Below are positions 1 to 64,000 of a DNA stretch of 64,000 nt, piece after piece. The stretch's first letter is position 1. Each line of letters opens with the position of its first letter. The notes beneath the pieces were generated by a model. The model was not told the origin of the DNA. It did no database searches and saw nothing but the letters and a program-made list of their open reading frames with translations. The stretch is from an uncultured Isosphaeraceae bacterium (lineage in GTDB: Bacteria > Planctomycetota > Planctomycetia > Isosphaerales > Isosphaeraceae), in assembly GCA_945957605.1 (NCBI GenBank), contig CAMFLR010000005.1:372001-436000 (forward strand), written 5' to 3'. The position numbers were made by a program, and so were the translations under genes.

Positions 1-1964
1 CGGTGAATCGGCTTGAGATGCCAGCCATTTCGCACGAGTTCGCTGGCGAGGTAGTCGAGCAATTCCGGATGACTCGGGCGCTCACCTTGAGTACCGAAAT
101 CACTGGGCGTGGCGACGAGTCCGCGGCCGAAGTGCCCTTGCCAGAGTCGGTTGACCACCACGCGCGCCAGCAGGTGCCCTGCCCCGGTGTCCATGTCGGT
201 GAGCCAGTTAGCCAGTCCTGTGCGACGGTAAGACGTGTGAACGCCTTTGGGCGGAACGGCCTTCCAGTGACCATCGCCGTCTGAAGCCCGATTCAGCACC
301 TGCAGCACGCCCGCCGTCGCCTCACCTTGCTTCTGCGCCAGGTCGCCGCGTTTGAGGTAATGGGTCTTCTCGAGGAAGTCGCCCCCTTGTGTATGGAAGC
401 GAATCGCCGGCACCCCTTCGCTGGTAATCATCACTTTTTTCAGCGCCGGCTTGGGTGCGAGTTTTTCGTGTTCGTGCACAGCCTTGTCGCGGGCTTGCCA
501 GGCTTCATCGTGCTCGCGGAAGTAACTTGTGAGCGCGATAAGTTGTGCGGGAGTTCGTTTTTCAGAGGGAACCGAAAGCAAGGCCGCAATTGCGCCCGCA
601 CGAAGGTCGGTCGGTATGCCAAAGGGTTGCGGCTTCGAGGCGATCCAACTCGTCACGTTACCAGGCAATACACCCGTCTCATATTCCGTCCGCGACTGAA
701 CCACCTTCGCATGCGCAGCGTCGAAATCAGCCTTTGCCTTCTTGGTTTGATCGGGATTGAGGTCGAGGTCAATCTCGCTTCGCACGGTAGTCGTGAAGGT
801 CGCGACCATCCGGTAGTAGTCGTTCGTGGGAATCGGGTCGAACTTGTGGTCGTGGCAGCGGGCGCAGCCGATTGTCAGGCCGAGCATCGCAGTGCCGGTC
901 GTCGCGGCCATGTCGTCGAGTTCGTCGTATCGCTCCTTTTCGACCTGGTTCGCCGTGATCTGTGTGGCGTGCGTTCCCGCTCCCAGAAAGCCGGTCGCCA
1001 TCAAGGCCAGCGGGCTTTCGGGGGCTAACTCGTCGCCAGCGATTTGCCAGCGAACGAACTGGTTGTACGGCATGTCGTCGTTGATCGCACGAATCAGGAA
1101 GTCGCGATAATAGAACGCGAAGTTGCGATCGTAATCCTGCTCGTAGCCGTGGCTCTCGGCGTAGCGTGCCAGGTCGAGCCAGAACCGCGCCCAGCGCTCA
1201 CCCATGCGCGGCGATGTCAGCAGACGATCGACTACCCGCTCGTAGGCGTCGGGCCGATTGTCGTTGAGGAACGCGTCAATCTCTTCGGGCGTCGGCGGCA
1301 GGCCGGTGAGGTCGAACGTCGCGCGGCGGATGAGGTGACGTTTGTCGGCGATTGGGTTTGGCTTGATTCCCTTTTCGTCGAGCTTCGCAACGATGAACTG
1401 ATCGACGGGCGTCCGCACCCACGCGTTTGCCTTCACATTCGGCGGTGTGGAATTGGCAAGCGGCTGGAATGACCAGAAGCTGCGATCGGCGTCGGTGACG
1501 ACCGAACGATCCTTGGTCTTGGCGACCTGCGTTTCGACGAGCGGCTTATCGTAAGGAGCGCCGGCGTCGATCCATTTGCCGATCTTGTTAATCGCATCGT
1601 CGGGAAGCTTGGCGGCCTTCGCCGGCATGTGGGGGCGGTCGAGGTGCGCCACCTGGCGGTACATCCGGCTTTCGGCCGACTTGCCCAGGACGACGTTCGG
1701 GCCTTCGGTCCCCTCGCGCAGCAAGTTTTCGCGCGTGACCAGGTTGAAGTCGCCCTTCGTCGTCTTACCGCCGTGACAGTCGAGGCAGTGTGTGGTGAGA
1801 ATCGCGCGGACGTCAGACTTGAAGAGTTCGAGCCCTCGAGACATCTCGCGGGCGTGGTTTGGGGAAACGGGGGCGTCGGCTGCGGGCGTTGTCGAACACC
1901 ACGTGGTCAGCACGAGTGAAAACAGGGCACCACAGGTCGTTCTGACCCCAGGAAGTCGAGTCAT
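1..1964 (-). CDS. PSD1/DUF1549/DUF1553 secreted cytochrome-like protein (3' end outside window)
   Basis: Read on the minus strand from an ATG at 1964; the frame stays open to base 1, so the C-terminus is missing. The product starts with a signal peptide, followed by a CLDCH haem-type motif of the planctomycete PSD1 cytochrome domain (about residues 49-53). A DUF1549 region follows, with the marks RRATFDLTGLPPTPEEI and CARCHDHKFDPI. The DUF1553 region begins with a VVNRLWQGHFGRGLV block before the sequence runs out. These proteins are abundant in Planctomycetota and are normally followed by a DUF1501 gene, which would lie beyond the left edge. The substrate of the family is not established; a periplasmic redox or polysaccharide role is only conjecture. 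Unlike the paralogue at 31084-34074 it has no visible LamG-like insert. Confidence 0.9.
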   Translation of the reverse strand, partial: MTRLPGVRTTCGALFSLVLTTWCSTTPAADAPVSPNHAREMSRGLELFKSDVRAILTTHCLDCHGGKTTKGDFNLVTRENLLREGTEGPNVVLGKSAESRMYRQVAHLDRPHMPAKAAKLPDDAINKIGKWIDAGAPYDKPLVETQVAKTKDRSVVTDADRSFWSFQPLANSTPPNVKANAWVRTPVDQFIVAKLDEKGIKPNPIADKRHLIRRATFDLTGLPPTPEEIDAFLNDNRPDAYERVVDRLLTSPRMGERWARFWLDLARYAESHGYEQDYDRNFAFYYRDFLIRAINDDMPYNQFVRWQIAGDELAPESPLALMATGFLGAGTHATQITANQVEKERYDELDDMAATTGTAMLGLTIGCARCHDHKFDPIPTNDYYRMVATFTTTVRSEIDLDLNPDQTKKAKADFDAAHAKVVQSRTEYETGVLPGNVTSWIASKPQPFGIPTDLRAGAIAALLSVPSEKRTPAQLIALTSYFREHDEAWQARDKAVHEHEKLAPKPALKKVMITSEGVPAIRFHTQGGDFLEKTHYLKRGDLAQKQGEATAGVLQVLNRASDGDGHWKAVPPKGVHTSYRRTGLANWLTDMDTGAGHLLARVVVNRLWQGHFGRGLVATPSDFGTQGERPSHPELLDYLASELVRNGWHLKPIH

Positions 1965-2119
1965 CCGGGACGCTCCACGGACCAGGCGGGATGCTTGAGG
2001 CGGGAATCCTTCGATTTTCGCGGTTATTCCGCCGCGAATCAAGCCCTCGCGCTCTGCGTGTGGTCTGGAGCGACCCGTTCCCTTAGACTGAAACGACAGC
2101 CCGGAAATGCTCGAAAGGA

Positions 2120-2467
2120 ATGCGGTTCAACGACATGCTTATCACAATCGCCTGGTACGTCCTGGCGGCGCTTGGGGAAATCGCGGGCTGTTTCTCGTTC
2201 TGGGCCTGGCTGCGACTGGGGAAAAGCCCGTTCTGGATCATCCCCGGCATGCTCTCGCTCGCGGCCTTTGCGACCGCACTCACACGGGTCGATTCGGAGA
2301 TGGCGGGCCGGGCGTACGCCGCTTATGGCGGGATTTATATCGTCGCGTCGATTGCCTGGCTCTGGGCCGTGGAACGCACGCGACCCGATCGTTGGGATAT
2401 CCTCGGTGCTAGCGTTTGCATCGCAGGCACGCTGATCATCCTCTTCGTCCCGAGAACTCGCACCTGA
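2120..2467 (+). CDS. YnfA/UPF0060-family small membrane protein
   Basis: 115 aa with four predicted hydrophobic helices, the size and topology of the YnfA (UPF0060) family. Recognisable marks are [15 protein letters not shown] in helix 1, the central [16 protein letters not shown], and [19 protein letters not shown] in the last helix. The family resembles small multidrug resistance proteins, but its transport activity is not settled. An internal ATG at 2135 is an alternative start. The gene converges on the DUF1559 gene with only 3 nt between stop codons and no visible terminator. Confidence 0.88.
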
Positions 2468-2470
2468 CGA

Positions 2471-3463
2471 TTAGAACTGTTCGCCGGTTTGAAGCTGGCC
2501 GTCCGACCGGTTGGAAAGCTGGCGGAAGACGTTGGGGTTGATCGTTGTTCTGAGGAACCGGACGGTGCCATCGCCAAACGCGAAATTGGCACCTTGCGGA
2601 TGGTACGACGAATAGCCGCCGACCGGGTCGGGCGGGGGCTTACGGTTGGGCTTGGGATTCCCGTCGGCGTCGACTTCCTCTTCCGCCTCCTTGTCTTCTG
2701 CGGAGGGCGAGGTCGCCGGGCTAGATCCGCCCCACGAGGACATGATGCTGCTCTTTCCAAAGTTGATTGGCTCGCCGGCGTTGCGGAGGGTGCTTCTGGT
2801 TCCCGAGGCCCAGCCGAGGTCTCCCGCGAGTTGAATGTGCTCGCCGAAGAAGATTGTGTTGGCCGAACCATCTTCGATGTCGTCGAAAGTCACGTGGCTG
2901 TTGAGGAAGAAGACGCCTTTATTCGTCGTGTCGATCGGCGTTTCGATGTCGCTGTGATTTCCTGCGTAGCTGGTTCCCGTCGGCGGATTTACTTGCGCGA
3001 GCCCAGGAATTGGCGTCGTCTGCGCGGCCATTGTCCCTCCGCGGCCGAATGACCAGGGAGCGCTTGGGCAGATGAACGAGTTAAGCACGACCGAACGCGC
3101 GGTCGCGTTTTCGACGTTGTAAACAGGAACGTCGAAATTGATGTTGCGCGCGAGGTTCTTTTGCTCGATGAATGGGAGAATCTGGCTTACCCAACTGTGA
3201 TGATATCCATTAGCTTTGTTGTCGATCGGCCCGGTCGCGTTCACGCAGCCTGGCGGCAACACTTCGTGAATCGACTCGTACGTGTGAGTCGCCAGCGTAA
3301 TTTGCGACAGGTTGTTCGAGCATTGCATACGTCGTGCGGCTTCACGGGCTGCCTGCACCGAAGGCAACAAGAGCGAGATCAACACGGCGATGATTGCCAT
3401 GACGACGAGCAGTTCGATCAGCGTAAAACCGCGCTGACTGTTCTGACGTGAGCGAGCTCTCAT
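2471..3463 (-). CDS. DUF1559 pseudopilin-like protein (tandem copy 3)
   Basis: 330 aa. A class III prepilin leader ([20 protein letters not shown]) sits 12 residues from the start and is followed by one hydrophobic helix; the rest is the DUF1559 (SBP_bac_10) domain. The C-terminus carries the typical box [20 protein letters not shown]. The leader predicts processing by a prepilin peptidase and assembly or export by a type II secretion/type IV pilus-like machine. It is the last gene of a minus-strand array and has an acidic, Lys/Glu-rich insert before the C-terminal box that the neighbouring copies lack. DUF1559 function is unknown. Confidence 0.93.
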   Translation of the reverse strand: MRARSRQNSQRGFTLIELLVVMAIIAVLISLLLPSVQAAREAARRMQCSNNLSQITLATHTYESIHEVLPPGCVNATGPIDNKANGYHHSWVSQILPFIEQKNLARNINFDVPVYNVENATARSVVLNSFICPSAPWSFGRGGTMAAQTTPIPGLAQVNPPTGTSYAGNHSDIETPIDTTNKGVFFLNSHVTFDDIEDGSANTIFFGEHIQLAGDLGWASGTRSTLRNAGEPINFGKSSIMSSWGGSSPATSPSAEDKEAEEEVDADGNPKPNRKPPPDPVGGYSSYHPQGANFAFGDGTVRFLRTTINPNVFRQLSNRSDGQLQTGEQF

Positions 3464-3508
3464 TGGATTGCCTGCAGACAGGAATAAATGGATCTGGACT
3501 CACGACAT

Positions 3509-4438
3509 TTAGCGGTTTTCATCAATCGTCTCGCCGTCGGCTCGGTTCGAGAAGAATTGAAGCATTCGCGGGTCGATGCCCGCTCGAATAAATCGCACCG
3601 AGCCGTCGCCAAAGGCGAAGTTTGCGCCGCCCGAATGATAGGAACTGTAACCGCCGACGGGATCGTTAGGGGCCTCGGTCCCAGCGCCAGATCCGCCGCT
3701 CTTGCTGGCACTGCCATTCTTTCGGCTAGCGGCGGGGGCCGCCGTTGGCATCGGTGGAACGACGGCGCGCACCGTGACACCAACGCCGATCGTGTGTCCG
3801 GCGTTGCGCAACGTCGACTTGGTGCCCGACGCCCAGCCGAGGTCCCCGGGCTCGCGAACGCGCTCGCCAAAATAGATCGTGTGCGCGTTCCCGTCTTCGA
3901 TATCCTCGTAACGAACGCGGCTATTCAGGAAGAAAACGCCGTGATTTGTCGTATCAATCGGCGCCTCGGTGTCGTGATGATTTCCCACGTAGGAAATCTG
4001 TGCGAAGCCGCCGGGCGACCGAATTGCACCGACGTCGCTCGGGCAGATAAAGGTGTTGAGTACCATGTTGCGGACGGTCGCGTTCTCAGCGTTATAGACG
4101 CTCACACCGAAGTTGATGTTGCGATTGACGTTCTTGTACTCGATGAACGGGAGAATCTGGCTGACCCAGTTGTGATGTATGCCATTCGGCTTGTTCGCGA
4201 TCGGGCCGGTCGGGTTGATCGAACCGGGCGGTAGTACTGCGTAGGTCGACTCGTAATTCTGAGTTGCAAGGGAGATTTGCAACATGTTGTTGAGGCACTG
4301 GGTCCGCCGCGCCGCTTCGCGCACGGCTTGGACCGCCGGAAGCAGCAGCGCGACCAAGATCATGATGATCGCGACCACCACGAGTATCTCGATCAGAGTG
4401 AAGCCGTGCCGCGAAGCGCGTGGCGTACGAGGTCTCAT
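3509..4438 (-). CDS. DUF1559 pseudopilin-like protein (tandem copy 2)
   Basis: 309 aa from the ATG at 4438. That start gives a 12-residue basic leader ending [16 protein letters not shown], the same length as in both neighbours; an ATG at 4471 would add 11 residues. After the single N-terminal helix comes the DUF1559 domain with [23 protein letters not shown] and FGDGSVRF. It is a clear paralogue of the genes on both sides, with a variable Ala/Ser/Gly-rich stretch about two-thirds along. Placement behind the GspE/GspF genes suggests export or assembly by that machinery. Confidence 0.92.
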
Positions 4439-4477
4439 AAGAGCGCCCGATAACGAGAGCGGTTGAGCCATTCCAGT

Positions 4478-5422
4478 TTAATACGTCTCGTCGCTGATCA
4501 TTTCGCCGTCGGAGCGGTTCGAAAGGAACTGGAAGATCCGGGGACTGATCGACGACTTCAAAAACTTCACCGAACCATCGCCGAACGCGAAATTCGCACC
4601 TCCGGGATGATACGAGCCATAACCGCCCACCGGATCGGCAGGAGCTTCGGGTTTGGCGGCGGCCGCTTTAGGCTTGCTGCTGCCTTTGGCCACGGCTGAG
4701 TCGTCGTCGCTTGGTGGGGGAACGGTAGCCGGCGATGGCGAAACAGGGAGGAAAGCCGGCCGATTGTTGCCGATGATATGTCCCGAGTTCCGCAAGGTTG
4801 CCCTCGTGCCCGAAGCCCAGCCCAGGTCTCCCGGCTCACGGAAATGCTCGCCAACGAAAATCGTGTGAGAGCTTCCGTCCTGAATATCCTCGTACCGGAC
4901 CTTGCTATTCAGGAAGAACACCCCGTGATTCGTGGTGTCGATCGGCGCTTCAGTGTCGTGATGATTTCCGGCATACGAGATCCCGGCCGGGATGTTCGAA
5001 CCGCCGTTCCCACGACCATCGCTCGGGCAGAGAAAGCTATTGAGTACGACGTTTCGAACCGTAGCGTTTTCCGGGTTGTAAACACTCACGTTGAAGTTGA
5101 TGTTGCGATTGACGTTCTTCAGTTCAATGAACGGCAAAATCTGGCTCACCCAGTTGTGGTGCATGCCGGTCGGCTTGTTGGCGATCGGGCCAGTCGGGTT
5201 GGTCGAACCGGGCGGAAGCACCTCGTGGGCCGATTCGTAGTTTTTGGTCGCCAGCACGACCTGCATCAAGTTGTTGACGCATTGCGAACGCCGAGCGGCT
5301 TCACGCGCGGCCTGCACGGCTGGAAGCAATAACGCGATAAGCACGGCGATGATCGCAATCACCACGAGGAGTTCGATCAGCGTGAAGCCACGCGAGCGGC
5401 TCCGAAACGATGCCAAAATCAT
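4478..5422 (-). CDS. DUF1559 pseudopilin-like protein (tandem copy 1)
   Basis: 314 aa. Prepilin leader [25 protein letters not shown], then the DUF1559 domain with [34 protein letters not shown] and the C-terminal [19 protein letters not shown] box. Its ATG overlaps the stop of the upstream pilX-like gene by 4 nt (ATGA), so it is translationally coupled to the pseudopilin operon. This is direct positional evidence that DUF1559 proteins belong to this T2SS-like system. Confidence 0.93.
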
Positions 5423-5862
5423 TGCTTCTTATCTCCCTTCGAATCGCTGGATTTGGCGAGTGTGTTGAGGTCGATGGTGAGCGTTCGGCTCTCACGCATC
5501 CGGAACTGTTCGGTCTTGGGATAGTCGGCTCGAGCGCGAATGATTCGTGCATCAGGCTTGCCGGGCACGGCTTCGAGCGCAATCAGCACGGCCGCGTTGT
5601 CGAACCCTGCGAATTCCACCGCAGGAATCTCCCAGGTTTCGCCGTTGTATTTGGGATCGGCTGCGAGCTTTGCAACCGCACGGTCAAGCGCGGCTTCTGC
5701 GAGCCATTCCGCCTGCAACCGCCGCTCAGCCGAATGCAGTTCGGTTTGTCGCGCGAGGACGAGTTTCAGCAGCACGCCGGTTAGTAGCGTGATCACCATC
5801 AGGATCACGAGCACCAGCGCGGCGACGAATCCTCGGCGCCGGCTTGAGGAAGTCACTCTCAT
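5419..5862 (-). CDS. PilX/GspK-like minor pseudopilin
   Basis: 147 aa with a short basic leader ([22 protein letters not shown]), a hydrophobic helix and an amphipathic helical extension rich in Gln, Arg and Glu. The Glu normally at position +5 of the mature pilin is absent (FVAAL), as is usual for GspK/PilX-type minor pseudopilins. It overlaps both its upstream and downstream genes by 4 nt, indicating tight translational coupling. Assignment rests on the leader, the size and the context. Confidence 0.78.
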
Positions 5863-6380
5863 CGCTTCCCCTCCGCGCTCGCGAGCCGTGCGTGGCGACC
5901 GGCGTTGCCTTCGATCGCATAGTCACGATAGATCGGGTCGACAACTTGCCCCTTCGCGGCCTCGATCAATATCGCGATCCGCGTTTCGTTTCCATCTCCA
6001 CGCGACGTTGTTCGCGCGATCGTGCCCTTGGGCAAGGCATAAAATTCGTGCGACTTGTCTTTGCCGTCGACGCGTAATGTTCGAACCACGTCGCGGTCGC
6101 GCACAAGGTATTCGACCGTCTTGCCAAGGCCGGCTTGGATTAGCAACTTGCGATCTTGACGATCGACTGGACCGACAGAGTCTCGGAGATCGGCGCGGAG
6201 GTCGTGGCCGAGGCGATCGAGTGCCAGCCCGCTTGTCAGCCGGACTCGCTCGCTGCGATCGATTCGCAACGTTTGATGAATGAGCAAGCCTGTGATCACC
6301 AAAACGGCCGTCAGGCCGGCCATCGCCGTGTGCATTTCGATCAGCGAAAAGCCACGAACGCGGTTGAGCGTTACTCTCAT
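5859..6380 (-). CDS. GspJ-like minor pseudopilin
   Basis: 173 aa with a clear type IV prepilin leader (NRVRG|FSLIEMHTAMAGLTAVLV) retaining Glu+5, one N-terminal helix and a C-terminal beta-rich domain with Arg and Asp repeats. The pattern of ISIDRSERVRLTSGLALDRLGHDLR-like helical turns after the helix fits GspJ-type proteins. It is coupled by 4-nt overlaps on both sides. Confidence 0.78.
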   Translation of the reverse strand: MRVTLNRVRGFSLIEMHTAMAGLTAVLVITGLLIHQTLRIDRSERVRLTSGLALDRLGHDLRADLRDSVGPVDRQDRKLLIQAGLGKTVEYLVRDRDVVRTLRVDGKDKSHEFYALPKGTIARTTSRGDGNETRIAILIEAAKGQVVDPIYRDYAIEGNAGRHARLASAEGKR

Positions 6381-6811
6381 GGCTTATCTCCTTCGCGGTG
6401 GTAAACCCACGTGACGAGCCGAACCGGACGTTGCGGGTTGCCCATGGCGTCGCGCGATTGCACCGCCACGCTGATTTTCTTTGCGAGAGGTGCACTTGTC
6501 GTCTGGGCGATGATCACCTCGACCTTCCCCTGGCTTAGCAATGCGCTCGTGGCGGGGTCGAGCGTGATGGACTGGCCAAACTCGGGGGTAAGCTCGTTCC
6601 ACGGCCGCGCGGAGATTCGTTCCATGAGGTTTGCCGCCTCCTGGATCGCGCGTTGTTTGCGGTCGGCGCTGCGTCTGGAATTTGCGAGCCAGACCACTCC
6701 CTCGCCGACAATCACGATTGTGAGGGCAAGTATCAGCGCGGTGACCGCGATTTCGGGCAGGCCGAACCCGCGGCGCTGCGCCACTTGCGGGTTTTTGGAA
6801 TGCGCGATCAC
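6377..6811 (-). CDS. Minor pseudopilin with GFGLPE leader
   Basis: 144 aa when read from a GTG at 6811 that overlaps the TGA of the upstream GspF gene (GTGA). That start gives a 14-residue leader ending AQRRG|FGLPEIAVTALILALTIVIV, a proper prepilin cleavage site with Glu+5. The frame is open further upstream, but such an extension would lie inside the gspF coding sequence and bury the leader. The remainder has a short helical neck and a small C-terminal domain, in the GspI/GspH size range. Confidence 0.78.
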   Translation of the reverse strand: MIAHSKNPQVAQRRGFGLPEIAVTALILALTIVIVGEGVVWLANSRRSADRKQRAIQEAANLMERISARPWNELTPEFGQSITLDPATSALLSQGKVEVIIAQTTSAPLAKKISVAVQSRDAMGNPQRPVRLVTWVYHREGDKP

Positions 6812-8214
6812 GTCAACCTCTGGATCAAAATGACGAGCGGATAGAAATACGCCACGGAGAAGAGTCCGATGATCGCCCCGATGCCCAGGAGAGCGAGAGT
6901 CATGAAAATCTGCGTGATCGCCTGAAGCCGGTAATTCAGCTTTCGCTCGCTCGATTCGGTGAGTTCCCGAAGCGCCCACGGAAGGTTATTTGCCCGAGTT
7001 GCGGCTTCAAGAAGTGTGGCATCGGTGTTGTTGATCAGGCGGTACATCAAGAGCGCGGAGATCCAGTTCGTTCCGCGTTCATGTGCGGCGAGCACGCCGG
7101 CAAGCCGGACCCGAATCCAGTCGACGGGATACCACCGCGCCAACGACACCAGCGTCGCCTGAACAGGCAGTCCGCCTTCCACCGCGAGTGTGAGGCACCG
7201 AAGAATCAGCACGCTGTGCCGGCGAATGAAGAGCCAGTCGAGAAAGGGAACCTTGAGCGACGCATAGCCGGCAACGGCAAACGGCACGTACAGGACAAAG
7301 GTCAGGCATGCGGCAATGACGAAAGGCGCGACGTATGGCGACGTCAGGATGTGAGTAATGTGAATGATGCCAATTGTTACCGAGGGAAGCTGGACTCCGA
7401 AGTCCATGAAGATGGCTTCGAATTTGGGCATCACCCAGTAAAGGATGAATGCGGTGATGACCTGAAGGACAAGCAAGACGAGATAGAAGTAGCCGATTTG
7501 CGCCCCAAAGTTTTGAACTGCAGTGGGACGACTGGCACGCATCGTCGCGGCGTCGCGAAGCGCATCGGCGAGTCGGCCGGAATCGTTTCCGACTCGCACC
7601 AGAACCTTGGCCATCACGGGGACGGCCTTCCTCACGAATTCGAGCGATTCGGGGAGCGGCATGCCGCTTTCGAGGCACTCGGCAAGCCGGTAAGCCCGTT
7701 TCCGGTAGACGCCTGCAGTTTGGCCTGCCAGAACCACAAGCGACTCGTTGAGCGGACGCTTGCGATCGGCGGCGATCGTGAGAACCCAGAGGAGTGAATC
7801 CTGCTCGATCGCCCGCCTGCGCTGAACGGCGAACATGTAGGCACCGATGATGACCGGCGCGATGAGGATCGCGAGATATCGCGCCACGGCCACGGTGAGA
7901 AGAATCGTGCCGACGCTTATCAGTACCCAACCAACGCCAGCCCAGTTCTCGAGGCGGTTCGTCAGATAGGCGCCAATAGCAAAGAGAGCGATTGAGGAAA
8001 GAACCACCGCAAGGACGACGTCGAATTCCGTTCCGCTCTGAACTGCGCGGAGAATTGCGGCCATCAGCAGTGCAACGACGACCGAAAGCGCCATGAGATG
8101 ACGCAGGCCGAGTTGGCTGAGACGCGGCGAGGGAGGTTGCGTCGGTAACGGAGGCGCGCCGGGGTGCTTCTTTTCCTCGCCGACGTCTTCTCCCCACGAA
8201 TGACTGGTGCTCAT
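6808..8214 (-). CDS. GspF/PilC-like inner-membrane protein, copy 3
   Basis: 468 aa from the ATG at 8214, which overlaps the upstream stop by 4 nt. A Pro-rich cytoplasmic N-terminus leads into extra hydrophobic helices (about residues 37-125) not present in the sister copies. Two T2SSF domains follow: the first with LAECLESGMPLPESLEF and VGNDSGRLADAL, the second with LAVEGGLPVQATL and NNLPWALREL. GspF/PilC proteins form the inner-membrane platform on which a GspE-type ATPase drives pseudopilus growth. Confidence 0.88.
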   Translation of the reverse strand: MSTSHSWGEDVGEEKKHPGAPPLPTQPPSPRLSQLGLRHLMALSVVVALLMAAILRAVQSGTEFDVVLAVVLSSIALFAIGAYLTNRLENWAGVGWVLISVGTILLTVAVARYLAILIAPVIIGAYMFAVQRRRAIEQDSLLWVLTIAADRKRPLNESLVVLAGQTAGVYRKRAYRLAECLESGMPLPESLEFVRKAVPVMAKVLVRVGNDSGRLADALRDAATMRASRPTAVQNFGAQIGYFYLVLLVLQVITAFILYWVMPKFEAIFMDFGVQLPSVTIGIIHITHILTSPYVAPFVIAACLTFVLYVPFAVAGYASLKVPFLDWLFIRRHSVLILRCLTLAVEGGLPVQATLVSLARWYPVDWIRVRLAGVLAAHERGTNWISALLMYRLINNTDATLLEAATRANNLPWALRELTESSERKLNYRLQAITQIFMTLALLGIGAIIGLFSVAYFYPLVILIQRLT

Positions 8215-9317
8215 CCCGAGAGCCTCGAAATCAAGTTGATCATCGGCATGTAAAGCGCGGTGAAGACGAATCCGACGCCGGACAGGACGAGAAACACGGT
8301 GACGACCGCACACAGGGCCGAAGCGTACGACACCAGCATCCGGGTGCGCGTCTCGAACATATCGCCAGCGAGGTGGAATGCTTCAGCCAGATCCCCGCGC
8401 CCTTCGGCTCCACGTAAGACGTCGACCAGTCCAGCCGGACAGCGCGGCCAGTAGGCGAGCGAGTCGCCGAGCGTGCGTCCATACGCGACCGATCGCCTTA
8501 CGTTTTCAAACGCGTGCTTGAGTTCTGCGTCGTTCACACCGTCGGCCGAAAGCACGAGTGCATCGGGCAGCGGCATCTCGCTTTCCACCAGCAAGCCCGC
8601 CATGTGCGAGAATTCGGCGAGCGTGCTGAACTGAACGATCTTGCCGTAGAGCGGCAGTGATATGAGCATCCGGCGTCTGTAAACCGAATTGCACGTGAGC
8701 CAGAGCAAAACATACAGAGCCGCCGCCGCTCCCAGTACCACGCCGATGATCTCGAGACCGTGTTCGCGAGTCACTCTTGCGGTCCAAACGAGCGCACGCG
8801 TCAGGAGCGGCTGCTCGAGTCCGAAATCTCGCATCACGAACTCGAAGTTCTGAACGATCGCGAAACAGATGAAGATGTAAATCGAAAAGAGAAACATGCC
8901 AAGAAAAAGAGGATAGGCCAGAGCGAACCTGAGCTTGCGGCGGAGCGTTGCGCCAAGGCTGGCGTAGCGAACGTATTGTGCCAGCACCTCGGAGAGCCGG
9001 CCGGAGACCGAGCCAGCGACGAGAATTCCGCGAAGCTGCGGGGGAATCTTGTTCGGCTCGGCGGTTACTGCTTCATCGAGCGACGCGCCTTTCTCCAGCC
9101 GTTCGCTCGTGGCAATGAGCGCGGCTCGGACGCGTTTCGAGGGCAGTTCCTCTGCGAGCGCCTTCATTCCCGATGGAAGCGGCAAGCCCGTGCGTGTCAG
9201 CGAAACGATGTGTTTGATGAATTCGGCTGTGTCGCTTCCCGCGCCTGCGGGCGTCCACTCGCCGACCCAACTTACATCTTTCACTTCTTGCGGCTGAAAT
9301 GTCTCAGAAGGCGGCAT
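8211..9317 (-). CDS. GspF/PilC-like inner-membrane protein, copy 2
   Basis: 368 aa, the usual size for GspF. Two T2SSF repeats separated by hydrophobic helices: repeat one contains LTRTGLPLPSGMKALAEELPS and VSGRLSEVLAQY, repeat two contains LLVESEMPLPDALVLSADGV and AEGRGDLAEAF. It is the middle member of three consecutive GspF-like genes, 42 nt downstream of copy 1 and overlapping copy 3 by 4 nt. The copies are clearly divergent, which suggests distinct roles or a hetero-oligomeric platform. Confidence 0.9.
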   Translation of the reverse strand: MPPSETFQPQEVKDVSWVGEWTPAGAGSDTAEFIKHIVSLTRTGLPLPSGMKALAEELPSKRVRAALIATSERLEKGASLDEAVTAEPNKIPPQLRGILVAGSVSGRLSEVLAQYVRYASLGATLRRKLRFALAYPLFLGMFLFSIYIFICFAIVQNFEFVMRDFGLEQPLLTRALVWTARVTREHGLEIIGVVLGAAAALYVLLWLTCNSVYRRRMLISLPLYGKIVQFSTLAEFSHMAGLLVESEMPLPDALVLSADGVNDAELKHAFENVRRSVAYGRTLGDSLAYWPRCPAGLVDVLRGAEGRGDLAEAFHLAGDMFETRTRMLVSYASALCAVVTVFLVLSGVGFVFTALYMPMINLISRLSG

Positions 9318-9359
9318 CGAGCGATTCCACCATGAACATCAAGTTTTGAGTTGAGGGAC

Positions 9360-10469
9360 TCATTCGTTGACGGGAATAGCGAGATCTTTCCAGAGCACGA
9401 GCATGGGATAGATCACCGCCAGTACATAGATCGCCGCAGTCCCCGCGCCGATGACACAGAGCGTCAGGCTCGGCACGATGCCGCGAATCGTCTCGGCACG
9501 CCGAAGCGCCTGGTAGCGATACGTCTCGGAAGTGTGCTTGAGACCCGGCACGAGCGATCCCGCCGATCCGGCCGACGTTAGCACCCAGACAAGCATCGAC
9601 GACATACCGCCGGTGTGCTTGGCGAGGTCGGAGAGTGGCTCGCCGCGTCGCAGCCCCTGGCTCAGTTCGAGGGCTGTCGCATGCAATTTCCGCGATCCGG
9701 TCGCTTCCGCACTTAGAGGAATTGCCTCTTCGAGCGGAACACCATTCTCGACCATCAACGCGAGCAAGCCGGCGAAATCGCCTGCCTGCGTTTCCTGGAG
9801 AATGCTCGACATGCCTGGGATGAATCGAAACACGCCCCAAACCCGCCCCGGACGAAGACGCGAGGCTCGCCCCGATACCCACCACCCCACGAAAAACAAC
9901 AGAAGAAGCGCGGGGACGATTGGTGCCCAGACGATGAAATGATCGCCTAACCAGACGAGCAAGTTCAGGAATGGTCGGGGCGTGAAGTGAAACGCTTCAA
10001 ACATGCTCGCGATCCGAGGCGCCACGAGCAGGACGAGAAGGAGGAAAAAGATGTATGACAGCATGAAAACCATCACCGGATACACAAGCGCCAGGCCGAT
10101 GAGCTTGCGTGTCTCTTCATACTGCCGCGCGTGCCGCGAAAGCCCTTCAAGCGCGCTCGGCAAATGTCCGCTGCGGATTCCCGCATGAACCACTGCGCGA
10201 TAAAAGCTCGGAATCGCGTTCCCTTCGGCCTCGAGCGCATCGTTGAGCGATTGCCCCTGGCTGAGCCGCTCGCTCAACCGCGACGCCACCTGCCCCGGCC
10301 GGCCGTGCATGTCGGTGCCAAGCGCCAGCAAGCCGCGATCCAACGGCACGCCCGCCCGCACAAGAGCGGCCATCTCATCATTCAACGCCACGAGATCCGA
10401 GAGACGGATTCCGCCGACGTTCCCCTTCCCGCCGTACGCCAAGACCAGGCCTCCCTCGCGCCAAGGCAT
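9360..10469 (-). CDS. GspF/PilC-like inner-membrane protein, copy 1
   Basis: 369 aa with two T2SSF domains (LVRAGVPLDRGLLALG and GIRSGHLPSALEGLSRHARQ; MVENGVPLEEAIPLSAEATG and SAGSAGSLVPGLKHTSETY) and three hydrophobic segments. It starts 26 nt after the GspE-like gene ends, so the two are probably co-transcribed. An overlapping long frame at 9304-9885 on the same strand is a shadow of this gene. Confidence 0.9.
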   Translation of the reverse strand: MPWREGGLVLAYGGKGNVGGIRLSDLVALNDEMAALVRAGVPLDRGLLALGTDMHGRPGQVASRLSERLSQGQSLNDALEAEGNAIPSFYRAVVHAGIRSGHLPSALEGLSRHARQYEETRKLIGLALVYPVMVFMLSYIFFLLLVLLVAPRIASMFEAFHFTPRPFLNLLVWLGDHFIVWAPIVPALLLLFFVGWWVSGRASRLRPGRVWGVFRFIPGMSSILQETQAGDFAGLLALMVENGVPLEEAIPLSAEATGSRKLHATALELSQGLRRGEPLSDLAKHTGGMSSMLVWVLTSAGSAGSLVPGLKHTSETYRYQALRRAETIRGIVPSLTLCVIGAGTAAIYVLAVIYPMLVLWKDLAIPVNE

Positions 10470-10495
10470 GCCTAAGACGATTGTCCGACCGGATT

Positions 10496-11725
10496 CTACG
10501 ACTTTTGTCTTAGGCTGTCCAGCCGGTCATCGGAAAATCCGAAAACGCGGCGAATTTCGGCGGGAGAAGTCTTGCCTTCTGCGACGGCAGCAACGGCGCG
10601 TTGCCAGCGTCCAACCATGCCGGCGTTCTGGGCGATGGCTTCGAGCGTGCGGACGTCCGAGCGTTCGAGAATCGCGGGACCAAGCCCCAGCGCCTCTGGT
10701 TCAAGCGACTCGGCGATGAGCATCCGACCCTGATAACCCACGCCTCGACACGCATCACAACCGACTGGCACGCGGAAGCGGTCGACGGGAAGCCCGAGGT
10801 TTGCGCGTGGTTCGTCACTCCACGTCGCACAGGTGCAGAGCGCACGCACGAGACGTTGCGAGACAACCGCAAGAACTCCGCTACGAAGGAGATACGGCTC
10901 GATTCCCATATCCGAGAGTCGGCCGATCGCGCCCGCTGCGCTTCCCGCGTGGAACGTCGTGAGGACAAGATGTCCCGTGAGTGATGCCTGAAACGCGATT
11001 TCGGCCGTGGTTCGATCGCGCACTTCGCCGACGACGATCACCTCTGGATCTTGCCGCAGGAGCGAACGCAGCCCGGTGGCGAGATCGAACCCAGCCGCGA
11101 TATTCACCTGGCTCTGCGACACGCCTTCAACCGAACCTTCGATTGGATCTTCGAGCGTCGCGAGCGCGCGCCTGCCGCCGGAACGTTCGACAAGATCACG
11201 AAGGCAGGCATAAATCGTGGTCGTTTTACCCGAACCTGCGGGGCCGGAGAGAATAATCGCGCCCGAAGTTTCATCAAGCAGACGATCGAGCGCACTGCCA
11301 ACGTCGCTCGGCAATCCAAGGTCATTCAGTCGCAAAAATCGTCCGGCCGCCGCGAAAAGTCGAATCACCGCGCGTTCGCCGTGCAAGGTGGGAAAAGTGC
11401 TCACTCGCACCTCTCCTTCACCGCTCGTCCCGCGCACGCGACCTTCCTGCGGCGTGTCGGTGCGATAGGTAAGCAGCTCCGAAATCACCTTGAGCCGAGC
11501 CACGACATTCGCCGAAACCGCGGACGGCATCGTTGCGACAAGCTGCAAGACGCCGTCGATTCGCCAGCGCATTTCGAGCCCGGCCAAAGTCGGCTGCAAA
11601 TGCACATCGCTCGCGCCAGCCTGACGCGATTCGAGCAGCATGAGATCAACCGCATCAACCGCATAACGCGGATTTTTGACGTCAAGTGCCGCGAGTTTCT
11701 GCCGGACGAGGTCTCCACTGCTCAT
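10496..11725 (-). CDS. GspE/PilB-like secretion ATPase
   Basis: 409 aa from the ATG at 11725 (a longer frame runs into the upstream gene). Hexameric ATPase of the type II secretion/type IV pilus family that powers pseudopilus assembly. Visible motifs: LLLESRQAGASDVHLQP N2 region (residues 29-45), Walker A GPAGSGKTTT (161-170), Asp box LATLEDPIE, Walker B DPEVIVVGEVRD (226-237), His box LTTFHAGSA, and a zinc-type CTC...CDAC pair (298-326). It lacks the long N1 domain of classical GspE/PilB. It lies 2 nt after the PTPS-like gene, joining the C1-cofactor genes to the secretion genes. Confidence 0.93.
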   Translation of the reverse strand: MSSGDLVRQKLAALDVKNPRYAVDAVDLMLLESRQAGASDVHLQPTLAGLEMRWRIDGVLQLVATMPSAVSANVVARLKVISELLTYRTDTPQEGRVRGTSGEGEVRVSTFPTLHGERAVIRLFAAAGRFLRLNDLGLPSDVGSALDRLLDETSGAIILSGPAGSGKTTTIYACLRDLVERSGGRRALATLEDPIEGSVEGVSQSQVNIAAGFDLATGLRSLLRQDPEVIVVGEVRDRTTAEIAFQASLTGHLVLTTFHAGSAAGAIGRLSDMGIEPYLLRSGVLAVVSQRLVRALCTCATWSDEPRANLGLPVDRFRVPVGCDACRGVGYQGRMLIAESLEPEALGLGPAILERSDVRTLEAIAQNAGMVGRWQRAVAAVAEGKTSPAEIRRVFGFSDDRLDSLRQKS

Positions 11726-11727
11726 CC

Positions 11728-12231
11728 TTAAGCGCCTCCGTCGCGGTGCCAGATCACCCGCGCCGACTGCCCAAAACATTCCTCAACTTCCACGCGAATC
11801 ACCGCCGGAATCGGCAGACTTCGCGCCGTCATCGCCTCGCAGAGCTTGCAACGCAGCCAGTCGGCAACTAGTTCGGCCGTCGTGTTGGCGACAGGCAACA
11901 CGACGCATTCGTCCTTGGGAAAGCTCCAGTAGCGCGTTTTATAGCGCACGAGCCAGTTCGAGCCGTCGTCGTGCAGGCGGATATACGGGCTGTGCTCGGG
12001 CAAGAGCATACGATGGTCGATCGAGTCGACGAGCGCCTTCGTCATGTCGCGCAAGGCGATGAAATCGAAGACGTAGTGATTCTCGTCGAGTTCGCCATCC
12101 ACCTCGACCGCGACGCGGTAATTGTGGCCGTGAACCGGCTCGCAATTGTCGCCGTTATATGTGATGAAATGCCCGGAGCTGAATACGAGCGTGTCTTTGG
12201 TGACCCGAACTGTGTAGCTGGACGCGGGCAC
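11728..12231 (-). CDS. 6-pyruvoyl-tetrahydropterin synthase/QueD-family protein
   Basis: 167 aa from the GTG at 12231, which has AGAGG 8 nt upstream; a TTG at 12237 would lie on top of that ribosome binding site. Zinc-binding histidines are visible in SSGHF and VHGHN, with the catalytic Cys in NCEPVHGH, and DHRML plus EVEECFG downstream. The family converts dihydroneopterin triphosphate derivatives in tetrahydrobiopterin or queuosine synthesis. Position next to CitG-like and MptN-like genes suggests a pterin step linked to tetrahydromethanopterin, which is an inference from context. The insert YKTRYWSFPKDEC is unusual for short QueD proteins. Confidence 0.85.
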   Translation of the reverse strand: MPASSYTVRVTKDTLVFSSGHFITYNGDNCEPVHGHNYRVAVEVDGELDENHYVFDFIALRDMTKALVDSIDHRMLLPEHSPYIRLHDDGSNWLVRYKTRYWSFPKDECVVLPVANTTAELVADWLRCKLCEAMTARSLPIPAVIRVEVEECFGQSARVIWHRDGGA

Positions 12232-12258
12232 TTGCAATTCCTCTCAACCAACGCGGGC

Positions 12259-13113
12259 TTATCTCAACCGGCGCGGGAGGAGGCCATGCCAACCCTGTCC
12301 GCGACCAGGAAGGACAATTGTCCCATCCCTGAGCGCAACGAACAAGGCGGCTGCGATAAGGTCGGCCGTCGCACCCGGGTTTCGCGCGTGTCCATTTTCG
12401 CGCAACCAGGCGTCGAATTCTGTGAAATCGTTCCGTTCTAGTGCGTTGGCCGCGCGTTTTGAAGTTTCATGCGCCGCCGCAATTCCCAGCTTACGCGCGA
12501 TGAGCGTATCAGGACATTGCGCCAGAGTGCGGACATGGGCTTCGATGATCGCCGATTCAAGATCCGCTACGTTTAGGAATGCATTCTTGAACGCGGGCAA
12601 GACGACATCGAACACATCGGCAAAACCTGTCGTGTATTGCCGGGCAATGATATCGCGGCCTTCAGCGAGCTTCATCGCTTCCAGAAGTGTGATGGTCGGC
12701 TCGCTGGCCAGATCGGCCTCGGCGACTTTTCCCATCCCCCCTGCACTTGCGAGATTGATCGCGCGATAGGCGTCGCGTGCGTCGTCGATCGTTAATCTCG
12801 CGAGCACCTCAACGACACCGTGCCTGATGTCTTCACCTTGAGGAACCGTAGAAAGCGGCGCAAGAAGAAGAATCATCCCCAGATTCGTATTCGTGCTCAC
12901 AACCTGACGCGTGGCTTCGACCGACGCGAGAATTGTCGCTCCCACGCTTTGATTTTGTGCGCGGTTCATCGGTTCAGCGATCGCTGCCGCACTCAGGAGG
13001 AAGTCGAGAAAATGAGCGTCCCCCGCGAAATCAGCCTCGCGATGAACGTTTCCCGGCTTGCGAGCCGTCACTTCAAGAATGCAAGCGATCTGCGCACAGA
13101 GCCCGATGTTCAT
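12259..13113 (-). CDS. CitG-like triphosphoribosyl-dephospho-CoA synthase family protein (C1-cluster type)
   Basis: 284 aa related to CitG/MdcB: the motif ARKPGNVHREADF near residue 17, the TNTNLGMILLLAPL helix and RNPGATADLIAAALFVAL near the C-terminus are typical. CitG makes the citrate lyase prosthetic-group precursor, but no citrate lyase or malonate decarboxylase genes are nearby. COG1767-type homologues occur in the H4MPT gene clusters of methylotrophs and planctomycetes, where the exact step is unresolved to my knowledge. The ATG overlaps the stop of the MptN-like gene by 4 nt, so the two are co-translated. Confidence 0.85.
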   Translation of the reverse strand: MNIGLCAQIACILEVTARKPGNVHREADFAGDAHFLDFLLSAAAIAEPMNRAQNQSVGATILASVEATRQVVSTNTNLGMILLLAPLSTVPQGEDIRHGVVEVLARLTIDDARDAYRAINLASAGGMGKVAEADLASEPTITLLEAMKLAEGRDIIARQYTTGFADVFDVVLPAFKNAFLNVADLESAIIEAHVRTLAQCPDTLIARKLGIAAAHETSKRAANALERNDFTEFDAWLRENGHARNPGATADLIAAALFVALRDGTIVLPGRGQGWHGLLPRRLR

Positions 13114-13994
13114 GCCTGGCCGTCCAGCAATTCGCGCACAAGCAACGTTGCGACATCAATCCCAGTCGCACTCGAAAGCGACTTCCAACCCGGCACGGCA
13201 TTCACCTCGACGACAAGCAATCGATCGGTTCGCGGATCGGGCAGAAGATCAACCCCGGCCGCGCGGGCCCCAACGGCGCACGCCGCATTGACTGCCATTC
13301 GTTCCGTTTCGGCGTCGAGAGTAATCGCGCTAGCAGTCGCGCCGACCGCGACGTTCGTCCGCCAATCGCCCTGCGCCTGGCGGCGAATCGCGCCAATCAC
13401 CTTGCCTGCGATGACGAACGCGCGCAAATCGAATCCCGGGTGTGGAACAAACTCCTGCACGTAAAGCACCGCGCCAAGCTGTTCGAGCGTGCGAAACGTG
13501 CGGCGGGCGAGCTCATAATCACTCACACGCACCAGACCGCGACCTTCTGAGCCAAAGAGCGGTTTGACGACGACGTCACGTCCCAGCAGTTCAAACGCGT
13601 CGAGCGCATCGCTGGCGTGCTCGCCAACCCAGGTGCGCGGGATGGCCAAACCCCGCGCGGCGACGCGTTCGAGTGTGAGGTATTTATCAACCGCTGCTTC
13701 GATCGCGCGCGGTGGATTGAGAATCGGAATGCCGCGTGCTTCGAGCGCGTGGAGGGCATCCATGCGAAACACGACCTGTTCGAGCGACCCCGGCGGCATC
13801 ATCCGCACGAGCACGCCATCTAGCTGGGTGAGATCGACGCCTTCAGCCTGAATCTGAGCGTTCCCAACACCAAGGCCGGCCGAAATGTTGGGAAACGGCA
13901 GGGCTTGAAAGCCGACGCCGAGACCATCGGCCGCGCGTTTCAGGTCTTGCACGTGCCAGCCAAAACCCGATACCAGCGCGGCGATGTTCGCCAT
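13110..13994 (-). CDS. RimK/MptN-like ATP-grasp ligase
   Basis: 294 aa. ATP-grasp fold with the nucleotide-binding lysine region VVKPLFGSEGRGL, the hinge VLYVQEFVPH and the metal-binding LLVVEVNAVPGWKSL. This is the RimK/MptN/CofF group that adds glutamate to small acceptors; MptN adds alpha-glutamate to tetrahydrosarcinapterin precursors in archaea. With CitG-like and PTPS-like neighbours it is best read as the H4MPT-linked ligase known from methylotrophs and planctomycetes. Substrate cannot be decided from sequence alone. Confidence 0.85.
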   Translation of the reverse strand: MANIAALVSGFGWHVQDLKRAADGLGVGFQALPFPNISAGLGVGNAQIQAEGVDLTQLDGVLVRMMPPGSLEQVVFRMDALHALEARGIPILNPPRAIEAAVDKYLTLERVAARGLAIPRTWVGEHASDALDAFELLGRDVVVKPLFGSEGRGLVRVSDYELARRTFRTLEQLGAVLYVQEFVPHPGFDLRAFVIAGKVIGAIRRQAQGDWRTNVAVGATASAITLDAETERMAVNAACAVGARAAGVDLLPDPRTDRLLVVEVNAVPGWKSLSSATGIDVATLLVRELLDGQA

Positions 13995-14018
13995 TCTCGA
14001 ACGTCCGTCTCCGGGAGT

Positions 14019-14828
14019 TTAGCCCGGCTTTCGCAAGAGCCACAAATCCTGTCGAGGGTTGCCAAGCGCCCCTTCGGGCACATGCTCAACCACTTCGAGC
14101 CCGCGCGTCAACTTCGCGCGAACATAAGCCGGCGGGTGGAACGTGGCACAATCGTTCGTCCCTTCGCGACCCGGCAGATGCACCACCGCCTCGCCTCTTT
14201 CATACGCTTCGCGAAGGGTCGCGGGCAAGCCCCCGGCGTAATAGTCGCCGTGCGTGGTGATCAGCAGCAGCCCACCCGGGCGCAACACGCGCGAAAGCTC
14301 GTCGATCCACGCAAACCCGACATCCTCGGTCAGATGCGTGAACACCGAGAGGGCATAGATGAGCCCAAAAGTCTGGTCGGACCAGTCGACGCGCCCCGTC
14401 AAACCATTGAGCCGCACGTCGGCAAACGTCAGCTTCGTGCGCGACCACCAAACGAGGTCGGGGTTGTAATCGGTGCCGCAAACATTGACGTCGGCGAGGT
14501 CGCCCCAGTGCCGCAAAGTCCGGCCGACGCCGCAGCCGAAGTCCAAAATCGCGCCGGTCTGGTTGATGTCGTAGCCATTGCGGGAGAGAGCGTCGCGAAT
14601 ACTGCTCGCCGCCTGCGCCCCCGAGTTGAGGAACCAGGTGAGGTCATTCGTGCCGGCGACAAGATAGATCAATTGCGACGGCGGTAGCGGCAAGCCACGG
14701 TTGGCGAGACGGATAGGGACGTTGGTGACTCGTTCGCGAAATCGCAGCGAAACCCGTTGCGCCTTGCGAATCGCGCGCGTTCCCAGACTAGCCCGTTCCA
14801 TACCCATCGCCGAGTCCCCCAACGTCAT
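14019..14828 (-). CDS. Class I SAM-dependent methyltransferase
   Basis: 269 aa. Rossmann methyltransferase with motif I ILDFGCGVGRTLRHW (about residues 94-108), an acidic post-I motif CGTDYNP and the later LSRVLRPGGLLLITTHG. The N-terminal 60 residues are basic and possibly helical. Several in-frame starts (14828, 14807, 14801) are possible. It is the most upstream gene of the minus-strand cluster, 24 nt before the MptN-like gene; a role in methylating a cofactor or a sugar is open. Confidence 0.85.
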   Translation of the reverse strand: MTLGDSAMGMERASLGTRAIRKAQRVSLRFRERVTNVPIRLANRGLPLPPSQLIYLVAGTNDLTWFLNSGAQAASSIRDALSRNGYDINQTGAILDFGCGVGRTLRHWGDLADVNVCGTDYNPDLVWWSRTKLTFADVRLNGLTGRVDWSDQTFGLIYALSVFTHLTEDVGFAWIDELSRVLRPGGLLLITTHGDYYAGGLPATLREAYERGEAVVHLPGREGTNDCATFHPPAYVRAKLTRGLEVVEHVPEGALGNPRQDLWLLRKPG

Positions 14829-15283
14829 CCATGACCGGAAACTCGGCGATTTCTAGCCGAAGTGGGGGATAACGTCAATCGCGAGTGCGATCCGCCGAAT
14901 TTTCGGTCGGCGGCCTTGGTAGATCAGGTTGCCGGGGCTTAACGAAAAACACACATGGCTCAAGTTTGCACAGGGCCAACTGCCAATTTGAAACGAAATG
15001 CTATGCGTTCATGTGAAAAGCTGAGTTCGAGATCGGAGCCATTTTGAATGGCTTATTTTGCGCAGACTGCCTGTTTTGTCCGAACAGTGGGAGAATTCTC
15101 TCATTCGTGGTTGATTCGATGATTCCATAGTTGTTTTTTGCTGGATCGTCGGAGCCGGTTCTGTTCAAATTCTTATCCCTTTAAAAGGTTTCCCAGAGTT
15201 CTCGCGGATCGGTCGGGCGAAACCATCGTCTGCCTTCGGCTCGAAGTCGAGCACAAGCTTTCATCCTCGCAAGGATCCCCCAA
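14829..15283. other. Divergent intergenic region
   Basis: 455 nt between divergent starts, more AT-rich than its surroundings. It should hold the promoters of the minus-strand C1/secretion cluster and of the protease gene. I see no convincing RNA gene, riboswitch or -35/-10 pair. An AAGGA ribosome binding site at 15271-15275 precedes the protease ATG. Confidence 0.6.
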
Positions 15284-18166
15284 ATGCGTGTGCAGAGTCG
15301 TCTCGCAGTTGTTGCGATGATTCTTTGTCTAGCCAGCCGGTCGGATGCCCAGGACGCGGCGAAAATCGACATCGTGGAACGCGGTGTCAAGGCAACTGTG
15401 TTTGTCGAGGTCGCGACCCAGGCCGGCGGGGCGAGCGGCTCCGGGTTTTGTATCGACAAATCGGGACTTTTTATCACCAATGCGCACGTCGTGGAAAATG
15501 CGACGAGCGTGAAGCTGATCATCGACATCGGGCAAAAATCACAGCGCAAGGTGACCGCCGAGATCTTGCGGACCGATGCCGTGATGGATTTGGCTCTGCT
15601 TAAGGCTGCTCCCGACACAACGCTCACCGCGCTCGAGCTAAGCGACATCGAGACACCCAAGCTGACTCAGGCGGTCACAACCTTCGGCTTTCCGTTTGGC
15701 AAGATGTTGGCCACTGGAGATAAAGCGCCCGATATCACGGTGATTCGGAGCAACATCACATCCCACCGAACCGAAGACGAAAAGCACCGGTATGTTCAGT
15801 TTGACGGCCAGCTCAACCCGGGAAATTCGGGTGGGCCGGTACTTGATGACGAGGGACGGGTCGTTGGTGTGGCTGTGGCGACAGTGCGCGGAGCGGCAAT
15901 GAACCTCGCGATCCGTGTCAAGCGGTTGTCGGAGTTTCTCGAAGCCCCCACGGTTGTTTTCGAGCCTCCGCCGCTCGATTTCAAGGATCGCGCTCTGCCC
16001 GTCAATTGGACGATCACGGTGAAGCCGCCGACGCCCAATGGCAAGCTTCCCGCTGGACTCGCGGTGACCGTGAAGATCACGGCTGCGCCCGATGACGAGC
16101 GGGTCTATAACGCCGCGTCGATTGGTGGCGGCGTTTACAAAGTGAAGGTAACGCCAGTCGCACGAGATCAAGGTCGGCGGGTTACGCTCGACGTCCAGTA
16201 CGCGAACGGCGAGAGCTATCAAATCGAGACGAACGACGCGCAAATCACGATCGGCGGAAAACGATACGTCGTGAGCGACTTGCGACGTTTACATGGCGGA
16301 ACGAATCCCTGGGCGTCAACGATCAGGGGGACGACCGTGCGCGGGGCGATCGGCGGCCTGGGCAAGGTCAAAACCAAGGTCGGTCAAAAGACCGTTACGG
16401 TGGACCTGAGTGCGGCGTCCCAAATCTCGATTACGCCGATGTCTCCTCCCGACCCGCTCGACAAAATTCAGGCGGTTGTCGAGTTGAAGGCGGGCACCAA
16501 GGTGTTGGCGACCGTCGCCAAGTATACGACGCTCGCGAACGCTCCTCGTCCCGCAGCGACGACCGCCATCGTCCGCGTGATGCCCAGTGTGAACGGACGT
16601 CGTGTCATTACCGTGACGCCGGTGGACGGTAACAGCCCGGCCGGCGGCGGGTCGATGACATCACGGAACAACAATCAACGCGGCAACAGTTTTGATGACG
16701 CCGATTTGATCAAGATCGGCGGAAAACTTGAGATCGACGGCACATCGCGCGGAGGCCGGGCATCGATCAAGCCGCCGGCAATTGACATCAATTCTGCCCA
16801 GGTGACCGTGGCGCCCACCGACGACTCTGGTCCGCCGCTCACTCGCACGCTCGACGACAAGATCAGCGACGTTGTCGTGGGAGGAGGAGGCCGTTACCTG
16901 CTGCTGGTGATGAAGGGCAGTCAAAAGCTTGCTGTGTTCGACGTCAACAAGGCGGATGTCGTGAAGACGATCCCCCTCCCGTCGCCGAACGTGCTGGTGG
17001 CCGCGGGCGCCAAGAAGTTCATCGTCGCATTCCCCGATGAAAAGCTGATTCAGACGTGGAATTTGGAGACGATGACACGAGAAGTCGCCAACGGCCAGTT
17101 GCCAATGACCGGCCGGCTGAAGGGGCTGGCGATGGGGAGCGACTCGGACGGGCCCGCCCTCGCTCTGTGGTCGGTGGAGGGTGGCAATCCGGTTGTCGGT
17201 GGTAGCCGCTACAGCTTTATCGATATCGACTCCCTGACCGCATTAAAGGCTGGGCAAGTCGTGACGCCCGGACCGTCCGGTAGCACCGGGACTTCAACGA
17301 CGGGTGGTAGTTTCACGTTGAGCCACATGTCGACGGACCAGATGCGTATTCGCGCCTCGTCTGGCGGCGATCTTTACGCGATGTGGCAATCGAATCTCTC
17401 GCCAAACGGGGTTCAGATTCTTCAGGTTCAGGGCGACACCTTGAATCTTGTGTACAACCACGATTCGCTCGGATATCTCGCCCCTGGACCGGACGGAAGC
17501 ACGGTGTTCACCGCGAAAGGGGGGCGCCTCGACGCGAACGGCAAGCCGGTGGGGCGGACGGGACCAGCGGAATCCGGCAGACCTGATCCCACCATTCCTT
17601 CGACCGATTCTGCGTTCTACCTGACGCTGACCGGGCCCGCTCTCACGCCGGGCCAAAGCAGAGGTCGTCTGCATCTGACCGTCAACGGCGCGGGGAGTGG
17701 CGCAAAGCTGCTGACTGTTTACGCTGTGGATGAAATGACGCCGGAGATCGGCATGCAGACTTTCGGCAAAGATGAGTTCAGCCTGGACAAGCGGATTCAT
17801 TACATTCCTGCCGCGAATCTGCTGATCACCATCCCAACGTCGAACGACCGGCTGGTGCTCCGCAGCCTTAACCTCGAACAGTCGCTTCGGGACCAGAAGA
17901 CCGACTTTCTCTTCGTCACGACACCTTCAAGCCTGACTGCTAAGTCGGGCGAGGCCCTCGAACACCAGATCGAAGCTCGCTCTAGCGCCGGTGCAGTTAC
18001 CTACAGCCTCACGCAGGGGCCAACTGGCCTCACCGTCAGCCCCGAGGGAAAGGTGTCATGGCCCAAACCTCGGGAACTCAACCCCGACCAGATGAAGGTC
18101 ATTGTGACGGTCGGCGATAGCAGCGGCCGCGAGGTGTTTCACCGGCTGAGACTGAGCGTGAAATAA
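15284..18166 (+). CDS. Secreted S1C (DegP/HtrA-type) serine protease with long C-terminal extension
   Basis: 960 aa. Signal peptide (residues 1-22), then a trypsin-like domain with an intact triad: His68 in ITNAHVVE, Asp102 in DAVMDLALL and Ser182 in LNPGNSGGPV. There is no PDZ domain. After residue 220 come beta-rich modules, a Gly/Ser-rich linker (about 455-475), and a block from about 530 to 790 that repeats short beta-strand phrases such as GGGGRYLLLVMKGSQKLAVF and KKFIVAFPDEKLIQTWNL, consistent with a beta-propeller. A putative Ig-like domain ends the protein (SLTAKSGEALEHQIEA). This layout resembles planctomycete secreted proteases with WD40-like tails. A strong terminator follows. Confidence 0.88.
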   Translation: MRVQSRLAVVAMILCLASRSDAQDAAKIDIVERGVKATVFVEVATQAGGASGSGFCIDKSGLFITNAHVVENATSVKLIIDIGQKSQRKVTAEILRTDAVMDLALLKAAPDTTLTALELSDIETPKLTQAVTTFGFPFGKMLATGDKAPDITVIRSNITSHRTEDEKHRYVQFDGQLNPGNSGGPVLDDEGRVVGVAVATVRGAAMNLAIRVKRLSEFLEAPTVVFEPPPLDFKDRALPVNWTITVKPPTPNGKLPAGLAVTVKITAAPDDERVYNAASIGGGVYKVKVTPVARDQGRRVTLDVQYANGESYQIETNDAQITIGGKRYVVSDLRRLHGGTNPWASTIRGTTVRGAIGGLGKVKTKVGQKTVTVDLSAASQISITPMSPPDPLDKIQAVVELKAGTKVLATVAKYTTLANAPRPAATTAIVRVMPSVNGRRVITVTPVDGNSPAGGGSMTSRNNNQRGNSFDDADLIKIGGKLEIDGTSRGGRASIKPPAIDINSAQVTVAPTDDSGPPLTRTLDDKISDVVVGGGGRYLLLVMKGSQKLAVFDVNKADVVKTIPLPSPNVLVAAGAKKFIVAFPDEKLIQTWNLETMTREVANGQLPMTGRLKGLAMGSDSDGPALALWSVEGGNPVVGGSRYSFIDIDSLTALKAGQVVTPGPSGSTGTSTTGGSFTLSHMSTDQMRIRASSGGDLYAMWQSNLSPNGVQILQVQGDTLNLVYNHDSLGYLAPGPDGSTVFTAKGGRLDANGKPVGRTGPAESGRPDPTIPSTDSAFYLTLTGPALTPGQSRGRLHLTVNGAGSGAKLLTVYAVDEMTPEIGMQTFGKDEFSLDKRIHYIPAANLLITIPTSNDRLVLRSLNLEQSLRDQKTDFLFVTTPSSLTAKSGEALEHQIEARSSAGAVTYSLTQGPTGLTVSPEGKVSWPKPRELNPDQMKVIVTVGDSSGREVFHRLRLSVK

Positions 18167-18192
18167 TCGGTTGAGATTGATGGAAACAAAAC

Positions 18193-18240
18193 GCCGCTCG
18201 CGGCTGCCCCGATTCAAGGGTATCGCGAGCGGCTGTTTTT
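18193..18240 (+). terminator. Rho-independent terminator of the protease gene
   Basis: Perfect 10-bp stem GCCGCTCGCG (18193-18202) with CGCGAGCGGC (18224-18233), a 21-nt loop and a downstream TGTTTTTG tract. It begins 27 nt after the protease stop codon. Confidence 0.85.
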
Positions 18241-18285
18241 GTTACTTCGACATCAGTTAGGAATCACGCCTGAATTCGAACCGCC

Positions 18286-18344
<59 letters not shown>

Positions 18345-18349
18345 AAAAC

Positions 18350-18763
18350 TCACGCATCTCCTTCGCCGATCGCCCCCTCAATCCGCGTAAGAATCCCGGG
18401 CCATCCGCGCCCCATCCCATCAAACGCCATCTTGCCCATCGGCGAATCGAGATCGAAGCCGGACTGTTCAAAGTGCAGTTGCGTCCCCTGCCCTTCGGGT
18501 TCGAGCCGCCAGGTAATCGTCGTATCAAGCGTTCCAGGCGCAAATGTGTAACTCAGCAATCGCTCGGGCTCGACTGCGAGGACTTCACATGCCTGCTGAC
18601 CCCACTGACCCATGTCGAGCGTGAACCGGTGCCCAACGACTGGCTTGATGTCGCCGGCCGCCCACCATTTGGCGTGTAGCGTCGGGTCGGTGAGGGCCTT
18701 CCAGACCTTTGCGGGCGAGTGATTGATGAACTGCGAAAGCTGAATCACGCCTGGCTTGATCAT
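18350..18763 (-). CDS. SRPBCC/AHSA1-family protein
   Basis: 137 aa with the START/Bet v1-like signature HSPAKVWKALTDPTLHAKWW near the N-terminus, GHRFTLDMG, TTITWRLEPEGQGTQLHFE, and a C-terminal amphipathic helix GMGRGWPGILTRIEGAI. This subfamily (SRPBCC, activator of Hsp90-like) is very often paired with an ArsR-type repressor, as here: its ATG overlaps the regulator's stop by 4 nt. A small-molecule ligand is likely but unidentified. Confidence 0.88.
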   Translation of the reverse strand: MIKPGVIQLSQFINHSPAKVWKALTDPTLHAKWWAAGDIKPVVGHRFTLDMGQWGQQACEVLAVEPERLLSYTFAPGTLDTTITWRLEPEGQGTQLHFEQSGFDLDSPMGKMAFDGMGRGWPGILTRIEGAIGEGDA

Positions 18764-19074
18764 GAATCTTCCTCGTCTAATGTATTTTCAAGCGACTGGA
18801 TGCGCTCGCGCCAGTAGTGCGCAAACGGCTTGATCCACTCGTCGACCTCGCTCAATCGCGCAGGCTCGATCGAGTAGTAACGCTCGCGCCCGCGTTTGGA
18901 ATCCTTCACCAACTTCGCGTTTCGCAGCACCTGCAAATGCTCGGAAACCGCCGGGCGATTGAGCCGGAACGCATCGACGAGCGCGTTCACCGTCAACGGT
19001 TCCCGAAGCAAAAGCTCCAGGATTCGCCGCCGTACCGGATTCGCCAGGACCGCGAAGATGTCGGGTGTCGTCAT
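18760..19074 (-). CDS. ArsR-family winged-helix transcriptional repressor
   Basis: 104 aa from the ATG at 19074. The winged helix-turn-helix is clear: FAVLANPVRRRILELLL, LTVNALVDAFRLNRPAVSEHL (recognition helix), and KRGRERYYSIEPARL for the wing. No metal-binding ELCVCDL motif is present, so this is the non-metal autorepressor type that accompanies SRPBCC proteins. A longer reading to 19161 would run through the palindrome at 19088-19107 and is unlikely. The palindrome suggests autoregulation of the arsR-SRPBCC pair. Confidence 0.9.
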   Translation of the reverse strand: MTTPDIFAVLANPVRRRILELLLREPLTVNALVDAFRLNRPAVSEHLQVLRNAKLVKDSKRGRERYYSIEPARLSEVDEWIKPFAHYWRERIQSLENTLDEEDS

Positions 19075-19087
19075 GCCGGTGAAATAT

Positions 19088-19107
19088 ACGTCGGAAACTT
19101 CCGACGT
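19088..19107. promoter_or_regulatory. Palindromic operator upstream of arsR-type gene
   Basis: Perfect 9-bp inverted repeat ACGTCGGAA-AC-TTCCGACGT centred 23-24 nt upstream of the regulator's ATG (19074). Size and symmetry fit an ArsR-family dimer, which commonly binds an imperfect 12-2-12-type palindrome at its own promoter. Repression by occlusion of transcription start or translation start is inferred. Confidence 0.75.
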
Positions 19108-19320
19108 GTCAAGTCGGCGTTTCAATTTGGCCTGAGTGGAAACGGATGGAGAATTGAGCAATCAGGTGAATCAGAACATCTGGTGGTGTCGCCGAAAGCT
19201 GACATGCCGGCATTGCGTCGTCGCTAATCATGACCGCTGGGGTAGAATCGGAACGCACGTCGTGCGGTATCTCGCCACTATGAAACGCATCGGGAAGCCA
19301 GCAATCAAGGAGATGATGAC

Positions 19321-21132
19321 ATGCGAATGCAGAGGCTGTTCGCAACAGCGGGTACGCTTGCGATCGGAGCGCTCTTCGGCTGGATGGCGGCGCAAGGGAA
19401 AATCGGCGTCGACCAGAGCGTGAATGCCGCGAGTTCAGCGCCGAGCGCTAATGTCTCAAAATCGGTGAGTTTTGATCCATCATCGCCGCCGCTTCGTTGT
19501 GACGTTTTGCTCGCTCAGGCGACGCCGGTGCGAAGTCTCGAGTCGGCCGCACCCGCGCAAGCCGCCAAAAAGCCGAACATTCTGGTGATCTTTGGCGACG
19601 ATATTGGCATCAGCAACATCAGTGCGTATAGCGACGGCCTGATGGGATATCGCACACCGAATATCGATCGCATCGCCAATGAGGGTATGCGATTTCTGCA
19701 CTACTACGGCGAGCAATCGTGCACGGCCGGTCGCGCGGCGTTCTTGACGGGTCAACATGGGTTGCGCACAGGGATGACGAAAGTAGGATTCCCAGGCGCA
19801 CCGATGGGAATGAGCCAGCTCGATCCTTCGATTGGCGGCCTGCTCAAGAACCTGGGATATGGAACCGGCCAGTTCGGCAAAAATCACGTCGGCGATCGCA
19901 ACTCGACGCTGCCAACGGTGAACGGCTTCGATGAGTTTTTCGGCAACCTTTATCACCTGAATGCCGAGGAAGAGCCCGAACTTCCCGACTATCCCAAGGA
20001 CCCGCAATATCGCGTGAAATTCGGCCCGCGTGGTGTGCTCAAGTGCAAGGCGACCGATAAGGACGACCCGACCGAAGACCCGCGATTCGGCAAGGTTGGC
20101 AAGCAGATCATCGAAGATAGCGGCCCGCTGACGAAGAAGCGGATGGAAACGATCGACGACGAAACGTCGACTGCGGCCATCGACTACATGAAGCGGCAGC
20201 ACGCCGCCGGCAAGCCGTTCTTCTGCTGGTATAATTCCACGCGCATGCATTTGAGAACCCACGTACGCAAGGAGCACCGCGGGCGTTACCAGCATGGCGA
20301 TAGCGAATACGTCGATGGCATGATCGAGCACGACGATACGATCGGCACGCTGCTCAAATCGCTCGACGACATGGGAATCGCCAACGACACGATCGTCGTG
20401 TACACGAGCGATAATGGCCCGCATATGAACACGTGGCCCGACGGCGCGATGACGCACTTCCGATCAGAGAAAAACACCAACTGGGAAGGTGCGTTCCGCG
20501 TTCCGTGCCTCGTCCGCTGGCCGGGCGTGATCAAGCCGGGGACGATCACCAACGAATTGATGAGCCACAACGACTGGATTCCCACGCTTTGCTCGATCGC
20601 CGGCGAACCCGAAATTGCGACGAAGCTCGCGAAGGGTTACACCGCGAACGGTATCGAGTACCGCGTGCATCTCGATGGCTTCGATCAATCGGCGTTCTTG
20701 CGAGCCGTCAGCGGCGCCGTGCAAAACGAAACCGCAGTGAAGAGCGCACGCGACAAGTTCTTCTACACCGATGACGACGGCATGCTCGTGGCGCTGCGCA
20801 TGGGCGATTACAAGTATGTATTCGCCGAACAGCGCCTGGCCGGAACGATGGGCGTGTGGGCCGAGCCTTTCACCAAGCTGCGGCTGCAGAAGGTCTACAA
20901 TCTGTTCCAGGATCCCTTCGAGCGTGCCGATTTCACGTCGAACACGTATTGGGATTGGTTGATCAACCACGTCGGTGGGATTTACGGCGTGATGGATGAA
21001 GTGACCAAATTCGCGGCGACGTTCAAGAACTATCCTCCGCGGTCGATCCCACCGAGCTTCAATCCGGCCGACCTGCTCGAGGATGTACTCAAGGACATTC
21101 GCGCGACGCGCAAACGTGAGTTGGAGCGCTAA
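19321..21132 (+). CDS. Type I sulfatase (arylsulfatase family)
   Basis: 603 aa. After an N-terminal hydrophobic anchor or signal (residues 10-26) and a low-complexity stretch, the sulfatase fold begins with KPNILVIFGDDIGISNI (metal-binding Asp pair about 93-94). The maturation motif CTAGRAAFLTG places the formylglycine precursor at Cys134. FGKNHVGD and VYTSDNGPHMNTWPDG supply further active-site residues. It needs a formylglycine-generating enzyme, not present in this window. Planctomycetes carry many sulfatases for sulfated polysaccharides; this one's extended N-terminus and WAEPFTKLR C-terminal region resemble the arylsulfatases of the AtsA group. Confidence 0.92.
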   Translation: MRMQRLFATAGTLAIGALFGWMAAQGKIGVDQSVNAASSAPSANVSKSVSFDPSSPPLRCDVLLAQATPVRSLESAAPAQAAKKPNILVIFGDDIGISNISAYSDGLMGYRTPNIDRIANEGMRFLHYYGEQSCTAGRAAFLTGQHGLRTGMTKVGFPGAPMGMSQLDPSIGGLLKNLGYGTGQFGKNHVGDRNSTLPTVNGFDEFFGNLYHLNAEEEPELPDYPKDPQYRVKFGPRGVLKCKATDKDDPTEDPRFGKVGKQIIEDSGPLTKKRMETIDDETSTAAIDYMKRQHAAGKPFFCWYNSTRMHLRTHVRKEHRGRYQHGDSEYVDGMIEHDDTIGTLLKSLDDMGIANDTIVVYTSDNGPHMNTWPDGAMTHFRSEKNTNWEGAFRVPCLVRWPGVIKPGTITNELMSHNDWIPTLCSIAGEPEIATKLAKGYTANGIEYRVHLDGFDQSAFLRAVSGAVQNETAVKSARDKFFYTDDDGMLVALRMGDYKYVFAEQRLAGTMGVWAEPFTKLRLQKVYNLFQDPFERADFTSNTYWDWLINHVGGIYGVMDEVTKFAATFKNYPPRSIPPSFNPADLLEDVLKDIRATRKRELER

Positions 21133-21155
21133 CGAACTCACGCCATCGCGTAGCG

Positions 21156-21179
21156 GCCGGCGCCATGGAAGGCGCCGGC
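21156..21179. terminator. GC-rich hairpin after the sulfatase gene
   Basis: Perfect 9-bp stem GCCGGCGCC/GGCGCCGGC with a 6-nt loop, located between convergent genes (sulfatase and mch). It lacks a T-run, so a simple intrinsic terminator is not certain. Confidence 0.45.
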
Positions 21180-21202
21180 TGTGCGATGTCGATGGAATTC
21201 AA

Positions 21203-22147
21203 TCACTCGTAAAACGACTTCGCCAGCACTGCGTCGTCGATCGCACCAAACGCCTGAACTTTGCCGGTTTCGATGTTCTGAAACACGACTTCGGCGGGGC
21301 TGAAGAGGTGCGGGTCGACGGCGTAGAAGTCGTTGTTGTAGCGAGCGAAAATGGCGGCGAACGGCTCGCCGTGATCCTTCGACGCCGACGACGGAACCTT
21401 CACGCCGATGTCGGCGATCGAGTCGTCGTCACCCTCGACGTAGAGCACAACGCGTGCGCCGTAGAGGATCGAGTCGTTGGTGCGGCCGATCGCGGCGAGG
21501 TCGTTCTTTGCGACTGGCGGGAGTGGCGCAGTCCCGTGTGCTGAAACGATTCGGGACAGGTCGAAGCCGAGCTCGTGAAGCTTGTGGAGCGATGTTTCAA
21601 CCGAACGCGCGACCACCTGCAACCCACCCGCGATGCTGGCTGTCGGCGCGACGAGCAGTGTGACTGCCGCGGGAGGAACACAGCACGCCGTGGCGATCTT
21701 GGCGATCACCGCCGAAGGAGGCTGCTTGCGACCTTCGAGCACGCCAACCACCGAGTGCGTTTGCTCTTTGTAGCCGATCGCTGAATAAATCGCCTCATTG
21801 CCATAGGCCGCACGCATCGGCCCAGAGCCCATCGCGAAGAATTTCCCCTCGCTGATCTGCCAGCCCGCATACTGGCTGGCGAGGCACGCAGCAACGGGAA
21901 AATCGGTGTGAACTTGAACATGAGGGCATGTTCGGCCACCAACGGTACCGTTAACGAGAGAGATGTCGGCGAGGTCGGCCATGCATATGCGTGCCAGGTC
22001 GAGGCCGGCCCGCAAGCCGCCGTGAGTTTCGATTCCGCAGTCGATGAACCGGCCCCCTTTTTCGATCGGGTGCTGGTCGATGCGCAGGTTTTCCGCCTGG
22101 GCAATCATCGACTCGACAATGCGGAGCGAACGCGCATTCAGGTTCAT
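21203..22147 (-). CDS. mch: Methenyltetrahydromethanopterin cyclohydrolase
   Basis: 314 aa from the ATG at 22147, matching the family's usual length (about 315-320); a GTG at 22234 would add 29 residues. Catalyses reversible hydrolysis of methenyl-H4MPT to formyl-H4MPT in formaldehyde oxidation. Family marks: NARSLRIVESMIAQAENLRI, GRFIDCGIETHGGLRAGLDLARICMADL, SGPMRAAYGNE and FDLSRIVSAHGTAPLPPVAKNDLAAIGRTNDSILYG-type segments, including the HGTAPLPP loop. It follows fhcC on the same strand, which is the expected functional pairing. H4MPT-dependent C1 enzymes are known in planctomycetes. Confidence 0.95.
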   Translation of the reverse strand: MNLNARSLRIVESMIAQAENLRIDQHPIEKGGRFIDCGIETHGGLRAGLDLARICMADLADISLVNGTVGGRTCPHVQVHTDFPVAACLASQYAGWQISEGKFFAMGSGPMRAAYGNEAIYSAIGYKEQTHSVVGVLEGRKQPPSAVIAKIATACCVPPAAVTLLVAPTASIAGGLQVVARSVETSLHKLHELGFDLSRIVSAHGTAPLPPVAKNDLAAIGRTNDSILYGARVVLYVEGDDDSIADIGVKVPSSASKDHGEPFAAIFARYNNDFYAVDPHLFSPAEVVFQNIETGKVQAFGAIDDAVLAKSFYE

Positions 22148-22251
22148 CGGCGGTCTCACGAAAAATTCATCGAGCAATATGTGTTGTTGCAAACGTGTAG
22201 AGAATTCGTGCGATTCAGACGATACGGCGAGCACATTTCATGAGCGTCGAT

Positions 22252-23067
22252 CTAACCCCAGACCAGAATCTCACCCTGACCATGATCGGCCTGGTCGCCA
22301 TTGTAGCGGGCGATATCGGCGCCGAATACCGCCTCGGGCACGGCGAAGTTCCAGGCTCGTAACTGCTTGAGATAAATCGTCAAAAACGGCGGACGATAAC
22401 GGCCGCTCGGCGCGAACGTTGGCAGCAATGTTGGAGCAGCGTCGGAAAAGAGCGCGAGCGTCCCGCGCTTCATGCCGAGTCCCGCATGATCGCCGACTGG
22501 ACCGAACGCGAAGATGCTTCCCGCGACCATCGCCCGGCCCAAAGTGGCGCCGGCACGACCGCCGATCGCAATCAATCCACGGCGCATCGCCAGGCCGACG
22601 TCGTCTCCCGCGTCGCCTGCGACGAGGATTACCCCCTCACGCATCCCCACGCGGCTGCCGGGTAACGCAGCCCCCAGGCCGTCCCCCGCATTGCCGGAAA
22701 TTCGCAACAGCCCGCCCGTCATCTCAGCGCCTGCCCAAACTCCTGCTGACCCGTCGAGATCGATCTCGCCGCCGCGCATTCCTACTGCCAGTCCTGGTCC
22801 CACGTCGCCGCGGATCGTCATCCGGCCGCTGGCATGACGGGTTCCCAATCCGCGGAGATGCCGCAGGTTGCCTTCCATGTGCAGGTCGCCATCGCTCGCG
22901 TCGCCTTCGACGTCGAAAAGTTCGCCCAACTCCACCGTGCGATTACCGCAGGTGATGTAGCTCAGTGCGATGTCGCGGGTGGACATTCCCGCAAAACGCT
23001 CGCACGAAAGCCCTTCGGCCTCGACGGGTAACGTGGTCGTGTCTTTCCAGCGGAGATTGAGCGGCAT
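22252..23067 (-). CDS. fhcC: Formyltransferase/hydrolase complex subunit C (formylmethanofuran dehydrogenase subunit C-like)
   Basis: 271 aa. The middle of the protein is a run of Gly-rich beta-helix turns: LHMEGNLRHLRGLGTRHASG, GPGLAVGMRGGEIDLDG, GDDVGLAMRRGLIAIGG and GDHAGLGMKRGTLALF. This is the GXXGXXXGXXMXXG repeat typical of FmdC/FhcC and glutamate synthase C-terminal domains. In bacteria FhcC is part of the FhcABCD complex that releases formate from formyl-H4MPT through methanofuran. fhcA, fhcB and fhcD are not in the window. An untypical feature is the 23-residue GRYRPPFLTIYLKQLRAWNF tail, which is normal for FhcC rather than GltS. Confidence 0.93.
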   Translation of the reverse strand: MPLNLRWKDTTTLPVEAEGLSCERFAGMSTRDIALSYITCGNRTVELGELFDVEGDASDGDLHMEGNLRHLRGLGTRHASGRMTIRGDVGPGLAVGMRGGEIDLDGSAGVWAGAEMTGGLLRISGNAGDGLGAALPGSRVGMREGVILVAGDAGDDVGLAMRRGLIAIGGRAGATLGRAMVAGSIFAFGPVGDHAGLGMKRGTLALFSDAAPTLLPTFAPSGRYRPPFLTIYLKQLRAWNFAVPEAVFGADIARYNGDQADHGQGEILVWG

Positions 23068-23125
23068 GACCGGATTTTACCCGATCAAGGCCATGATTTC
23101 ATCGCAAAACCCGATCGTTGCCAGA

Positions 23126-23473
23126 TTAGGCTGAACGCACGGTGGAATCACACTCATCGAAGAACTCGCGTCCGAGCCGGATCCAGTGCTCCATGAGCGG
23201 GCGTTGTTCGCCGCACCCTTCGAGCAGTGTCGACTCAGCAAAGTCGACGCAGTCCATGCGCTCGCGCTCGATCACGACCCGTGTTGCCAGGTAGATAACT
23301 GCCTCGAAAGGCAGCATCTCTTCCGCACCCTGGCTAAAATATGTTTTCAAGCAGCGTTCCGCGCTCATCGATCCGCGGCGATACGCAGCAATCACCTCGT
23401 TGCGTAATGCCGAGACCCAGGCCGGCACCGCCACGTGCCCTTCATGGGCAATCCACTTGAGAGAGCTTGGCAT
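23126..23473 (-). CDS. Hypothetical protein, 115 aa
   Basis: Not recognised. ATG at 23473; 115 aa, mostly helical and acidic, without signal peptide or membrane segment. Notable residues are a Cys-containing ERMDCVDFAESTLLEGCGE stretch and HWIRLGREFFDECD near the end. It lies 58 nt upstream of fhcC on the same strand and may be co-transcribed with fhcC and mch, but no link to C1 metabolism can be shown from sequence. Confidence 0.6.
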   Translation of the reverse strand: MPSSLKWIAHEGHVAVPAWVSALRNEVIAAYRRGSMSAERCLKTYFSQGAEEMLPFEAVIYLATRVVIERERMDCVDFAESTLLEGCGEQRPLMEHWIRLGREFFDECDSTVRSA

Positions 23474-23995
23474 CGGCTGAAACCGTCGGAAACTATGAAA
23501 TCATCGAGAGATCCACTGATAACAGCCTCCCGAAATCGTTGTCAATCGACCCACATTCATTCGTTGCCAATAAGCAACGTTATGATGCCAAGGCGTGTCG
23601 AAATTCGGTATTCGAAGGGGGACTGTATCGGGATGTTGCCGCAGACGCACAACGTCGACGTTGATGTTGCGGTAGTTCCACAGTTTACGACGAATGGCTT
23701 GAAATAGGCTAATTTTATCGGGATTTTATACTGCTAGGCCGCATCCATCGATGTGGATTATCTGGGCTGAATGGTTTTGTTCACCTACGTTCACTTCGTG
23801 GGATTTTCAGGCCTATCAAGGCGTGAGGGTGTGCATGGTGTCGCGGGCAATCGGCTAACGACCAGCCGCAGTACAGTCGTCGTTTCAGGCTGTGGTGCAA
23901 ACGATGAAGGGCGTAGCACAATAATGCGCAAGTCGTGACGAATGCTTGCTTGACCTCATTTCTCGATGGAACAGGCCACGCGGAGTTTTCGATCG
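23474..23995. other. Intergenic region without recognised genes
   Basis: About 520 nt of divergent intergenic sequence. Two short palindromes are visible (CGTTGC-CAATAA-GCAACG near 23563-23580 and CAACGTCGACGTTG near 23651), but no RNA gene, terminator or coding frame that I can support. Confidence 0.5.
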
Positions 23996-24397
23996 ATGAG
24001 CCGAATGAATCGCCCGCTTGTTGTGCGCACGATCACAGCAAACAATTCGGTTCCGATTGCGATCTGGCTTGTGGTGTGTCTGTTGGCGATCGAGGGCGTT
24101 GGCAACCTTCTCTCGATTCCGCGGAATCCGTACGCGGCCTGGTGGCTGGCGGCCAAGGTGTTGTTCATTACAGGACTTCTCCGCCGGTGGCGCTGGGTGT
24201 TTGTGTTATTTCTCTTCGTGGCGACCAATCACGTCGTCGGGTTCTTTCAAGTTATGCCGATCATTGCACTCATGAATCTTGCACTCGTGGTCGCTGCCGC
24301 ATCGGCGTGGCGCTACTATTTCCCGAGCCAGCAGGCGCGGGATTTGATCGCAAAACCGTACGTTAGGATCAGCGAACTTGACGATGGCCAGTTCTAA
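23996..24397 (+). CDS. Small hydrophobic membrane protein
   Basis: 133 aa from the ATG at 23996, which has GGAG 10 nt upstream; an ATG at 23966 has none. Four hydrophobic stretches: VPIAIWLVVCLLAIEG, AAWWLAAKVLFITGLL, WVFVLFLFVATNHVVGFF and MPIIALMNLALVVAAASAW. The soluble C-terminus ends RDLIAKPYVRISELDD. No family recognised. Confidence 0.65.
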   Translation: MSRMNRPLVVRTITANNSVPIAIWLVVCLLAIEGVGNLLSIPRNPYAAWWLAAKVLFITGLLRRWRWVFVLFLFVATNHVVGFFQVMPIIALMNLALVVAAASAWRYYFPSQQARDLIAKPYVRISELDDGQF

Positions 24398-24459
24398 ACG
24401 CCTCTGTTAGCCTCATTGAGAAGACGAGGCCGTAGACCAATTCGCGAGGAGAATCGGCG

Positions 24460-24921
24460 ATGGGGCGATGCATCATCATCGTGTTGTTTGCTTTCTTCTC
24501 AGTCGGTATCACCAGCGCACGCGGCGAATCGGCTCGCGAAGCATTGGAAGCGCTCGGCGGAACCTGGAAGACCGTGGCGATCGTCAGCGACGGCAAAACG
24601 GTGCAAGATGAAACCATCCGGCGTCCACCTGGACCCGAGGCCACGCTTGTTTACAAGGGGGATACGTGGCATGTCATCGTGGGTGAAAAGACTGTTGCGA
24701 GCGGCAAGTTGAAGGTCGATCCTGACAAGAACCCTCGACAGCTCGACGTTCTGTCCGACGATGATCCCAAGGGCGCGAAAACCAAACTTGCGATCTACCA
24801 ACTAGATGGCGATACGTTCAAATATTGCATTGCCGGCGCAGGGAAGCCCCGGCCAACCGAGTTCGCGAGTAAGGCTGGAAGCGGCGAATCGCTCATCACA
24901 AGCAAACGCGTGAAGCCTTGA
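24460..24921 (+). CDS. TIGR03067-type secreted planctomycete protein
   Basis: 153 aa with a signal peptide (residues 1-22) and a lipocalin-like small beta domain. The phrases LGGTWKTVAIVSDGKTV, LDVLSDDDPKGAK and IYQLDGDTFKYCIAGAGKPRPTEF are characteristic of the TIGR03067 family, which is greatly expanded in planctomycetes. Function is unknown. AGGAG 9 nt upstream supports the start. Confidence 0.82.
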   Translation: MGRCIIIVLFAFFSVGITSARGESAREALEALGGTWKTVAIVSDGKTVQDETIRRPPGPEATLVYKGDTWHVIVGEKTVASGKLKVDPDKNPRQLDVLSDDDPKGAKTKLAIYQLDGDTFKYCIAGAGKPRPTEFASKAGSGESLITSKRVKP

Positions 24922-25053
24922 TCGCGGCGGCGTGGCCATCTAACAGTTCTCGAAATCTTCACGCATTCTGATCCGTTTCGGACATGCAGCGCCTCTATTG
25001 TGGCGTCCCCCCTGCCCCATTGATCCGCCGCTTCCGTGACGGAGTGTTTCGCC

Positions 25054-25989
25054 ATGTTCCTGCGCGGCCGGTCGCAACGACCGCTTGCCCATCGAGCTTT
25101 CACCCTCATCGAATTGCTCGTCGTCATCGCCATTATCGCGACGCTGATTGCCCTGCTGCTGCCCGCCGTGCAACAAGCACGCGAAGCTGCCAGACGCAGC
25201 GGTTGTCAGAACAATCTCAAGCAAATCGGCGTCGCGCTTCATAACTATCATTCGATTCATGACGTGTTTCCGATTGGATATCTCAGCCTTCCCAACGTCG
25301 ACCCGAACGTCACCACGCCAGGATGGGGCTGGGGAACGGCGATTTTGCCCCAGCTCGAGCAGGCGTCGCTCTACAACTCGGCCAACATCAATCTGCCGAT
25401 CGAGCACGACGCGAATTCGACGACTCGTCTGACCAACATGGCGATTTACACCTGCCCCACCGATCGCTTCACTGGACGATTCACGGTGCAGAACGTGAGT
25501 GCTCAGCCTATCGTCGACGCCTTTACTTCGAGCTACGCGGGCAATTTCGGCCGTGATATTAACATCGCCAAGTTTCCCGATACCGGTAATGGAATGTTCA
25601 TCCGAAACCGGCCGATTGGGATTCGTGAGGTGATCGACGGTACCGGCCAGACGATCATGGTAGGCGAGCGTGGGGCATTGCTGACGCAGACTTGCTGGGC
25701 GGGCGCGATCAACCTTGCGATATTGCGCGTGACGCCGGGATCACCAAGCCAGTCGACGGCCACCAAGAATGCGCCGGTGCAGCCGTTGGCTCGGGCCGAC
25801 ACGGCGGGCGGAACGAACACTCGGCTTTTCTGGGAGCCCGACGATTACTTCAGCCCACACCCGGCCGGCATTTATTTCTTGATGGGCGACGGCTCGGCGA
25901 AGTTCATCAAGTCGAGCGTCAATGCCAGCGTTTATGGCGGACTTTGCAGCCGAAATATGGGTGAAGTCGTGAGCGCAGATGGGTTTTAA
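25054..25989 (+). CDS. DUF1559 pseudopilin-like protein (solitary copy)
   Basis: 311 aa from the ATG at 25054, which has GGAG 10 nt upstream; a GTG at 25036 is the alternative. Leader [25 protein letters not shown] followed by the DUF1559 body ([36 protein letters not shown]) and the [17 protein letters not shown] end box. The residue before the cleavage site is Ala instead of Gly, so processing may differ. It is more distant from the tandem copies at 2471-5422 than they are from each other, and it converges on the HisA-like gene with an 18-nt gap. Confidence 0.92.
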
Positions 25990-26007
25990 TCCCGGCGTTT
26001 GCGAGCT

Positions 26008-26727
26008 TCACCGCGGCTGAATCATTCCATTGTGCAGAGCCGACGCGACGAGCGCACCGACCGCGCCAGCCTGGCCGATGCTGGCCACGTCGGCCCAACT
26101 TGAAACGCCACCCCCCGTGATGAACGAAGCTTCCGGATACACGCACGAGAGCGCAAACACGAGAGATAGTGTGTTCACGCCCTGATTGGTACCGACGCGG
26201 GTGATATCGAGGACGATAACAGTCCCAGCGCCTCGATTGATCGCCTCCTCGGCGATCTCGGCCGGATGCGTGATAGGCCAGACCGCCCCTTCGGCGATGA
26301 TCGGCCACCCTTCACGCAGGTCGAGACTGAACACCGCCGAACCGGGCGAAGAGGCGGCAACGATCGATTCGAGTGCGTCAGGACCTTGCAGAGTTTCAAG
26401 TGCGGCGATTGGCCGCGCTACTCCAGCGCTTGCGAGGCTGGGGATCAGGCTTGCATCGCGCAGGCCGGCGTCGACCCAGAGGTTCATCCCCAGTGCGGCG
26501 ATTTGCTCGTAAAGGGCGAGCGAGGGTGGTTCGCCGTTGATGGCGTCGAGGTCGGCGAGATAGAGTTCGGTCAAGCCGAAGTCGTCGCGAAACGCGGTGG
26601 CGAAGGCGATTGGGTCAGATCCGGGTCGCAAGCTCGAACGCAGCGGGCGATAATCGTCCCGGCTGCCCGCCACGGCATGGACGGCGCGGCCGCCCTTGAG
26701 GTCGAGCACGGGGATCACGCGGGTCAT
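26008..26727 (-). CDS. HisA/HisF-related TIM-barrel protein of the H4MPT/methanofuran cluster
   Basis: 239 aa. The start (MTRVIPVLDLKGGRAVHAVAG) and later DAGLRD, VFSLDLREGWP, VIVLDITRVGTNQG and FITGGGVSSWADVASIGQAG are those of a HisA-like (beta/alpha)8 barrel with two phosphate-binding loops. It is too divergent for histidine synthesis and stands alone among C1-cofactor genes, the position of the archaeal-type HisA-like gene of methylotroph H4MPT clusters. Its reaction is unknown. The ATG overlaps the ATG of the divergent MfnD-like gene. Confidence 0.85.
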   Translation of the reverse strand: MTRVIPVLDLKGGRAVHAVAGSRDDYRPLRSSLRPGSDPIAFATAFRDDFGLTELYLADLDAINGEPPSLALYEQIAALGMNLWVDAGLRDASLIPSLASAGVARPIAALETLQGPDALESIVAASSPGSAVFSLDLREGWPIIAEGAVWPITHPAEIAEEAINRGAGTVIVLDITRVGTNQGVNTLSLVFALSCVYPEASFITGGGVSSWADVASIGQAGAVGALVASALHNGMIQPR

Positions 26728-27742
26728 GACATTGGGTCCCGAACAGCAGAAACGTCGGATCGTTTTGATTTACGAGTCGGTCTCAGGCGGCGGCCTTGCA
26801 GGCAGCGAACTGCCAGCGTCGTGGGAGATCGAAGGCAGCGCCATGAGACGGGTGCTAGCTCGCGAGTTCGCGGCAGTGCCGGGCGTATCCGTCGTGATGA
26901 CGCTCGACAGCCGCTTGCCGCTCGAATCGAGCCGCGCCACAACCCTGCGCGTGAGTTCGCCGGATGAGCCGATCGAACACGCACGCCATGTCAATCATAC
27001 CGTAATTGTGGCGCCGGAATCTGCCGAGGCGCTCGCGGAACTGGCAGAACGGATTGACCGTTCGCTCGGCTGCATGCCCGAAGCAATTCGGTTGACCGGT
27101 GACAAATTGCGGTTCTCCGAGCATTTGAATGCGGCCGGAATCCCAACGCCGCCAACGATGAAAATTACCCCCGCGAATGGTCTGCCGACGGATGTGACTT
27201 TTCCCGCCGTGCTCAAGCCAATTGACGGCGCCGGGAGTGTCGACACCTGGCTCATTTCGTCGCATGAGAGTGCTGATCTGGCAAACTATCCGCACGCCGA
27301 GGCGATTCTTCAGCCGTTTGTCGCCGGCGAATCACGAAGTGCTTCGTTTTTGGTCGATTCCTCCGGCGATCCGCATCTGCTGGGAGTCTGCCGGCAAGAT
27401 GTTGAATGCGTGCAAAACCGGTTTCATTATGGCGGCGGCACCTTGCTCCCTGAGAGCTTGCCGGACGATCACACTGCGTTTGCGGCGGTCCGATCGGTAA
27501 AAGGGCTTCGCGGATGGGTCGGCGTCGACTACATTCAAACGGAGCCTGGCGGGTCGGCGGTCGTGCTCGAACTGAATCCGCGGGCCACAACTTCTTGCGT
27601 GGCGATACTCGCCGTGCTCGAGCCCGGCGAGGCCGCATCGGCCTGGCTTGATGATGTGGCGGAAGGCAGCACCTGGCCGATTGCCCGACCGCAACAGCCC
27701 TTGCACTTCCGCGCCGACGGCACAATTCTCTCCCCTCTCTAG
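26726..27742 (+). CDS. MfnD-like ATP-grasp ligase (methanofuran-type tyramine/tyrosine-glutamate ligase)
   Basis: 338 aa from the ATG at 26726. Typical N-terminus RIVLIYESVSGGGLAG, LTGDKLRFSEHLNAAGIPTPP, the ATP-grasp lysine VLKPIDGAGSVDTW and the metal-binding VVLELNPRATTSCVAIL. COG1821-type ATP-grasp enzymes include archaeal MfnD, which joins glutamate to tyramine in methanofuran synthesis. In methylotrophic bacteria the related cofactor methylofuran contains tyrosine. MfnF- and MfnE-like genes follow directly, so a methanofuran-pathway role is likely. The start codons of this gene and the divergent HisA-like gene share bases. Confidence 0.85.
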   Translation: MTLGPEQQKRRIVLIYESVSGGGLAGSELPASWEIEGSAMRRVLAREFAAVPGVSVVMTLDSRLPLESSRATTLRVSSPDEPIEHARHVNHTVIVAPESAEALAELAERIDRSLGCMPEAIRLTGDKLRFSEHLNAAGIPTPPTMKITPANGLPTDVTFPAVLKPIDGAGSVDTWLISSHESADLANYPHAEAILQPFVAGESRSASFLVDSSGDPHLLGVCRQDVECVQNRFHYGGGTLLPESLPDDHTAFAAVRSVKGLRGWVGVDYIQTEPGGSAVVLELNPRATTSCVAILAVLEPGEAASAWLDDVAEGSTWPIARPQQPLHFRADGTILSPL

Positions 27743-27754
27743 GCAACAAACTCG

Positions 27755-28804
27755 ATGACTGAGCAGGATATTGGTAATAATAAATGGATTGCCCTCGACG
27801 TCGGCGGCGCGAACATCAAGGCGGCGCATTCAGATGGTCGTGCGCGGAGCTTGCCGTTCGAGCTCTGGAAGAGGCCCGATGACCTCGCCGACGAAATTCG
27901 ATCACTGACGCGCGCACTGCCGGCCTTTGATCGTATCGCACTGACGATGACCGCCGAACTCTGCGATTGCTACCAGACGAAGGCCGAAGGCGTAAGTGCG
28001 GTTCTGGACGCCGTGCTGGACGTTGCGGGCGAACGTCCTTTGTGCGTCTGGGGAACGGATCGCCGCTTTCATGCGGTCGATGCCATTCGCCAGCAGCCTG
28101 AGCTTGCGGCCGCCTCGAACTGGCTGGCTCTTGCCGAAATTGCCGCTCGATTGGTTCCATCGGGGCCGGGAATACTCATCGACATCGGCTCGACAACCTC
28201 CGATCTCGTTCCACTGGCCGACGGCAAAGCCTGGCCGCGAGGGCGGACGGATACCGAACGGCTCCAGACCGGTGAATTGGTGTATGTTGGCACGCGTCGC
28301 ACGCCGATTTGCGCAATCGCAACCGAACTGCCTTTCCGCGGCAATCCAACGGGATTGATGGCCGAACTGTTCGCGTCGACGCTTGATATTTACGTCGTTC
28401 TGGGTGAGATTCCGTCCGATACCGCCGACCTCTCGACCGCCGACGGGCGTCCCGCGACCGTGGAGGCCGCTCAGCATCGCCTCGCACGAATGGTCGGTGC
28501 GGACAGCGCAGGATTCAATGCGGAAGATGCAGTTGAGTTCGCTCGCAACGCCGATGAGGCTGTGTTATCGCGTTTGATGGCCGCGGCGCAACGCGCGTAC
28601 CAGCCAACCGTTGGCACGCCTCGTACGGCAATTGTTTCGGGCTCGGGTGAAACGCTGGCGAGGCGGCTCGCCGCGAGAATGCTGGGGCCCGAAGGGACGA
28701 TTGTGAGCTTGCGCGAATCGTGGGGACCAGTCGCCTCATCGGCCGCGTGCGCGCACGCGCTCATCGTGCTCGCGAGCGAACAGGTTGAGTCTGTCGATGG
28801 ATGA
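27755..28804 (+). CDS. MfnF-like hydantoinase/oxoprolinase-fold protein
   Basis: 349 aa with two ASKHA phosphate-binding signatures, WIALDVGGANIKAAH near the N-terminus and GILIDIGSTTSDLVPL about residue 145, as in the H4MPT-linked C1 transfer pathway protein family. Archaeal MfnF couples the furan phosphate with the tyramine-glutamate part of methanofuran. It begins 12 nt after the MfnD-like gene and ends overlapping the MfnE-like gene by 8 nt, arguing for one transcript. A motif TRRTPICAIA and a Cys-containing AELCDCYQTK follow the family pattern. Confidence 0.88.
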   Translation: MTEQDIGNNKWIALDVGGANIKAAHSDGRARSLPFELWKRPDDLADEIRSLTRALPAFDRIALTMTAELCDCYQTKAEGVSAVLDAVLDVAGERPLCVWGTDRRFHAVDAIRQQPELAAASNWLALAEIAARLVPSGPGILIDIGSTTSDLVPLADGKAWPRGRTDTERLQTGELVYVGTRRTPICAIATELPFRGNPTGLMAELFASTLDIYVVLGEIPSDTADLSTADGRPATVEAAQHRLARMVGADSAGFNAEDAVEFARNADEAVLSRLMAAAQRAYQPTVGTPRTAIVSGSGETLARRLAARMLGPEGTIVSLRESWGPVASSAACAHALIVLASEQVESVDG

Positions 28805-29381
28805 ACGGCCGATCGTTGTCGTTAAAGTCGGCGGTAGCTTGCTCGACTGGCCCGATCTGCCACGAAAACTAACGGACTTTCTCGACGACATTCAACACTA
28901 TCGCGTCGTGTTAGCCGTCGGCGGTGGAGCGGTTGCGGATTGCATTCGTGCGCTCGATCAAACGCACAAACTCGGCGATTCTCGTTCGCACTGGCTGGCC
29001 ATTCGGGCACTCGGCGTCACCGCCGCAATTCTGCACGAACTCATCAGCGATCAATCTGTGCTTGCAAACACGCGTGAAGATGTTTTAGGAGCATGGTCGC
29101 GCGGGCTGGTCCCAATTCTGGCTCCGCTCGACCTTCTTCAATTCGATGAAAACGCAAATCCGGCCGATTCACTCCCGCACTCGTGGGACGTAACGAGCGA
29201 CTCGATCGCCGCTCGCGTCGCAGTTCTGCTCGGCGCCGATCGGATCATTCTCCTCAAAAGCGTCTCGGCGCCCATTCCTCTCGATGCTGAGCAACTCATC
29301 GCACAAGGGATGGTCGACCCCTGGTTTCATCGCGCCAGGGGCCGAATTCCTTTCGACTACGTTAATCTGCGCGAGATTTAG
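28797..29381 (+). CDS. MfnE-like amino-acid-kinase-fold protein
   Basis: 194 aa from the ATG at 28797 (a TTG at 28785 is less likely). Amino acid kinase fold with VVVKVGGSLLDWPDL and VVLAVGGGAVADCIRAL, and SDSIAARVAVLLGADRIILLKSV in the C-terminal half. Archaeal MfnE phosphorylates the aminomethylfuran phosphate in methanofuran synthesis. As third gene after MfnD- and MfnF-like genes it completes a short operon of that pathway. It is shorter than glutamate kinases and has no PUA domain. Confidence 0.87.
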   Translation: MDERPIVVVKVGGSLLDWPDLPRKLTDFLDDIQHYRVVLAVGGGAVADCIRALDQTHKLGDSRSHWLAIRALGVTAAILHELISDQSVLANTREDVLGAWSRGLVPILAPLDLLQFDENANPADSLPHSWDVTSDSIAARVAVLLGADRIILLKSVSAPIPLDAEQLIAQGMVDPWFHRARGRIPFDYVNLREI

Positions 29382-29390
29382 GCCCCGAGA

Positions 29391-30119
29391 TCAAGGCAAT
29401 TCGCGAATCTTGATTCCCTCGAAGTCGACCGGCGCCCCTTCGGATTCGAGGCAAAGGTACCCCTTGTTGGGATTGCAGCCGCTACCACCTGAGACTTCTT
29501 CGCCGTTCACCCAAAGGCGCACCTCGCCGTTGATGCACCGCACATAATAATGGTTCCACTCGTTCAGGCCCTTGCTGAGATTCTTGCGCGGGAAGCTGCG
29601 CGAGCCGCCGGGGGCAACCGGCGGGAACGGCGTCATTTTTGAGGTTCCGACAGGGAAAACGTCGCCGTGGGTCGTGAACCAGTCGGGCTTTTTGCCGGTG
29701 CTCTTTTCGTACTGCTCGGCATAACCGTGGTCGAGCACCTGCACTTCGATCCCCCCGCGCGGGAGGGTACCGGGCTTGAGCTTGTCGAGCGACGCGTCGG
29801 TCGCCCAGACGAAAATGCCTGAATTCCCGCCCGATTGCAGGTGCCGCCAACGCGCGACCAGTTCGAAATTCGCATATTGCTTGCGAGTGCGAATCACGCC
29901 CACCGGTTTGCCGGTGCAATGCACGAAGTCGCCCTTCCACGTCCAGGTATCGGGGTCGCAATTCACGTGCTCGAAATCTTCGCCCGTCAGCGTTTTCCAG
30001 CCTGGCCCGGTGCCGTCGATGAACGCCTTGGCAGGCTCTGCCGCATGCGTGGGTGAACTAAACAGGGCAAGATATAAGCAGGCTGGCAGGAAGGTGGCGA
30101 AATGCGAGTGGCGGGGCAT
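29391..30119 (-). CDS. DUF1080 (3-keto-disaccharide hydrolase-like) secreted protein
   Basis: 242 aa. Signal peptide (first 26 residues, LPACLYLALFSSPTHAAEP), then a concanavalin-like beta-sandwich with WTWKGDFVHCTGKPVGVIRT, YANFELVARWRHLQSGGNSGIFVW and the C-terminal LCLESEGAPVDFEGIKIREL. DUF1080 proteins are abundant in planctomycetes and act on oligosaccharides in a few studied cases. It converges on the MfnE-like gene with a 9-nt gap. An adjacent divergent gap of 270 nt separates it from the next gene. Confidence 0.92.
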   Translation of the reverse strand: MPRHSHFATFLPACLYLALFSSPTHAAEPAKAFIDGTGPGWKTLTGEDFEHVNCDPDTWTWKGDFVHCTGKPVGVIRTRKQYANFELVARWRHLQSGGNSGIFVWATDASLDKLKPGTLPRGGIEVQVLDHGYAEQYEKSTGKKPDWFTTHGDVFPVGTSKMTPFPPVAPGGSRSFPRKNLSKGLNEWNHYYVRCINGEVRLWVNGEEVSGGSGCNPNKGYLCLESEGAPVDFEGIKIRELP

Positions 30120-30389
30120 GATTTTTCCCTACGCGTGGTGCTGGGGCGTGTTACGTCGATTTCTGGCAGGGGGAGCGAGTTTCCCCAACTGGGCGGTGCC
30201 ATTGAGGTTGGGATCATAGTAGCCCGGAGTGTCAACCGACTCCAGAGGCTAATGGCCGCGAAGTTGCGGAAGATTTCCAGAACCTTCGACCCGTCGGCAA
30301 ACTTGGTGCGTAGCAGAAACAGGGGACGGTCCGGTGGCCGCACCCGAGTCGGCAAAATGTCGACGAGTTTTGTTGTTGGGAGAACTCCG

Positions 30390-30893
30390 ATGAACCTGCT
30401 TGGTGGCTACGCGCGGAAAGCGGCAGCAGTGGCAATGCTAATCGCGGCAACTGCGGCGACTCCCGCGTTCGCGCGAGGTGGTGGCGGCGGCGGACATGGC
30501 GGCGGTGGTGGCCACGGCGGCGGCGGACATTCCGGCGGCCACATGGGTGGTGGTGGTTATCATCACGGCGGCGGGGGTGGATACTATCACCACGGCGGTG
30601 GTTATTACGGCGGTGGTGGCTACTATGGCGGGCTCGGCTACTACCCGTGGTTCGGCGGGTATGGCTATGGCAGTGGCTACGGCGGATACGGTTACGGCAA
30701 TGGATACGGCTACGGCAACGGCAACGGTTATGGATATTCGAGCGGTTACACGTACGCTCCGTCGTACAACACCACGTCGACCGCCGCGCCTTACCTGACT
30801 GACCAGACCTACGAACCGGGCGACGGCTACCGTTACCCGCTTTATTACAACCCCGCCACGGGCACGTATTTCTACTACCCTGTGTCGCGCTAA
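30390..30893 (+). CDS. Secreted Gly/Tyr/His-rich low-complexity protein
   Basis: 167 aa from the ATG at 30390, with GGGAG upstream. Signal peptide ending TPAFARG, followed by about 100 residues of Gly-His (GGGGHGGGGGHGG) and then Gly-Tyr runs (YGYGNGYGYGNGNGYGY). A short ordered tail (YLTDQTYEPGDGYRYPLYYNPATGTYFYYPV) ends the protein. It looks like a structural surface or envelope protein, with possible metal binding by the His-Gly region. Function not known. A terminator follows. Confidence 0.8.
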   Translation: MNLLGGYARKAAAVAMLIAATAATPAFARGGGGGGHGGGGGHGGGGHSGGHMGGGGYHHGGGGGYYHHGGGYYGGGGYYGGLGYYPWFGGYGYGSGYGGYGYGNGYGYGNGNGYGYSSGYTYAPSYNTTSTAAPYLTDQTYEPGDGYRYPLYYNPATGTYFYYPVSR

Positions 30894-30926
30894 GCGCAAG
30901 ATCGACTGAAGAATTTCAGTCTCTCA

Positions 30927-30973
30927 ATCGGCGGCCTCCGCGCTTACTGCGGCCAGGCCGCCGATTTGCTTTT
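30927..30973 (+). terminator. Rho-independent terminator after the Gly/Tyr-rich gene
   Basis: Perfect 11-bp stem ATCGGCGGCCT (30927-30937) with AGGCCGCCGAT (30955-30965), followed by TTGCTTTT. Starts about 34 nt after the stop codon. Confidence 0.75.
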
Positions 30974-31083
30974 GTGAGCATGTGTTGTCGCGAGCCAATT
31001 CACGCGGTAGACGTCAGCCCTGAAGCCTTGACGCGGCGTCTGATTTCAGAAACGATGCGTTTAATGATTGCTTAACCTCCTTC

Positions 31084-34074
31084 GTGCCTGATTTCTCCTC
31101 GAGGTATCCCCTGCACTCCGCTCGATACCCGATTTGCCTTACGCTCGTTTCGTTGCTGGTGTGCACAACCGTCCGCGCCGGCGATGCCCCGCAGTTCGAC
31201 CGCGACGTCGCGCCAATCCTTGCGACGCGCTGCCTCGACTGCCACTCGGGCACCGATCCCAAAGGTGGACTCGATCTCTCGTCCAAAAACGCCGCGTTTC
31301 GTGGCGGCAAGACGGGTGTCGTGATCGTCGCCGGTAATGTCGATGAGAGCCCGCTCTGGGATAGCGTTTCCGAAGGGACGATGCCTCCCAAGACGAAGCT
31401 GACCGACCGTGAAAAGCAAGCGCTTCACGACTGGATTCAAACGGGTGCGAAATGGGGAACCGACCCAATCGATCCCTACGAACGCACAACCGAACGTCGC
31501 GCCGGTCGCGACTGGTGGGCGTTCCAGAAGATCAAAAAAAATCAACAAGCCAGCAAACAAAGTTTTATTGATGTTCTGGTCGAACAGGAACGCGCGAAGG
31601 CCGGATTGAAGGGAGCAGAGCCCGCCGATCGTCGGACCTGGATCCGCCGCCTGACTTTTGACCTCACTGGCCTGCCGCCCACTCCAGAAGAAGTGGCGCA
31701 GTTCCTGGCCGATAATCGTGACGATGCGTATGAGCGGTTGGTCGATCGCTTGCTGGCGTCTCCCCAATACGGTGTGCGCTGGGCGCGCCCGTGGCTCGAC
31801 CTGGCTCGCTATGGCGAGAGCAACGGGTTCGAGTATGACGAGTTTCGCCCCTGGGCCTGGCCCTATCGCGACTGGGTTGTGAACGCACTCAATCGCGACA
31901 TGCCGTACGACGAATTCGCGCGAATGCAAATCGCTGGCGATGTGCTTAAACCCGGCGCGATCGAAGGCGTGGAAGCGACAGGGTTCCTTGTCGCTGGCGC
32001 ATACGACACGCCCGGCCAGAACCAGATTAGCGTCATCATGCGCAAGGCTGTGCGTGAAGATGAAATGGAAGACATCGTCAGCACGGTTGGCCAGACATTT
32101 CTCGGCCTGACCATCCACTGCGCTCGCTGCCACGATCACAAGTTCGACCCGATCACCCAGCGCGACTATTACGCACTCACCGCCAGCCTGGCTGGTGTCC
32201 GGCACGGCGAGCGCGATCTCACTTCGCTTGACACGGAGGTGATCGCCGCCAAGCGCCGCCAAGACGAGATTCGCCACGCGATTGCGGAGGTTGAGAGGCC
32301 TGCGCGTGCCAAGATCCTCGGCAAGAAAAAGGCGGACGGCAAACATGCACCCGCCCCTCTGCTCGCCTGGAATTTCGACCGCCCGGAACAGCCGAGCGAT
32401 CTCAAACTAGACGGCGGCGCCAAACTTCAGCCCGAGGGTTTGAAGGTCGACGGCAAGGCGGCGTATGGGTTTGTCGGCACGATTCCCAAGGATCTTCGCG
32501 CCAAGACGCTTGAAGCCTGGGTGCGGCTCGATCAACTCGATCAGCGTGGCGGCGGTGTCATCTCGATTCAAATGCCCGACGGCGGCAAGTTCGACGCAAT
32601 TGTGTTCGGCGAGAACGAAGCCGGGCACTGGATGGCCGGCAGCGAAGGGTTCGTGAGGACGCAGCCGTTCAAGGCAACTCGTGACACGGAAGCAAACAAG
32701 CGGCCAGTGCATATCGCAATTACCTACGCTGCCGATGGCACGATCACCGGTTATCGCGACGGCAAGCCGTACGGTACGGCCTATCATTCGAATGGTCCGG
32801 CCGAGTTCATCGCCAGCAAGGCGCACATCATTTTTGGCCTGCGGCATGGGCCTGTTGGCGGAAACCGGATGCTTGCGGGAACAATCACGCGAGCGCGGGT
32901 TTATGATTACGCCCTCAACGCCGATGAAGTGCGTGCGTCGTTCGAGTCGGCTGGCGAATACATTTCAGCCGAACGCCTCGACCGCGAACTGACCGACTCG
33001 CAAAAGGCTGAGCGCGCGACGCTCAGAAATGAGAACGACGAGCTGGGGGCGAAAATTGCGGGTCATTCGCACAAAGCGTACGCAGTTTCACCTCGAACGC
33101 CCGAAGATGTGCATCGCCTGATTCGCGGCAATCCGGCTCAGCCAGCGGAACTCATGCGGCCCGCTGGGCTGTCGGCAGTTGCACATCCGACGCCGGATTT
33201 CGGGCTCGCGGCCAATGCGCCCGAGGATCGTCGCAGAGTGGCGCTGGCGGCGTGGCTCACCTCGCCGGAAAATCCCTTGTTTGCACGAGTGATTGTTAAC
33301 CGGCTCTGGCAGTGGCATTTCGGCGCTGGACTCGTCAATCAGCCGAGCGATTTTGGATTCAACGGCGGCCAGCCTGCGAATTCTGCACTGCTCGATGCCT
33401 TGGCAAGCGATCTGATTCGCAACGGCTGGAGCCTGAAATCGCTGCACAAAGCGATTGTTTGCTCGCGAACGTATCGGCAATCGTCGCGCAGCAATGTCGA
33501 GGCGATGAAGCGCGACGCCGATAACAAACGACTCTGGCGCATGCAGCCGAGACGTCTTGAAGCCGAAATGGTGCGTGACTCGATGCTTGCGGTTGCAGGC
33601 AGTTTGAATCTGGCGATCGGCGGCCCGGGTTATCGCGAATTTTCGATCGACAAGGCTGAGGGAACGCCGGCCGTCCTTTATTCGTCCGTCGATCAGTCTG
33701 GCCCGCAGTTCCGCAGACGCACGCTCTATCGAACGTGGGCACGCGGCGGTCGCAGTGGGTTCCTCGATGCGTTCGACTGTCCGGACCCGTCAACCACAGC
33801 ACCAAAGCGGCCGGTGACGACAACTCCGCAACAGGCGCTCGCGCTCCTGAACAACAACCTCACGTTCATGCTGGCCGATCGATTTGCAGAGCGTCTCAAA
33901 CACGATGTGGGCGGCGATCCCGGCAAGCAGGTCGATCGTGCGTTTGCGCTGGCGTTCGGTCGTTCGCCGAGTCCGGCCGAGCGAGAGGCTGCGATCAAAT
34001 TGATTGGCGAACACGGAACCGCGCTATTTGCTCGCGCGATCTATAACGCCAACGAATTCATCTACGTCGACTGA
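31084..34074 (+). CDS. PSD1/DUF1549/DUF1553 protein with LamG-like insert
   Basis: 996 aa; the only usable start before the signal peptide is a GTG at 31084. Order of parts: signal peptide, PSD1 domain with CLDCHSGTDPKGGLDL (about residue 50), DUF1549 (RRLTFDLTGLPPTPEEV; CARCHDHKFDPI), a concanavalin/LamG-like insert (about 425-590; LEAWVRLDQLDQRGGGVISI, IAITYAADGTITGYRDGKPY), and DUF1553 (VIVNRLWQWHFGAGLV; FDCPDPSTTAPKRPVTTTPQ). A DUF1501 gene follows 25 nt later, the canonical pair. Role unproven; a c-type cytochrome acting on complex carbohydrates is the common conjecture. Confidence 0.95.
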   Translation: MPDFSSRYPLHSARYPICLTLVSLLVCTTVRAGDAPQFDRDVAPILATRCLDCHSGTDPKGGLDLSSKNAAFRGGKTGVVIVAGNVDESPLWDSVSEGTMPPKTKLTDREKQALHDWIQTGAKWGTDPIDPYERTTERRAGRDWWAFQKIKKNQQASKQSFIDVLVEQERAKAGLKGAEPADRRTWIRRLTFDLTGLPPTPEEVAQFLADNRDDAYERLVDRLLASPQYGVRWARPWLDLARYGESNGFEYDEFRPWAWPYRDWVVNALNRDMPYDEFARMQIAGDVLKPGAIEGVEATGFLVAGAYDTPGQNQISVIMRKAVREDEMEDIVSTVGQTFLGLTIHCARCHDHKFDPITQRDYYALTASLAGVRHGERDLTSLDTEVIAAKRRQDEIRHAIAEVERPARAKILGKKKADGKHAPAPLLAWNFDRPEQPSDLKLDGGAKLQPEGLKVDGKAAYGFVGTIPKDLRAKTLEAWVRLDQLDQRGGGVISIQMPDGGKFDAIVFGENEAGHWMAGSEGFVRTQPFKATRDTEANKRPVHIAITYAADGTITGYRDGKPYGTAYHSNGPAEFIASKAHIIFGLRHGPVGGNRMLAGTITRARVYDYALNADEVRASFESAGEYISAERLDRELTDSQKAERATLRNENDELGAKIAGHSHKAYAVSPRTPEDVHRLIRGNPAQPAELMRPAGLSAVAHPTPDFGLAANAPEDRRRVALAAWLTSPENPLFARVIVNRLWQWHFGAGLVNQPSDFGFNGGQPANSALLDALASDLIRNGWSLKSLHKAIVCSRTYRQSSRSNVEAMKRDADNKRLWRMQPRRLEAEMVRDSMLAVAGSLNLAIGGPGYREFSIDKAEGTPAVLYSSVDQSGPQFRRRTLYRTWARGGRSGFLDAFDCPDPSTTAPKRPVTTTPQQALALLNNNLTFMLADRFAERLKHDVGGDPGKQVDRAFALAFGRSPSPAEREAAIKLIGEHGTALFARAIYNANEFIYVD

Positions 34075-34099
34075 GCGTCGCCGAGCGAAAGGTCTCCTT

Positions 34100-35521
34100 A
34101 TGGATCGCCGTGAGTTTCTTTCCTGGGCGCGCGATGGCCTTGGCGCGACGGCGCTCGCGAGCTTGCTCTTGCGCGATCAACCAGCGCAGGCGAAATTGGC
34201 GGGTGAGTCGGAACCGCCTTGCCCGCACTTCGCGCCAAAGGCGAAACGTGCGATTCATATTTGTCTCGCCGGTGCGCTCAGTCATGTGGATTCGTTTGAC
34301 TACAAGCCGACGCTCGTCAAGATGCACGGCAAGTCGCTGCAATCGCCCGACAAGCCCGATGTCTTCTTCGGCCAGGTCGGTTTGCTGCGTCAGCCCGACT
34401 GGTCGTTCCGCCAGCGCGGCAAGAGCGGCCTCTGGGTTTCGGAACTATTTCCGCACATTGGCGAGATGGTCGACGACCTGACGATCATCCATTCGATGGT
34501 CGCCGATACCTCCAACCACACCCCGGCCACGTTTCAGGAAAACAGCGGTTTTCGGCTCAACGGCTATCCTGCGCTTGGCTCCTGGCTGAGCTACGGCTTG
34601 GGTGCCGAGGCCGACGACTTGCCTTCGTTCGTGGTCATTCCCGACGCCCGCGAATTTCCCGCCGGCGGCTCGATCAACTGGTCGAACGGCTTCCTGCCCG
34701 CGCGGCATCAAGGCGTTGTGATTCGTCCCAAGGGCGAGCCGATTAACGACCTTTTTCCCTCACGAGCGATTAGCTCGAAAGCCGATCTCGCCTCGCGCGA
34801 ACTGGCCGCGTTCATGAACGCGCAGCACCTTGCGTCGCACGATCGCGATGATGCACTTTCAGCCCGGATCAAAGGCTACGAACTCGCCGGGCGGATGCAA
34901 CTCGCCGTGCCTCAGGTCACCGATCTCAAGGGCGAATCGGCCGAGACCCAGGAGCTTTATGGCCTGAGCGGCAAGGAAACCGCCGACTTCGGCCGAGGAT
35001 GTCTCATCGCCCGTCGGCTGCTAGAACGCGGCGTGCGGTTCGTCCAGCTTTTCTCAGGCGGAACGTTTGGCAGTCCTAGACGGAACTGGGACGGTCATGA
35101 AAATATGAAGGTCAATCACGGCCAGGAAGCGAAGCGAATTGACCTGCCTGTCGCCGGTCTACTGAAGGACTTGAAGCGCAAGGGGATGCTTGACGACACC
35201 CTTGTGCTGTTCACCACCGAGTTCGGCCGCACGCCGTTTACGCAGTCGGCAGCGAATGTTGTCGGCCTGGGTCGCGACCACAACCAGAATGGTTTTACCG
35301 TCTGGATGGCCGGTGCGGGACTCAAGCACGGCATGGTTTATGGTGCGACCGACGACATTGGCTGGAAGGCCGTCGACAAGCCTGCGCGCTGGCATGATTT
35401 TCACGCCACGGTGCTTCACCTGCTGGGAATCAACCACGAACGCCTGACCTACTATCACGACGGCATCAGGCGACGGCTGACGAACGTGCACGGCGAGGTG
35501 ATCAAGGAGATTCTCGCTTGA
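34100..35521 (+). CDS. DUF1501 protein with Tat signal
   Basis: 473 aa from the ATG at 34100 (AAAGG upstream). The N-terminus MDRREFLSWARDGLGATALA is a Tat-like signal. The body has the DUF1501 marks AKRAIHICLAGALSHVDSFDYKP, VGLLRQPDWSFRQRGKSGLW, NTPATF-like SNHTPATFQENSGFRLNGYP and TLVLFTTEFGRTPF. DUF1501 proteins resemble alkaline-phosphatase/sulfatase folds and are nearly always encoded after DUF1549/DUF1553 proteins, as here. Confidence 0.95.
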   Translation: MDRREFLSWARDGLGATALASLLLRDQPAQAKLAGESEPPCPHFAPKAKRAIHICLAGALSHVDSFDYKPTLVKMHGKSLQSPDKPDVFFGQVGLLRQPDWSFRQRGKSGLWVSELFPHIGEMVDDLTIIHSMVADTSNHTPATFQENSGFRLNGYPALGSWLSYGLGAEADDLPSFVVIPDAREFPAGGSINWSNGFLPARHQGVVIRPKGEPINDLFPSRAISSKADLASRELAAFMNAQHLASHDRDDALSARIKGYELAGRMQLAVPQVTDLKGESAETQELYGLSGKETADFGRGCLIARRLLERGVRFVQLFSGGTFGSPRRNWDGHENMKVNHGQEAKRIDLPVAGLLKDLKRKGMLDDTLVLFTTEFGRTPFTQSAANVVGLGRDHNQNGFTVWMAGAGLKHGMVYGATDDIGWKAVDKPARWHDFHATVLHLLGINHERLTYYHDGIRRRLTNVHGEVIKEILA

Positions 35522-35548
35522 TCAATACTCAGTTCTTAGCATTTGTGC

Positions 35549-35664
35549 TGGGTGCCATGCTTCCGCGGAACGCGTAAGCATGCGAGCTTAGACAGCTCTC
35601 GCGGATTCGAGCACTGTCACTACACTCGGCATGCTTACGCCTTTCGGCGGAAGCATGGCACCCA
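35549..35664. repeat. Intergenic inverted-repeat element R1 (REP-like)
   Basis: Two arms of about 35 nt in inverted orientation: left 35549-35583 starting TGGGTGCCATGCTTCCGC, right 35629-35664 ending GCGGAAGCATGGCACCCA. They differ at a few positions near the centre and enclose 45 nt that also contain GCATGC at both ends. The element fills the gap between convergent genes (stop codons at 35521 and 35682), so it may also end transcription from both sides. The outer TGGGTGCCA core recurs in R3. Confidence 0.8.
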
Positions 35665-35681
35665 ACACGCAAACCCAATTC

Positions 35682-36986
35682 TTACCAGTTTTCGCGATAC
35701 TTCTTCCGCACGAAGTGATTCGCGTCTTCGACGTTCGTCACCTTCATCGCCGCGGCGTCCCATTCCAGCTTTTGCTTGGGGAACCGGGTCGACAGACAGC
35801 CCAGCAATACCGACTCGGTAAGCGGTCCCGCATAGCTGAACGGGGCCGACGTTTTTTCTTCGCCACGAACGGCGTTGATGAACTGCACGTAGTGGTCGTC
35901 ACCGCGCGGGGTTGGTCGCTTGTAGTCCTTGAATTGCTCGGCCGGCAACAGAACCGGCTGATCGATGTAGGGCGAATAGAGTACGCCTTTGGTGCCGATG
36001 TAGATCGACCCCTGGTCGCTCATTGTGTGCGGGGCGATGAGCTTGGCAATCTCCTCGGGCGGACGGCGGTGGCCGTTGTACCAGTGCAGCACCGGCTTCT
36101 CGGTGGTGTGCGGCGTTTGCGCGAAGTCGTAACGCACCTGGGTGTCGAGCCCCCAGCTATCGGCGTTGGGAACTTCGCCCGTCGACGTCACCGCTACCGG
36201 TGTAATCAGCGCGAGCGCGGTGAAAACCGGGTCGAGAATGTGGCAGCCCATGTCGCCGAACGTTCCGGTGCCGAAATCGAGCCGCTTGCGCCACTCGCCC
36301 GGGTGGTAATAGCCGCGGAGGAACGGCCGGTCCTGCGCAACGCCCAGCCAGCCATTCCAGTCGAAATCCTTGGGAACCGGATCGGTGCGATTGGGCCGCG
36401 GGTTGCGATCGCCCCAGCTCTTGCCGCTCCAACTATGAGCTTCCTTCACCTTGCCGATCGCACCATCTTGAATGATCGCGACGACCTGTTTGTGCACGGG
36501 GTGCGAGTGAATCTGAATGCCCATCTGCGTGACGAGCTTCTTTTCCTCCGCCAGCTTCGTCAGTTGCCGGGCTTCGTAGATCGTCTGCGTCAGAGGCTTT
36601 TGTGTGTAAACGTTGATGCCACGCTGCATTGTCGCCGTGCTGATCGGAGCGTGCATGTGGTCGGGCGTCGAGATGTTTGCCGAGTCGATCCCCTTTTCCT
36701 TGTCGAGCAGCTCGCGCCAGTCCTGGTAGATTTTCGCGTCGGGGAAGCGCTTTTTGACGTCGCCTACGCGACCAAGGTCGACATCGGCGACCGCAACGAG
36801 CTTGAAGTGTGGGCTGGCCGAAAGCGAGCTGATATCGGACCAGCCCATGCCGGCCGCGCCGAAGCTGACGTGCCGCACCGTTTCGCTGGGGGCGGCGGTG
36901 GATGTGCGAATGCCAAACGGAAGATAAAGGCCGCCTGCGCCCAAGATCTTGAGGGCGGCGCGCCGGTTCATCGGAATCTGGCTCAT
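35682..36986 (-). CDS. Gfo/Idh/MocA-family oxidoreductase with Tat-like signal
   Basis: 434 aa. N-terminal MNRRAALKILGAGGLYLPFG looks like a Tat signal, followed by a Rossmann NAD(P)-binding region and a Gfo/Idh/MocA core: VADVDLGRVGDVKKRFPDAKIYQDW, STPDHMHAPISTATMQRGINVYTQKPLTQTI (the KPLT site), and GCHILDPVFTALALITP. In planctomycetes such exported oxidoreductases accompany DUF1080-type proteins in sugar catabolism; substrate not identifiable. Oxidation of a sugar derivative is the usual family reaction. Confidence 0.92.
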   Translation of the reverse strand: MSQIPMNRRAALKILGAGGLYLPFGIRTSTAAPSETVRHVSFGAAGMGWSDISSLSASPHFKLVAVADVDLGRVGDVKKRFPDAKIYQDWRELLDKEKGIDSANISTPDHMHAPISTATMQRGINVYTQKPLTQTIYEARQLTKLAEEKKLVTQMGIQIHSHPVHKQVVAIIQDGAIGKVKEAHSWSGKSWGDRNPRPNRTDPVPKDFDWNGWLGVAQDRPFLRGYYHPGEWRKRLDFGTGTFGDMGCHILDPVFTALALITPVAVTSTGEVPNADSWGLDTQVRYDFAQTPHTTEKPVLHWYNGHRRPPEEIAKLIAPHTMSDQGSIYIGTKGVLYSPYIDQPVLLPAEQFKDYKRPTPRGDDHYVQFINAVRGEEKTSAPFSYAGPLTESVLLGCLSTRFPKQKLEWDAAAMKVTNVEDANHFVRKKYRENW

Positions 36987-37113
36987 CGGATGTGACCTAT
37001 GAGGACGGCGGGGATTTCCATTCTGTCAGCCGGTCGCGCGATTGCACGCGAAGGCGAGGTTGCAGAATTGTAAAACACTCGCCGCGCGGAAGAAACGAGG
37101 CGGTGCCGCAAGC

Positions 37114-40100
37114 TTATCGCGACTCGAACCCCGGAATCATCGCGTTGGCCATCTTGTCGGGACGGCGAATCGATTGCTCCTTCATCCACGTTTCGCTTTG
37201 TTTGATCAACGAACGCCCCTCGCCGCCCCCAATCAATCGTCCAAGCTGTCGACGTGCCGAAGCGGCGAACAGATCAAGTGCAACATGATCGCAGCGCGTG
37301 ATGAGATCGTGTAGGAGATTCACGCTGAGATCGCGCTGACCGCGCTGATGCGCGAGCGCCGCACGAACCATGACAGCGAGAGCTCGCGACCAATCAAGCC
37401 GCTCGCGGTCGAGCCGCTTTGCATATCCCTCGGCCGCCTTCCAAAGCATTTGGCGATCGCTGGGAGATTTTGCAGCGAGAGCAAGCGCGGCCCGGGCACT
37501 TTGCTGCAGAAAATAGATCTTCACAAGTTGAATGTTGGGAAGCTGCGATTCCTCGAACTTCGGCCAAGTTTCGGTGACGCGTTTCCACGCGGCCTCGGCA
37601 TTGTCGTCGTACAACTCGAGGTCCATCGCACCGTAAAAGCAGGTCAGGTGCTGGACGTGAAATCCCGATTGTGACCAACGCCCAATCGCCTCTTCCATCT
37701 GTCGCCGGCCTTCATCCGGCTCGTCGGCAGCAAGTCGCGCGAGCACGGCGGGGTAAACCGTGACGGTCGATTCGAGATAGCGATCACCGCGGTCGCGGGC
37801 TTCTTTGGCAATGCGCGGACATCGCTTTTGCAACTCGCCGAGATGTCCTGAGTATGTGAGCGCCCAGAGTGCAAAGAGTTGAGCGGTATCCATCTCCCAG
37901 ATCACGCCGGTGCAACGGTCGCGGAGGATTTCCACCGCGCGATCGCTGACATCAACTGCCGAGAGAAATCGCCCCAGGAGGAATTCAGACGCGCCGCGAG
38001 CCATGGTCGTCATGCCGATGGCGTGCGGGTCATCGAGCCGTTGCGCCAGAGTGTCGGCGGCGTTGATCAGCCGCTCGGTTCGTTTCTTGGCTCGGCGTCC
38101 TTCGCAGGCAGACGGCACGGCTTCCCATGCGAGTGAAAGACAGACGCGCTGGGGCTCGCCGGCCGCGAGTGCTAACAGCAAGCTGCGGCTCGTAAAGCTC
38201 GATCCGCGAATCCAGTCGACGACGGTCAGGCCGACTGCGATTGACCGTGCGATATCGACGCGTGCCAGCTCTTGCGGCGGAATCTCTTGCCACTTCCGCT
38301 CGCGATACTTCAGCCCGCGCAGCTTGAGGATGAAGCGATTGCGCAGCAATGTTGTGAGAGCGTCTTTGGGCGTGCTCGGCAGCTTCAGCCCCATGGTTTG
38401 GAGCACGTCGCGAAGGATGTTCAGCCCTTCGTCAATGTGCCCCGTGGCAAGGTATTGATAACCCGCGAGCTGGTGCAGTCGCCGCACTTCGTCAAGTTCG
38501 GCCCCTTGCGCCGCCGCGAGGTAACTCCCGGCCGATTCGAGCCCCTTGCCTGCATTCGCAAGTGCATCCGCGAGTCTGATTTTCAGCGCACGGGACTCGC
38601 TCGGCGTGCCCGGATTCAGCTTGAGTGCCAGCTCGTACAACTTGGCCGCACGTTCAAAAGCGAGCGACTCGGCCCCCTGCGCTGCGGCGAGTGCATAGAA
38701 CTTGCCCGCCTTCTGACTTTCGCCGCCCCCTTCAAAGTGAAGCGCCAGCGTTTCAGGATCAGCTCCGCCTGCATCTTCGAGCTCGCGTCCAAGCCCCAAG
38801 TTGCGCTCGCGCAACGAGGCATCGGGCATGTGGCGGATCACGGTTTCACGAATGCGGTCGTGATAAACCTCCACGTCGTCGAGCAACGTTGCACCGGTGC
38901 TGCGGACGAGGTGTTCCTTGCGCAACAGGCTCAGTGCTTCGAACCCTTCGGGACCAAGCTCGACCGAACTACACGCGAGCGACTGCCGAATCGGCCGGCC
39001 GGCGACTGCAAGCGTCTCGAGCAAAATCTTGGCGGCGCGCGGCAGTTTTGAAATTCGGTTCCAGAGAACTTCGTCGAGTGTAAGGCTTTCGAGTGAGCTA
39101 AATCCATCCTGGCTCTTGGCACCAAGCTGTCGCAAATGCTGCACGAGCTCGATGACGAAAAACGGAATCCCGCCTGCTTCTTTGATCACCAGCTCGGTGA
39201 GAAACCCCATCGAAACGTCGGAATCGGAAATGAGCGAATTCACTAGCGCGCGAGATTCGGCGGGCGTGAACGCATCGACGCTGATATCGCGGCGATTCAC
39301 ATCGACCGGCTGCCGCGGATCGGTCTCTAGCAGCCGTTTCAGGCACGGGCTTACCGTCGCGTACTCGCTTCGATACGAGCACATCAGCAGCAAAACGGGC
39401 GGATCGGGCGGGCGCAGTAGGTCGGCCAGAAGCGCGGCGCTATCGAGATCGCCCCATTGGAGATCATCGATGTAAAGCACGAGCGGACGGCGGTCGCCGA
39501 TGCGTGCGAGCAACTCACGCAGCGCTCCGAATGCTCGGCGGCGCAATTCCTGCTGGTCGGGAATCTCCACCCCGCGTAATGGCGCTTCGGCAACGGCGTC
39601 GACGCGTCGAAGCACAGGAAAAACACGGGCGAGTGCGTGGACGTCGCGCGGTAATAACGCTTCGACTTCGGGACGTTTCAGGCGGCGAAGGTAACGGCTG
39701 AGGGAATCGATCAACGTGTCGAGCGCTTTGTACGCGACGGACTCCTGCTCGTAACATCGCCCGGCGAGCACCACGACTTCGCCTTCCTGGAGCAGGTCCT
39801 CCAGGAATCGTTGTGAGAGCGCGCTTTTGCCCGCTCCTGAGCGTCCGTGCACAAACGCCTTGACGGTGTTTCCCTTACGGGACATTGCGAACGCTTCCGC
39901 GAGCGCAACGAGCTGAGTTTCGCGGCCGACGAAGAGCCGGTGTGCCGGGTTCTGCGAGTCATTAGCATTCGCCAGCCCAACCACCTTCGAACCCAGCCGT
40001 TTGAGCACCTCGGCGCCGGTGGGACGCTCGGCGGGGTTGCGTGCCATCAGGTCGACGCAGAGGTCGTTGAGATCTTGAGGAACACCGTCTGCGAGCACGT

Positions 40101-41079
40101 TGGGAGGGACTGCATCTTCGTGCTGTTTGTTGATCAGCACTTCGAGCTGCGAGCCCGAATAGGGCAACTGGCCGGTCAATGCGCGATAGAGCATCACGCC
40201 CACCGAGTACCAGTCGCTCGCCTTCGTCAGTGAGCGCCCGGCCGCCTGCTCGGGGGCCATGTAGCCGGCCGTTCCAACGATGCCGCCGCCTTCCGTCGTG
40301 CCCGAATCGGCCTGGCGTACGACTTCCGTTGATAGGCCGAAGTCGAGCACGACAACGCGCCCTCGTCGCGCGACCATGACGTTTGACGGTTTAAGATCGC
40401 GGTGAAGCTTGTTGTTCGCGTGAAGATGATCGATCGCCTCGGCAAGTTGCCGCAGGGTACGTCGGAGTCTCGTTTCGTGGGCGGGGCAGACGCGGAGTGA
40501 GGGATCGCTCGGCCGCGCCGGCGACATCACGATCGTGTCTTCCTTGGGGCGAAGCGAGTCGGTGGCCTGAATATGGTCGTCGGTCGATGAGTCGAGACCC
40601 GTTCCCGAATGGACACGCGTCCTTTCGGTTGGGTCGGGCTGATCGGCGACTGTTACCAGGTTGCCGCGCTCCGCGGCCACAACCTCGACACCAACTGTTT
40701 CACCCAGGTCTTCGCGAAGCGTCGACGGTGACGATGCGCTCGAAACCTCTAGGTCGGGCACATCGCCGTCAGGACAGACGTGACGCAGCCAGTCCTCGCC
40801 GTCGACCAGCTCCATCGTAAAAAAACATTCGTCGTCGTTTGAAAATAACTCGTTAAGGCGAACAAGGTTGGGATGAGCGATGTTGCTCATCGTCCGGAAT
40901 TCGTTCTTGAATCGATAAAGTGAAGATGCGTCGCGATTCTTGATCGTCTTCAGCGCGACCGACTTCCCCAACTCGCGGTCGAAGACTTCGTAGACAAAGC
41001 CCATCCCGCCCGAGCCGACGCGCCTGCGCACCTCGAACCGCTCGTTTCCAGAGAATTCACCAAGGTGAGTTTTGCTCAT
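37114..41079 (-). CDS. Serine/threonine protein kinase fused to an AAA/STAND-like ATPase and helical repeats
   Basis: 1321 aa. Kinase domain with Gly-loop GSGGMG (22-27), Lys44, catalytic HRDLKPSN (226-233), DFG (246-248) and APE (275-277). About 100 residues (roughly 101-200), rich in Asp, Ser and Thr, are inserted between the hinge and the catalytic loop region. Next comes an AAA/STAND-type ATPase with Walker A GRSGAGKS (412-419) and Walker B VLYIDDLQWGDLDS, then a long helical C-terminal half with TPR-like alternation (LALAAGEPQRVCLSLAWEAV). There is no membrane segment. It faces the FtsK-like operon across a divergent gap and may regulate it. Confidence 0.93.
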   Translation of the reverse strand: MSKTHLGEFSGNERFEVRRRVGSGGMGFVYEVFDRELGKSVALKTIKNRDASSLYRFKNEFRTMSNIAHPNLVRLNELFSNDDECFFTMELVDGEDWLRHVCPDGDVPDLEVSSASSPSTLREDLGETVGVEVVAAERGNLVTVADQPDPTERTRVHSGTGLDSSTDDHIQATDSLRPKEDTIVMSPARPSDPSLRVCPAHETRLRRTLRQLAEAIDHLHANNKLHRDLKPSNVMVARRGRVVVLDFGLSTEVVRQADSGTTEGGGIVGTAGYMAPEQAAGRSLTKASDWYSVGVMLYRALTGQLPYSGSQLEVLINKQHEDAVPPNVLADGVPQDLNDLCVDLMARNPAERPTGAEVLKRLGSKVVGLANANDSQNPAHRLFVGRETQLVALAEAFAMSRKGNTVKAFVHGRSGAGKSALSQRFLEDLLQEGEVVVLAGRCYEQESVAYKALDTLIDSLSRYLRRLKRPEVEALLPRDVHALARVFPVLRRVDAVAEAPLRGVEIPDQQELRRRAFGALRELLARIGDRRPLVLYIDDLQWGDLDSAALLADLLRPPDPPVLLLMCSYRSEYATVSPCLKRLLETDPRQPVDVNRRDISVDAFTPAESRALVNSLISDSDVSMGFLTELVIKEAGGIPFFVIELVQHLRQLGAKSQDGFSSLESLTLDEVLWNRISKLPRAAKILLETLAVAGRPIRQSLACSSVELGPEGFEALSLLRKEHLVRSTGATLLDDVEVYHDRIRETVIRHMPDASLRERNLGLGRELEDAGGADPETLALHFEGGGESQKAGKFYALAAAQGAESLAFERAAKLYELALKLNPGTPSESRALKIRLADALANAGKGLESAGSYLAAAQGAELDEVRRLHQLAGYQYLATGHIDEGLNILRDVLQTMGLKLPSTPKDALTTLLRNRFILKLRGLKYRERKWQEIPPQELARVDIARSIAVGLTVVDWIRGSSFTSRSLLLALAAGEPQRVCLSLAWEAVPSACEGRRAKKRTERLINAADTLAQRLDDPHAIGMTTMARGASEFLLGRFLSAVDVSDRAVEILRDRCTGVIWEMDTAQLFALWALTYSGHLGELQKRCPRIAKEARDRGDRYLESTVTVYPAVLARLAADEPDEGRRQMEEAIGRWSQSGFHVQHLTCFYGAMDLELYDDNAEAAWKRVTETWPKFEESQLPNIQLVKIYFLQQSARAALALAAKSPSDRQMLWKAAEGYAKRLDRERLDWSRALAVMVRAALAHQRGQRDLSVNLLHDLITRCDHVALDLFAASARRQLGRLIGGGEGRSLIKQSETWMKEQSIRRPDKMANAMIPGFESR

Positions 41080-41718
41080 TAAATCATATCAATTGGGCTG
41101 TGCAGCCGCATGACTCGTCCATTCCATGCCGAAAAGCCAGACGCCGGAGCCTCCTTCTCGAACGGGCCCAGCTTCCTTTGACCGCATGACGTGAATCGCT
41201 CGCAGCGCGACCTGATTTCACCCCCGAACTGGCCGCCCATTCCACCAGGAATGCCCGTTCCACGCAATGCTGCGTGCAATCATTCGGCTTTTATGGTTGA
41301 ATTAAAGCGCAGCGCAGGGATCGGTTTGATTATTCCGAAAACGTCGCTTCCGTGCCAGTGGTAAGGCACATCCGCAGTCGCGATCGTCGCGGTTGTGTCG
41401 ATCGTGCTGACTGGGCAAGACAGTGGCGGAAACCCCTATGAAATACGGGGTGCAATTGCTATCGATGGATTATTATGTTAGCGGTAAAGAACGCGTTTGC
41501 GATGGATGGTTCGGGACGAAATTAGGCGGATTGCGGCCGGTCGTCCCAAATCGCACCGCGCGCTTTACAGCCTGGGAATCGGCTGCTAGGCTCAAGATTA
41601 CGGGGTGTTCCGGACGTCAAATCGTTGGGATCGAATTTCCAGGGAGGCCGCCGCGCCGGCGTTGGTGCGACGGCACGCCGAGCCGCGGCCGCAACGGTTT
41701 CAGCCTGGGGACGGGACG
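41080..41718. other. Divergent regulatory gap between the kinase gene and the FtsK-like operon
   Basis: 639 nt between divergent coding regions. I see no gene I can support, no terminator and no RNA. The centre (about 41290-41480) is more AT-rich than the flanks. The promoters of both transcription units are expected here. Confidence 0.55.
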
Positions 41719-42357
41719 ATGAGCGACCAGGCCGATGTCCGTTCGCTGGAACAACTTAAGAATCTTCGTGTCGCGTTTGCTCTCTTCTCCGAAGACGCGC
41801 TCGCTGGCCTTGGAGCGATCGACGCCGAGATCAAACGCACGCTGCAGTGGCTGCGGCACGACCGCCGCGAATACTGGAGCCAGCAAATGAAGCTGAGGCG
41901 CGAAGCGCTCGCTTCCGCCCAGGCTGAGTTATTCCGCCGCAAGCTGGCCAAAACGCCCGAATACTCTCCCGCCATGAGCGAGCAAAAAGAAGCGTTCCGC
42001 GTCGCCGAGGCGAGGCTGCGCGAGGCCGAAGCGAAAGTGATCGTCGTCAAGAAGTGGGAGCCGGCGCTCCAGCAAATGGCGCTCGAATACCGGGCGACCA
42101 TCCGGCGTATCAAGGCGATCGCGTCGGGCGACGCTCCTCGCGCGATGGCACTTCTACAGCGATTGATCGACACGCTCGAAGCCTATCTGGCGATACCCGT
42201 GCCGACGCGTCCTGCTGGAGGCGCGGGGTTCGAACCTGTCGCCGATGCGTTTTTCCAGGAAGAAGCGGAGACGCCGACGGTTCAGGAAGCGGAATCGGCA
42301 GAAAACGACGACCCGGTTGAGAAATCCGAGGAATCGCGCGGGGAGGGTGTCGACTGA
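41719..42357 (+). CDS. Coiled-coil protein of the FtsK-like operon
   Basis: 212 aa from the ATG at 41719. Nearly all helical: LKNLRVAFALFSEDALAGLG, IDAEIKRTLQWLRHDRREYW, a long Lys/Glu/Ala heptad stretch (about 60-110) and a helical hairpin up to about 165. An acidic tail (FFQEEAETPTVQEAESAENDD) ends the protein. No catalytic motif, signal or membrane segment. Its TGA overlaps the next ATG by one base (TGATG). No family name recognised; role as scaffold or adaptor is inferred from context. Confidence 0.8.
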   Translation: MSDQADVRSLEQLKNLRVAFALFSEDALAGLGAIDAEIKRTLQWLRHDRREYWSQQMKLRREALASAQAELFRRKLAKTPEYSPAMSEQKEAFRVAEARLREAEAKVIVVKKWEPALQQMALEYRATIRRIKAIASGDAPRAMALLQRLIDTLEAYLAIPVPTRPAGGAGFEPVADAFFQEEAETPTVQEAESAENDDPVEKSEESRGEGVD

Positions 42358-42596
42358 TGGCGAACGCGAACGTTGTGGCTGGACAGAGTCGCCTGAAGCA
42401 CGCCACGCTCGCCCTGCGTGACCAGTGGTGGGCTACCGAACCGTACTGGAACGACGTGGTGCGCCGGCGGTTTGAAGAGCGGTACATCGCGCCGATTGAA
42501 CCGGCAGTTGAGGCCGCGGTGGTGGGAATTCAGAAGCTGGCCGAGATACTCGACCGAATTCGCCGTGATTGTTCCGATCGGAGCGAGATGCCGTGA
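42357..42596 (+). CDS. Small helical protein of the FtsK-like operon
   Basis: 79 aa, predicted as two helices: RLKHATLALRDQWWATEPYW and FEERYIAPIEPAVEAAVVGI with LAEILDRIRRDC following. The size and helical hairpin recall WXG100/Esx substrates of type VII secretion, but the WXG motif is not present and only a Trp-rich QWWATEPYW is seen. It is coupled to both neighbours by overlaps (TGATG upstream, GTGA downstream). No family recognised. Confidence 0.7.
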   Translation: MANANVVAGQSRLKHATLALRDQWWATEPYWNDVVRRRFEERYIAPIEPAVEAAVVGIQKLAEILDRIRRDCSDRSEMP

Positions 42597-45500
42597 GCAC
42601 CGCCGAGGAAACGACTTCCGCAACAAACTCCGCGACGCCCGCGGCGCAACCCAGCCCGGACCTGCTCGAACGCACGCGCCAAACCTTGCGCGAGCTGACC
42701 AGGCTTGTCGCCGAACGCGCAGAGAGCGAACGGCTCGTCGAGCACACGAAGATTGCAGCCTCGGGAGCGGCCGACTACGAGTTGCAACGCGCCCGCAATG
42801 AACTGACCGAGCGATCGCGCGCCGCGGAGGATTCTCTGCGTCAAACGGATGAAATCCGGCGTCGATCAATCATCGACCGCGCTCTCGAAGGCGAGGCCGA
42901 CGCCAAGTCCAACTTCGCCCGCGAAAGCCGACGCATCGCCGCCGACTTCGATGCGAACAAGAGCCGCGCAGCCGGCAATCACACGCGCGAAAAGAACAAT
43001 GCAACGGCCGCGTTTGAAAGCGCCGAGAAAAACGCGCTCTCGCAGTACACGAAGACAAAACGGCCGTTCGACGATGCCTCAAAGCTGATCGACGCCTACC
43101 ATACGCGGCTCGACACTCTCTTCGACGCCTACGCCAAGCTCGGCTATTCCGACACGCTCCCCAAGCCGCTCCGCGAAACCTACAACTTCGACAACCCCCT
43201 CGACGAGCTTTCCGACCGGCTGACAAAAATCGAAAAGCCGCTCCGCTTCGTGGAAGGCTTGGCGATTCCCAAGATCGTCACCGGCGGCAAGGTGACGATT
43301 CTGTTCATCGCCGCGTTTCTGATCGTTATTGGCCCCTGCCTCGCGCTGCTCGACACCCTCACCGCAATCATCGCGGCATTTGTGGGAGCGATCGTAGTTG
43401 GGTTCGGCTTGCGGATCTGGCTCAAGGGAGTCGCGCTCAAACAATTGCGGGCCTACGGTATACCTGTGACGCAAGCGTTCGTCGACGCCCACGCCCTCGC
43501 CGTTCATTGCTACGCGCAGCTCGACGAGAAGCTCAAGAACGACCGCGCCAGGCTGACCCAAATCAGAGACGAGGCGCACTTGCTGGCGCGAACCAATCAT
43601 GGTCGCGCCATTCAGGCGGCCGAACAGGCTCGCGACGACCAGCTTCGGCAGATCAATAACGTCTACGCCAATCGGGTCACCGAGATTCAGACAGAGCAAC
43701 AAGTCGCGCTTCGCGAGGCGATTGAAACCAACGAACGCAAGAAAGCCGAACTTGCCGAACGCACGGCCGCTGCCAGGCAAAAGGTCGATGAAAAATACAC
43801 CTCAGCCACGGCAACCGTGAAGGCACGCCACGAGGAATCGTGGAAAACGATGGCAACGCGCTGGCGCGATGGGATGTCGCGCGTGAACACCGATTTGAAT
43901 GCGATTCGACAGGAAGTTGACGCTACCTCGATTGCCTGGACCGACCTTGGAGCATCCGAGCAAGCGAGTCCGAAGGCCGTTCCGCAAGCGCTTCGCGTGG
44001 GCGAGATTCGCGTAAACGTCGCCGATCTTCCCGGCGGTGTGTCTGCCGATTCTCGGTTGCGCGAGGGAGTTGAAAGCATTTATATCTTCCCAATCGTTCG
44101 GAGCATGGGCGATCGGCCCAACTTGGTCGTCGAATTCGACGCGAGCGGACGAACCACAGCGATTGCAGCCGTGCAGGCAGCGATGCTTCGCTTGCTAACG
44201 AGCTTGCCCGCAGGCGCGATTCGATTCACGCTCGTCGATCCGATCGGCGCCGGCCGAAACTTTGGCGCGTTCATGCATCTGGCCGATTTCGACGAGACCT
44301 TGATTGGCGGCCAGGTCTGGACCGAGCCACGGCAGATCGAAGAAAAGCTCGGCGAACTGGCTGGCCACATGGAGCGGGTGAATCAGAAATATCTCAGAAA
44401 TGAGTATGCGACGATTCAAGAATACAACGCCGCGGCGGGTGAAGTTGCAGAGCCTTATCGAGTTGCCGTCGTCGCTGATTATCCCCAGGGCTTCGACGAA
44501 AAATCGGCCGGCCGGCTTTGTGCCATGGCAGCGCGTGGCACTCCCTGCGGTGTGTTGACGCTCGTTGCCCTCGATCGCGACCGTCCGCTGCCGCACGACG
44601 CCAGCCATGAAGAATTGTGTGCCAACGCACTCGTGCTTTCCTGGAATGGCAACCAACTCACCTGGAACGACCCCGATTTCGGTAAGTTCCCGCTCTTGCT
44701 CGACTCAATGCCGGCCGCTGAACTTTCGACTCGACTCGTCCAGCGCAGCGCGAAAGAAGCGCGCGATGCCAAGCGTGTTGAGGTGCCATTCGAGTTCATC
44801 GCACCCTCGCGCGACGCTTGGTGGACCTTCGATAGCCGCGCCGGAATTGATCTACCGCTGGGCAAGGCCGGCGCCAACAAGCGGCAAAACCTTAGCCTCG
44901 GCAAAGGGACATCTCAGCACGTGCTGGTGGCCGGCCGCACCGGTTCAGGTAAGTCGACGCTCTTGCATGCGTTGATCACGAATATCGCGGTTAGCTACAG
45001 CCCCGACCAGGTCGAGCTCTATCTCATCGACTTCAAAAAGGGCGTCGAGTTCAAGGTCTACGTCACACAAAACCTGCCGCACGCGAGCGTGATCGCCATC
45101 GAGAGTGAGCGCGAGTTCGGCATCAGCGTGCTTCAGCGCCTCGATAACGAACTCAAAATGCGTGCCGATCGATTCCGCGATGTCGGCGTGCAAGACCTGA
45201 ATGGTTACCGCGCCCTGGCCAATCAGCCTCCCCTGCCCCGCATTTTGCTGGTCGTTGACGAGTTCCAGGAATTCTTCGTCGAGGAAGACAAGCTCGCGCA
45301 GGAAGCGGCGTTGCTCTTGGATCGTCTTGTACGCCAAGGCCGCGCGTTCGGCGTGCATGTAATCCTTGGTTCACAAACGCTGGGTGGTGCGTTCACCTTG
45401 GCGCGGACAACAGTCGGCCAGATGGGCGTGCGCATCGCGCTTCAGTGCAGCGAGGCCGATTCACACCTCATCCTCAGCGAGCAAAACACTGCGGCCCGGC

Positions 45501-46546
45501 TACTTTCGCGACCTGGCGAAGCGGTTTACAACGACGCCAATGGCATGACCGAAGGCAATCATTTCTTCCAGGTCGTTTGGCTGGGCGACGATCGTCGCGA
45601 AAGTTATCTGAAACAGATTCATGCGTTTGCGCAAGAACATCCTCCAGTGATCACGCGGACGCCGATCGTCTTCGAAGGCGATGCACCCGCGAACCTGAGC
45701 AGAAACACCCAGGTTGAAGCTCTTGTGAACGCGGCAAGTTGGGAATCAACTCCGCGTTCCGCCCGCGCCTGGGTTGGCGAGCCAATTGCGATCAAGGAGC
45801 CAACTTTTGCCCTCTTCCGACGGCAGGGTGGGAACCATTTGCTGATCGTCGGCCAAAACGACGAGGCCGCCCTCGGTGTAATCTCTGCGACGATCGTCAG
45901 CCTGGCGCTTCAGTTTCCAGTCGCGACGTCGGATGAAGCCCGCCAAGGGGCGAAGTTCTTCATCCTCGACGGCACGCCCGAAGACCATCCGCATACCGAC
46001 GCACTCGCGAAACTCGCGGCGCATTTGCCGCATCGCGCCGAAGTTGGCAACTGGCGAGATACCACGCGTATTCTTTCCTCGCTAGCCGCCGAGGTGACGC
46101 GACGCGGTCAACCCGACGCGCCCGACGGCCCCGAGGTCTTTCTTTTCATTTACGATCTCCCGCGATTCCGTGACCTGCGAAAGCCCGAAGACGAATTCAG
46201 CTTCTCGCGCCGCGAGGAAGAAACGCCGTTCGACCTTCTCCGCTCGATTCTCCGCGAAGGTCCGAGCGTAGGCGTGCACGTCATCGCCTGGTGCGACAAT
46301 TTGAATAATCTCAATCGCAGTTTTGATCACCAAGGTCTGCGTGAATTCGAGATGCGCGTGCTGTTCCAGATGAGTCAGAACGACTCGGGCCACCTTCTCG
46401 AATCGCCCGCCGCAAGCAAGCTGGGACCACACCGCGCCCTGTTCGCGAGCGAAGAACAGAATCGGCTCGAAAAGTTCCGGCCGTACAAGTATCCCGACGC
46501 GGCATGGCTTGAGAAATTGAAGGAACGGCTCGCCGCGCGTTCCTAA
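42593..46546 (+). CDS. FtsK/SpoIIIE-EssC-like membrane-anchored ATPase
   Basis: 1317 aa from a GTG at 42593 that overlaps the preceding stop. Order: coiled-coil region (1-215), two adjacent membrane helices (about 230-280; VTILFIAAFLIVIGPCLALL), a second coiled coil (about 300-460), a RecA-like domain without a usable P-loop (about 470-690), a complete FtsK-type domain with Walker A GRTGSGKST (about 781) and Walker B LLVVDEFQEF (about 886), and a third, degenerate RecA-like domain (from about 1060; LLIVGQNDEAAL). Two helices followed by three tandem ATPase domains recall EssC/EccC of type VII secretion. No gamma domain for DNA binding is seen. Substrate unknown. Confidence 0.9.
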   Translation: MSTAEETTSATNSATPAAQPSPDLLERTRQTLRELTRLVAERAESERLVEHTKIAASGAADYELQRARNELTERSRAAEDSLRQTDEIRRRSIIDRALEGEADAKSNFARESRRIAADFDANKSRAAGNHTREKNNATAAFESAEKNALSQYTKTKRPFDDASKLIDAYHTRLDTLFDAYAKLGYSDTLPKPLRETYNFDNPLDELSDRLTKIEKPLRFVEGLAIPKIVTGGKVTILFIAAFLIVIGPCLALLDTLTAIIAAFVGAIVVGFGLRIWLKGVALKQLRAYGIPVTQAFVDAHALAVHCYAQLDEKLKNDRARLTQIRDEAHLLARTNHGRAIQAAEQARDDQLRQINNVYANRVTEIQTEQQVALREAIETNERKKAELAERTAAARQKVDEKYTSATATVKARHEESWKTMATRWRDGMSRVNTDLNAIRQEVDATSIAWTDLGASEQASPKAVPQALRVGEIRVNVADLPGGVSADSRLREGVESIYIFPIVRSMGDRPNLVVEFDASGRTTAIAAVQAAMLRLLTSLPAGAIRFTLVDPIGAGRNFGAFMHLADFDETLIGGQVWTEPRQIEEKLGELAGHMERVNQKYLRNEYATIQEYNAAAGEVAEPYRVAVVADYPQGFDEKSAGRLCAMAARGTPCGVLTLVALDRDRPLPHDASHEELCANALVLSWNGNQLTWNDPDFGKFPLLLDSMPAAELSTRLVQRSAKEARDAKRVEVPFEFIAPSRDAWWTFDSRAGIDLPLGKAGANKRQNLSLGKGTSQHVLVAGRTGSGKSTLLHALITNIAVSYSPDQVELYLIDFKKGVEFKVYVTQNLPHASVIAIESEREFGISVLQRLDNELKMRADRFRDVGVQDLNGYRALANQPPLPRILLVVDEFQEFFVEEDKLAQEAALLLDRLVRQGRAFGVHVILGSQTLGGAFTLARTTVGQMGVRIALQCSEADSHLILSEQNTAARLLSRPGEAVYNDANGMTEGNHFFQVVWLGDDRRESYLKQIHAFAQEHPPVITRTPIVFEGDAPANLSRNTQVEALVNAASWESTPRSARAWVGEPIAIKEPTFALFRRQGGNHLLIVGQNDEAALGVISATIVSLALQFPVATSDEARQGAKFFILDGTPEDHPHTDALAKLAAHLPHRAEVGNWRDTTRILSSLAAEVTRRGQPDAPDGPEVFLFIYDLPRFRDLRKPEDEFSFSRREEETPFDLLRSILREGPSVGVHVIAWCDNLNNLNRSFDHQGLREFEMRVLFQMSQNDSGHLLESPAASKLGPHRALFASEEQNRLEKFRPYKYPDAAWLEKLKERLAARS

Positions 46547-46558
46547 CGATCAGCGGCA

Positions 46559-48037
46559 TTATTCGCCGTAGTATTCAATCACCTTCGTAATCGCTCGCGT
46601 GCAAACCGGGCAAAACGGCTTCGTCCCCTTCGAGAACATGATGCAATCGAGCGCGGGGCGATACATCCCCTTCGACGCATAACCGGCCCCCTCAAACGCT
46701 CCTACTTGATTCACGAACTTGCTCTTCGCTAGATAAGCGTCGAGAGCTTCGGCGTTCTGCTTGGAAAGCTGTTCGGACTCTGCTTTCAATGCATCAACCT
46801 TTGCAGCCGGAGCATTCTCACGCGAAGCCTTGGCAATCTCCGCATTCACGCGTTCGCGATTCTTCTGGTAGGTGGTGTCCTGGTGGTCGTACTCCCCTTT
46901 TTCCCACGGCGTCGGAATGGCGGTACCGCGAGTAACAAGATCGGCCCATTTCAGTTTGGCTGGGTCGAGCAGCATCGTGATATTCGGCTCGTGCGGCTCA
47001 ATTCCCTTGGGATAGAAGTCATTGTAGGCCACAGATGAGGTGTAATACTCATCGGCCAGCGCCGCGAAACTGTGACCAAATTCATGCACAAAAATATAAG
47101 GTGACCACTGGTTATCGGAACAAAACGTGCAATAAAGATTATAGATTCCTCCGCCACCGTATCGCGGGGTGTTCACCATCACATAAATCGAATCGTAAGG
47201 CGCTGCCGCCGCGATATCTCGAAGCGTCCTGTTCTCCTCGGTCAACAAATATCGCTCGGATCCTAGCGAATCGAACGACGTCCCAACGGCCGTGTTCTTC
47301 CAAATCCCCCGGCTCGGCTCGTCGCAACCACTGTCTTGCGACGGCTTCCACACACCCATCAGGTTGAACCGCGACTTGGTCGACTTGAACGGCTCGGCGG
47401 CAAAGAGAATGTCGCCGAATCGCGCGAGATCAGCCCTGAGCTTCGCCTCTTCCTTCGAGGTGTATCCCTCGGCGACGATCACCACGTCAACATGCGAATG
47501 CGAGTCGCCATTCTTGACGATAGGAATCACTTGCACATCAGCTTGCAGCGGCTCGCGCGAAATTGTGTAAGCGGCGGGGTCGATCTCGGTTTCGAGCAAC
47601 GTCTGTTGCGATTGATCCGGCTTCCGAACCTTGATCGTCAACCGAACCTTGGTGCGAGGAAACGGGCCGAGCACGCTCTCGTGAAAGACGCGGGACACTC
47701 CCTTTTCAGCATCGCCCGTGGTGCGATACTCGCCGAAATACGAGTCAAAGCGCTTGCTGAAGAGCACTTCGCCTGTCTTGAGATCGCGGAACTCGGCAAC
47801 GTAACGACCCACCGAAAATGGGTCGAGCAAATGCGTACGGCTGCCAGCCCAGGTCCCCTGCTTGTAGGCGCGATCAAACGCGATGGTTTCGGTTTTGGCG
47901 TCGCCGGAGTGATTGAAGTCGATGCGCAGCGTTGCGTCTTCAAACTGGCGGTCAAAATCGGCGATTGTCCCACCAAGCGCGACGCGAGACACGCACATCA
48001 GGCCAAGAAGCCACGCCATAAGGAACTTGGTGTGCAT
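46559..48037 (-). CDS. Secreted IgA-type metallopeptidase (M64 family)
   Basis: 492 aa from the ATG at 48037. Signal peptide (first 22 residues, LMAWLLGLMCVSRVALGG), an immunoglobulin-like region, then the M64 domain with the zinc site HEFGHSFAALADEYYT (His318, Glu319, His322 and a downstream Asp-Glu). Other marks are VVIVAEGYTSKEEAKLRADL and the SCDEPSRGIWKN-like loop DSGCDEPSRGIWKNTAVG. The C-terminal DCIMFSKGTKPFCPVCTRAI box has three Cys. Converges on the FtsK-like gene with a 12-nt gap. Confidence 0.9.
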   Translation of the reverse strand: MHTKFLMAWLLGLMCVSRVALGGTIADFDRQFEDATLRIDFNHSGDAKTETIAFDRAYKQGTWAGSRTHLLDPFSVGRYVAEFRDLKTGEVLFSKRFDSYFGEYRTTGDAEKGVSRVFHESVLGPFPRTKVRLTIKVRKPDQSQQTLLETEIDPAAYTISREPLQADVQVIPIVKNGDSHSHVDVVIVAEGYTSKEEAKLRADLARFGDILFAAEPFKSTKSRFNLMGVWKPSQDSGCDEPSRGIWKNTAVGTSFDSLGSERYLLTEENRTLRDIAAAAPYDSIYVMVNTPRYGGGGIYNLYCTFCSDNQWSPYIFVHEFGHSFAALADEYYTSSVAYNDFYPKGIEPHEPNITMLLDPAKLKWADLVTRGTAIPTPWEKGEYDHQDTTYQKNRERVNAEIAKASRENAPAAKVDALKAESEQLSKQNAEALDAYLAKSKFVNQVGAFEGAGYASKGMYRPALDCIMFSKGTKPFCPVCTRAITKVIEYYGE

Positions 48038-48230
48038 GTGAACCTCGATCACACTTTGTTTTGGCCAAATCACCACAATTGCCAGACAGTATCACCGGCC
48101 CGAAGCGCAGGCAATCTGGCAGCGTTTTGGGCCCCTCATTGTGCTTTTCCTGGTCGTTTTCTATCCTGGTATGCTTCAAGGGCGGCGAAACGCTGGCCCG
48201 GTCTTCTTTTTTTGAGGCGGAGCGACGACA

Positions 48231-49523
48231 TTGACCGCGACGAGTGCCGGCGGAACCGGCGGTGGTACACCACCGATCCATCATTGCGACTTTTGCGGAC
48301 GCCCGACGACCGAAGCGGGCCCGATGGTTGAGGGGAAAGCTCTCGTCGCCAACGGTCTTCGTCATAACGTGGCCCATGTGTGCGCCCAGTGCGCCGCCGC
48401 GTGCGACAAGATTTTCGAGCAGCACGAAAAGAAGAACGCCAAGCTCGAAAAGCTTCCCACCCCGCGCGAACTTGTCGCCCACCTCGACGACTACATCATC
48501 GGTCAAGACAAGGTCAAACGTACGCTCGCCGTGGCCGTCGTCAACCACTACAAACGCGTGCTCGGCGGTGAAATCGACGACCCGACGCTCGAAGACGTCG
48601 AAGTTTCCAAGAGCAACGTCCTCTTGATCGGCCCCACCGGTTGCGGCAAAACCGCGCTGGCGCAAAGCCTCGCCCGCCGCCTGCACGTGCCGTTTGCCAT
48701 TGGTGATGCCACCACGCTGACCGAGGCTGGGTACGTTGGCGAGGACGTCGAAAACCTCATCCTCAAACTCGTGATGGCGGCCGACTACGACATCGCCGCG
48801 GCCGAGCGGGGAATCATTTATATTGATGAAATTGATAAAATCGGCAAAACAAGTCAGAACGTCTCGATCACACGCGACGTCTCGGGCGAAGGTGTGCAGC
48901 AGGCGCTGCTGAAGTTGCTCGAAGGCACCAGCGCAAACGTTCCGCCGCAAGGTGGCCGTAAGCATCCCGAGCAGCAATATCTTCGCGTCGATACCACCGA
49001 CATTCTCTTCATCTGCGGTGGTACGTTCGTCGGCCTCGATGAGATCGTCGCCAAGCGACTTGGTCGCAAGATGATCGGCTTCCGCAACGAAGGGCATGTC
49101 ACGACCAAAGAGATCGAGCACGAGCGCGACGAGTTGGTTGCGTTGGCGACACCTGAAGACCTCGAACGCTTCGGCATGATTCCCGAACTGATCGGCCGCT
49201 TGCCCGTGATGGCGACGCTCAGCCAGTTGAGTGAAGCCGACCTGGCGCGAATTCTGACCGATCCCAAAGATGCGCTTACGAAGCAGTATCGCGTGCTCTT
49301 CCACTATGACGGTGCCAAGCTCGAATTCACCGACGGTGCAATTCGCGAGATCGCCAAGCGCGCTAAGGCTCGTGGCACTGGTGCCCGTGCGTTGAGGTCA
49401 GTGATGGAAGGGCTGATGCTCGACATCATGTTCGACCTGCCCGAACGCGAACCCGGCAAGACCTACACGATTACCGAAGGTGTTGTTCGCGGCGAAGAAA
49501 CCGTCTTCGCTCCCACAGCCTGA
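48231..49523 (+). CDS. clpX: ATP-dependent Clp protease ATP-binding subunit ClpX
   Basis: 430 aa from a TTG at 48231; GGAG about 9 nt upstream supports it and no ATG precedes the zinc finger. N-terminal C4 zinc-binding domain (HCDFCGRP, VCAQCAAACDK), AAA+ core with Walker A GPTGCGKTALAQ and Walker B IIYIDEIDKIGKTSQ, pore GYVGED loop, GGTFVGLDEIV, and the sensor-2 region RGTGARALRSVM. Unfolds substrates for ClpP or acts alone. clpP, its usual neighbour, is not adjacent here. Confidence 0.97.
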   Translation: MTATSAGGTGGGTPPIHHCDFCGRPTTEAGPMVEGKALVANGLRHNVAHVCAQCAAACDKIFEQHEKKNAKLEKLPTPRELVAHLDDYIIGQDKVKRTLAVAVVNHYKRVLGGEIDDPTLEDVEVSKSNVLLIGPTGCGKTALAQSLARRLHVPFAIGDATTLTEAGYVGEDVENLILKLVMAADYDIAAAERGIIYIDEIDKIGKTSQNVSITRDVSGEGVQQALLKLLEGTSANVPPQGGRKHPEQQYLRVDTTDILFICGGTFVGLDEIVAKRLGRKMIGFRNEGHVTTKEIEHERDELVALATPEDLERFGMIPELIGRLPVMATLSQLSEADLARILTDPKDALTKQYRVLFHYDGAKLEFTDGAIREIAKRAKARGTGARALRSVMEGLMLDIMFDLPEREPGKTYTITEGVVRGEETVFAPTA

Positions 49524-49570
49524 TCGTCGTTTCGTATTTCTCAATTCGTCGCCACGTCCGCAAGGATCAA

Positions 49571-51991
49571 ATGATGCAAGCGTTTCGCCTTTTCACGTTT
49601 GTGCCGATTCTTGCGGGCGTGATCGTTTTGTTCGCTGCCGAGAACCGGGCGCAGGCCGCCGAGCCCAAAATCGACCTGACGCACGCAAGTATCGTCACCC
49701 CCGCGCGACTCGATTACCGCGAAAAAAAAGCGGTGGCGATGCTGGTGGAAGAAATCCAGAAACGAACGAGCGTACGGTTGCTTGTTCGTTCCGACTGGCC
49801 CGCCGAACTCGGTAGCCCAGTCATTCTGGTCGGACGCAATGAGGTGATTCGCAAGGAATTTCCCCAGGCGTTCGAAGGGAAGATCGCGCTCAACGTTCCG
49901 CAAAAGCCGGAATCCTTCGCGATCGGCGCGTCGAGTCATCCGCCGCGCGTGGTGGTGAGCGGGAACGACACGCGCGGGCTGTTCTTCGGGATCGGTCGGT
50001 TGCTGCGCGAGTTGGCAATGACGCGCGGCAAAGTTGCGCTCGGCGGCGATTTTTCAATCGCGACTTCACCCGCCGTCGCGCTTCGCGGCCACCAACTCGG
50101 CTATCGGCCCAAAACGCATTCGTACGACGCGTGGGATTTGCCCCAGTGGGAGCAGTACTTTCGCGATCTCGTCGTCTTCGGCACTAATGCGATCGAACTC
50201 GTTCCTCCGCGTACTGATGACGACGTCGACAGTCCTCATTTCCCTCGTCCGCCGATGGAGATGATGGTCGCGATGTCGAGCCTCGCCGATGAGTACGACC
50301 TCGACGTTTGGGTCTGGTATCCAGCGATGGATAAGGATTACTCCAACCCAGCGACGGTCGAGTTTGCGATCAACGAGTGGGCGCAAGTGTTCCAAAAGCT
50401 TAAGCGCATCGATGCGATCTTCGTGCCCGGCGGTGACCCTGGCCACACGCAACCCAAGCACATGATGGCGTTGTTAGAAAAGCAGGCGAAATCGCTCGCG
50501 CGGTTTCATCCTCGCGCCCAGATGTGGATGTCGCCGCAGAGCTTCAATCGCGAGTGGCACGAAGAATTTCTTGACATCATGAAGCAGGAACCGAAATGGC
50601 TCACAGGTATTGTGTTCGGACCGCAGGTACGCGTTGGCTTGCATGAATTGCGAGAGAGCATTCCCAAGAAATATCCGATTCGGCATTATCCTGACATTAC
50701 CCATTCGATCAATTGTCAATATCCTGTTCCGGAATGGGATCTTGCCTACGCGCTCACGTATGATCGTGAGGCGATCAATCCTCGGCCGCTCGGTCAGGCG
50801 GCGATCTTTGCGGCCGGCAAGGATGAGAGCGTCGGCTTCTTGACGTATTCCGAAGGCTGCAACGATGACGTGAATAAGTTCGTCTGGAGCGGCCTGGGTT
50901 GGGAACCGGCGACTCCTGTAGTCGACATTTTGCGGCAATACAGCCGCTATTTCGTGGGCGAGACGTATCGCGAGTCGCTGGCGCAAGGTCTGCTCGCACT
51001 CGAACGAAACTGGCGCGGACCGCTGCTGTCGAACGATACGGTCGAAACGACGCTGCTGCAATTCCAGCAAATGGAACGAGCCGCGATGCCGGCCGACTTG
51101 CTCAACTGGCGCTTTCAGCAGGCCCTGTATCGCGCCTATTACGACGCGAATGTTCGCGATCGCTTGATTCGCGAAACCGCGATCGAAACCGAAGCCAGAA
51201 AAGTATTGCGCAACGCAGAGAAGATCGGCGTGATTCCTGCGATCGACGAAGCCCAGACGATTTTGCGCAAGGCGCTTTTCGCACCCGCATCCGATCGTCG
51301 TGTGCGTGTCGATCAACTTGCCGAAGCGTTGTTCCAAAGCATTCAGATGCAGCTTAGCGTCAAACGCTATCGAGCGATCGAGGTCGGCCGCGGGACGACG
51401 CAGGATTCGATCGACACCCCGCTCAATGATCGCCTATGGCTTGAGTCGGAGTTCGCAAGTATCCGCGCGTTGCCGACAGAACGTGAACGTCTCGAACGGC
51501 TGACCAAACTCGAAAACCGCACCAATCCTGGTCCCGGCGGATTTTACGACAATCTTGGCAATTTTACGGGACGAAACCGAGTCGTGCCAGGGGCTGAATT
51601 CGGAGCTAGTCCCGATTTTCGTAAGTCGTGGGTCATCGGTTTTGATGACAATTCGACGACCTATCCGATGTCATGGCGCAGGTTTGCACTGGCGCTTTAT
51701 GAGCAGCCGTTGCGATTGCGTTATGAAGGGTTGGATAAAAGTGGAGCGTATCGAATTCACGTCGTTTACGGCGGTGAGAACCAGCGTGTGAATGTGCGGC
51801 TTACGGCCGAGGGGGCCGAGATCCATCCCTTTATGAAAAAGCCCCTTCCTGTTCGTCCTATCGAGTTTGATTTGCCGACGTCAGCGACGGCGGATGGTGT
51901 ACTTGAGTTGGAATTCCAGCAGGAGAGCGGTCGCGGCGGGAATGGGCGAGGCTGCCAGGTGTCTGAGGTGTTTCTGATCAAGGTGAAGTGA
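49571..51991 (+). CDS. Secreted glycosidase-like protein (GH20/GH67 zincin-like N-terminal domain)
   Basis: 806 aa. Signal peptide (1-29), then a domain with KKAVAMLVEEIQKRTSVRLLV and ESFAIGASSHPPRVVVSGND of the alpha-glucuronidase/hexosaminidase N-terminal type that precedes catalytic barrels. A (beta/alpha)8 region follows with LDVWVWYPAMDKDYSNP and FVPGGDPGHTQP, containing candidate acids, and a C-terminal beta-sandwich (RGGNGRGCQVSEVFLIKV). Specificity cannot be given. It is 47 nt after clpX and has its own AAGGA site. Confidence 0.75.
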   Translation: MMQAFRLFTFVPILAGVIVLFAAENRAQAAEPKIDLTHASIVTPARLDYREKKAVAMLVEEIQKRTSVRLLVRSDWPAELGSPVILVGRNEVIRKEFPQAFEGKIALNVPQKPESFAIGASSHPPRVVVSGNDTRGLFFGIGRLLRELAMTRGKVALGGDFSIATSPAVALRGHQLGYRPKTHSYDAWDLPQWEQYFRDLVVFGTNAIELVPPRTDDDVDSPHFPRPPMEMMVAMSSLADEYDLDVWVWYPAMDKDYSNPATVEFAINEWAQVFQKLKRIDAIFVPGGDPGHTQPKHMMALLEKQAKSLARFHPRAQMWMSPQSFNREWHEEFLDIMKQEPKWLTGIVFGPQVRVGLHELRESIPKKYPIRHYPDITHSINCQYPVPEWDLAYALTYDREAINPRPLGQAAIFAAGKDESVGFLTYSEGCNDDVNKFVWSGLGWEPATPVVDILRQYSRYFVGETYRESLAQGLLALERNWRGPLLSNDTVETTLLQFQQMERAAMPADLLNWRFQQALYRAYYDANVRDRLIRETAIETEARKVLRNAEKIGVIPAIDEAQTILRKALFAPASDRRVRVDQLAEALFQSIQMQLSVKRYRAIEVGRGTTQDSIDTPLNDRLWLESEFASIRALPTERERLERLTKLENRTNPGPGGFYDNLGNFTGRNRVVPGAEFGASPDFRKSWVIGFDDNSTTYPMSWRRFALALYEQPLRLRYEGLDKSGAYRIHVVYGGENQRVNVRLTAEGAEIHPFMKKPLPVRPIEFDLPTSATADGVLELEFQQESGRGGNGRGCQVSEVFLIKVK

Positions 51992-52014
51992 CACTACGAT
52001 CAACTACACGTTGC

Positions 52015-52136
52015 TCTCGTTACCATGCTCTGCGTGGTGACGTTCTGCGACCGCTCTGCGGTCATTCGAATGCCGCACCTAGGATAACCGCGGAGCGGTT
52101 GAAAGAAGGCTCCCACGCGGAGCATGGGAGCCAGAG
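52015..52136. repeat. Intergenic palindromic element R2 (REP-like)
   Basis: Located between convergent stops (51991 and 52165). It has two small perfect hairpins, GACCGC-TCT-GCGGTC (52049-52063) and AACCGC-GGA-GCGGTT (52086-52100), and degenerate outer arms: CCATGCTCTGCGTGG at about 52023-52037 facing CCCACGCGGAGCATGG from 52112 on. An 8-bp pair GGCTCCCA/TGGGAGCC closes the right arm. General architecture matches R1 and R3, although the outer sequence differs. Confidence 0.6.
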
Positions 52137-52164
52137 GTTTAATTGTTGAAGTAGTGATTAAACG

Positions 52165-53298
52165 TTACTGGTTGATCTGAATCTTGTGGTTCGAGAGCGT
52201 CTCGAATCCGTTGGGGGTGATCAAGTAATTGCGCTCAAACCGCATCCCGCCGACGCCTTCGAGATACAGGCCGGGTTCGAGTGCGACGACATCTCCTACC
52301 TGAAGCACGCCATCGGATTCGGGGACGAAGTATGGCGGCTCGGGGTGGCCCAGTCCCAGGCCGTGACCGGAGTGGGACGTGAACAGGTGATCGAGCTTGA
52401 GCGGTTTGAGTGAACCGCGCACTGCGGCGTCGACGTCGCGGCAGAGGGCGCCGGGTTTCAGAACCGCTTCGCCGGCCTTGATCGCTCCGACGCAAGCTTC
52501 GAAGAACTCTCGCTGCTTTGCGCTCGGTTCGCCAGCGACGACGAACGTGTTCGTGAAGTCGCCGCGATAGCCGTCGACAATCACCGAGAAGTCGAGCAGC
52601 AGCAGGTCGCCCGCTTCGATCACGCGCGAGGTCGGCGGGCCGCCCTTGTCGGTTGCGCAACGTGGTCCAGAGGCGAAGTCGCCGTAAACGATCACCCCTT
52701 CGCCGACTTCTTTCGCGGCCGCGTTTTGGACGAGCAGATAGACGTCGAGCTCGGTCATACCGGGGCGAACCCCAGCGAGCGCCGCGGCTTGTGCGGCTTC
52801 GCCAGCCCGCATCGAGCGCTTGAGCACGGCGAGTTCGTCGGCATCTTTTGAGCGACGAAGCGGGCGAATGATCGGGTCGAGGTCGATGATCGCGTTCACC
52901 TCGCGCCCTGCCAAAACACCAGCGGGGACGCTGCCGAGTTCAAGGCCGAGCGATTTGGGCTTGCTGCGGTCGATGGTCGCGAGAAGGGCTTGAAGGACAT
53001 TGTTGCGGCGATGCGGGGCCGAGTGCATGCCGTCGTACCACGTTGGCGCGACGACTTCGTCCACGTGCGCCTTCGCGTTGAAAGGGCCGAGCATGTCGTC
53101 GGAAACGAGCGCTGCGCGGTCGGGCGTGAGCACGAGCGCGGCGTTCCATTCGGTTGTGCGAAACTCGAATGGCGACGGGACGAAATTCGCGAGGTAGACG
53201 AGGTGTGCGGGGTCGGAAATGACCAAAACGTCGCAGGCGCTCGGAAGGGCTTTCCAGAGCCGCTCGCGACGGAGTTTACATCCTTCAGCGGTGAGCAT
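52165..53298 (-). CDS. M24-family Xaa-Pro aminopeptidase (creatinase fold)
   Basis: 377 aa. The ATG at 53298 has GGAG 9 nt upstream; ATG 53313 or TTG 53319 lie against the U-tract of the adjoining terminator. N-terminal creatinase-type domain, then a pita-bread domain with the metal ligands in LLLDFSVIVDGYRGDFTNTF (two Asp), HSGHGLGLGHPEPPY (His), VALEPGLYLEG (Glu) and GMRFERNYLI (Glu). All five dimetal ligands are present, so an active aminopeptidase/prolidase is expected. Confidence 0.92.
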   Translation of the reverse strand: MLTAEGCKLRRERLWKALPSACDVLVISDPAHLVYLANFVPSPFEFRTTEWNAALVLTPDRAALVSDDMLGPFNAKAHVDEVVAPTWYDGMHSAPHRRNNVLQALLATIDRSKPKSLGLELGSVPAGVLAGREVNAIIDLDPIIRPLRRSKDADELAVLKRSMRAGEAAQAAALAGVRPGMTELDVYLLVQNAAAKEVGEGVIVYGDFASGPRCATDKGGPPTSRVIEAGDLLLLDFSVIVDGYRGDFTNTFVVAGEPSAKQREFFEACVGAIKAGEAVLKPGALCRDVDAAVRGSLKPLKLDHLFTSHSGHGLGLGHPEPPYFVPESDGVLQVGDVVALEPGLYLEGVGGMRFERNYLITPNGFETLSNHKIQINQ

Positions 53299-53313
53299 GA
53301 AAACATTCTCCAT

Positions 53314-53351
53314 TGACAAAAAAGGCCGACGGTATGACGCCGTCGGCCTTT
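53314..53351 (-). terminator. Rho-independent terminator of the KDG kinase-like gene
   Basis: Perfect 12-bp stem AAAGGCCGACGG (53321-53332) with CCGTCGGCCTTT (53340-53351), 7-nt loop; on the minus strand it is followed by a run of T. It ends only about 15 nt before the aminopeptidase ATG at 53298, so the next gene must be read by a promoter inside the terminator region or by read-through. Confidence 0.9.
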
Positions 53352-53381
53352 GGGTGAACTGCTGTGATGATCTTCAAAAAC

Positions 53382-54467
53382 TTAGCGCTGGACGCGAGCC
53401 GAGCCGCCCTTGGCGAGCGTTTCGACTTCTTCCTTGCGGGCCATGGTGACGTCGCCCGGGAAGGTGGTCAGCAGGGCGCCGTGGGCCCAGCCGAGGCGGA
53501 GGGCTTCTTCGGGGCTGCGGCCGGTGAGCAGGCCGTAAATCAGGCCGCCGGCGAAGCCGTCGCCACCGCCGATGCGGTCGATCACGTCGAGGCTCATCGT
53601 CGGGCTCACATAGCGCTGGCCGTTGAGCCAGAGCACGGCGGCCCAGTCGTGCCGATTGGTCGTGTGCACTTCGCGGAGCGTTGTGGCGACCATTTTGATG
53701 TTCGGGTGCTGGTCGACGACGCGGTCGATCAGCTTGAAGAACGTGTCGGGATCGAGCTTCGACTTCGAGTCGACGACGTCTGGACCGGCGATGCCGAGAC
53801 CCTTCTGAAGGTCTTCTTCGTTGCCGATGAGGCAGTCGAGGTTATCGGCGATCTTGCGCATCACCTGCTGGCCGCGTTCGATTCCACCAACCGACGCCCA
53901 GAGCTTGGCGCGGTAGTTGAGGTCGAACGAGGTGATGGCACCCGCGGCCTTGGCGGCGTGAATGCCTTCAATGATCAGGTCGGACGTGTGCTGGCCGAGC
54001 GAGGCGAAGATGCCGCCCGAGTGGAACCACTTCACGCCCTTGGCGAAGATTTCTTTCCAGTCGAAGTCGCCCGGCTTGAGCAAGGCGCCCGCTTCGTTCG
54101 AGCGGTTGTAGAAGACGACGGGGCCGCGAACTCCCGCGCCGCGGTCGCTATAAACCGTGGCGATGTTCGGGCCGCGAACGCCGTCGTGCTCAAACCACTT
54201 ATAGAACGGCTTCACGCCATATTCGCGGACGCGGGCTTGCACCAGTTCGCCCATGCCGTAGTTGACCATCGCGGTGGCGATGCCGGTGTTCAGGCCGAAG
54301 CAGTCGGAGAGGTTCGCCGCGACGTTGTATTCACCGCCCGAAACGTGAACTTCGAGCGAGCGGGCCTTGCGGAACGGGATGATACCCGGGTCGAGACGAG
54401 TGACAAGAGCCCCAAGCGCCAGGAAGTCGAGTTCGCACGAATCCTGACGCACGTTCAAGCTGCTCAT
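53382..54467 (-). CDS. PfkB-family sugar kinase, KDG kinase-like
   Basis: 361 aa; GAGGAT 7 nt upstream of the ATG. Ribokinase/PfkB fold: FLALGALVTRLDP and VHVSGGEYNVAANLS at the N-terminus, SFDLNYRAKLW for the Asn/Arg substrate region, LIGNEEDLQKGLG, and the nucleotide-site DRIGGGDGFAGGLIYGLL near the end, with GGGD where most members have GAGD; the catalytic Asp is kept. KdgK-type enzymes phosphorylate 2-keto-3-deoxygluconate. The adjacent dehydrogenase supports a gluconate/KDG pathway, but substrate is inferred. Confidence 0.85.
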   Translation of the reverse strand: MSSLNVRQDSCELDFLALGALVTRLDPGIIPFRKARSLEVHVSGGEYNVAANLSDCFGLNTGIATAMVNYGMGELVQARVREYGVKPFYKWFEHDGVRGPNIATVYSDRGAGVRGPVVFYNRSNEAGALLKPGDFDWKEIFAKGVKWFHSGGIFASLGQHTSDLIIEGIHAAKAAGAITSFDLNYRAKLWASVGGIERGQQVMRKIADNLDCLIGNEEDLQKGLGIAGPDVVDSKSKLDPDTFFKLIDRVVDQHPNIKMVATTLREVHTTNRHDWAAVLWLNGQRYVSPTMSLDVIDRIGGGDGFAGGLIYGLLTGRSPEEALRLGWAHGALLTTFPGDVTMARKEEVETLAKGGSARVQR

Positions 54468-54534
54468 GGACGATCCTCAAAACATCTTCATTAGAGAGTA
54501 TGTGCTGGTTTTCGCTGCCAAACCTCGGAGAGGC

Positions 54535-55656
54535 TTACTTGGCAACGTTCACGAAAACCTTCAGGGCTTCCTTGTTCTCAAGCAATTCCATCATTTCCTT
54601 GTACTTGTCGAGCCCGTCGACCGGGTGCGTCAGAATGCGCTCGGTGATACCGGGGTACGTGTGCTCGCCATGCGAAAGCGCCTGCAAGCCCAGCTCGAAG
54701 TGGCGGCGGTTGCCGTTCACGCTGGAGACGAGCAACTTGTTACCGAGCACCCATTCGAGGTTGATCTTGGCGGCATCGAGGCTGACTTCGTGCTTGCCGC
54801 CGGTGATGCTCGTCCAGATGAGTGCGCCGTTCAGGGCGAGCACTTCCATCGCGCGGAAGCAAACCTCGGCGTTGCCCGTGGCCTCGAAAATAAGGTCGGG
54901 CTTGCCCACTTCTTTCACGAGATCATTCATCGACTTCTGACGCGTGCTGACATAAGTTGCGCCATAAGCTTCGACGATCTCGCTCTTGATGTGCGGGCCG
55001 GGCTTGGTCGCGAGCGTGTGTACTTCCAGGCCACGAAGCTTGAGCATCATCGTGGCGAGCAGGCCAATCTGACCGGCGCCGAGCACAAACGCTCGCTTGG
55101 GATTCCAAACTTGCAAGCGGTGCTGCGCCAGGTAGGCTTGCTCGATCGCCTTTGCGCAAACGCTCGCCGGTTCCGCAAGCACGCCCAGGTGTCGGAGGTT
55201 CTGGGGAACCTTGACGATGTATTCGGCATCGTCGACGAAGCATTCGGTCAAATAGCCGTGGCAAAGGTTGATACCACGCTCGTAATAGACTTCTTCGCTG
55301 GTGATATCGTTGCGGCCGATCTTGTCGAACAGCGAACCGCCAGGCCGGCGAACGGTGCAGGAAACATAGTCGCCGGGGACAACTTCAGTGACCTTGTTGC
55401 CGACTTCGAGCACCTGGCCGAAACTTTCGTGGCCGATGACAAGGTGGTTTCCGCCCGGCGGGGCGTTGCCGTAAAGTGCTTCGTTGATTTCGCGGTCGGT
55501 GGCATCCACGCCAACCTGAAGCACCTTCACCAGCACCCCGCGCCCCTCGGGAACGGTGCAAACATGCGGGTGCGGTTGGTCGCCCAACTTCGGAACCGGA
55601 ATGTCCCGAAGATGAACGCTGTTCGGCGTACCCGGCTGAACGGCAACGGCTTTCAT
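54535..55656 (-). CDS. Zinc-dependent glucose 1-dehydrogenase-like MDR enzyme
   Basis: 373 aa from the ATG at 55656. Medium-chain dehydrogenase: metal-site [16 protein letters not shown], in which Asp replaces the usual Cys as in halophilic and archaeal glucose dehydrogenases, then [16 protein letters not shown] (His-Glu), SCTVRRPGG, and the Rossmann loop [18 protein letters not shown]. The glucose dehydrogenase C-terminal domain contains [20 protein letters not shown]. Oxidises glucose or a related sugar with NAD(P). It lies 67 nt upstream of the KDG kinase-like gene in the same direction. Confidence 0.85.
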
Positions 55657-55854
55657 CAGCGACTCAACTCGTGAAGAAATGGCTTCGAAAATCGGGGCAC
55701 AGGACCCCGGGCGGGGAACCTCGCATCGTGCGATTCTAACGAGATTGCCTCGTTCGTACCACCACGGCCCACGCTGAGTTCTCCCGGCGACCGAGGGTAC
55801 GTGGTATTCTGAACAGGGGTGAAGCAATTTCCGGGGAAAGAGGCGGTTCTGACC

Positions 55855-57204
55855 ATGGGTTTTCCGGCATTTTTGGATCGAGAACGTACGGTGGCCGGCC
55901 CCGGTTTCAACCGCTGGCTCATCCCGCCTGCCGCCCTTGCGGTTCATCTGTGCATCGGTGAGATCTACGGATTCAGTGTGTTCAACGTGCCGCTGACCCG
56001 AGTTGTGGGCATCGACAAATCGATCCCCGGAGCCGACTGGACGGCCCCGCAGGTCGGTTGGATTTACTCGATCGCTCTGATCATGCTCGGGCTTTCGGCC
56101 GCGGTGTTCGGGCGGTGGGTCGAACGCGTTGGACCACGGAAAACGATGGTCGCGAGTGCTTGCGCGTTTTGCGGAGGACTTGTACTATCCAGCTTTGGCG
56201 TTGCGAACCATAACATCTGGCTGATTTATCTTGGATATGGACTGATCGGCGGGATTGGTCTGGGGCTGGGCTACATTGCCCCGGTGTCGACCCTGGTGAA
56301 ATGGTTTCCCGATCGCCCCGGCATGGCGACGGGCCTGGCGATCATGGGGTTTGGTGGCGGTGCACTCGTCGGTGCGCCGTTTGGCGTTGAATTGATGGCC
56401 CGGTTCCGAACGTCTCAATCCGTTGGAGTGAAAGAAGCATTCTTGGTGATGGCGGGCGTCTATTTTGTCTTCATGATTTTTGGCGCGATGCTGGTGCGCG
56501 TGCCAGCGACGGGGTGGAAACCAACGGGATACGTGCCACCCGTTCGTCCCAAAAAGCTGGTGACGCAGTCGCACGTCGCGGTTGGCACGGCCTGGAAAAC
56601 GCGACCGTTCTGGTTGCTCTGGGCGGTGCTCTGCCTGAACGTGACGGCCGGTATCGGCATTCTGGGTCAGGCGTCGCCGATGTGTCAAAATATGTTCGCT
56701 GTTAATGAAGTGGTCGCCGGCGGTTTCGCCGGGTTGCTTAGCCTATTCAATATGGGTGGGCGATTTTTCTGGTCGTCGACGTCAGACATCACTGGCCGCA
56801 AGGTGATTTACGGGATCTATTTCGCATTGGGTGCCGTGCTTTACGCCCTCATTCCCTTTGCGCAACGCGTCCACAGCATCCCGCTTTTCGTCGTGCTCAC
56901 GGCCGTGATCATCTCGATGTACGGCGGCGGATTTGCCACGATTCCGGCTTACCTCCGCGACCTCTTCGGCACGATGCATCTCGGGGCGATTCACGGGCGT
57001 CTGATCACCGCGTGGTCGATGGCGGCGGTGATTGGTCCTCAGGCGATCAATTATATCTCGAAATACCAGATTGAAAGCGGCGTGCCGAAAGCCCAGGCAT
57101 ACAACGCGACGATGTACCTCATGTCGGGGTTGCTGGCGATGGGCTTTTGCATCAACCTGTTTGTGCAACCGGTTCACGAAAGGCATCATCATGTCGAAGC
57201 ATGA
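55855..57204 (+). CDS. MFS transporter of the OFA (oxalate/formate antiporter-like) family
   Basis: 449 aa from the ATG at 55855; a GTG at 55819 would add 12 residues. Twelve predicted membrane helices with [20 protein letters not shown]-like helix 1, [20 protein letters not shown] (MFS motif A region), [22 protein letters not shown] and GFVSALNMGGR-like [21 protein letters not shown]. The OFA family moves oxalate, formate or other small carboxylates. A 48-aa partner overlaps its 3' end, an arrangement known for this subgroup. Confidence 0.9.
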
Positions 57205-57337
57205 ACAGGCGGAAGCCGAAGCTGCGACGACGCCAATCGCGTTGATTGTCATCGCGTGGCTGGTCGTCGTTCTGCCTCTGGGTTGGGGCGTCTATCAGAG
57301 CGTGGTCAAGTCGCTGCCGTTGTTTACCGGCAAGTAA
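57191..57337 (+). CDS. MFS transporter small-subunit-like membrane peptide
   Basis: 48 aa starting at an ATG inside the last codons of the transporter gene (14-nt overlap). One membrane helix, TPIALIVIAWLVVVLPLGWGVYQSV, between an acidic N-terminus ([12 protein letters not shown]) and a short tail. The size, overlap and helix fit the small subunit annotated next to OFA-type transporters in many bacteria. Its role in transport is not established. Confidence 0.82.
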   Translation: MSKHEQAEAEAATTPIALIVIAWLVVVLPLGWGVYQSVVKSLPLFTGK

Positions 57338-57340
57338 CGA

Positions 57341-59623
57341 TCAGGGTTGCAACTCGGCGACGACCATCGCGTGAACCTCGAGCTTGGGAACGACGATGCT
57401 GATTCCAGATTCGGATTTCTGGATGGGAAGTTCAACTCCGCCCGGTTCGAGATGGACGCGGCCGATGCTATAATCAGGACGGAATGTAACGCGAATGTCG
57501 TGAATCGGCACCACTTCCTCGCGCAGAGGAACATCGTCGACGGGCAATGCGTGATGGGCCGTAGTGTTCAGGTCGTTGAAGAGATGCACGATCAATCGCT
57601 GCGCCGAGGATTCACACTGACGCATAATCGTTGAATGGACACACATGGGGGCTTCAATCTTCAGCGGTGCCGGGCCAGAAGCGACATTTAGTACCGATTC
57701 GCGGAGCACCAATCGCTGATAGGGATAGGCATAAAGATAATAGGCGGAGTCAAAACCCGCGGCGAGGTAAACGACCTTCCCTTTGCCGAATTTGTGAACG
57801 AGCACGCCGGGAATCTCCTGCCCTTCGCCTGACTTCTGCTTGAGCGTGCCGACGGTTTTGACATCAGACGACTTGGGCGCGACGCGCACCGCCGGCCCTT
57901 TGAGCGTGACATTATTGTCACCCACGTAAGTTCGCATGCGTCCCTGATTCAGGAATGACGCGGGATCTTGCTTGAAATCGAACACGTTTTTACGTTTTTC
58001 CCAGTAATCGGGACCGATCGACTTGGCGAAGTTGATGTCGAGATCGCCGGTGCTGGGAACTGAAGTGGCAAGTCCGCGGTAGTCGACGCCGAAAACGTCG
58101 GCGAGCGTGAAGTTATCGCGTGCGTCGCCAAATTCGTTGAAGAGCGAAGTGTCGAGACTGGCGACGAGTCCGCCGCCGTTCTTGACGAACTCGCGCACGG
58201 CGTTTGTTTGGGCGTCATCGAGACATGCCGTGTTGGGCATGATAAGCACGCGGTAACGCGAGAGGTCGGCCGTATTGAGATTCCAATCGTTGATCACGGT
58301 AGCGGGAAGATGCTCTTCAACCATCGCGCGAAATGCGCCGAACACGTTGCTCATGTAGCGTTCTTCGACCTGGCCGGCGGTGCGACCGTAGAAGTTGCGG
58401 GTGTTATCGCTCATCACAAGTGCAGCCCAGGGCTCGGGCGACTTGTGGGTTAGCCATGGCTTGCGTTTCTGGACTTCGTCGAGGCAGTTGTACAATTCGG
58501 CCTGAAGATTCGGCGGCTGCGCGACGGCGATGCTCGGCGATGCGCCGTAAGTGAGCGCGAGCATCATCCGCCGAAGGATTTCTTGTGGCGGAAAGCTATC
58601 TTTTCCATAAGGATTGCCGTGTGAGAGAATGTAAGGCTCGCTAAATGCGACGCGGTGATTTGTCGTCGCCCAGATGTAGGCGTTTGCGAAGGCCGGGACG
58701 ATGGTCGTGCCGCGATTGGTTTCATCGAGCCAGAATTCCTGGTCGGGGGCGTCGAGTAGCAGATTCATGCGAGCGGGCATATTGCGTGGGATGCTCAGGA
58801 AGTGACCGAAGCGTCCCGCGTTGGTGGTCCAGGTGACGAGGGCGATGTCGGGCTTGATCTTTTTGAGCCGCGTTTGCATGCGCTGGATGAGCGATTCCAT
58901 CCGGCGATCGGCCCAGTGTTGGTAACGCCGAAATGCTGGGTTGTTCATGTCGGTCGGGGGAATTTCCTGACCGGTGTCGGCCTTGTAAGCCGCTCTACAT
59001 GGGGCGCAGTAGCAAACGCCTGCATAGTGCAAGCCATCGAAGCTGAAGGCGTCGACTTCTGGGAATTGGGTGACGATTTCGGCGAGGACGTCGATGAAGA
59101 AATCGCCGTAAGGGCCGAGCAGGCAGAGCATGCCGCCGTGCGGGAATTTCTGCATGTCGATCTGCGGGATTTCACGCGTGTCGGTCGCGATGCGCCGCCA
59201 CTCGGGATGCGTTTCATATACCTCGCCTTGAAGGCATGGGGGATAAACACCAAGAATATGAACACCCAGGCGTTTGTATTCTGCGATGTCTTTTTTCAAG
59301 CGATCGGGTGGAACATGCGGACTGCGTTTTTTGAGTAACTTGCTATCGTAGTAGGTATAAAACGGATCGACAAAGCCCATTTCGCTGAGTTTGACGCCGT
59401 GTTTCGCGGCGTTTTCGCGAGCGGCGGAATCCATCACGGAGAGCGTGTAGCCTGCGCCGGTGAGGTCTTGAACCCAGGCTGGAATATGAACCTGCTGGAA
59501 CGGAGATTTCTCGAACGGTTGCGGCATGATGGTGCCGTCAAACACTTTCGGGTCAGCGGCGTGACATTCTGGTGCGCAGATGATGACAAGTACAAAGGCG
59601 ATACGGATGAGTTTCCACATCAT
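57341..59623 (-). CDS. Secreted beta-galactosidase-like protein with trimerisation-type domain
   Basis: 760 aa from the ATG at 59623 (AGGA upstream, ATGATG). Signal peptide MWKLIRIAFVLVIICAPECHA, a TIM-barrel-type N-terminal half with RLGVHILGVYPPCLQGEVYETHP, DAFSFDGLHYAGVCYCAPCRAAY (a CxCxxC pattern) and HWADRRMESLIQRMQTRL. After this comes a region resembling the glutamine-amidotransferase-like trimerisation domain of GH42 enzymes: SRYRVLIMPNTACLDDAQTN, FVKNGGGLVASLDTSLFNE. Substrate undefined; related planctomycete proteins are often annotated as hypothetical glycoside hydrolases. Confidence 0.75.
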   Translation of the reverse strand: MMWKLIRIAFVLVIICAPECHAADPKVFDGTIMPQPFEKSPFQQVHIPAWVQDLTGAGYTLSVMDSAARENAAKHGVKLSEMGFVDPFYTYYDSKLLKKRSPHVPPDRLKKDIAEYKRLGVHILGVYPPCLQGEVYETHPEWRRIATDTREIPQIDMQKFPHGGMLCLLGPYGDFFIDVLAEIVTQFPEVDAFSFDGLHYAGVCYCAPCRAAYKADTGQEIPPTDMNNPAFRRYQHWADRRMESLIQRMQTRLKKIKPDIALVTWTTNAGRFGHFLSIPRNMPARMNLLLDAPDQEFWLDETNRGTTIVPAFANAYIWATTNHRVAFSEPYILSHGNPYGKDSFPPQEILRRMMLALTYGASPSIAVAQPPNLQAELYNCLDEVQKRKPWLTHKSPEPWAALVMSDNTRNFYGRTAGQVEERYMSNVFGAFRAMVEEHLPATVINDWNLNTADLSRYRVLIMPNTACLDDAQTNAVREFVKNGGGLVASLDTSLFNEFGDARDNFTLADVFGVDYRGLATSVPSTGDLDINFAKSIGPDYWEKRKNVFDFKQDPASFLNQGRMRTYVGDNNVTLKGPAVRVAPKSSDVKTVGTLKQKSGEGQEIPGVLVHKFGKGKVVYLAAGFDSAYYLYAYPYQRLVLRESVLNVASGPAPLKIEAPMCVHSTIMRQCESSAQRLIVHLFNDLNTTAHHALPVDDVPLREEVVPIHDIRVTFRPDYSIGRVHLEPGGVELPIQKSESGISIVVPKLEVHAMVVAELQP

Positions 59624-59736
59624 GGGGGAATCCTGCAGAGGTTTCCGACATCGCCGAGGCGGCGACTTGCCTTCGACGCACACGACCGTCATCATGGCGG
59701 GCTTGGTGGCGGATCGCCAGAGAATAAGGAGCGACA

Positions 59737-60267
59737 ATGGTCGAGTTGCTGCAAATCACGCAGTTGGGAAATCCAGTCCTGCGTGAACACGCGCGGACGG
59801 TATCCTTCCCTTTGAGCGAGGGAGATAACGCGCTCATCGATAGCATGATCGTCACGATGCTCGCGGCCGAAGGTGTCGGCATTGCTGCGCCTCAGGTAGA
59901 TCAGTCGCTCGACGTTTTCATCGTGGCATCTCGGCCAAGCCCGCGTTACCCCGACGCTCGGCTGATGGAGGCCGAGGTGGTGATCAATCCTGAGATTCTC
60001 ACGCAATCGGCAGAGCTGGAAAAAGGCTGGGAAGGTTGCCTGAGCATCCCAGGAATTCGCGGACTTGTTCCACGCGCACGCGAGATTTCGGTGAAGTATT
60101 TCGATCGATCAGGAAACGAAATTCACCGCACATTCGCCGGGTTTGTGGCGCGGATTTTTCAGCATGAATACGATCATCTGCGCGGGATCGTGTTTCTCGA
60201 TCGCATGGAATCGACGCGCGACCTTGTGACGGAGCAGGAGTTTCGCAGCCGCTACATCGTTACGTGA
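59737..60267 (+). CDS. def: Peptide deformylase
   Basis: 176 aa; AAGGAG 6 nt upstream of the ATG. All three family motifs are present: GVGIAAPQ (46-53), EGCLS (99-103) with the metal-binding Cys101, and HEYDH (143-147) with its two His. Removes the N-formyl group from nascent proteins. A terminator candidate follows about 75 nt later, so it is likely monocistronic. Confidence 0.97.
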   Translation: MVELLQITQLGNPVLREHARTVSFPLSEGDNALIDSMIVTMLAAEGVGIAAPQVDQSLDVFIVASRPSPRYPDARLMEAEVVINPEILTQSAELEKGWEGCLSIPGIRGLVPRAREISVKYFDRSGNEIHRTFAGFVARIFQHEYDHLRGIVFLDRMESTRDLVTEQEFRSRYIVT

Positions 60268-60273
60268 AACTAA

Positions 60274-60308
60274 AATGATTTAATGAATAACGGACATGAT
60301 AAATCATT
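60274..60308. repeat. AT-rich inverted repeat after def
   Basis: AATGATTTA (60274-60282) and TAAATCATT (60300-60308) pair perfectly across 17 nt, beginning 7 nt after the def stop. No T-run follows, so it is unlike the intrinsic terminators; it could be an mRNA 3' stabilising hairpin or a protein site. Confidence 0.4.
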
Positions 60309-60340
60309 AGCTAAACTCTTCCGCGTACAGGTTTTTGCCG

Positions 60341-60366
60341 GAGTTTCATCGACGAGACTCTTTTTT
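60341..60366 (+). terminator. Rho-independent terminator candidate for def
   Basis: Stem GAGTTTC/GAGACTC (60341-60347 with 60354-60360; one G-T pair), 6-nt loop, followed immediately by TTTTTT at 60361-60366. Confidence 0.65.
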
Positions 60367-60505
60367 GCTTCAGCTTGCGCAGATGCCTGTGTTCGTCGGA
60401 GCGACAGTGCTACGCCGAGCTTGCGGCACGGGCTTTGCATTTGATTGGGATCAAGATCCTCAATCACGAGGCAAGACGTCGTTGCTCAAGCAAAGGGAGA
60501 CGGTC

Positions 60506-60940
60506 ATGGCGGAATCATTGAAAGACAAGGCTCAGGAAGTTGGTCACAAGGTCGCGGAAACTGCGAACAAGGTGGGGCACAAGGTTGGCGAAAAGATGGA
60601 AGAGGCCGCCGACTGGGCAAAGGAAAAGGCTCATCAAATCGGCGACCGCATTGAAGAAGGAACCGAGAAGGTCAAGAACAAGGTGAAGGAGACGTTCGGC
60701 GAAGGGGCGGCGGTCAACTCAATGACCGACATTCGCGAACACATGGCCGTTATCGCGTCGTGCGGCAAGACGATCGGCAAGGTCGATCATGTTGATGGCG
60801 ATCAGATCAAGCTCACCAAGAATGATAGCTCGGACGGTCGCCATCACTTGATTCCGATGTCATGGGTCGATCACGTTGATGACCACGTTCATTTGAATCG
60901 GAACAGTGAAGAGGCTGAAGACGGCTGGAAGACGGTTTGA
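60506..60940 (+). CDS. DUF2171-domain protein with helical N-terminus
   Basis: 144 aa from the ATG at 60506 (AGGGAGA upstream). N-terminal 70 residues are an 11-residue-type amphipathic repeat rich in Lys, Glu and Ala (KDKAQEVGHKVAETANKVGH, KMEEAADWAKEKAHQIGDRI), as in LEA/apolipoprotein-like stress proteins. The C-terminus is DUF2171-like: HMAVIASCGKTIGKVDHVDG, LTKNDSSDGRHHLIPMSWVD. DUF2171 domains resemble PRC-barrels. Possibly desiccation or envelope stress related. A strong terminator follows. Confidence 0.82.
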   Translation: MAESLKDKAQEVGHKVAETANKVGHKVGEKMEEAADWAKEKAHQIGDRIEEGTEKVKNKVKETFGEGAAVNSMTDIREHMAVIASCGKTIGKVDHVDGDQIKLTKNDSSDGRHHLIPMSWVDHVDDHVHLNRNSEEAEDGWKTV

Positions 60941-60965
60941 TCGTTCGGCAGCGAGAAATAAAGAG

Positions 60966-60997
60966 AAGGCCGGGGAATTGTTCCCCGGCCTTTTTTA
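60966..60997 (+). terminator. Rho-independent terminator after DUF2171 gene
   Basis: Perfect 12-bp stem AAGGCCGGGGAA (60966-60977) with TTCCCCGGCCTT (60981-60992), 3-nt loop, then TTTTATT. It overlaps the last codons of the convergent amine-oxidase-like gene. Confidence 0.9.
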
Positions 60998-62266
60998 TTG
61001 GCGTGCGTTTGAAGAGACCGGTCTAGCAGCCGGCGTGGGAGCGTAGGGATAAAACGGCGTACGGTCGAAGAGATTGCGGGGACGGAGGTCGAAGCCGCTC
61101 CACATCACGAGTGCCGAGCCTTCCCAGCCGTCATCCCAGAACCAGAGGCGGCGGCCGGTGTTCCCTTTGCCGTCTTCATCACGCGGTTCGTGATGCGATG
61201 ATGATGTGTACCAGAGCACGATGTCCGTGCCTTCAACGACTTCGTGGTCACGAATGATCGTCGGGAGATTGGCGAAAAGCATTTCCAACGGGCGCTCGGC
61301 GTGCGATTTCGTGACCCAAAGGTCATTGTGTGTAAATGCTTCCTTGTGCCGCGCAGTCCCTTGCCGGATCGGCATGAGGTCGTAAGAAATGTTCTTACCG
61401 TTGGCGTTTTTCTTGTTCGAGCGTACGCGAATCATCGTGAATTTTTTGGGGTCCCACTCAATTCCGCCTTCGAGGCCCGAGTTAAACGGCTCTTCAACGT
61501 CATCGGCCGCGAGGCCGGTGATCGCTTCGGAGTGAGTCATGATCATCGCGTCGTTCTTTTTGCCGTCGACCAGATCGATATCAATACGCCAGTGCGCATC
61601 GTGCATGTGCGCTTCCTTGCGCGATCCGGGAAGGTTTTGACCTGTTGCGCCGACGCGGAATGTGATCGTGCCGTCATCAAGGAAGCCGTACTGCATCAGG
61701 TACATGTAGTTGCCAGCTTCGAGTCCGGCCCAAAGCACCATTTCGCGGCCGCGTCGCACGCCGTTGGAATAATCCTTCCAGACGACGCCGCGGTCGCGCA
61801 CTTCGCGAATCACGGTGGGGTAAGCATCACCTGTGAATGGCGGCATGATCGTCCCGTTCGCGCCGGCGTCTTCCTCTTTCACTTCGGCGAGAGGGAAACT
61901 GAAGCCGGTAAGGTCGAAGAAACGCGTGAACGAAGAGTGATGATAGGGGACGAACAGGTCGGCGATGCGGGCGTCGTGTAGAACCTTGATCCAGTCTTCA
62001 GAAAGGTCGCGTTTGAACCAGGCGCCGGTGATGTACAAACCTTTGTGCAAGCCGCGGGCGTAGTGGACTTTCCAGGCCGTCCCCTTGCGCGGTGAGACGC
62101 CGCCGTTATCGCCGACGACGAACTCGATGGTTGTTTCCTGTGATGGCGGGTCGGGTAAACCTTGGGCGCGCGTGTTTGTGCTGAGAAGGATTCCGAAAAA
62201 TGGAACCAATAGAAATCGAAGGAAAGCCACGGAGAGACGAACGACCGGCGCGGGGGATTGTGGCAT
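60995..62266 (-). CDS. Copper amine oxidase-like catalytic-domain protein
   Basis: 423 aa from the ATG at 62266, which yields a signal peptide (VVRLSVAFLRFLLVPFFGIL); an upstream ATG at 62326 would displace it. The catalytic domain of copper amine oxidases is readable: GREMVLWAGLEAGNYMYLMQ over the cofactor site (Tyr187), DGTITFRVGATG, the metal-site HMHDAHWRIDIDLVDG (HxH), GKNISYDLMPIRQGTA, DLWVTKSHAERP, DIVLWYTSSSHHEPRDED (third His) and FFDLTGF for the base Asp. The usual NYD/NYE around the cofactor tyrosine is NYM here. N2/N3 domains are absent and appear in the upstream gene. Confidence 0.85.
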   Translation of the reverse strand: MPQSPAPVVRLSVAFLRFLLVPFFGILLSTNTRAQGLPDPPSQETTIEFVVGDNGGVSPRKGTAWKVHYARGLHKGLYITGAWFKRDLSEDWIKVLHDARIADLFVPYHHSSFTRFFDLTGFSFPLAEVKEEDAGANGTIMPPFTGDAYPTVIREVRDRGVVWKDYSNGVRRGREMVLWAGLEAGNYMYLMQYGFLDDGTITFRVGATGQNLPGSRKEAHMHDAHWRIDIDLVDGKKNDAMIMTHSEAITGLAADDVEEPFNSGLEGGIEWDPKKFTMIRVRSNKKNANGKNISYDLMPIRQGTARHKEAFTHNDLWVTKSHAERPLEMLFANLPTIIRDHEVVEGTDIVLWYTSSSHHEPRDEDGKGNTGRRLWFWDDGWEGSALVMWSGFDLRPRNLFDRTPFYPYAPTPAARPVSSNARQ

Positions 62267-62350
62267 CGCAAGAAGAACCTTGGGTTTTACGGTTGGCTCA
62301 CGATGGAATTCAGCGAAGTAAGCCATATTCGCGCCTAGGTCTGCCTTTTC

Positions 62351-62431
62351 TGGGTGCCACTGGTTGTGCTCAACCAGTGCGTTGGATATGTCGCTAAAGG
62401 CACACTGGTGGGGTACCACCAGTGGCACCCA
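62351..62431. repeat. Intergenic palindromic element R3 (REP-like)
   Basis: Outer arms TGGGTGCCACTGGT (62351-62364) and ACCAGTGGCACCCA (62418-62431) are perfectly complementary. Each side also folds by itself: CACTGGTTG-TGCT-CAACCAGTG (62358-62379) and CACTGGTGG-GGTA-CCACCAGTG (62403-62424), both with perfect 9-bp stems. It lies in the 207-nt gap between the two amine-oxidase-like genes. The TGGGTGCCA core is shared with R1. Confidence 0.85.
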
Positions 62432-62473
62432 ATGGTCTGAATCTGACCACCACTCCGAGTTCCACAATAAGCC

Positions 62474-63169
62474 TTAGGGTTTTGCCTTGGGCTGGGCACG
62501 CACTTCGCCGTTGTCGTCTTCGGCTTCCGGTTTGGGGACGAGGACGGATTGTGTCGTCAGATCGACGACCGGTCGAGGGGCGCTCAGGTCACGCTTATCG
62601 ACGCGGTAAAGCAAATGGACAACGCGGTGGACGCGGGTTTCGCCGTCGGGAGTGTACTGGCTGAACTGGGCGTAAACGTCGATCCGCTTGCCGAACTGCT
62701 TGAACAGTGCCTTGATCTCGTCACTCTTTTCGAGAGCGAGCGCCTGGGCGGCTTTGAATTCGCCGTCGGAAAGCGGTGTTTGCATGTGCTGAATCGTTTT
62801 TACGTCGATGGCTCGACCCGTGGCGAGATCGACCGTTGCGTAGACGGTTGTGTCGTCTTGATAGCGATAGGTTGTGACGACCGCGCGAGCGGGTGGCTCC
62901 GTACCTTTTGTCGTGGTTGAGTCGGCATCCTTGTCAGTCAATCGCTCGACGGCGACGACGTACTCGCGCAGGTCGCGATTTTGCGGTTTTTTGGTCTCGG
63001 GCTCTTTGCGACGGATCTCTTGGAGCGACTCGGCCGCTATTCGCACGGCTTCTTTCGTCTGGATCGCGGTGAGGCCGGGCCGGGGTTTGGTCGGATCCTG
63101 TGCGTTCGCCGCAAACGCGGAGACGACCAGACACGACGCCAGGGCAAGCCGTAGTTTGGTGAGGTGCAT
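62474..63169 (-). CDS. Secreted protein resembling amine oxidase N2/N3 domains
   Basis: 231 aa from the ATG at 63169; signal peptide MHLTKLRLALASCLVVSAFA. The body contains LTAIQTKEAVRIAAESLQEI, TVYATVDLATGRAIDVKTIQ and TPLSDGEFKAAQALALEKSD, which follow the order and flavour of the N2/N3 segments that precede the catalytic domain in copper amine oxidases. It is encoded just upstream of the catalytic-domain gene on the same strand. Identity as the missing N-terminal half is inferred; the match is weaker than for the catalytic part. Confidence 0.6.
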   Translation of the reverse strand: MHLTKLRLALASCLVVSAFAANAQDPTKPRPGLTAIQTKEAVRIAAESLQEIRRKEPETKKPQNRDLREYVVAVERLTDKDADSTTTKGTEPPARAVVTTYRYQDDTTVYATVDLATGRAIDVKTIQHMQTPLSDGEFKAAQALALEKSDEIKALFKQFGKRIDVYAQFSQYTPDGETRVHRVVHLLYRVDKRDLSAPRPVVDLTTQSVLVPKPEAEDDNGEVRAQPKAKP

Positions 63170-63326
63170 GGTTCGTCTCGTTTTGCAGAAATTAATCATG
63201 ATTTGAGAGTTACGCACTTGGTTTGGGCACAGCAAGGAAAGGTGTAGCCGGGACGACTTTGTTGTCTAGGCCACCCAATTCTATTTGCTACTTTGTTCCA
63301 AACGCGTGAGGCTTGCGCGAGCCGAA

Positions 63327-64000
63327 TTAAGGTTCGCGGACGTCGATGCCGGCATCGAGCACCTTGGTGATCCGCTGGCGGCTTTCCTTGAGGTGCGCCA
63401 GCGTGGTGTCGTCGAGCTTGACGTCTTTGCGAGCGAGCGTTTTGTCGATGCGCTCGGCAACTTCGCTGAGATGGAGCCGAGCAAGTGCGCGGGCGTCGGC
63501 GGGAATTTGCTGGTCGCCACCGTAGCGGATGACGATGTAGCCAAATCCATCGCCAAACTGGTTGCGCGACTGGCCGAGCACCATCGTTGCGAGGCGGTGG
63601 AGATACTCGCGCTGGAGGTTGCGGCGGACTGTTGAGAGGCTCGCCGAGTTGCCCTTGGCGTCGGCTACGATTGCGCTGTCGTTCCAGATGCCATCGGTCA
63701 GGGCCCGGAAGATTTCCTCGATGCGGAGCGGGTCGCTGCCAGCATCGGCTTGAAGCTGCTGGTTCTGCACTCGGGCGAGCGTTGCGGGCGAGAGGCATTC
63801 GGAAATCACGAGCTTCTGGATGCCGAGCACGGTTTCAAGCACCGAGATATCAACACCCGTACCCCAGACCGATTCCGAGCCCCAGTGCATCCATTTTTCG
63901 GTGCCGAGGCGGCGGAGCAATGCGGGCGAGAACTGGAATGCCTTGTCGGAAAGGATCTGATCGGCGAGGAATTTCAGGCTGTCGCGTTGCTTGGTGCCGG
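63327..64000 (-). CDS. C-terminus of a zinc-dependent metalloprotease-like protein (DUF4953 type), 5' end outside window
   Basis: About 224 residues, open to the right edge. Visible features are DSLKFLADQILSDKAFQFSP, VLGIQKLVISECLSPATLARV and LHRLATMVLGQSRNQFGDGF near the middle, and KESRQRITKVLDAGIDVREP at the end. The helical layout resembles the C-terminal region of large bacterial metalloproteases with DUF5117/DUF4953 domains, whose HExxH site lies further upstream and is not visible here. The gene precedes the amine-oxidase-like pair on the same strand, 157 nt away. Confidence 0.6.
   Translation of the reverse strand, partial: GTKQRDSLKFLADQILSDKAFQFSPALLRRLGTEKWMHWGSESVWGTGVDISVLETVLGIQKLVISECLSPATLARVQNQQLQADAGSDPLRIEEIFRALTDGIWNDSAIVADAKGNSASLSTVRRNLQREYLHRLATMVLGQSRNQFGDGFGYIVIRYGGDQQIPADARALARLHLSEVAERIDKTLARKDVKLDDTTLAHLKESRQRITKVLDAGIDVREP

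Follow-up and report, generated by a model that had tools for sequence, protein, structure and literature searches.

Operon organisation

Three genes were found on the forward strand of the window (the whole stretch of 64,000 nucleotides analysed, G000:C5:372001-436000, from the genome of an uncultured member of the planctomycete family Isosphaeraceae). The reading frames overlap as TGATG between genes 1 and 2 (42355-42359) and as GTGA between genes 2 and 3 (42593-42596), which confirms the coupling of three genes over 41719-46546 given in an initial annotation made from the sequence. That annotation had further described a coiled-coil protein, a 79-aa helical protein and a 1317-aa protein with two membrane helices and three RecA-like domains; AlphaFold models of the products of genes 1 and 2 are indeed hairpins, and the hydrophobic hairpin and domain profile comparisons of the gene 3 product agree with the description (Table 1). 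Genes 1 to 3 were present together in 15/15 examined loci of the paralogue group to which the window operon belongs, so the set is not a chance association.

Two neighbouring genes were also noted. A Ser/Thr kinase with an AAA_16 domain and a long C-terminal region is encoded on the reverse strand (37114-41079), divergent from the operon; it was rejected as an operon partner because it was not found beside the other copies. An 806-aa protein belonging to no Pfam family is encoded on the forward strand (49571-51991), and a homologue of it lies downstream of the ATPase gene in one other locus (L035).

Table 1. Features of the operon, in window positions
Feature	Position	Strand	Evidence
Gene 1 (P0001), 212 aa	41719..42357	+	ORF call
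Gene 2 (P0002), 79 aa	42357..42596	+	ORF call
Codons of the WxD motif (W31-N32-D33) in the bend of gene 2	42447..42455	+	Sequence, alignment A2, AlphaFold model
Gene 3 (P0003), 1317 aa, GTG start	42593..46546	+	ORF call
Predicted membrane hairpin, two adjacent hydrophobic segments, residues ~233-276	43289..43420	+	Hydropathy peaks, at the same place in 35 homologues
D1, degenerate RecA-like domain, residues 465-735	43985..44797	+	hhalign D1-D3 96%; no Walker A
D2, sole active RecA-like domain, residues 738-1015	44804..45637	+	Walker A/B; aligns with ATPase 1 of EccC
D3, degenerate RecA-like domain, residues 1050-1317	45740..46543	+	hhalign D3-D2 97%, E 7e-11

The ATPase

P0003 begins with a coiled coil, followed by the hydrophobic hairpin, a second coiled coil and the three RecA-like domains. 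Walker A (G781-S788) and Walker B (D889-E890) in D2 were invariant among 35 homologues; D1 and D3 possess neither motif. The protein matches PF01580 (E 6e-33), and the Pfam name of this family, FtsK_SpoIIIE, would suit an FtsK/SpoIIIE-type DNA translocase. Against such a role, D2 scored 112 bits with the EccCa profile (TIGR03924) and 98 bits with that of EssC (TIGR03928) compared to 37 bits with FtsK, the layout is one of three domains, a Pfam search of P0003 found no FtsK gamma DNA-binding domain, and the host genome carries a separate FtsK gene elsewhere. A DNA translocase was rejected on scores, layout and the missing gamma domain, and is regarded as highly improbable.

By sequence profile P0003 is closer to EccC/EssC than to FtsK, as the initial annotation had proposed from its EssC/EccC-like layout, and neither of the findings it had named as refuting this, a gamma-like domain or grouping with FtsK, was encountered. 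The best solved-structure matches were EccC (4nh0, E 3e-34; 7np7) and YukB. On the D2 scores and the predicted hairpin, P0003 can be described as a membrane ATPase of the EccC/EssC type with tandem FtsK domains; as both scores are far under the equivalog cut-offs (509 bits for EccCa, 778 bits for EssC), it is related to these proteins without being their orthologue.

A four-gene parental unit and its duplication

Gene neighbourhoods were surveyed in the window, in 52 other class-level loci and in 30 phylum-level loci. A unit of fixed order was found across the phylum, consisting of a WXG100 gene (90 aa), the coiled-coil gene (gene 1), the WxD gene (gene 2) and the ATPase gene; this order was present in 29 class-level and at least 21/30 phylum-level loci, both counts being lower bounds since genes were called with a simple script. 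Genes 1 to 3 are thus conserved together in Planctomycetota; the lack of such conservation, which the initial annotation had named as refuting its reading, was not found. No fifth conserved gene was detected beside the unit in the class- and phylum-level loci. Among the few departures from the order, one locus (L202, genome G299) has the WXG100 gene after the coiled-coil and WxD genes, with no ATPase called nearby. In four others (L181, L182, L183 and L188) the WXG100, coiled-coil and WxD genes, or the latter two, lie far from a lone ATPase gene, and the three genes can then make up an operon by themselves; the two halves of the unit can therefore separate.

All 23 members of the 90-aa family matched both PF06013 (best 1e-12; first member 31.2 bits against a cut-off of 27.3) and TIGR03930, and the best solved match to the family, sharing the WRD motif, was Helicobacter pylori HP0062. 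Of 392 genomes taken from across Planctomycetota, 60 (about 15%) have the gene, each in a single copy. In the genome that contains the window, the only clear WXG100 gene belongs to a four-gene operon on another contig (C4:360123-365207), referred to here as the parental operon; a second candidate (C5:97512) proved to be a MotA/ExbB protein. A WXG100 gene is thus encoded with the ATPase in the parental operon, and the window itself has only the WXG100-like gene 2.

The window-type copies are confined to Isosphaeraceae and form a single clade (SH-aLRT 100), which branches from within the four-gene copies, and none of the 15 loci examined has a WXG100 gene of its own. The window operon is an Isosphaeraceae-specific duplicate of the parental unit that comprises its last three genes only. 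Copies of this type were identified in 21/37 Isosphaeraceae genomes searched, counted as matches of at least 53% identity, and the environmental strain Singulisphaera acidiphila DSM 18658 carries both operons. The single WXG100 copy per genome and the gene order, kept without a shared mobile context, argue against a mobile character of the unit in Planctomycetota; its patchy presence (60/392 genomes) would be compatible with one.

The small helical proteins

The AlphaFold model of the gene 2 product (pLDDT 90.5) has helices at residues 2-26, 34-44 and 47-76, with the WxD motif at the bend of the hairpin; W31 and D33 were invariant in an alignment of 36 homologues. Its top structural matches (Foldseek, VIA-align) were WXG100 proteins, HP0062 first (Z 9.3) and EsxB also among them; HP0062 carries WRD, likewise a WxD form. 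Helical hairpins score easily, even by chance, and this ranking is for that reason support and not proof. Comparison of the gene 2 family with the 90-aa WXG100 family of the parental operon gave an hhalign value of 75% (E 2.5e-5). P0002 itself had no match to PF06013; weak matches were seen in 3/36 homologues for PF06013 (best 5e-4) and in 6/36 for PF25547 (best 2e-3). Gene 2 has the build of a WXG100 protein, a helical hairpin of the order of 100 aa with a tryptophan motif at the bend, the motif being WxD instead of WxG, and motif, model and profile together make a WXG100-like nature of the 79-aa protein very probable. The statement in the initial annotation that the WXG motif is lacking is literally correct for WxG and overlooks the invariant WxD variant; a system devoid of WXG proteins is not supported, given gene 2 and a WXG100 gene in the parental operon that scores above the Pfam threshold.

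The gene 1 product was modelled as an antiparallel helical hairpin (H10-76 and H87-158) with a disordered acidic tail, at a pLDDT of 86 overall and about 95 or more within the hairpin, and belongs to a conserved family of 36 sequences (A3). Its N-terminus (~45-60 residues) aligned with that of the WXG100 family (hhalign 58%, E 1e-4; reversed control 2%); over the whole length no link was seen (2.6%). In a profile search with gene 1, WXG100 proteins were ranked immediately below the gene 1 family itself and a single plasmid homologue. Common ancestry of gene 1 and the WXG100 family is possible on these sequence comparisons. Homology to EspG or LXG proteins was rejected, as Foldseek returned generic coiled coils only and Pfam nothing, and Pfam recognised no cargo or toxin domain in gene 1 of the window, which has only the disordered tail beyond its hairpin. 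In deep planctomycete lineages, gene 1 homologues were observed fused to a C-terminal Imm33-like domain (L196:9903-10949, L198:10224-11297 and L201:9619-10758), a fold that is elsewhere classed among immunity proteins.

Relatives on plasmids

Related gene sets were found on plasmids of other phyla. On a plasmid of Helicobacter sp. NHP19-012 (L228:6731-11133), a WXG-like gene (WxD) is followed in order by a coiled-coil protein with a fused WHH/colicin-DNase nuclease, a SUKH immunity gene, a 77-aa protein and the ATPase, a toxin-immunity cassette within an EssC-like ATPase operon. A Caballeronia plasmid has, in order, a WXG100 gene (WxD), a coiled-coil protein of 436 aa, small genes and the ATPase, adjoined by VWA, PP2C and kinase genes; Pfam gave no match for the C-terminal part of the coiled-coil protein. 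WXG-like genes adjoin the ATPase on Rhodococcus and Deinococcus plasmids. The gene 1 family profile matched the cargo-like middle protein of Rhodococcus clearly (E 8.5e-7) and its Caballeronia counterpart weakly (9e-4).

The location of plasmid relatives within TerD or VWA/PP2C/kinase/CARF clusters raises the alternative that the planctomycete operon encodes a membrane-tethered ATPase with coiled-coil partners acting inside the cell in a stress response or nucleic-acid defence, a role that has been proposed for TerY-P/CoCoNuT loci. Related ATPases without membrane helices have been placed in defence loci (PMC11090510), and D2 also matches SspH and mad8 of PADLOC. These PADLOC matches, however, cover only the generic D2 domain, the planctomycete ATPases possess the membrane hairpin, the WXG100 gene is single-copy in each genome, and no conserved Ter, VWA, CARF or nuclease neighbour was present in the Planctomycetota loci surveyed. 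Intracellular stress response or defence is accordingly considered unlikely, with a limited chance of being correct.

The slot of gene 1 in the Helicobacter operon is occupied by the coiled-coil/nuclease fusion, and by analogy gene 1 most likely encodes a cargo or a protein that targets cargo.

Search for type VII components

Planctomycetes are bacteria with two membranes, and the type VII export machine is known from Gram-positive bacteria. Known components of that machine were sought in 21 genomes. No match above the cut-off was obtained for EssB/YukC (PF10140), for which the Bacillus subtilis control was positive, or for EccB (PF05108), where the result is weaker because no control genome was positive. 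A YukD/EsaB-type protein (PF08817) was found in 10/21 genomes, unlinked to the ATPase, and was rejected as a component since the match sits in an operon for ubiquitin-like conjugation (E1, E2, JAB and RING-like proteins). In the genome of the window this operon (L174:8182-12898, on G000:C16) encodes a RING-like protein, the YukD ubiquitin-like protein, an E2 (UQ_con), an E1 (ThiF) and a JAB protease; matching operons are conserved in Isosphaeraceae and constitute a bacterial ubiquitin-like conjugation system. The C-terminal export signal YxxxD/E, expected on a WXG100 partner in canonical T7SSa, was present in the last 35 residues of 0/30 WXG100 proteins and 1/45 gene 2 proteins, and no family of cargo proteins was found.

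The lack of this signal and of a cargo family, the single WXG100 protein per genome and the similarity of gene 1 to generic antiparallel coiled coils would fit a structural membrane scaffold, in which coiled coils and hairpins form an ATPase-powered envelope complex that secretes nothing. Pairs of WXG100 proteins and EccC/EssC, on the other hand, are generally known to serve export in the Gram-positive systems studied (PMC11217815), and the Helicobacter relative holds a nuclease/immunity pair in the gene 1 slot. A scaffold is given a small chance.

Interpretation

The operon is real and conserved and represents a minimal type VII-like unit, for which a function as an exporter is likely. The explanation preferred, and held to be probable, is that the window operon encodes, as a duplicate, a minimal type VII-like exporter of the WXG100/EssC kind in a diderm bacterium, export being deduced from its components. 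The secretion or translocation machine suggested by the initial annotation is thus retained as the best reading, on the strength of the ATPase homology and the conserved gene set; secretion itself is the deduced part of it. Points against export are that EssB and EccB were not found in the genomes searched, that no outer-membrane component is known, that the export signal is absent from the WXG100 protein and nearly so from gene 2, that gene 1 of the window has no recognised cargo domain and is linked to cargo proteins elsewhere by one clear and one weak profile match, and that gene 2 by its sequence matches WXG100 weakly.

In the proposed mechanism, the membrane-anchored ATPase would assemble into a hexamer and hydrolyse ATP in its middle domain only, with the degenerate D1 and D3 possibly serving in regulation or in the binding of substrate, in the manner of EccC. 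The WxD hairpin of gene 2, possibly joined by the WXG100 protein that the parental operon encodes, would pair with the long hairpin of gene 1 and deliver it to the ATPase for crossing of the inner membrane.

A more far-reaching version is possible, if rather doubtful in its entirety: that the WXG100 protein, the WxD hairpin and the elongated hairpin all arose from one WXG100-type hairpin, and that they belong to a self-contained four-gene diderm exporter, inherited vertically in Planctomycetota and duplicated in Isosphaeraceae to give a second machine sharing the single WXG100 protein, the whole being a type VII subtype in its own right with a housekeeping role unrelated to toxins.

Most accounts assign type VII secretion to Gram-positive bacteria and mycobacteria, and a four-gene diderm version would show how little WXG100/EssC-type transport needs. 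About 15% of the Planctomycetota sampled carry the unit, as do most of the Isosphaeraceae, and such a minimal machine would be testable in a cultured species, S. acidiphila, which has both copies.

Comparison with known systems

Literature searches brought up no paper devoted to planctomycete WXG100 systems, and a census of type VII systems from 2024 includes Bacillota and Actinomycetota only (PMC11217815). The term 'undescribed' used in the initial annotation is nevertheless too strong, as a footnote of PMC3482391 names planctomycetes, and both PMC11090510 and PMC4978471 report loci of a related kind.

The footnote in question (Zhang et al. 2012, table footnote 6; PMC3482391) lists planctomycetes with other lineages that have solo WXG proteins and a distinct YueA-like ATPase, which the same authors describe as having three FtsK/HerA domains, the middle alone active, in 'mobile versions of T7SS'. 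The planctomycete unit resembles this class in combining a WXG100 protein with an EssC-like three-domain ATPase of which only the middle domain is active. It departs from the published description in its fixed four-gene order, second WXG100-like protein and long-hairpin protein, as well as in the single-copy WXG100 gene in Planctomycetota, the membrane hairpin of the ATPase and the window copy without a WXG100 gene.

The H. pylori proteins HP0062 and HP0066 have been termed a 'WXG100 secretion system' (PMC4978471, PMC3397514), and the resemblance lies in the WRD motif of HP0062 and its clustering with an FtsK/SpoIIIE ATPase. Compared to the Helicobacter plasmid relative, with its nuclease and SUKH immunity protein in the middle slot, planctomycetes have there a long hairpin free of toxin domains.

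The EssC-like ATPase loci associated with CoCoNuT/TerY-P include two WXG100-like proteins, one of them without the motif (PMC11090510). They share with the planctomycete unit three ATPase domains (the central alone active), an N-terminal coiled coil, two WXG100-like proteins and a coiled-coil protein (PMC11090510); their ATPases lack membrane helices and reside in defence/Ter clusters, whereas the planctomycete ATPase has the membrane hairpin and no such neighbours.

A membrane-bound FtsK-like ATPase with WXG100 partners is likewise found in T7SSa (EccC/EsxAB/EccB/EccD) and T7SSb (EssC/EsxA/EsaB/EssB). Unlike in these, EssB/EccB was undetected and YukD unlinked, coiled coils replace the FHA domains and WxD replaces WxG, and the ATPase has by profile comparison three NTPase domains instead of the four C-terminal ones by which T7SSa and T7SSb are recognised (PMC11217815). 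As far as the literature searched shows, what is new is the fixed four-gene unit of Planctomycetota with a WxD protein as second WXG100-like partner, the membrane hairpin of its ATPase and the duplicated three-gene copy.
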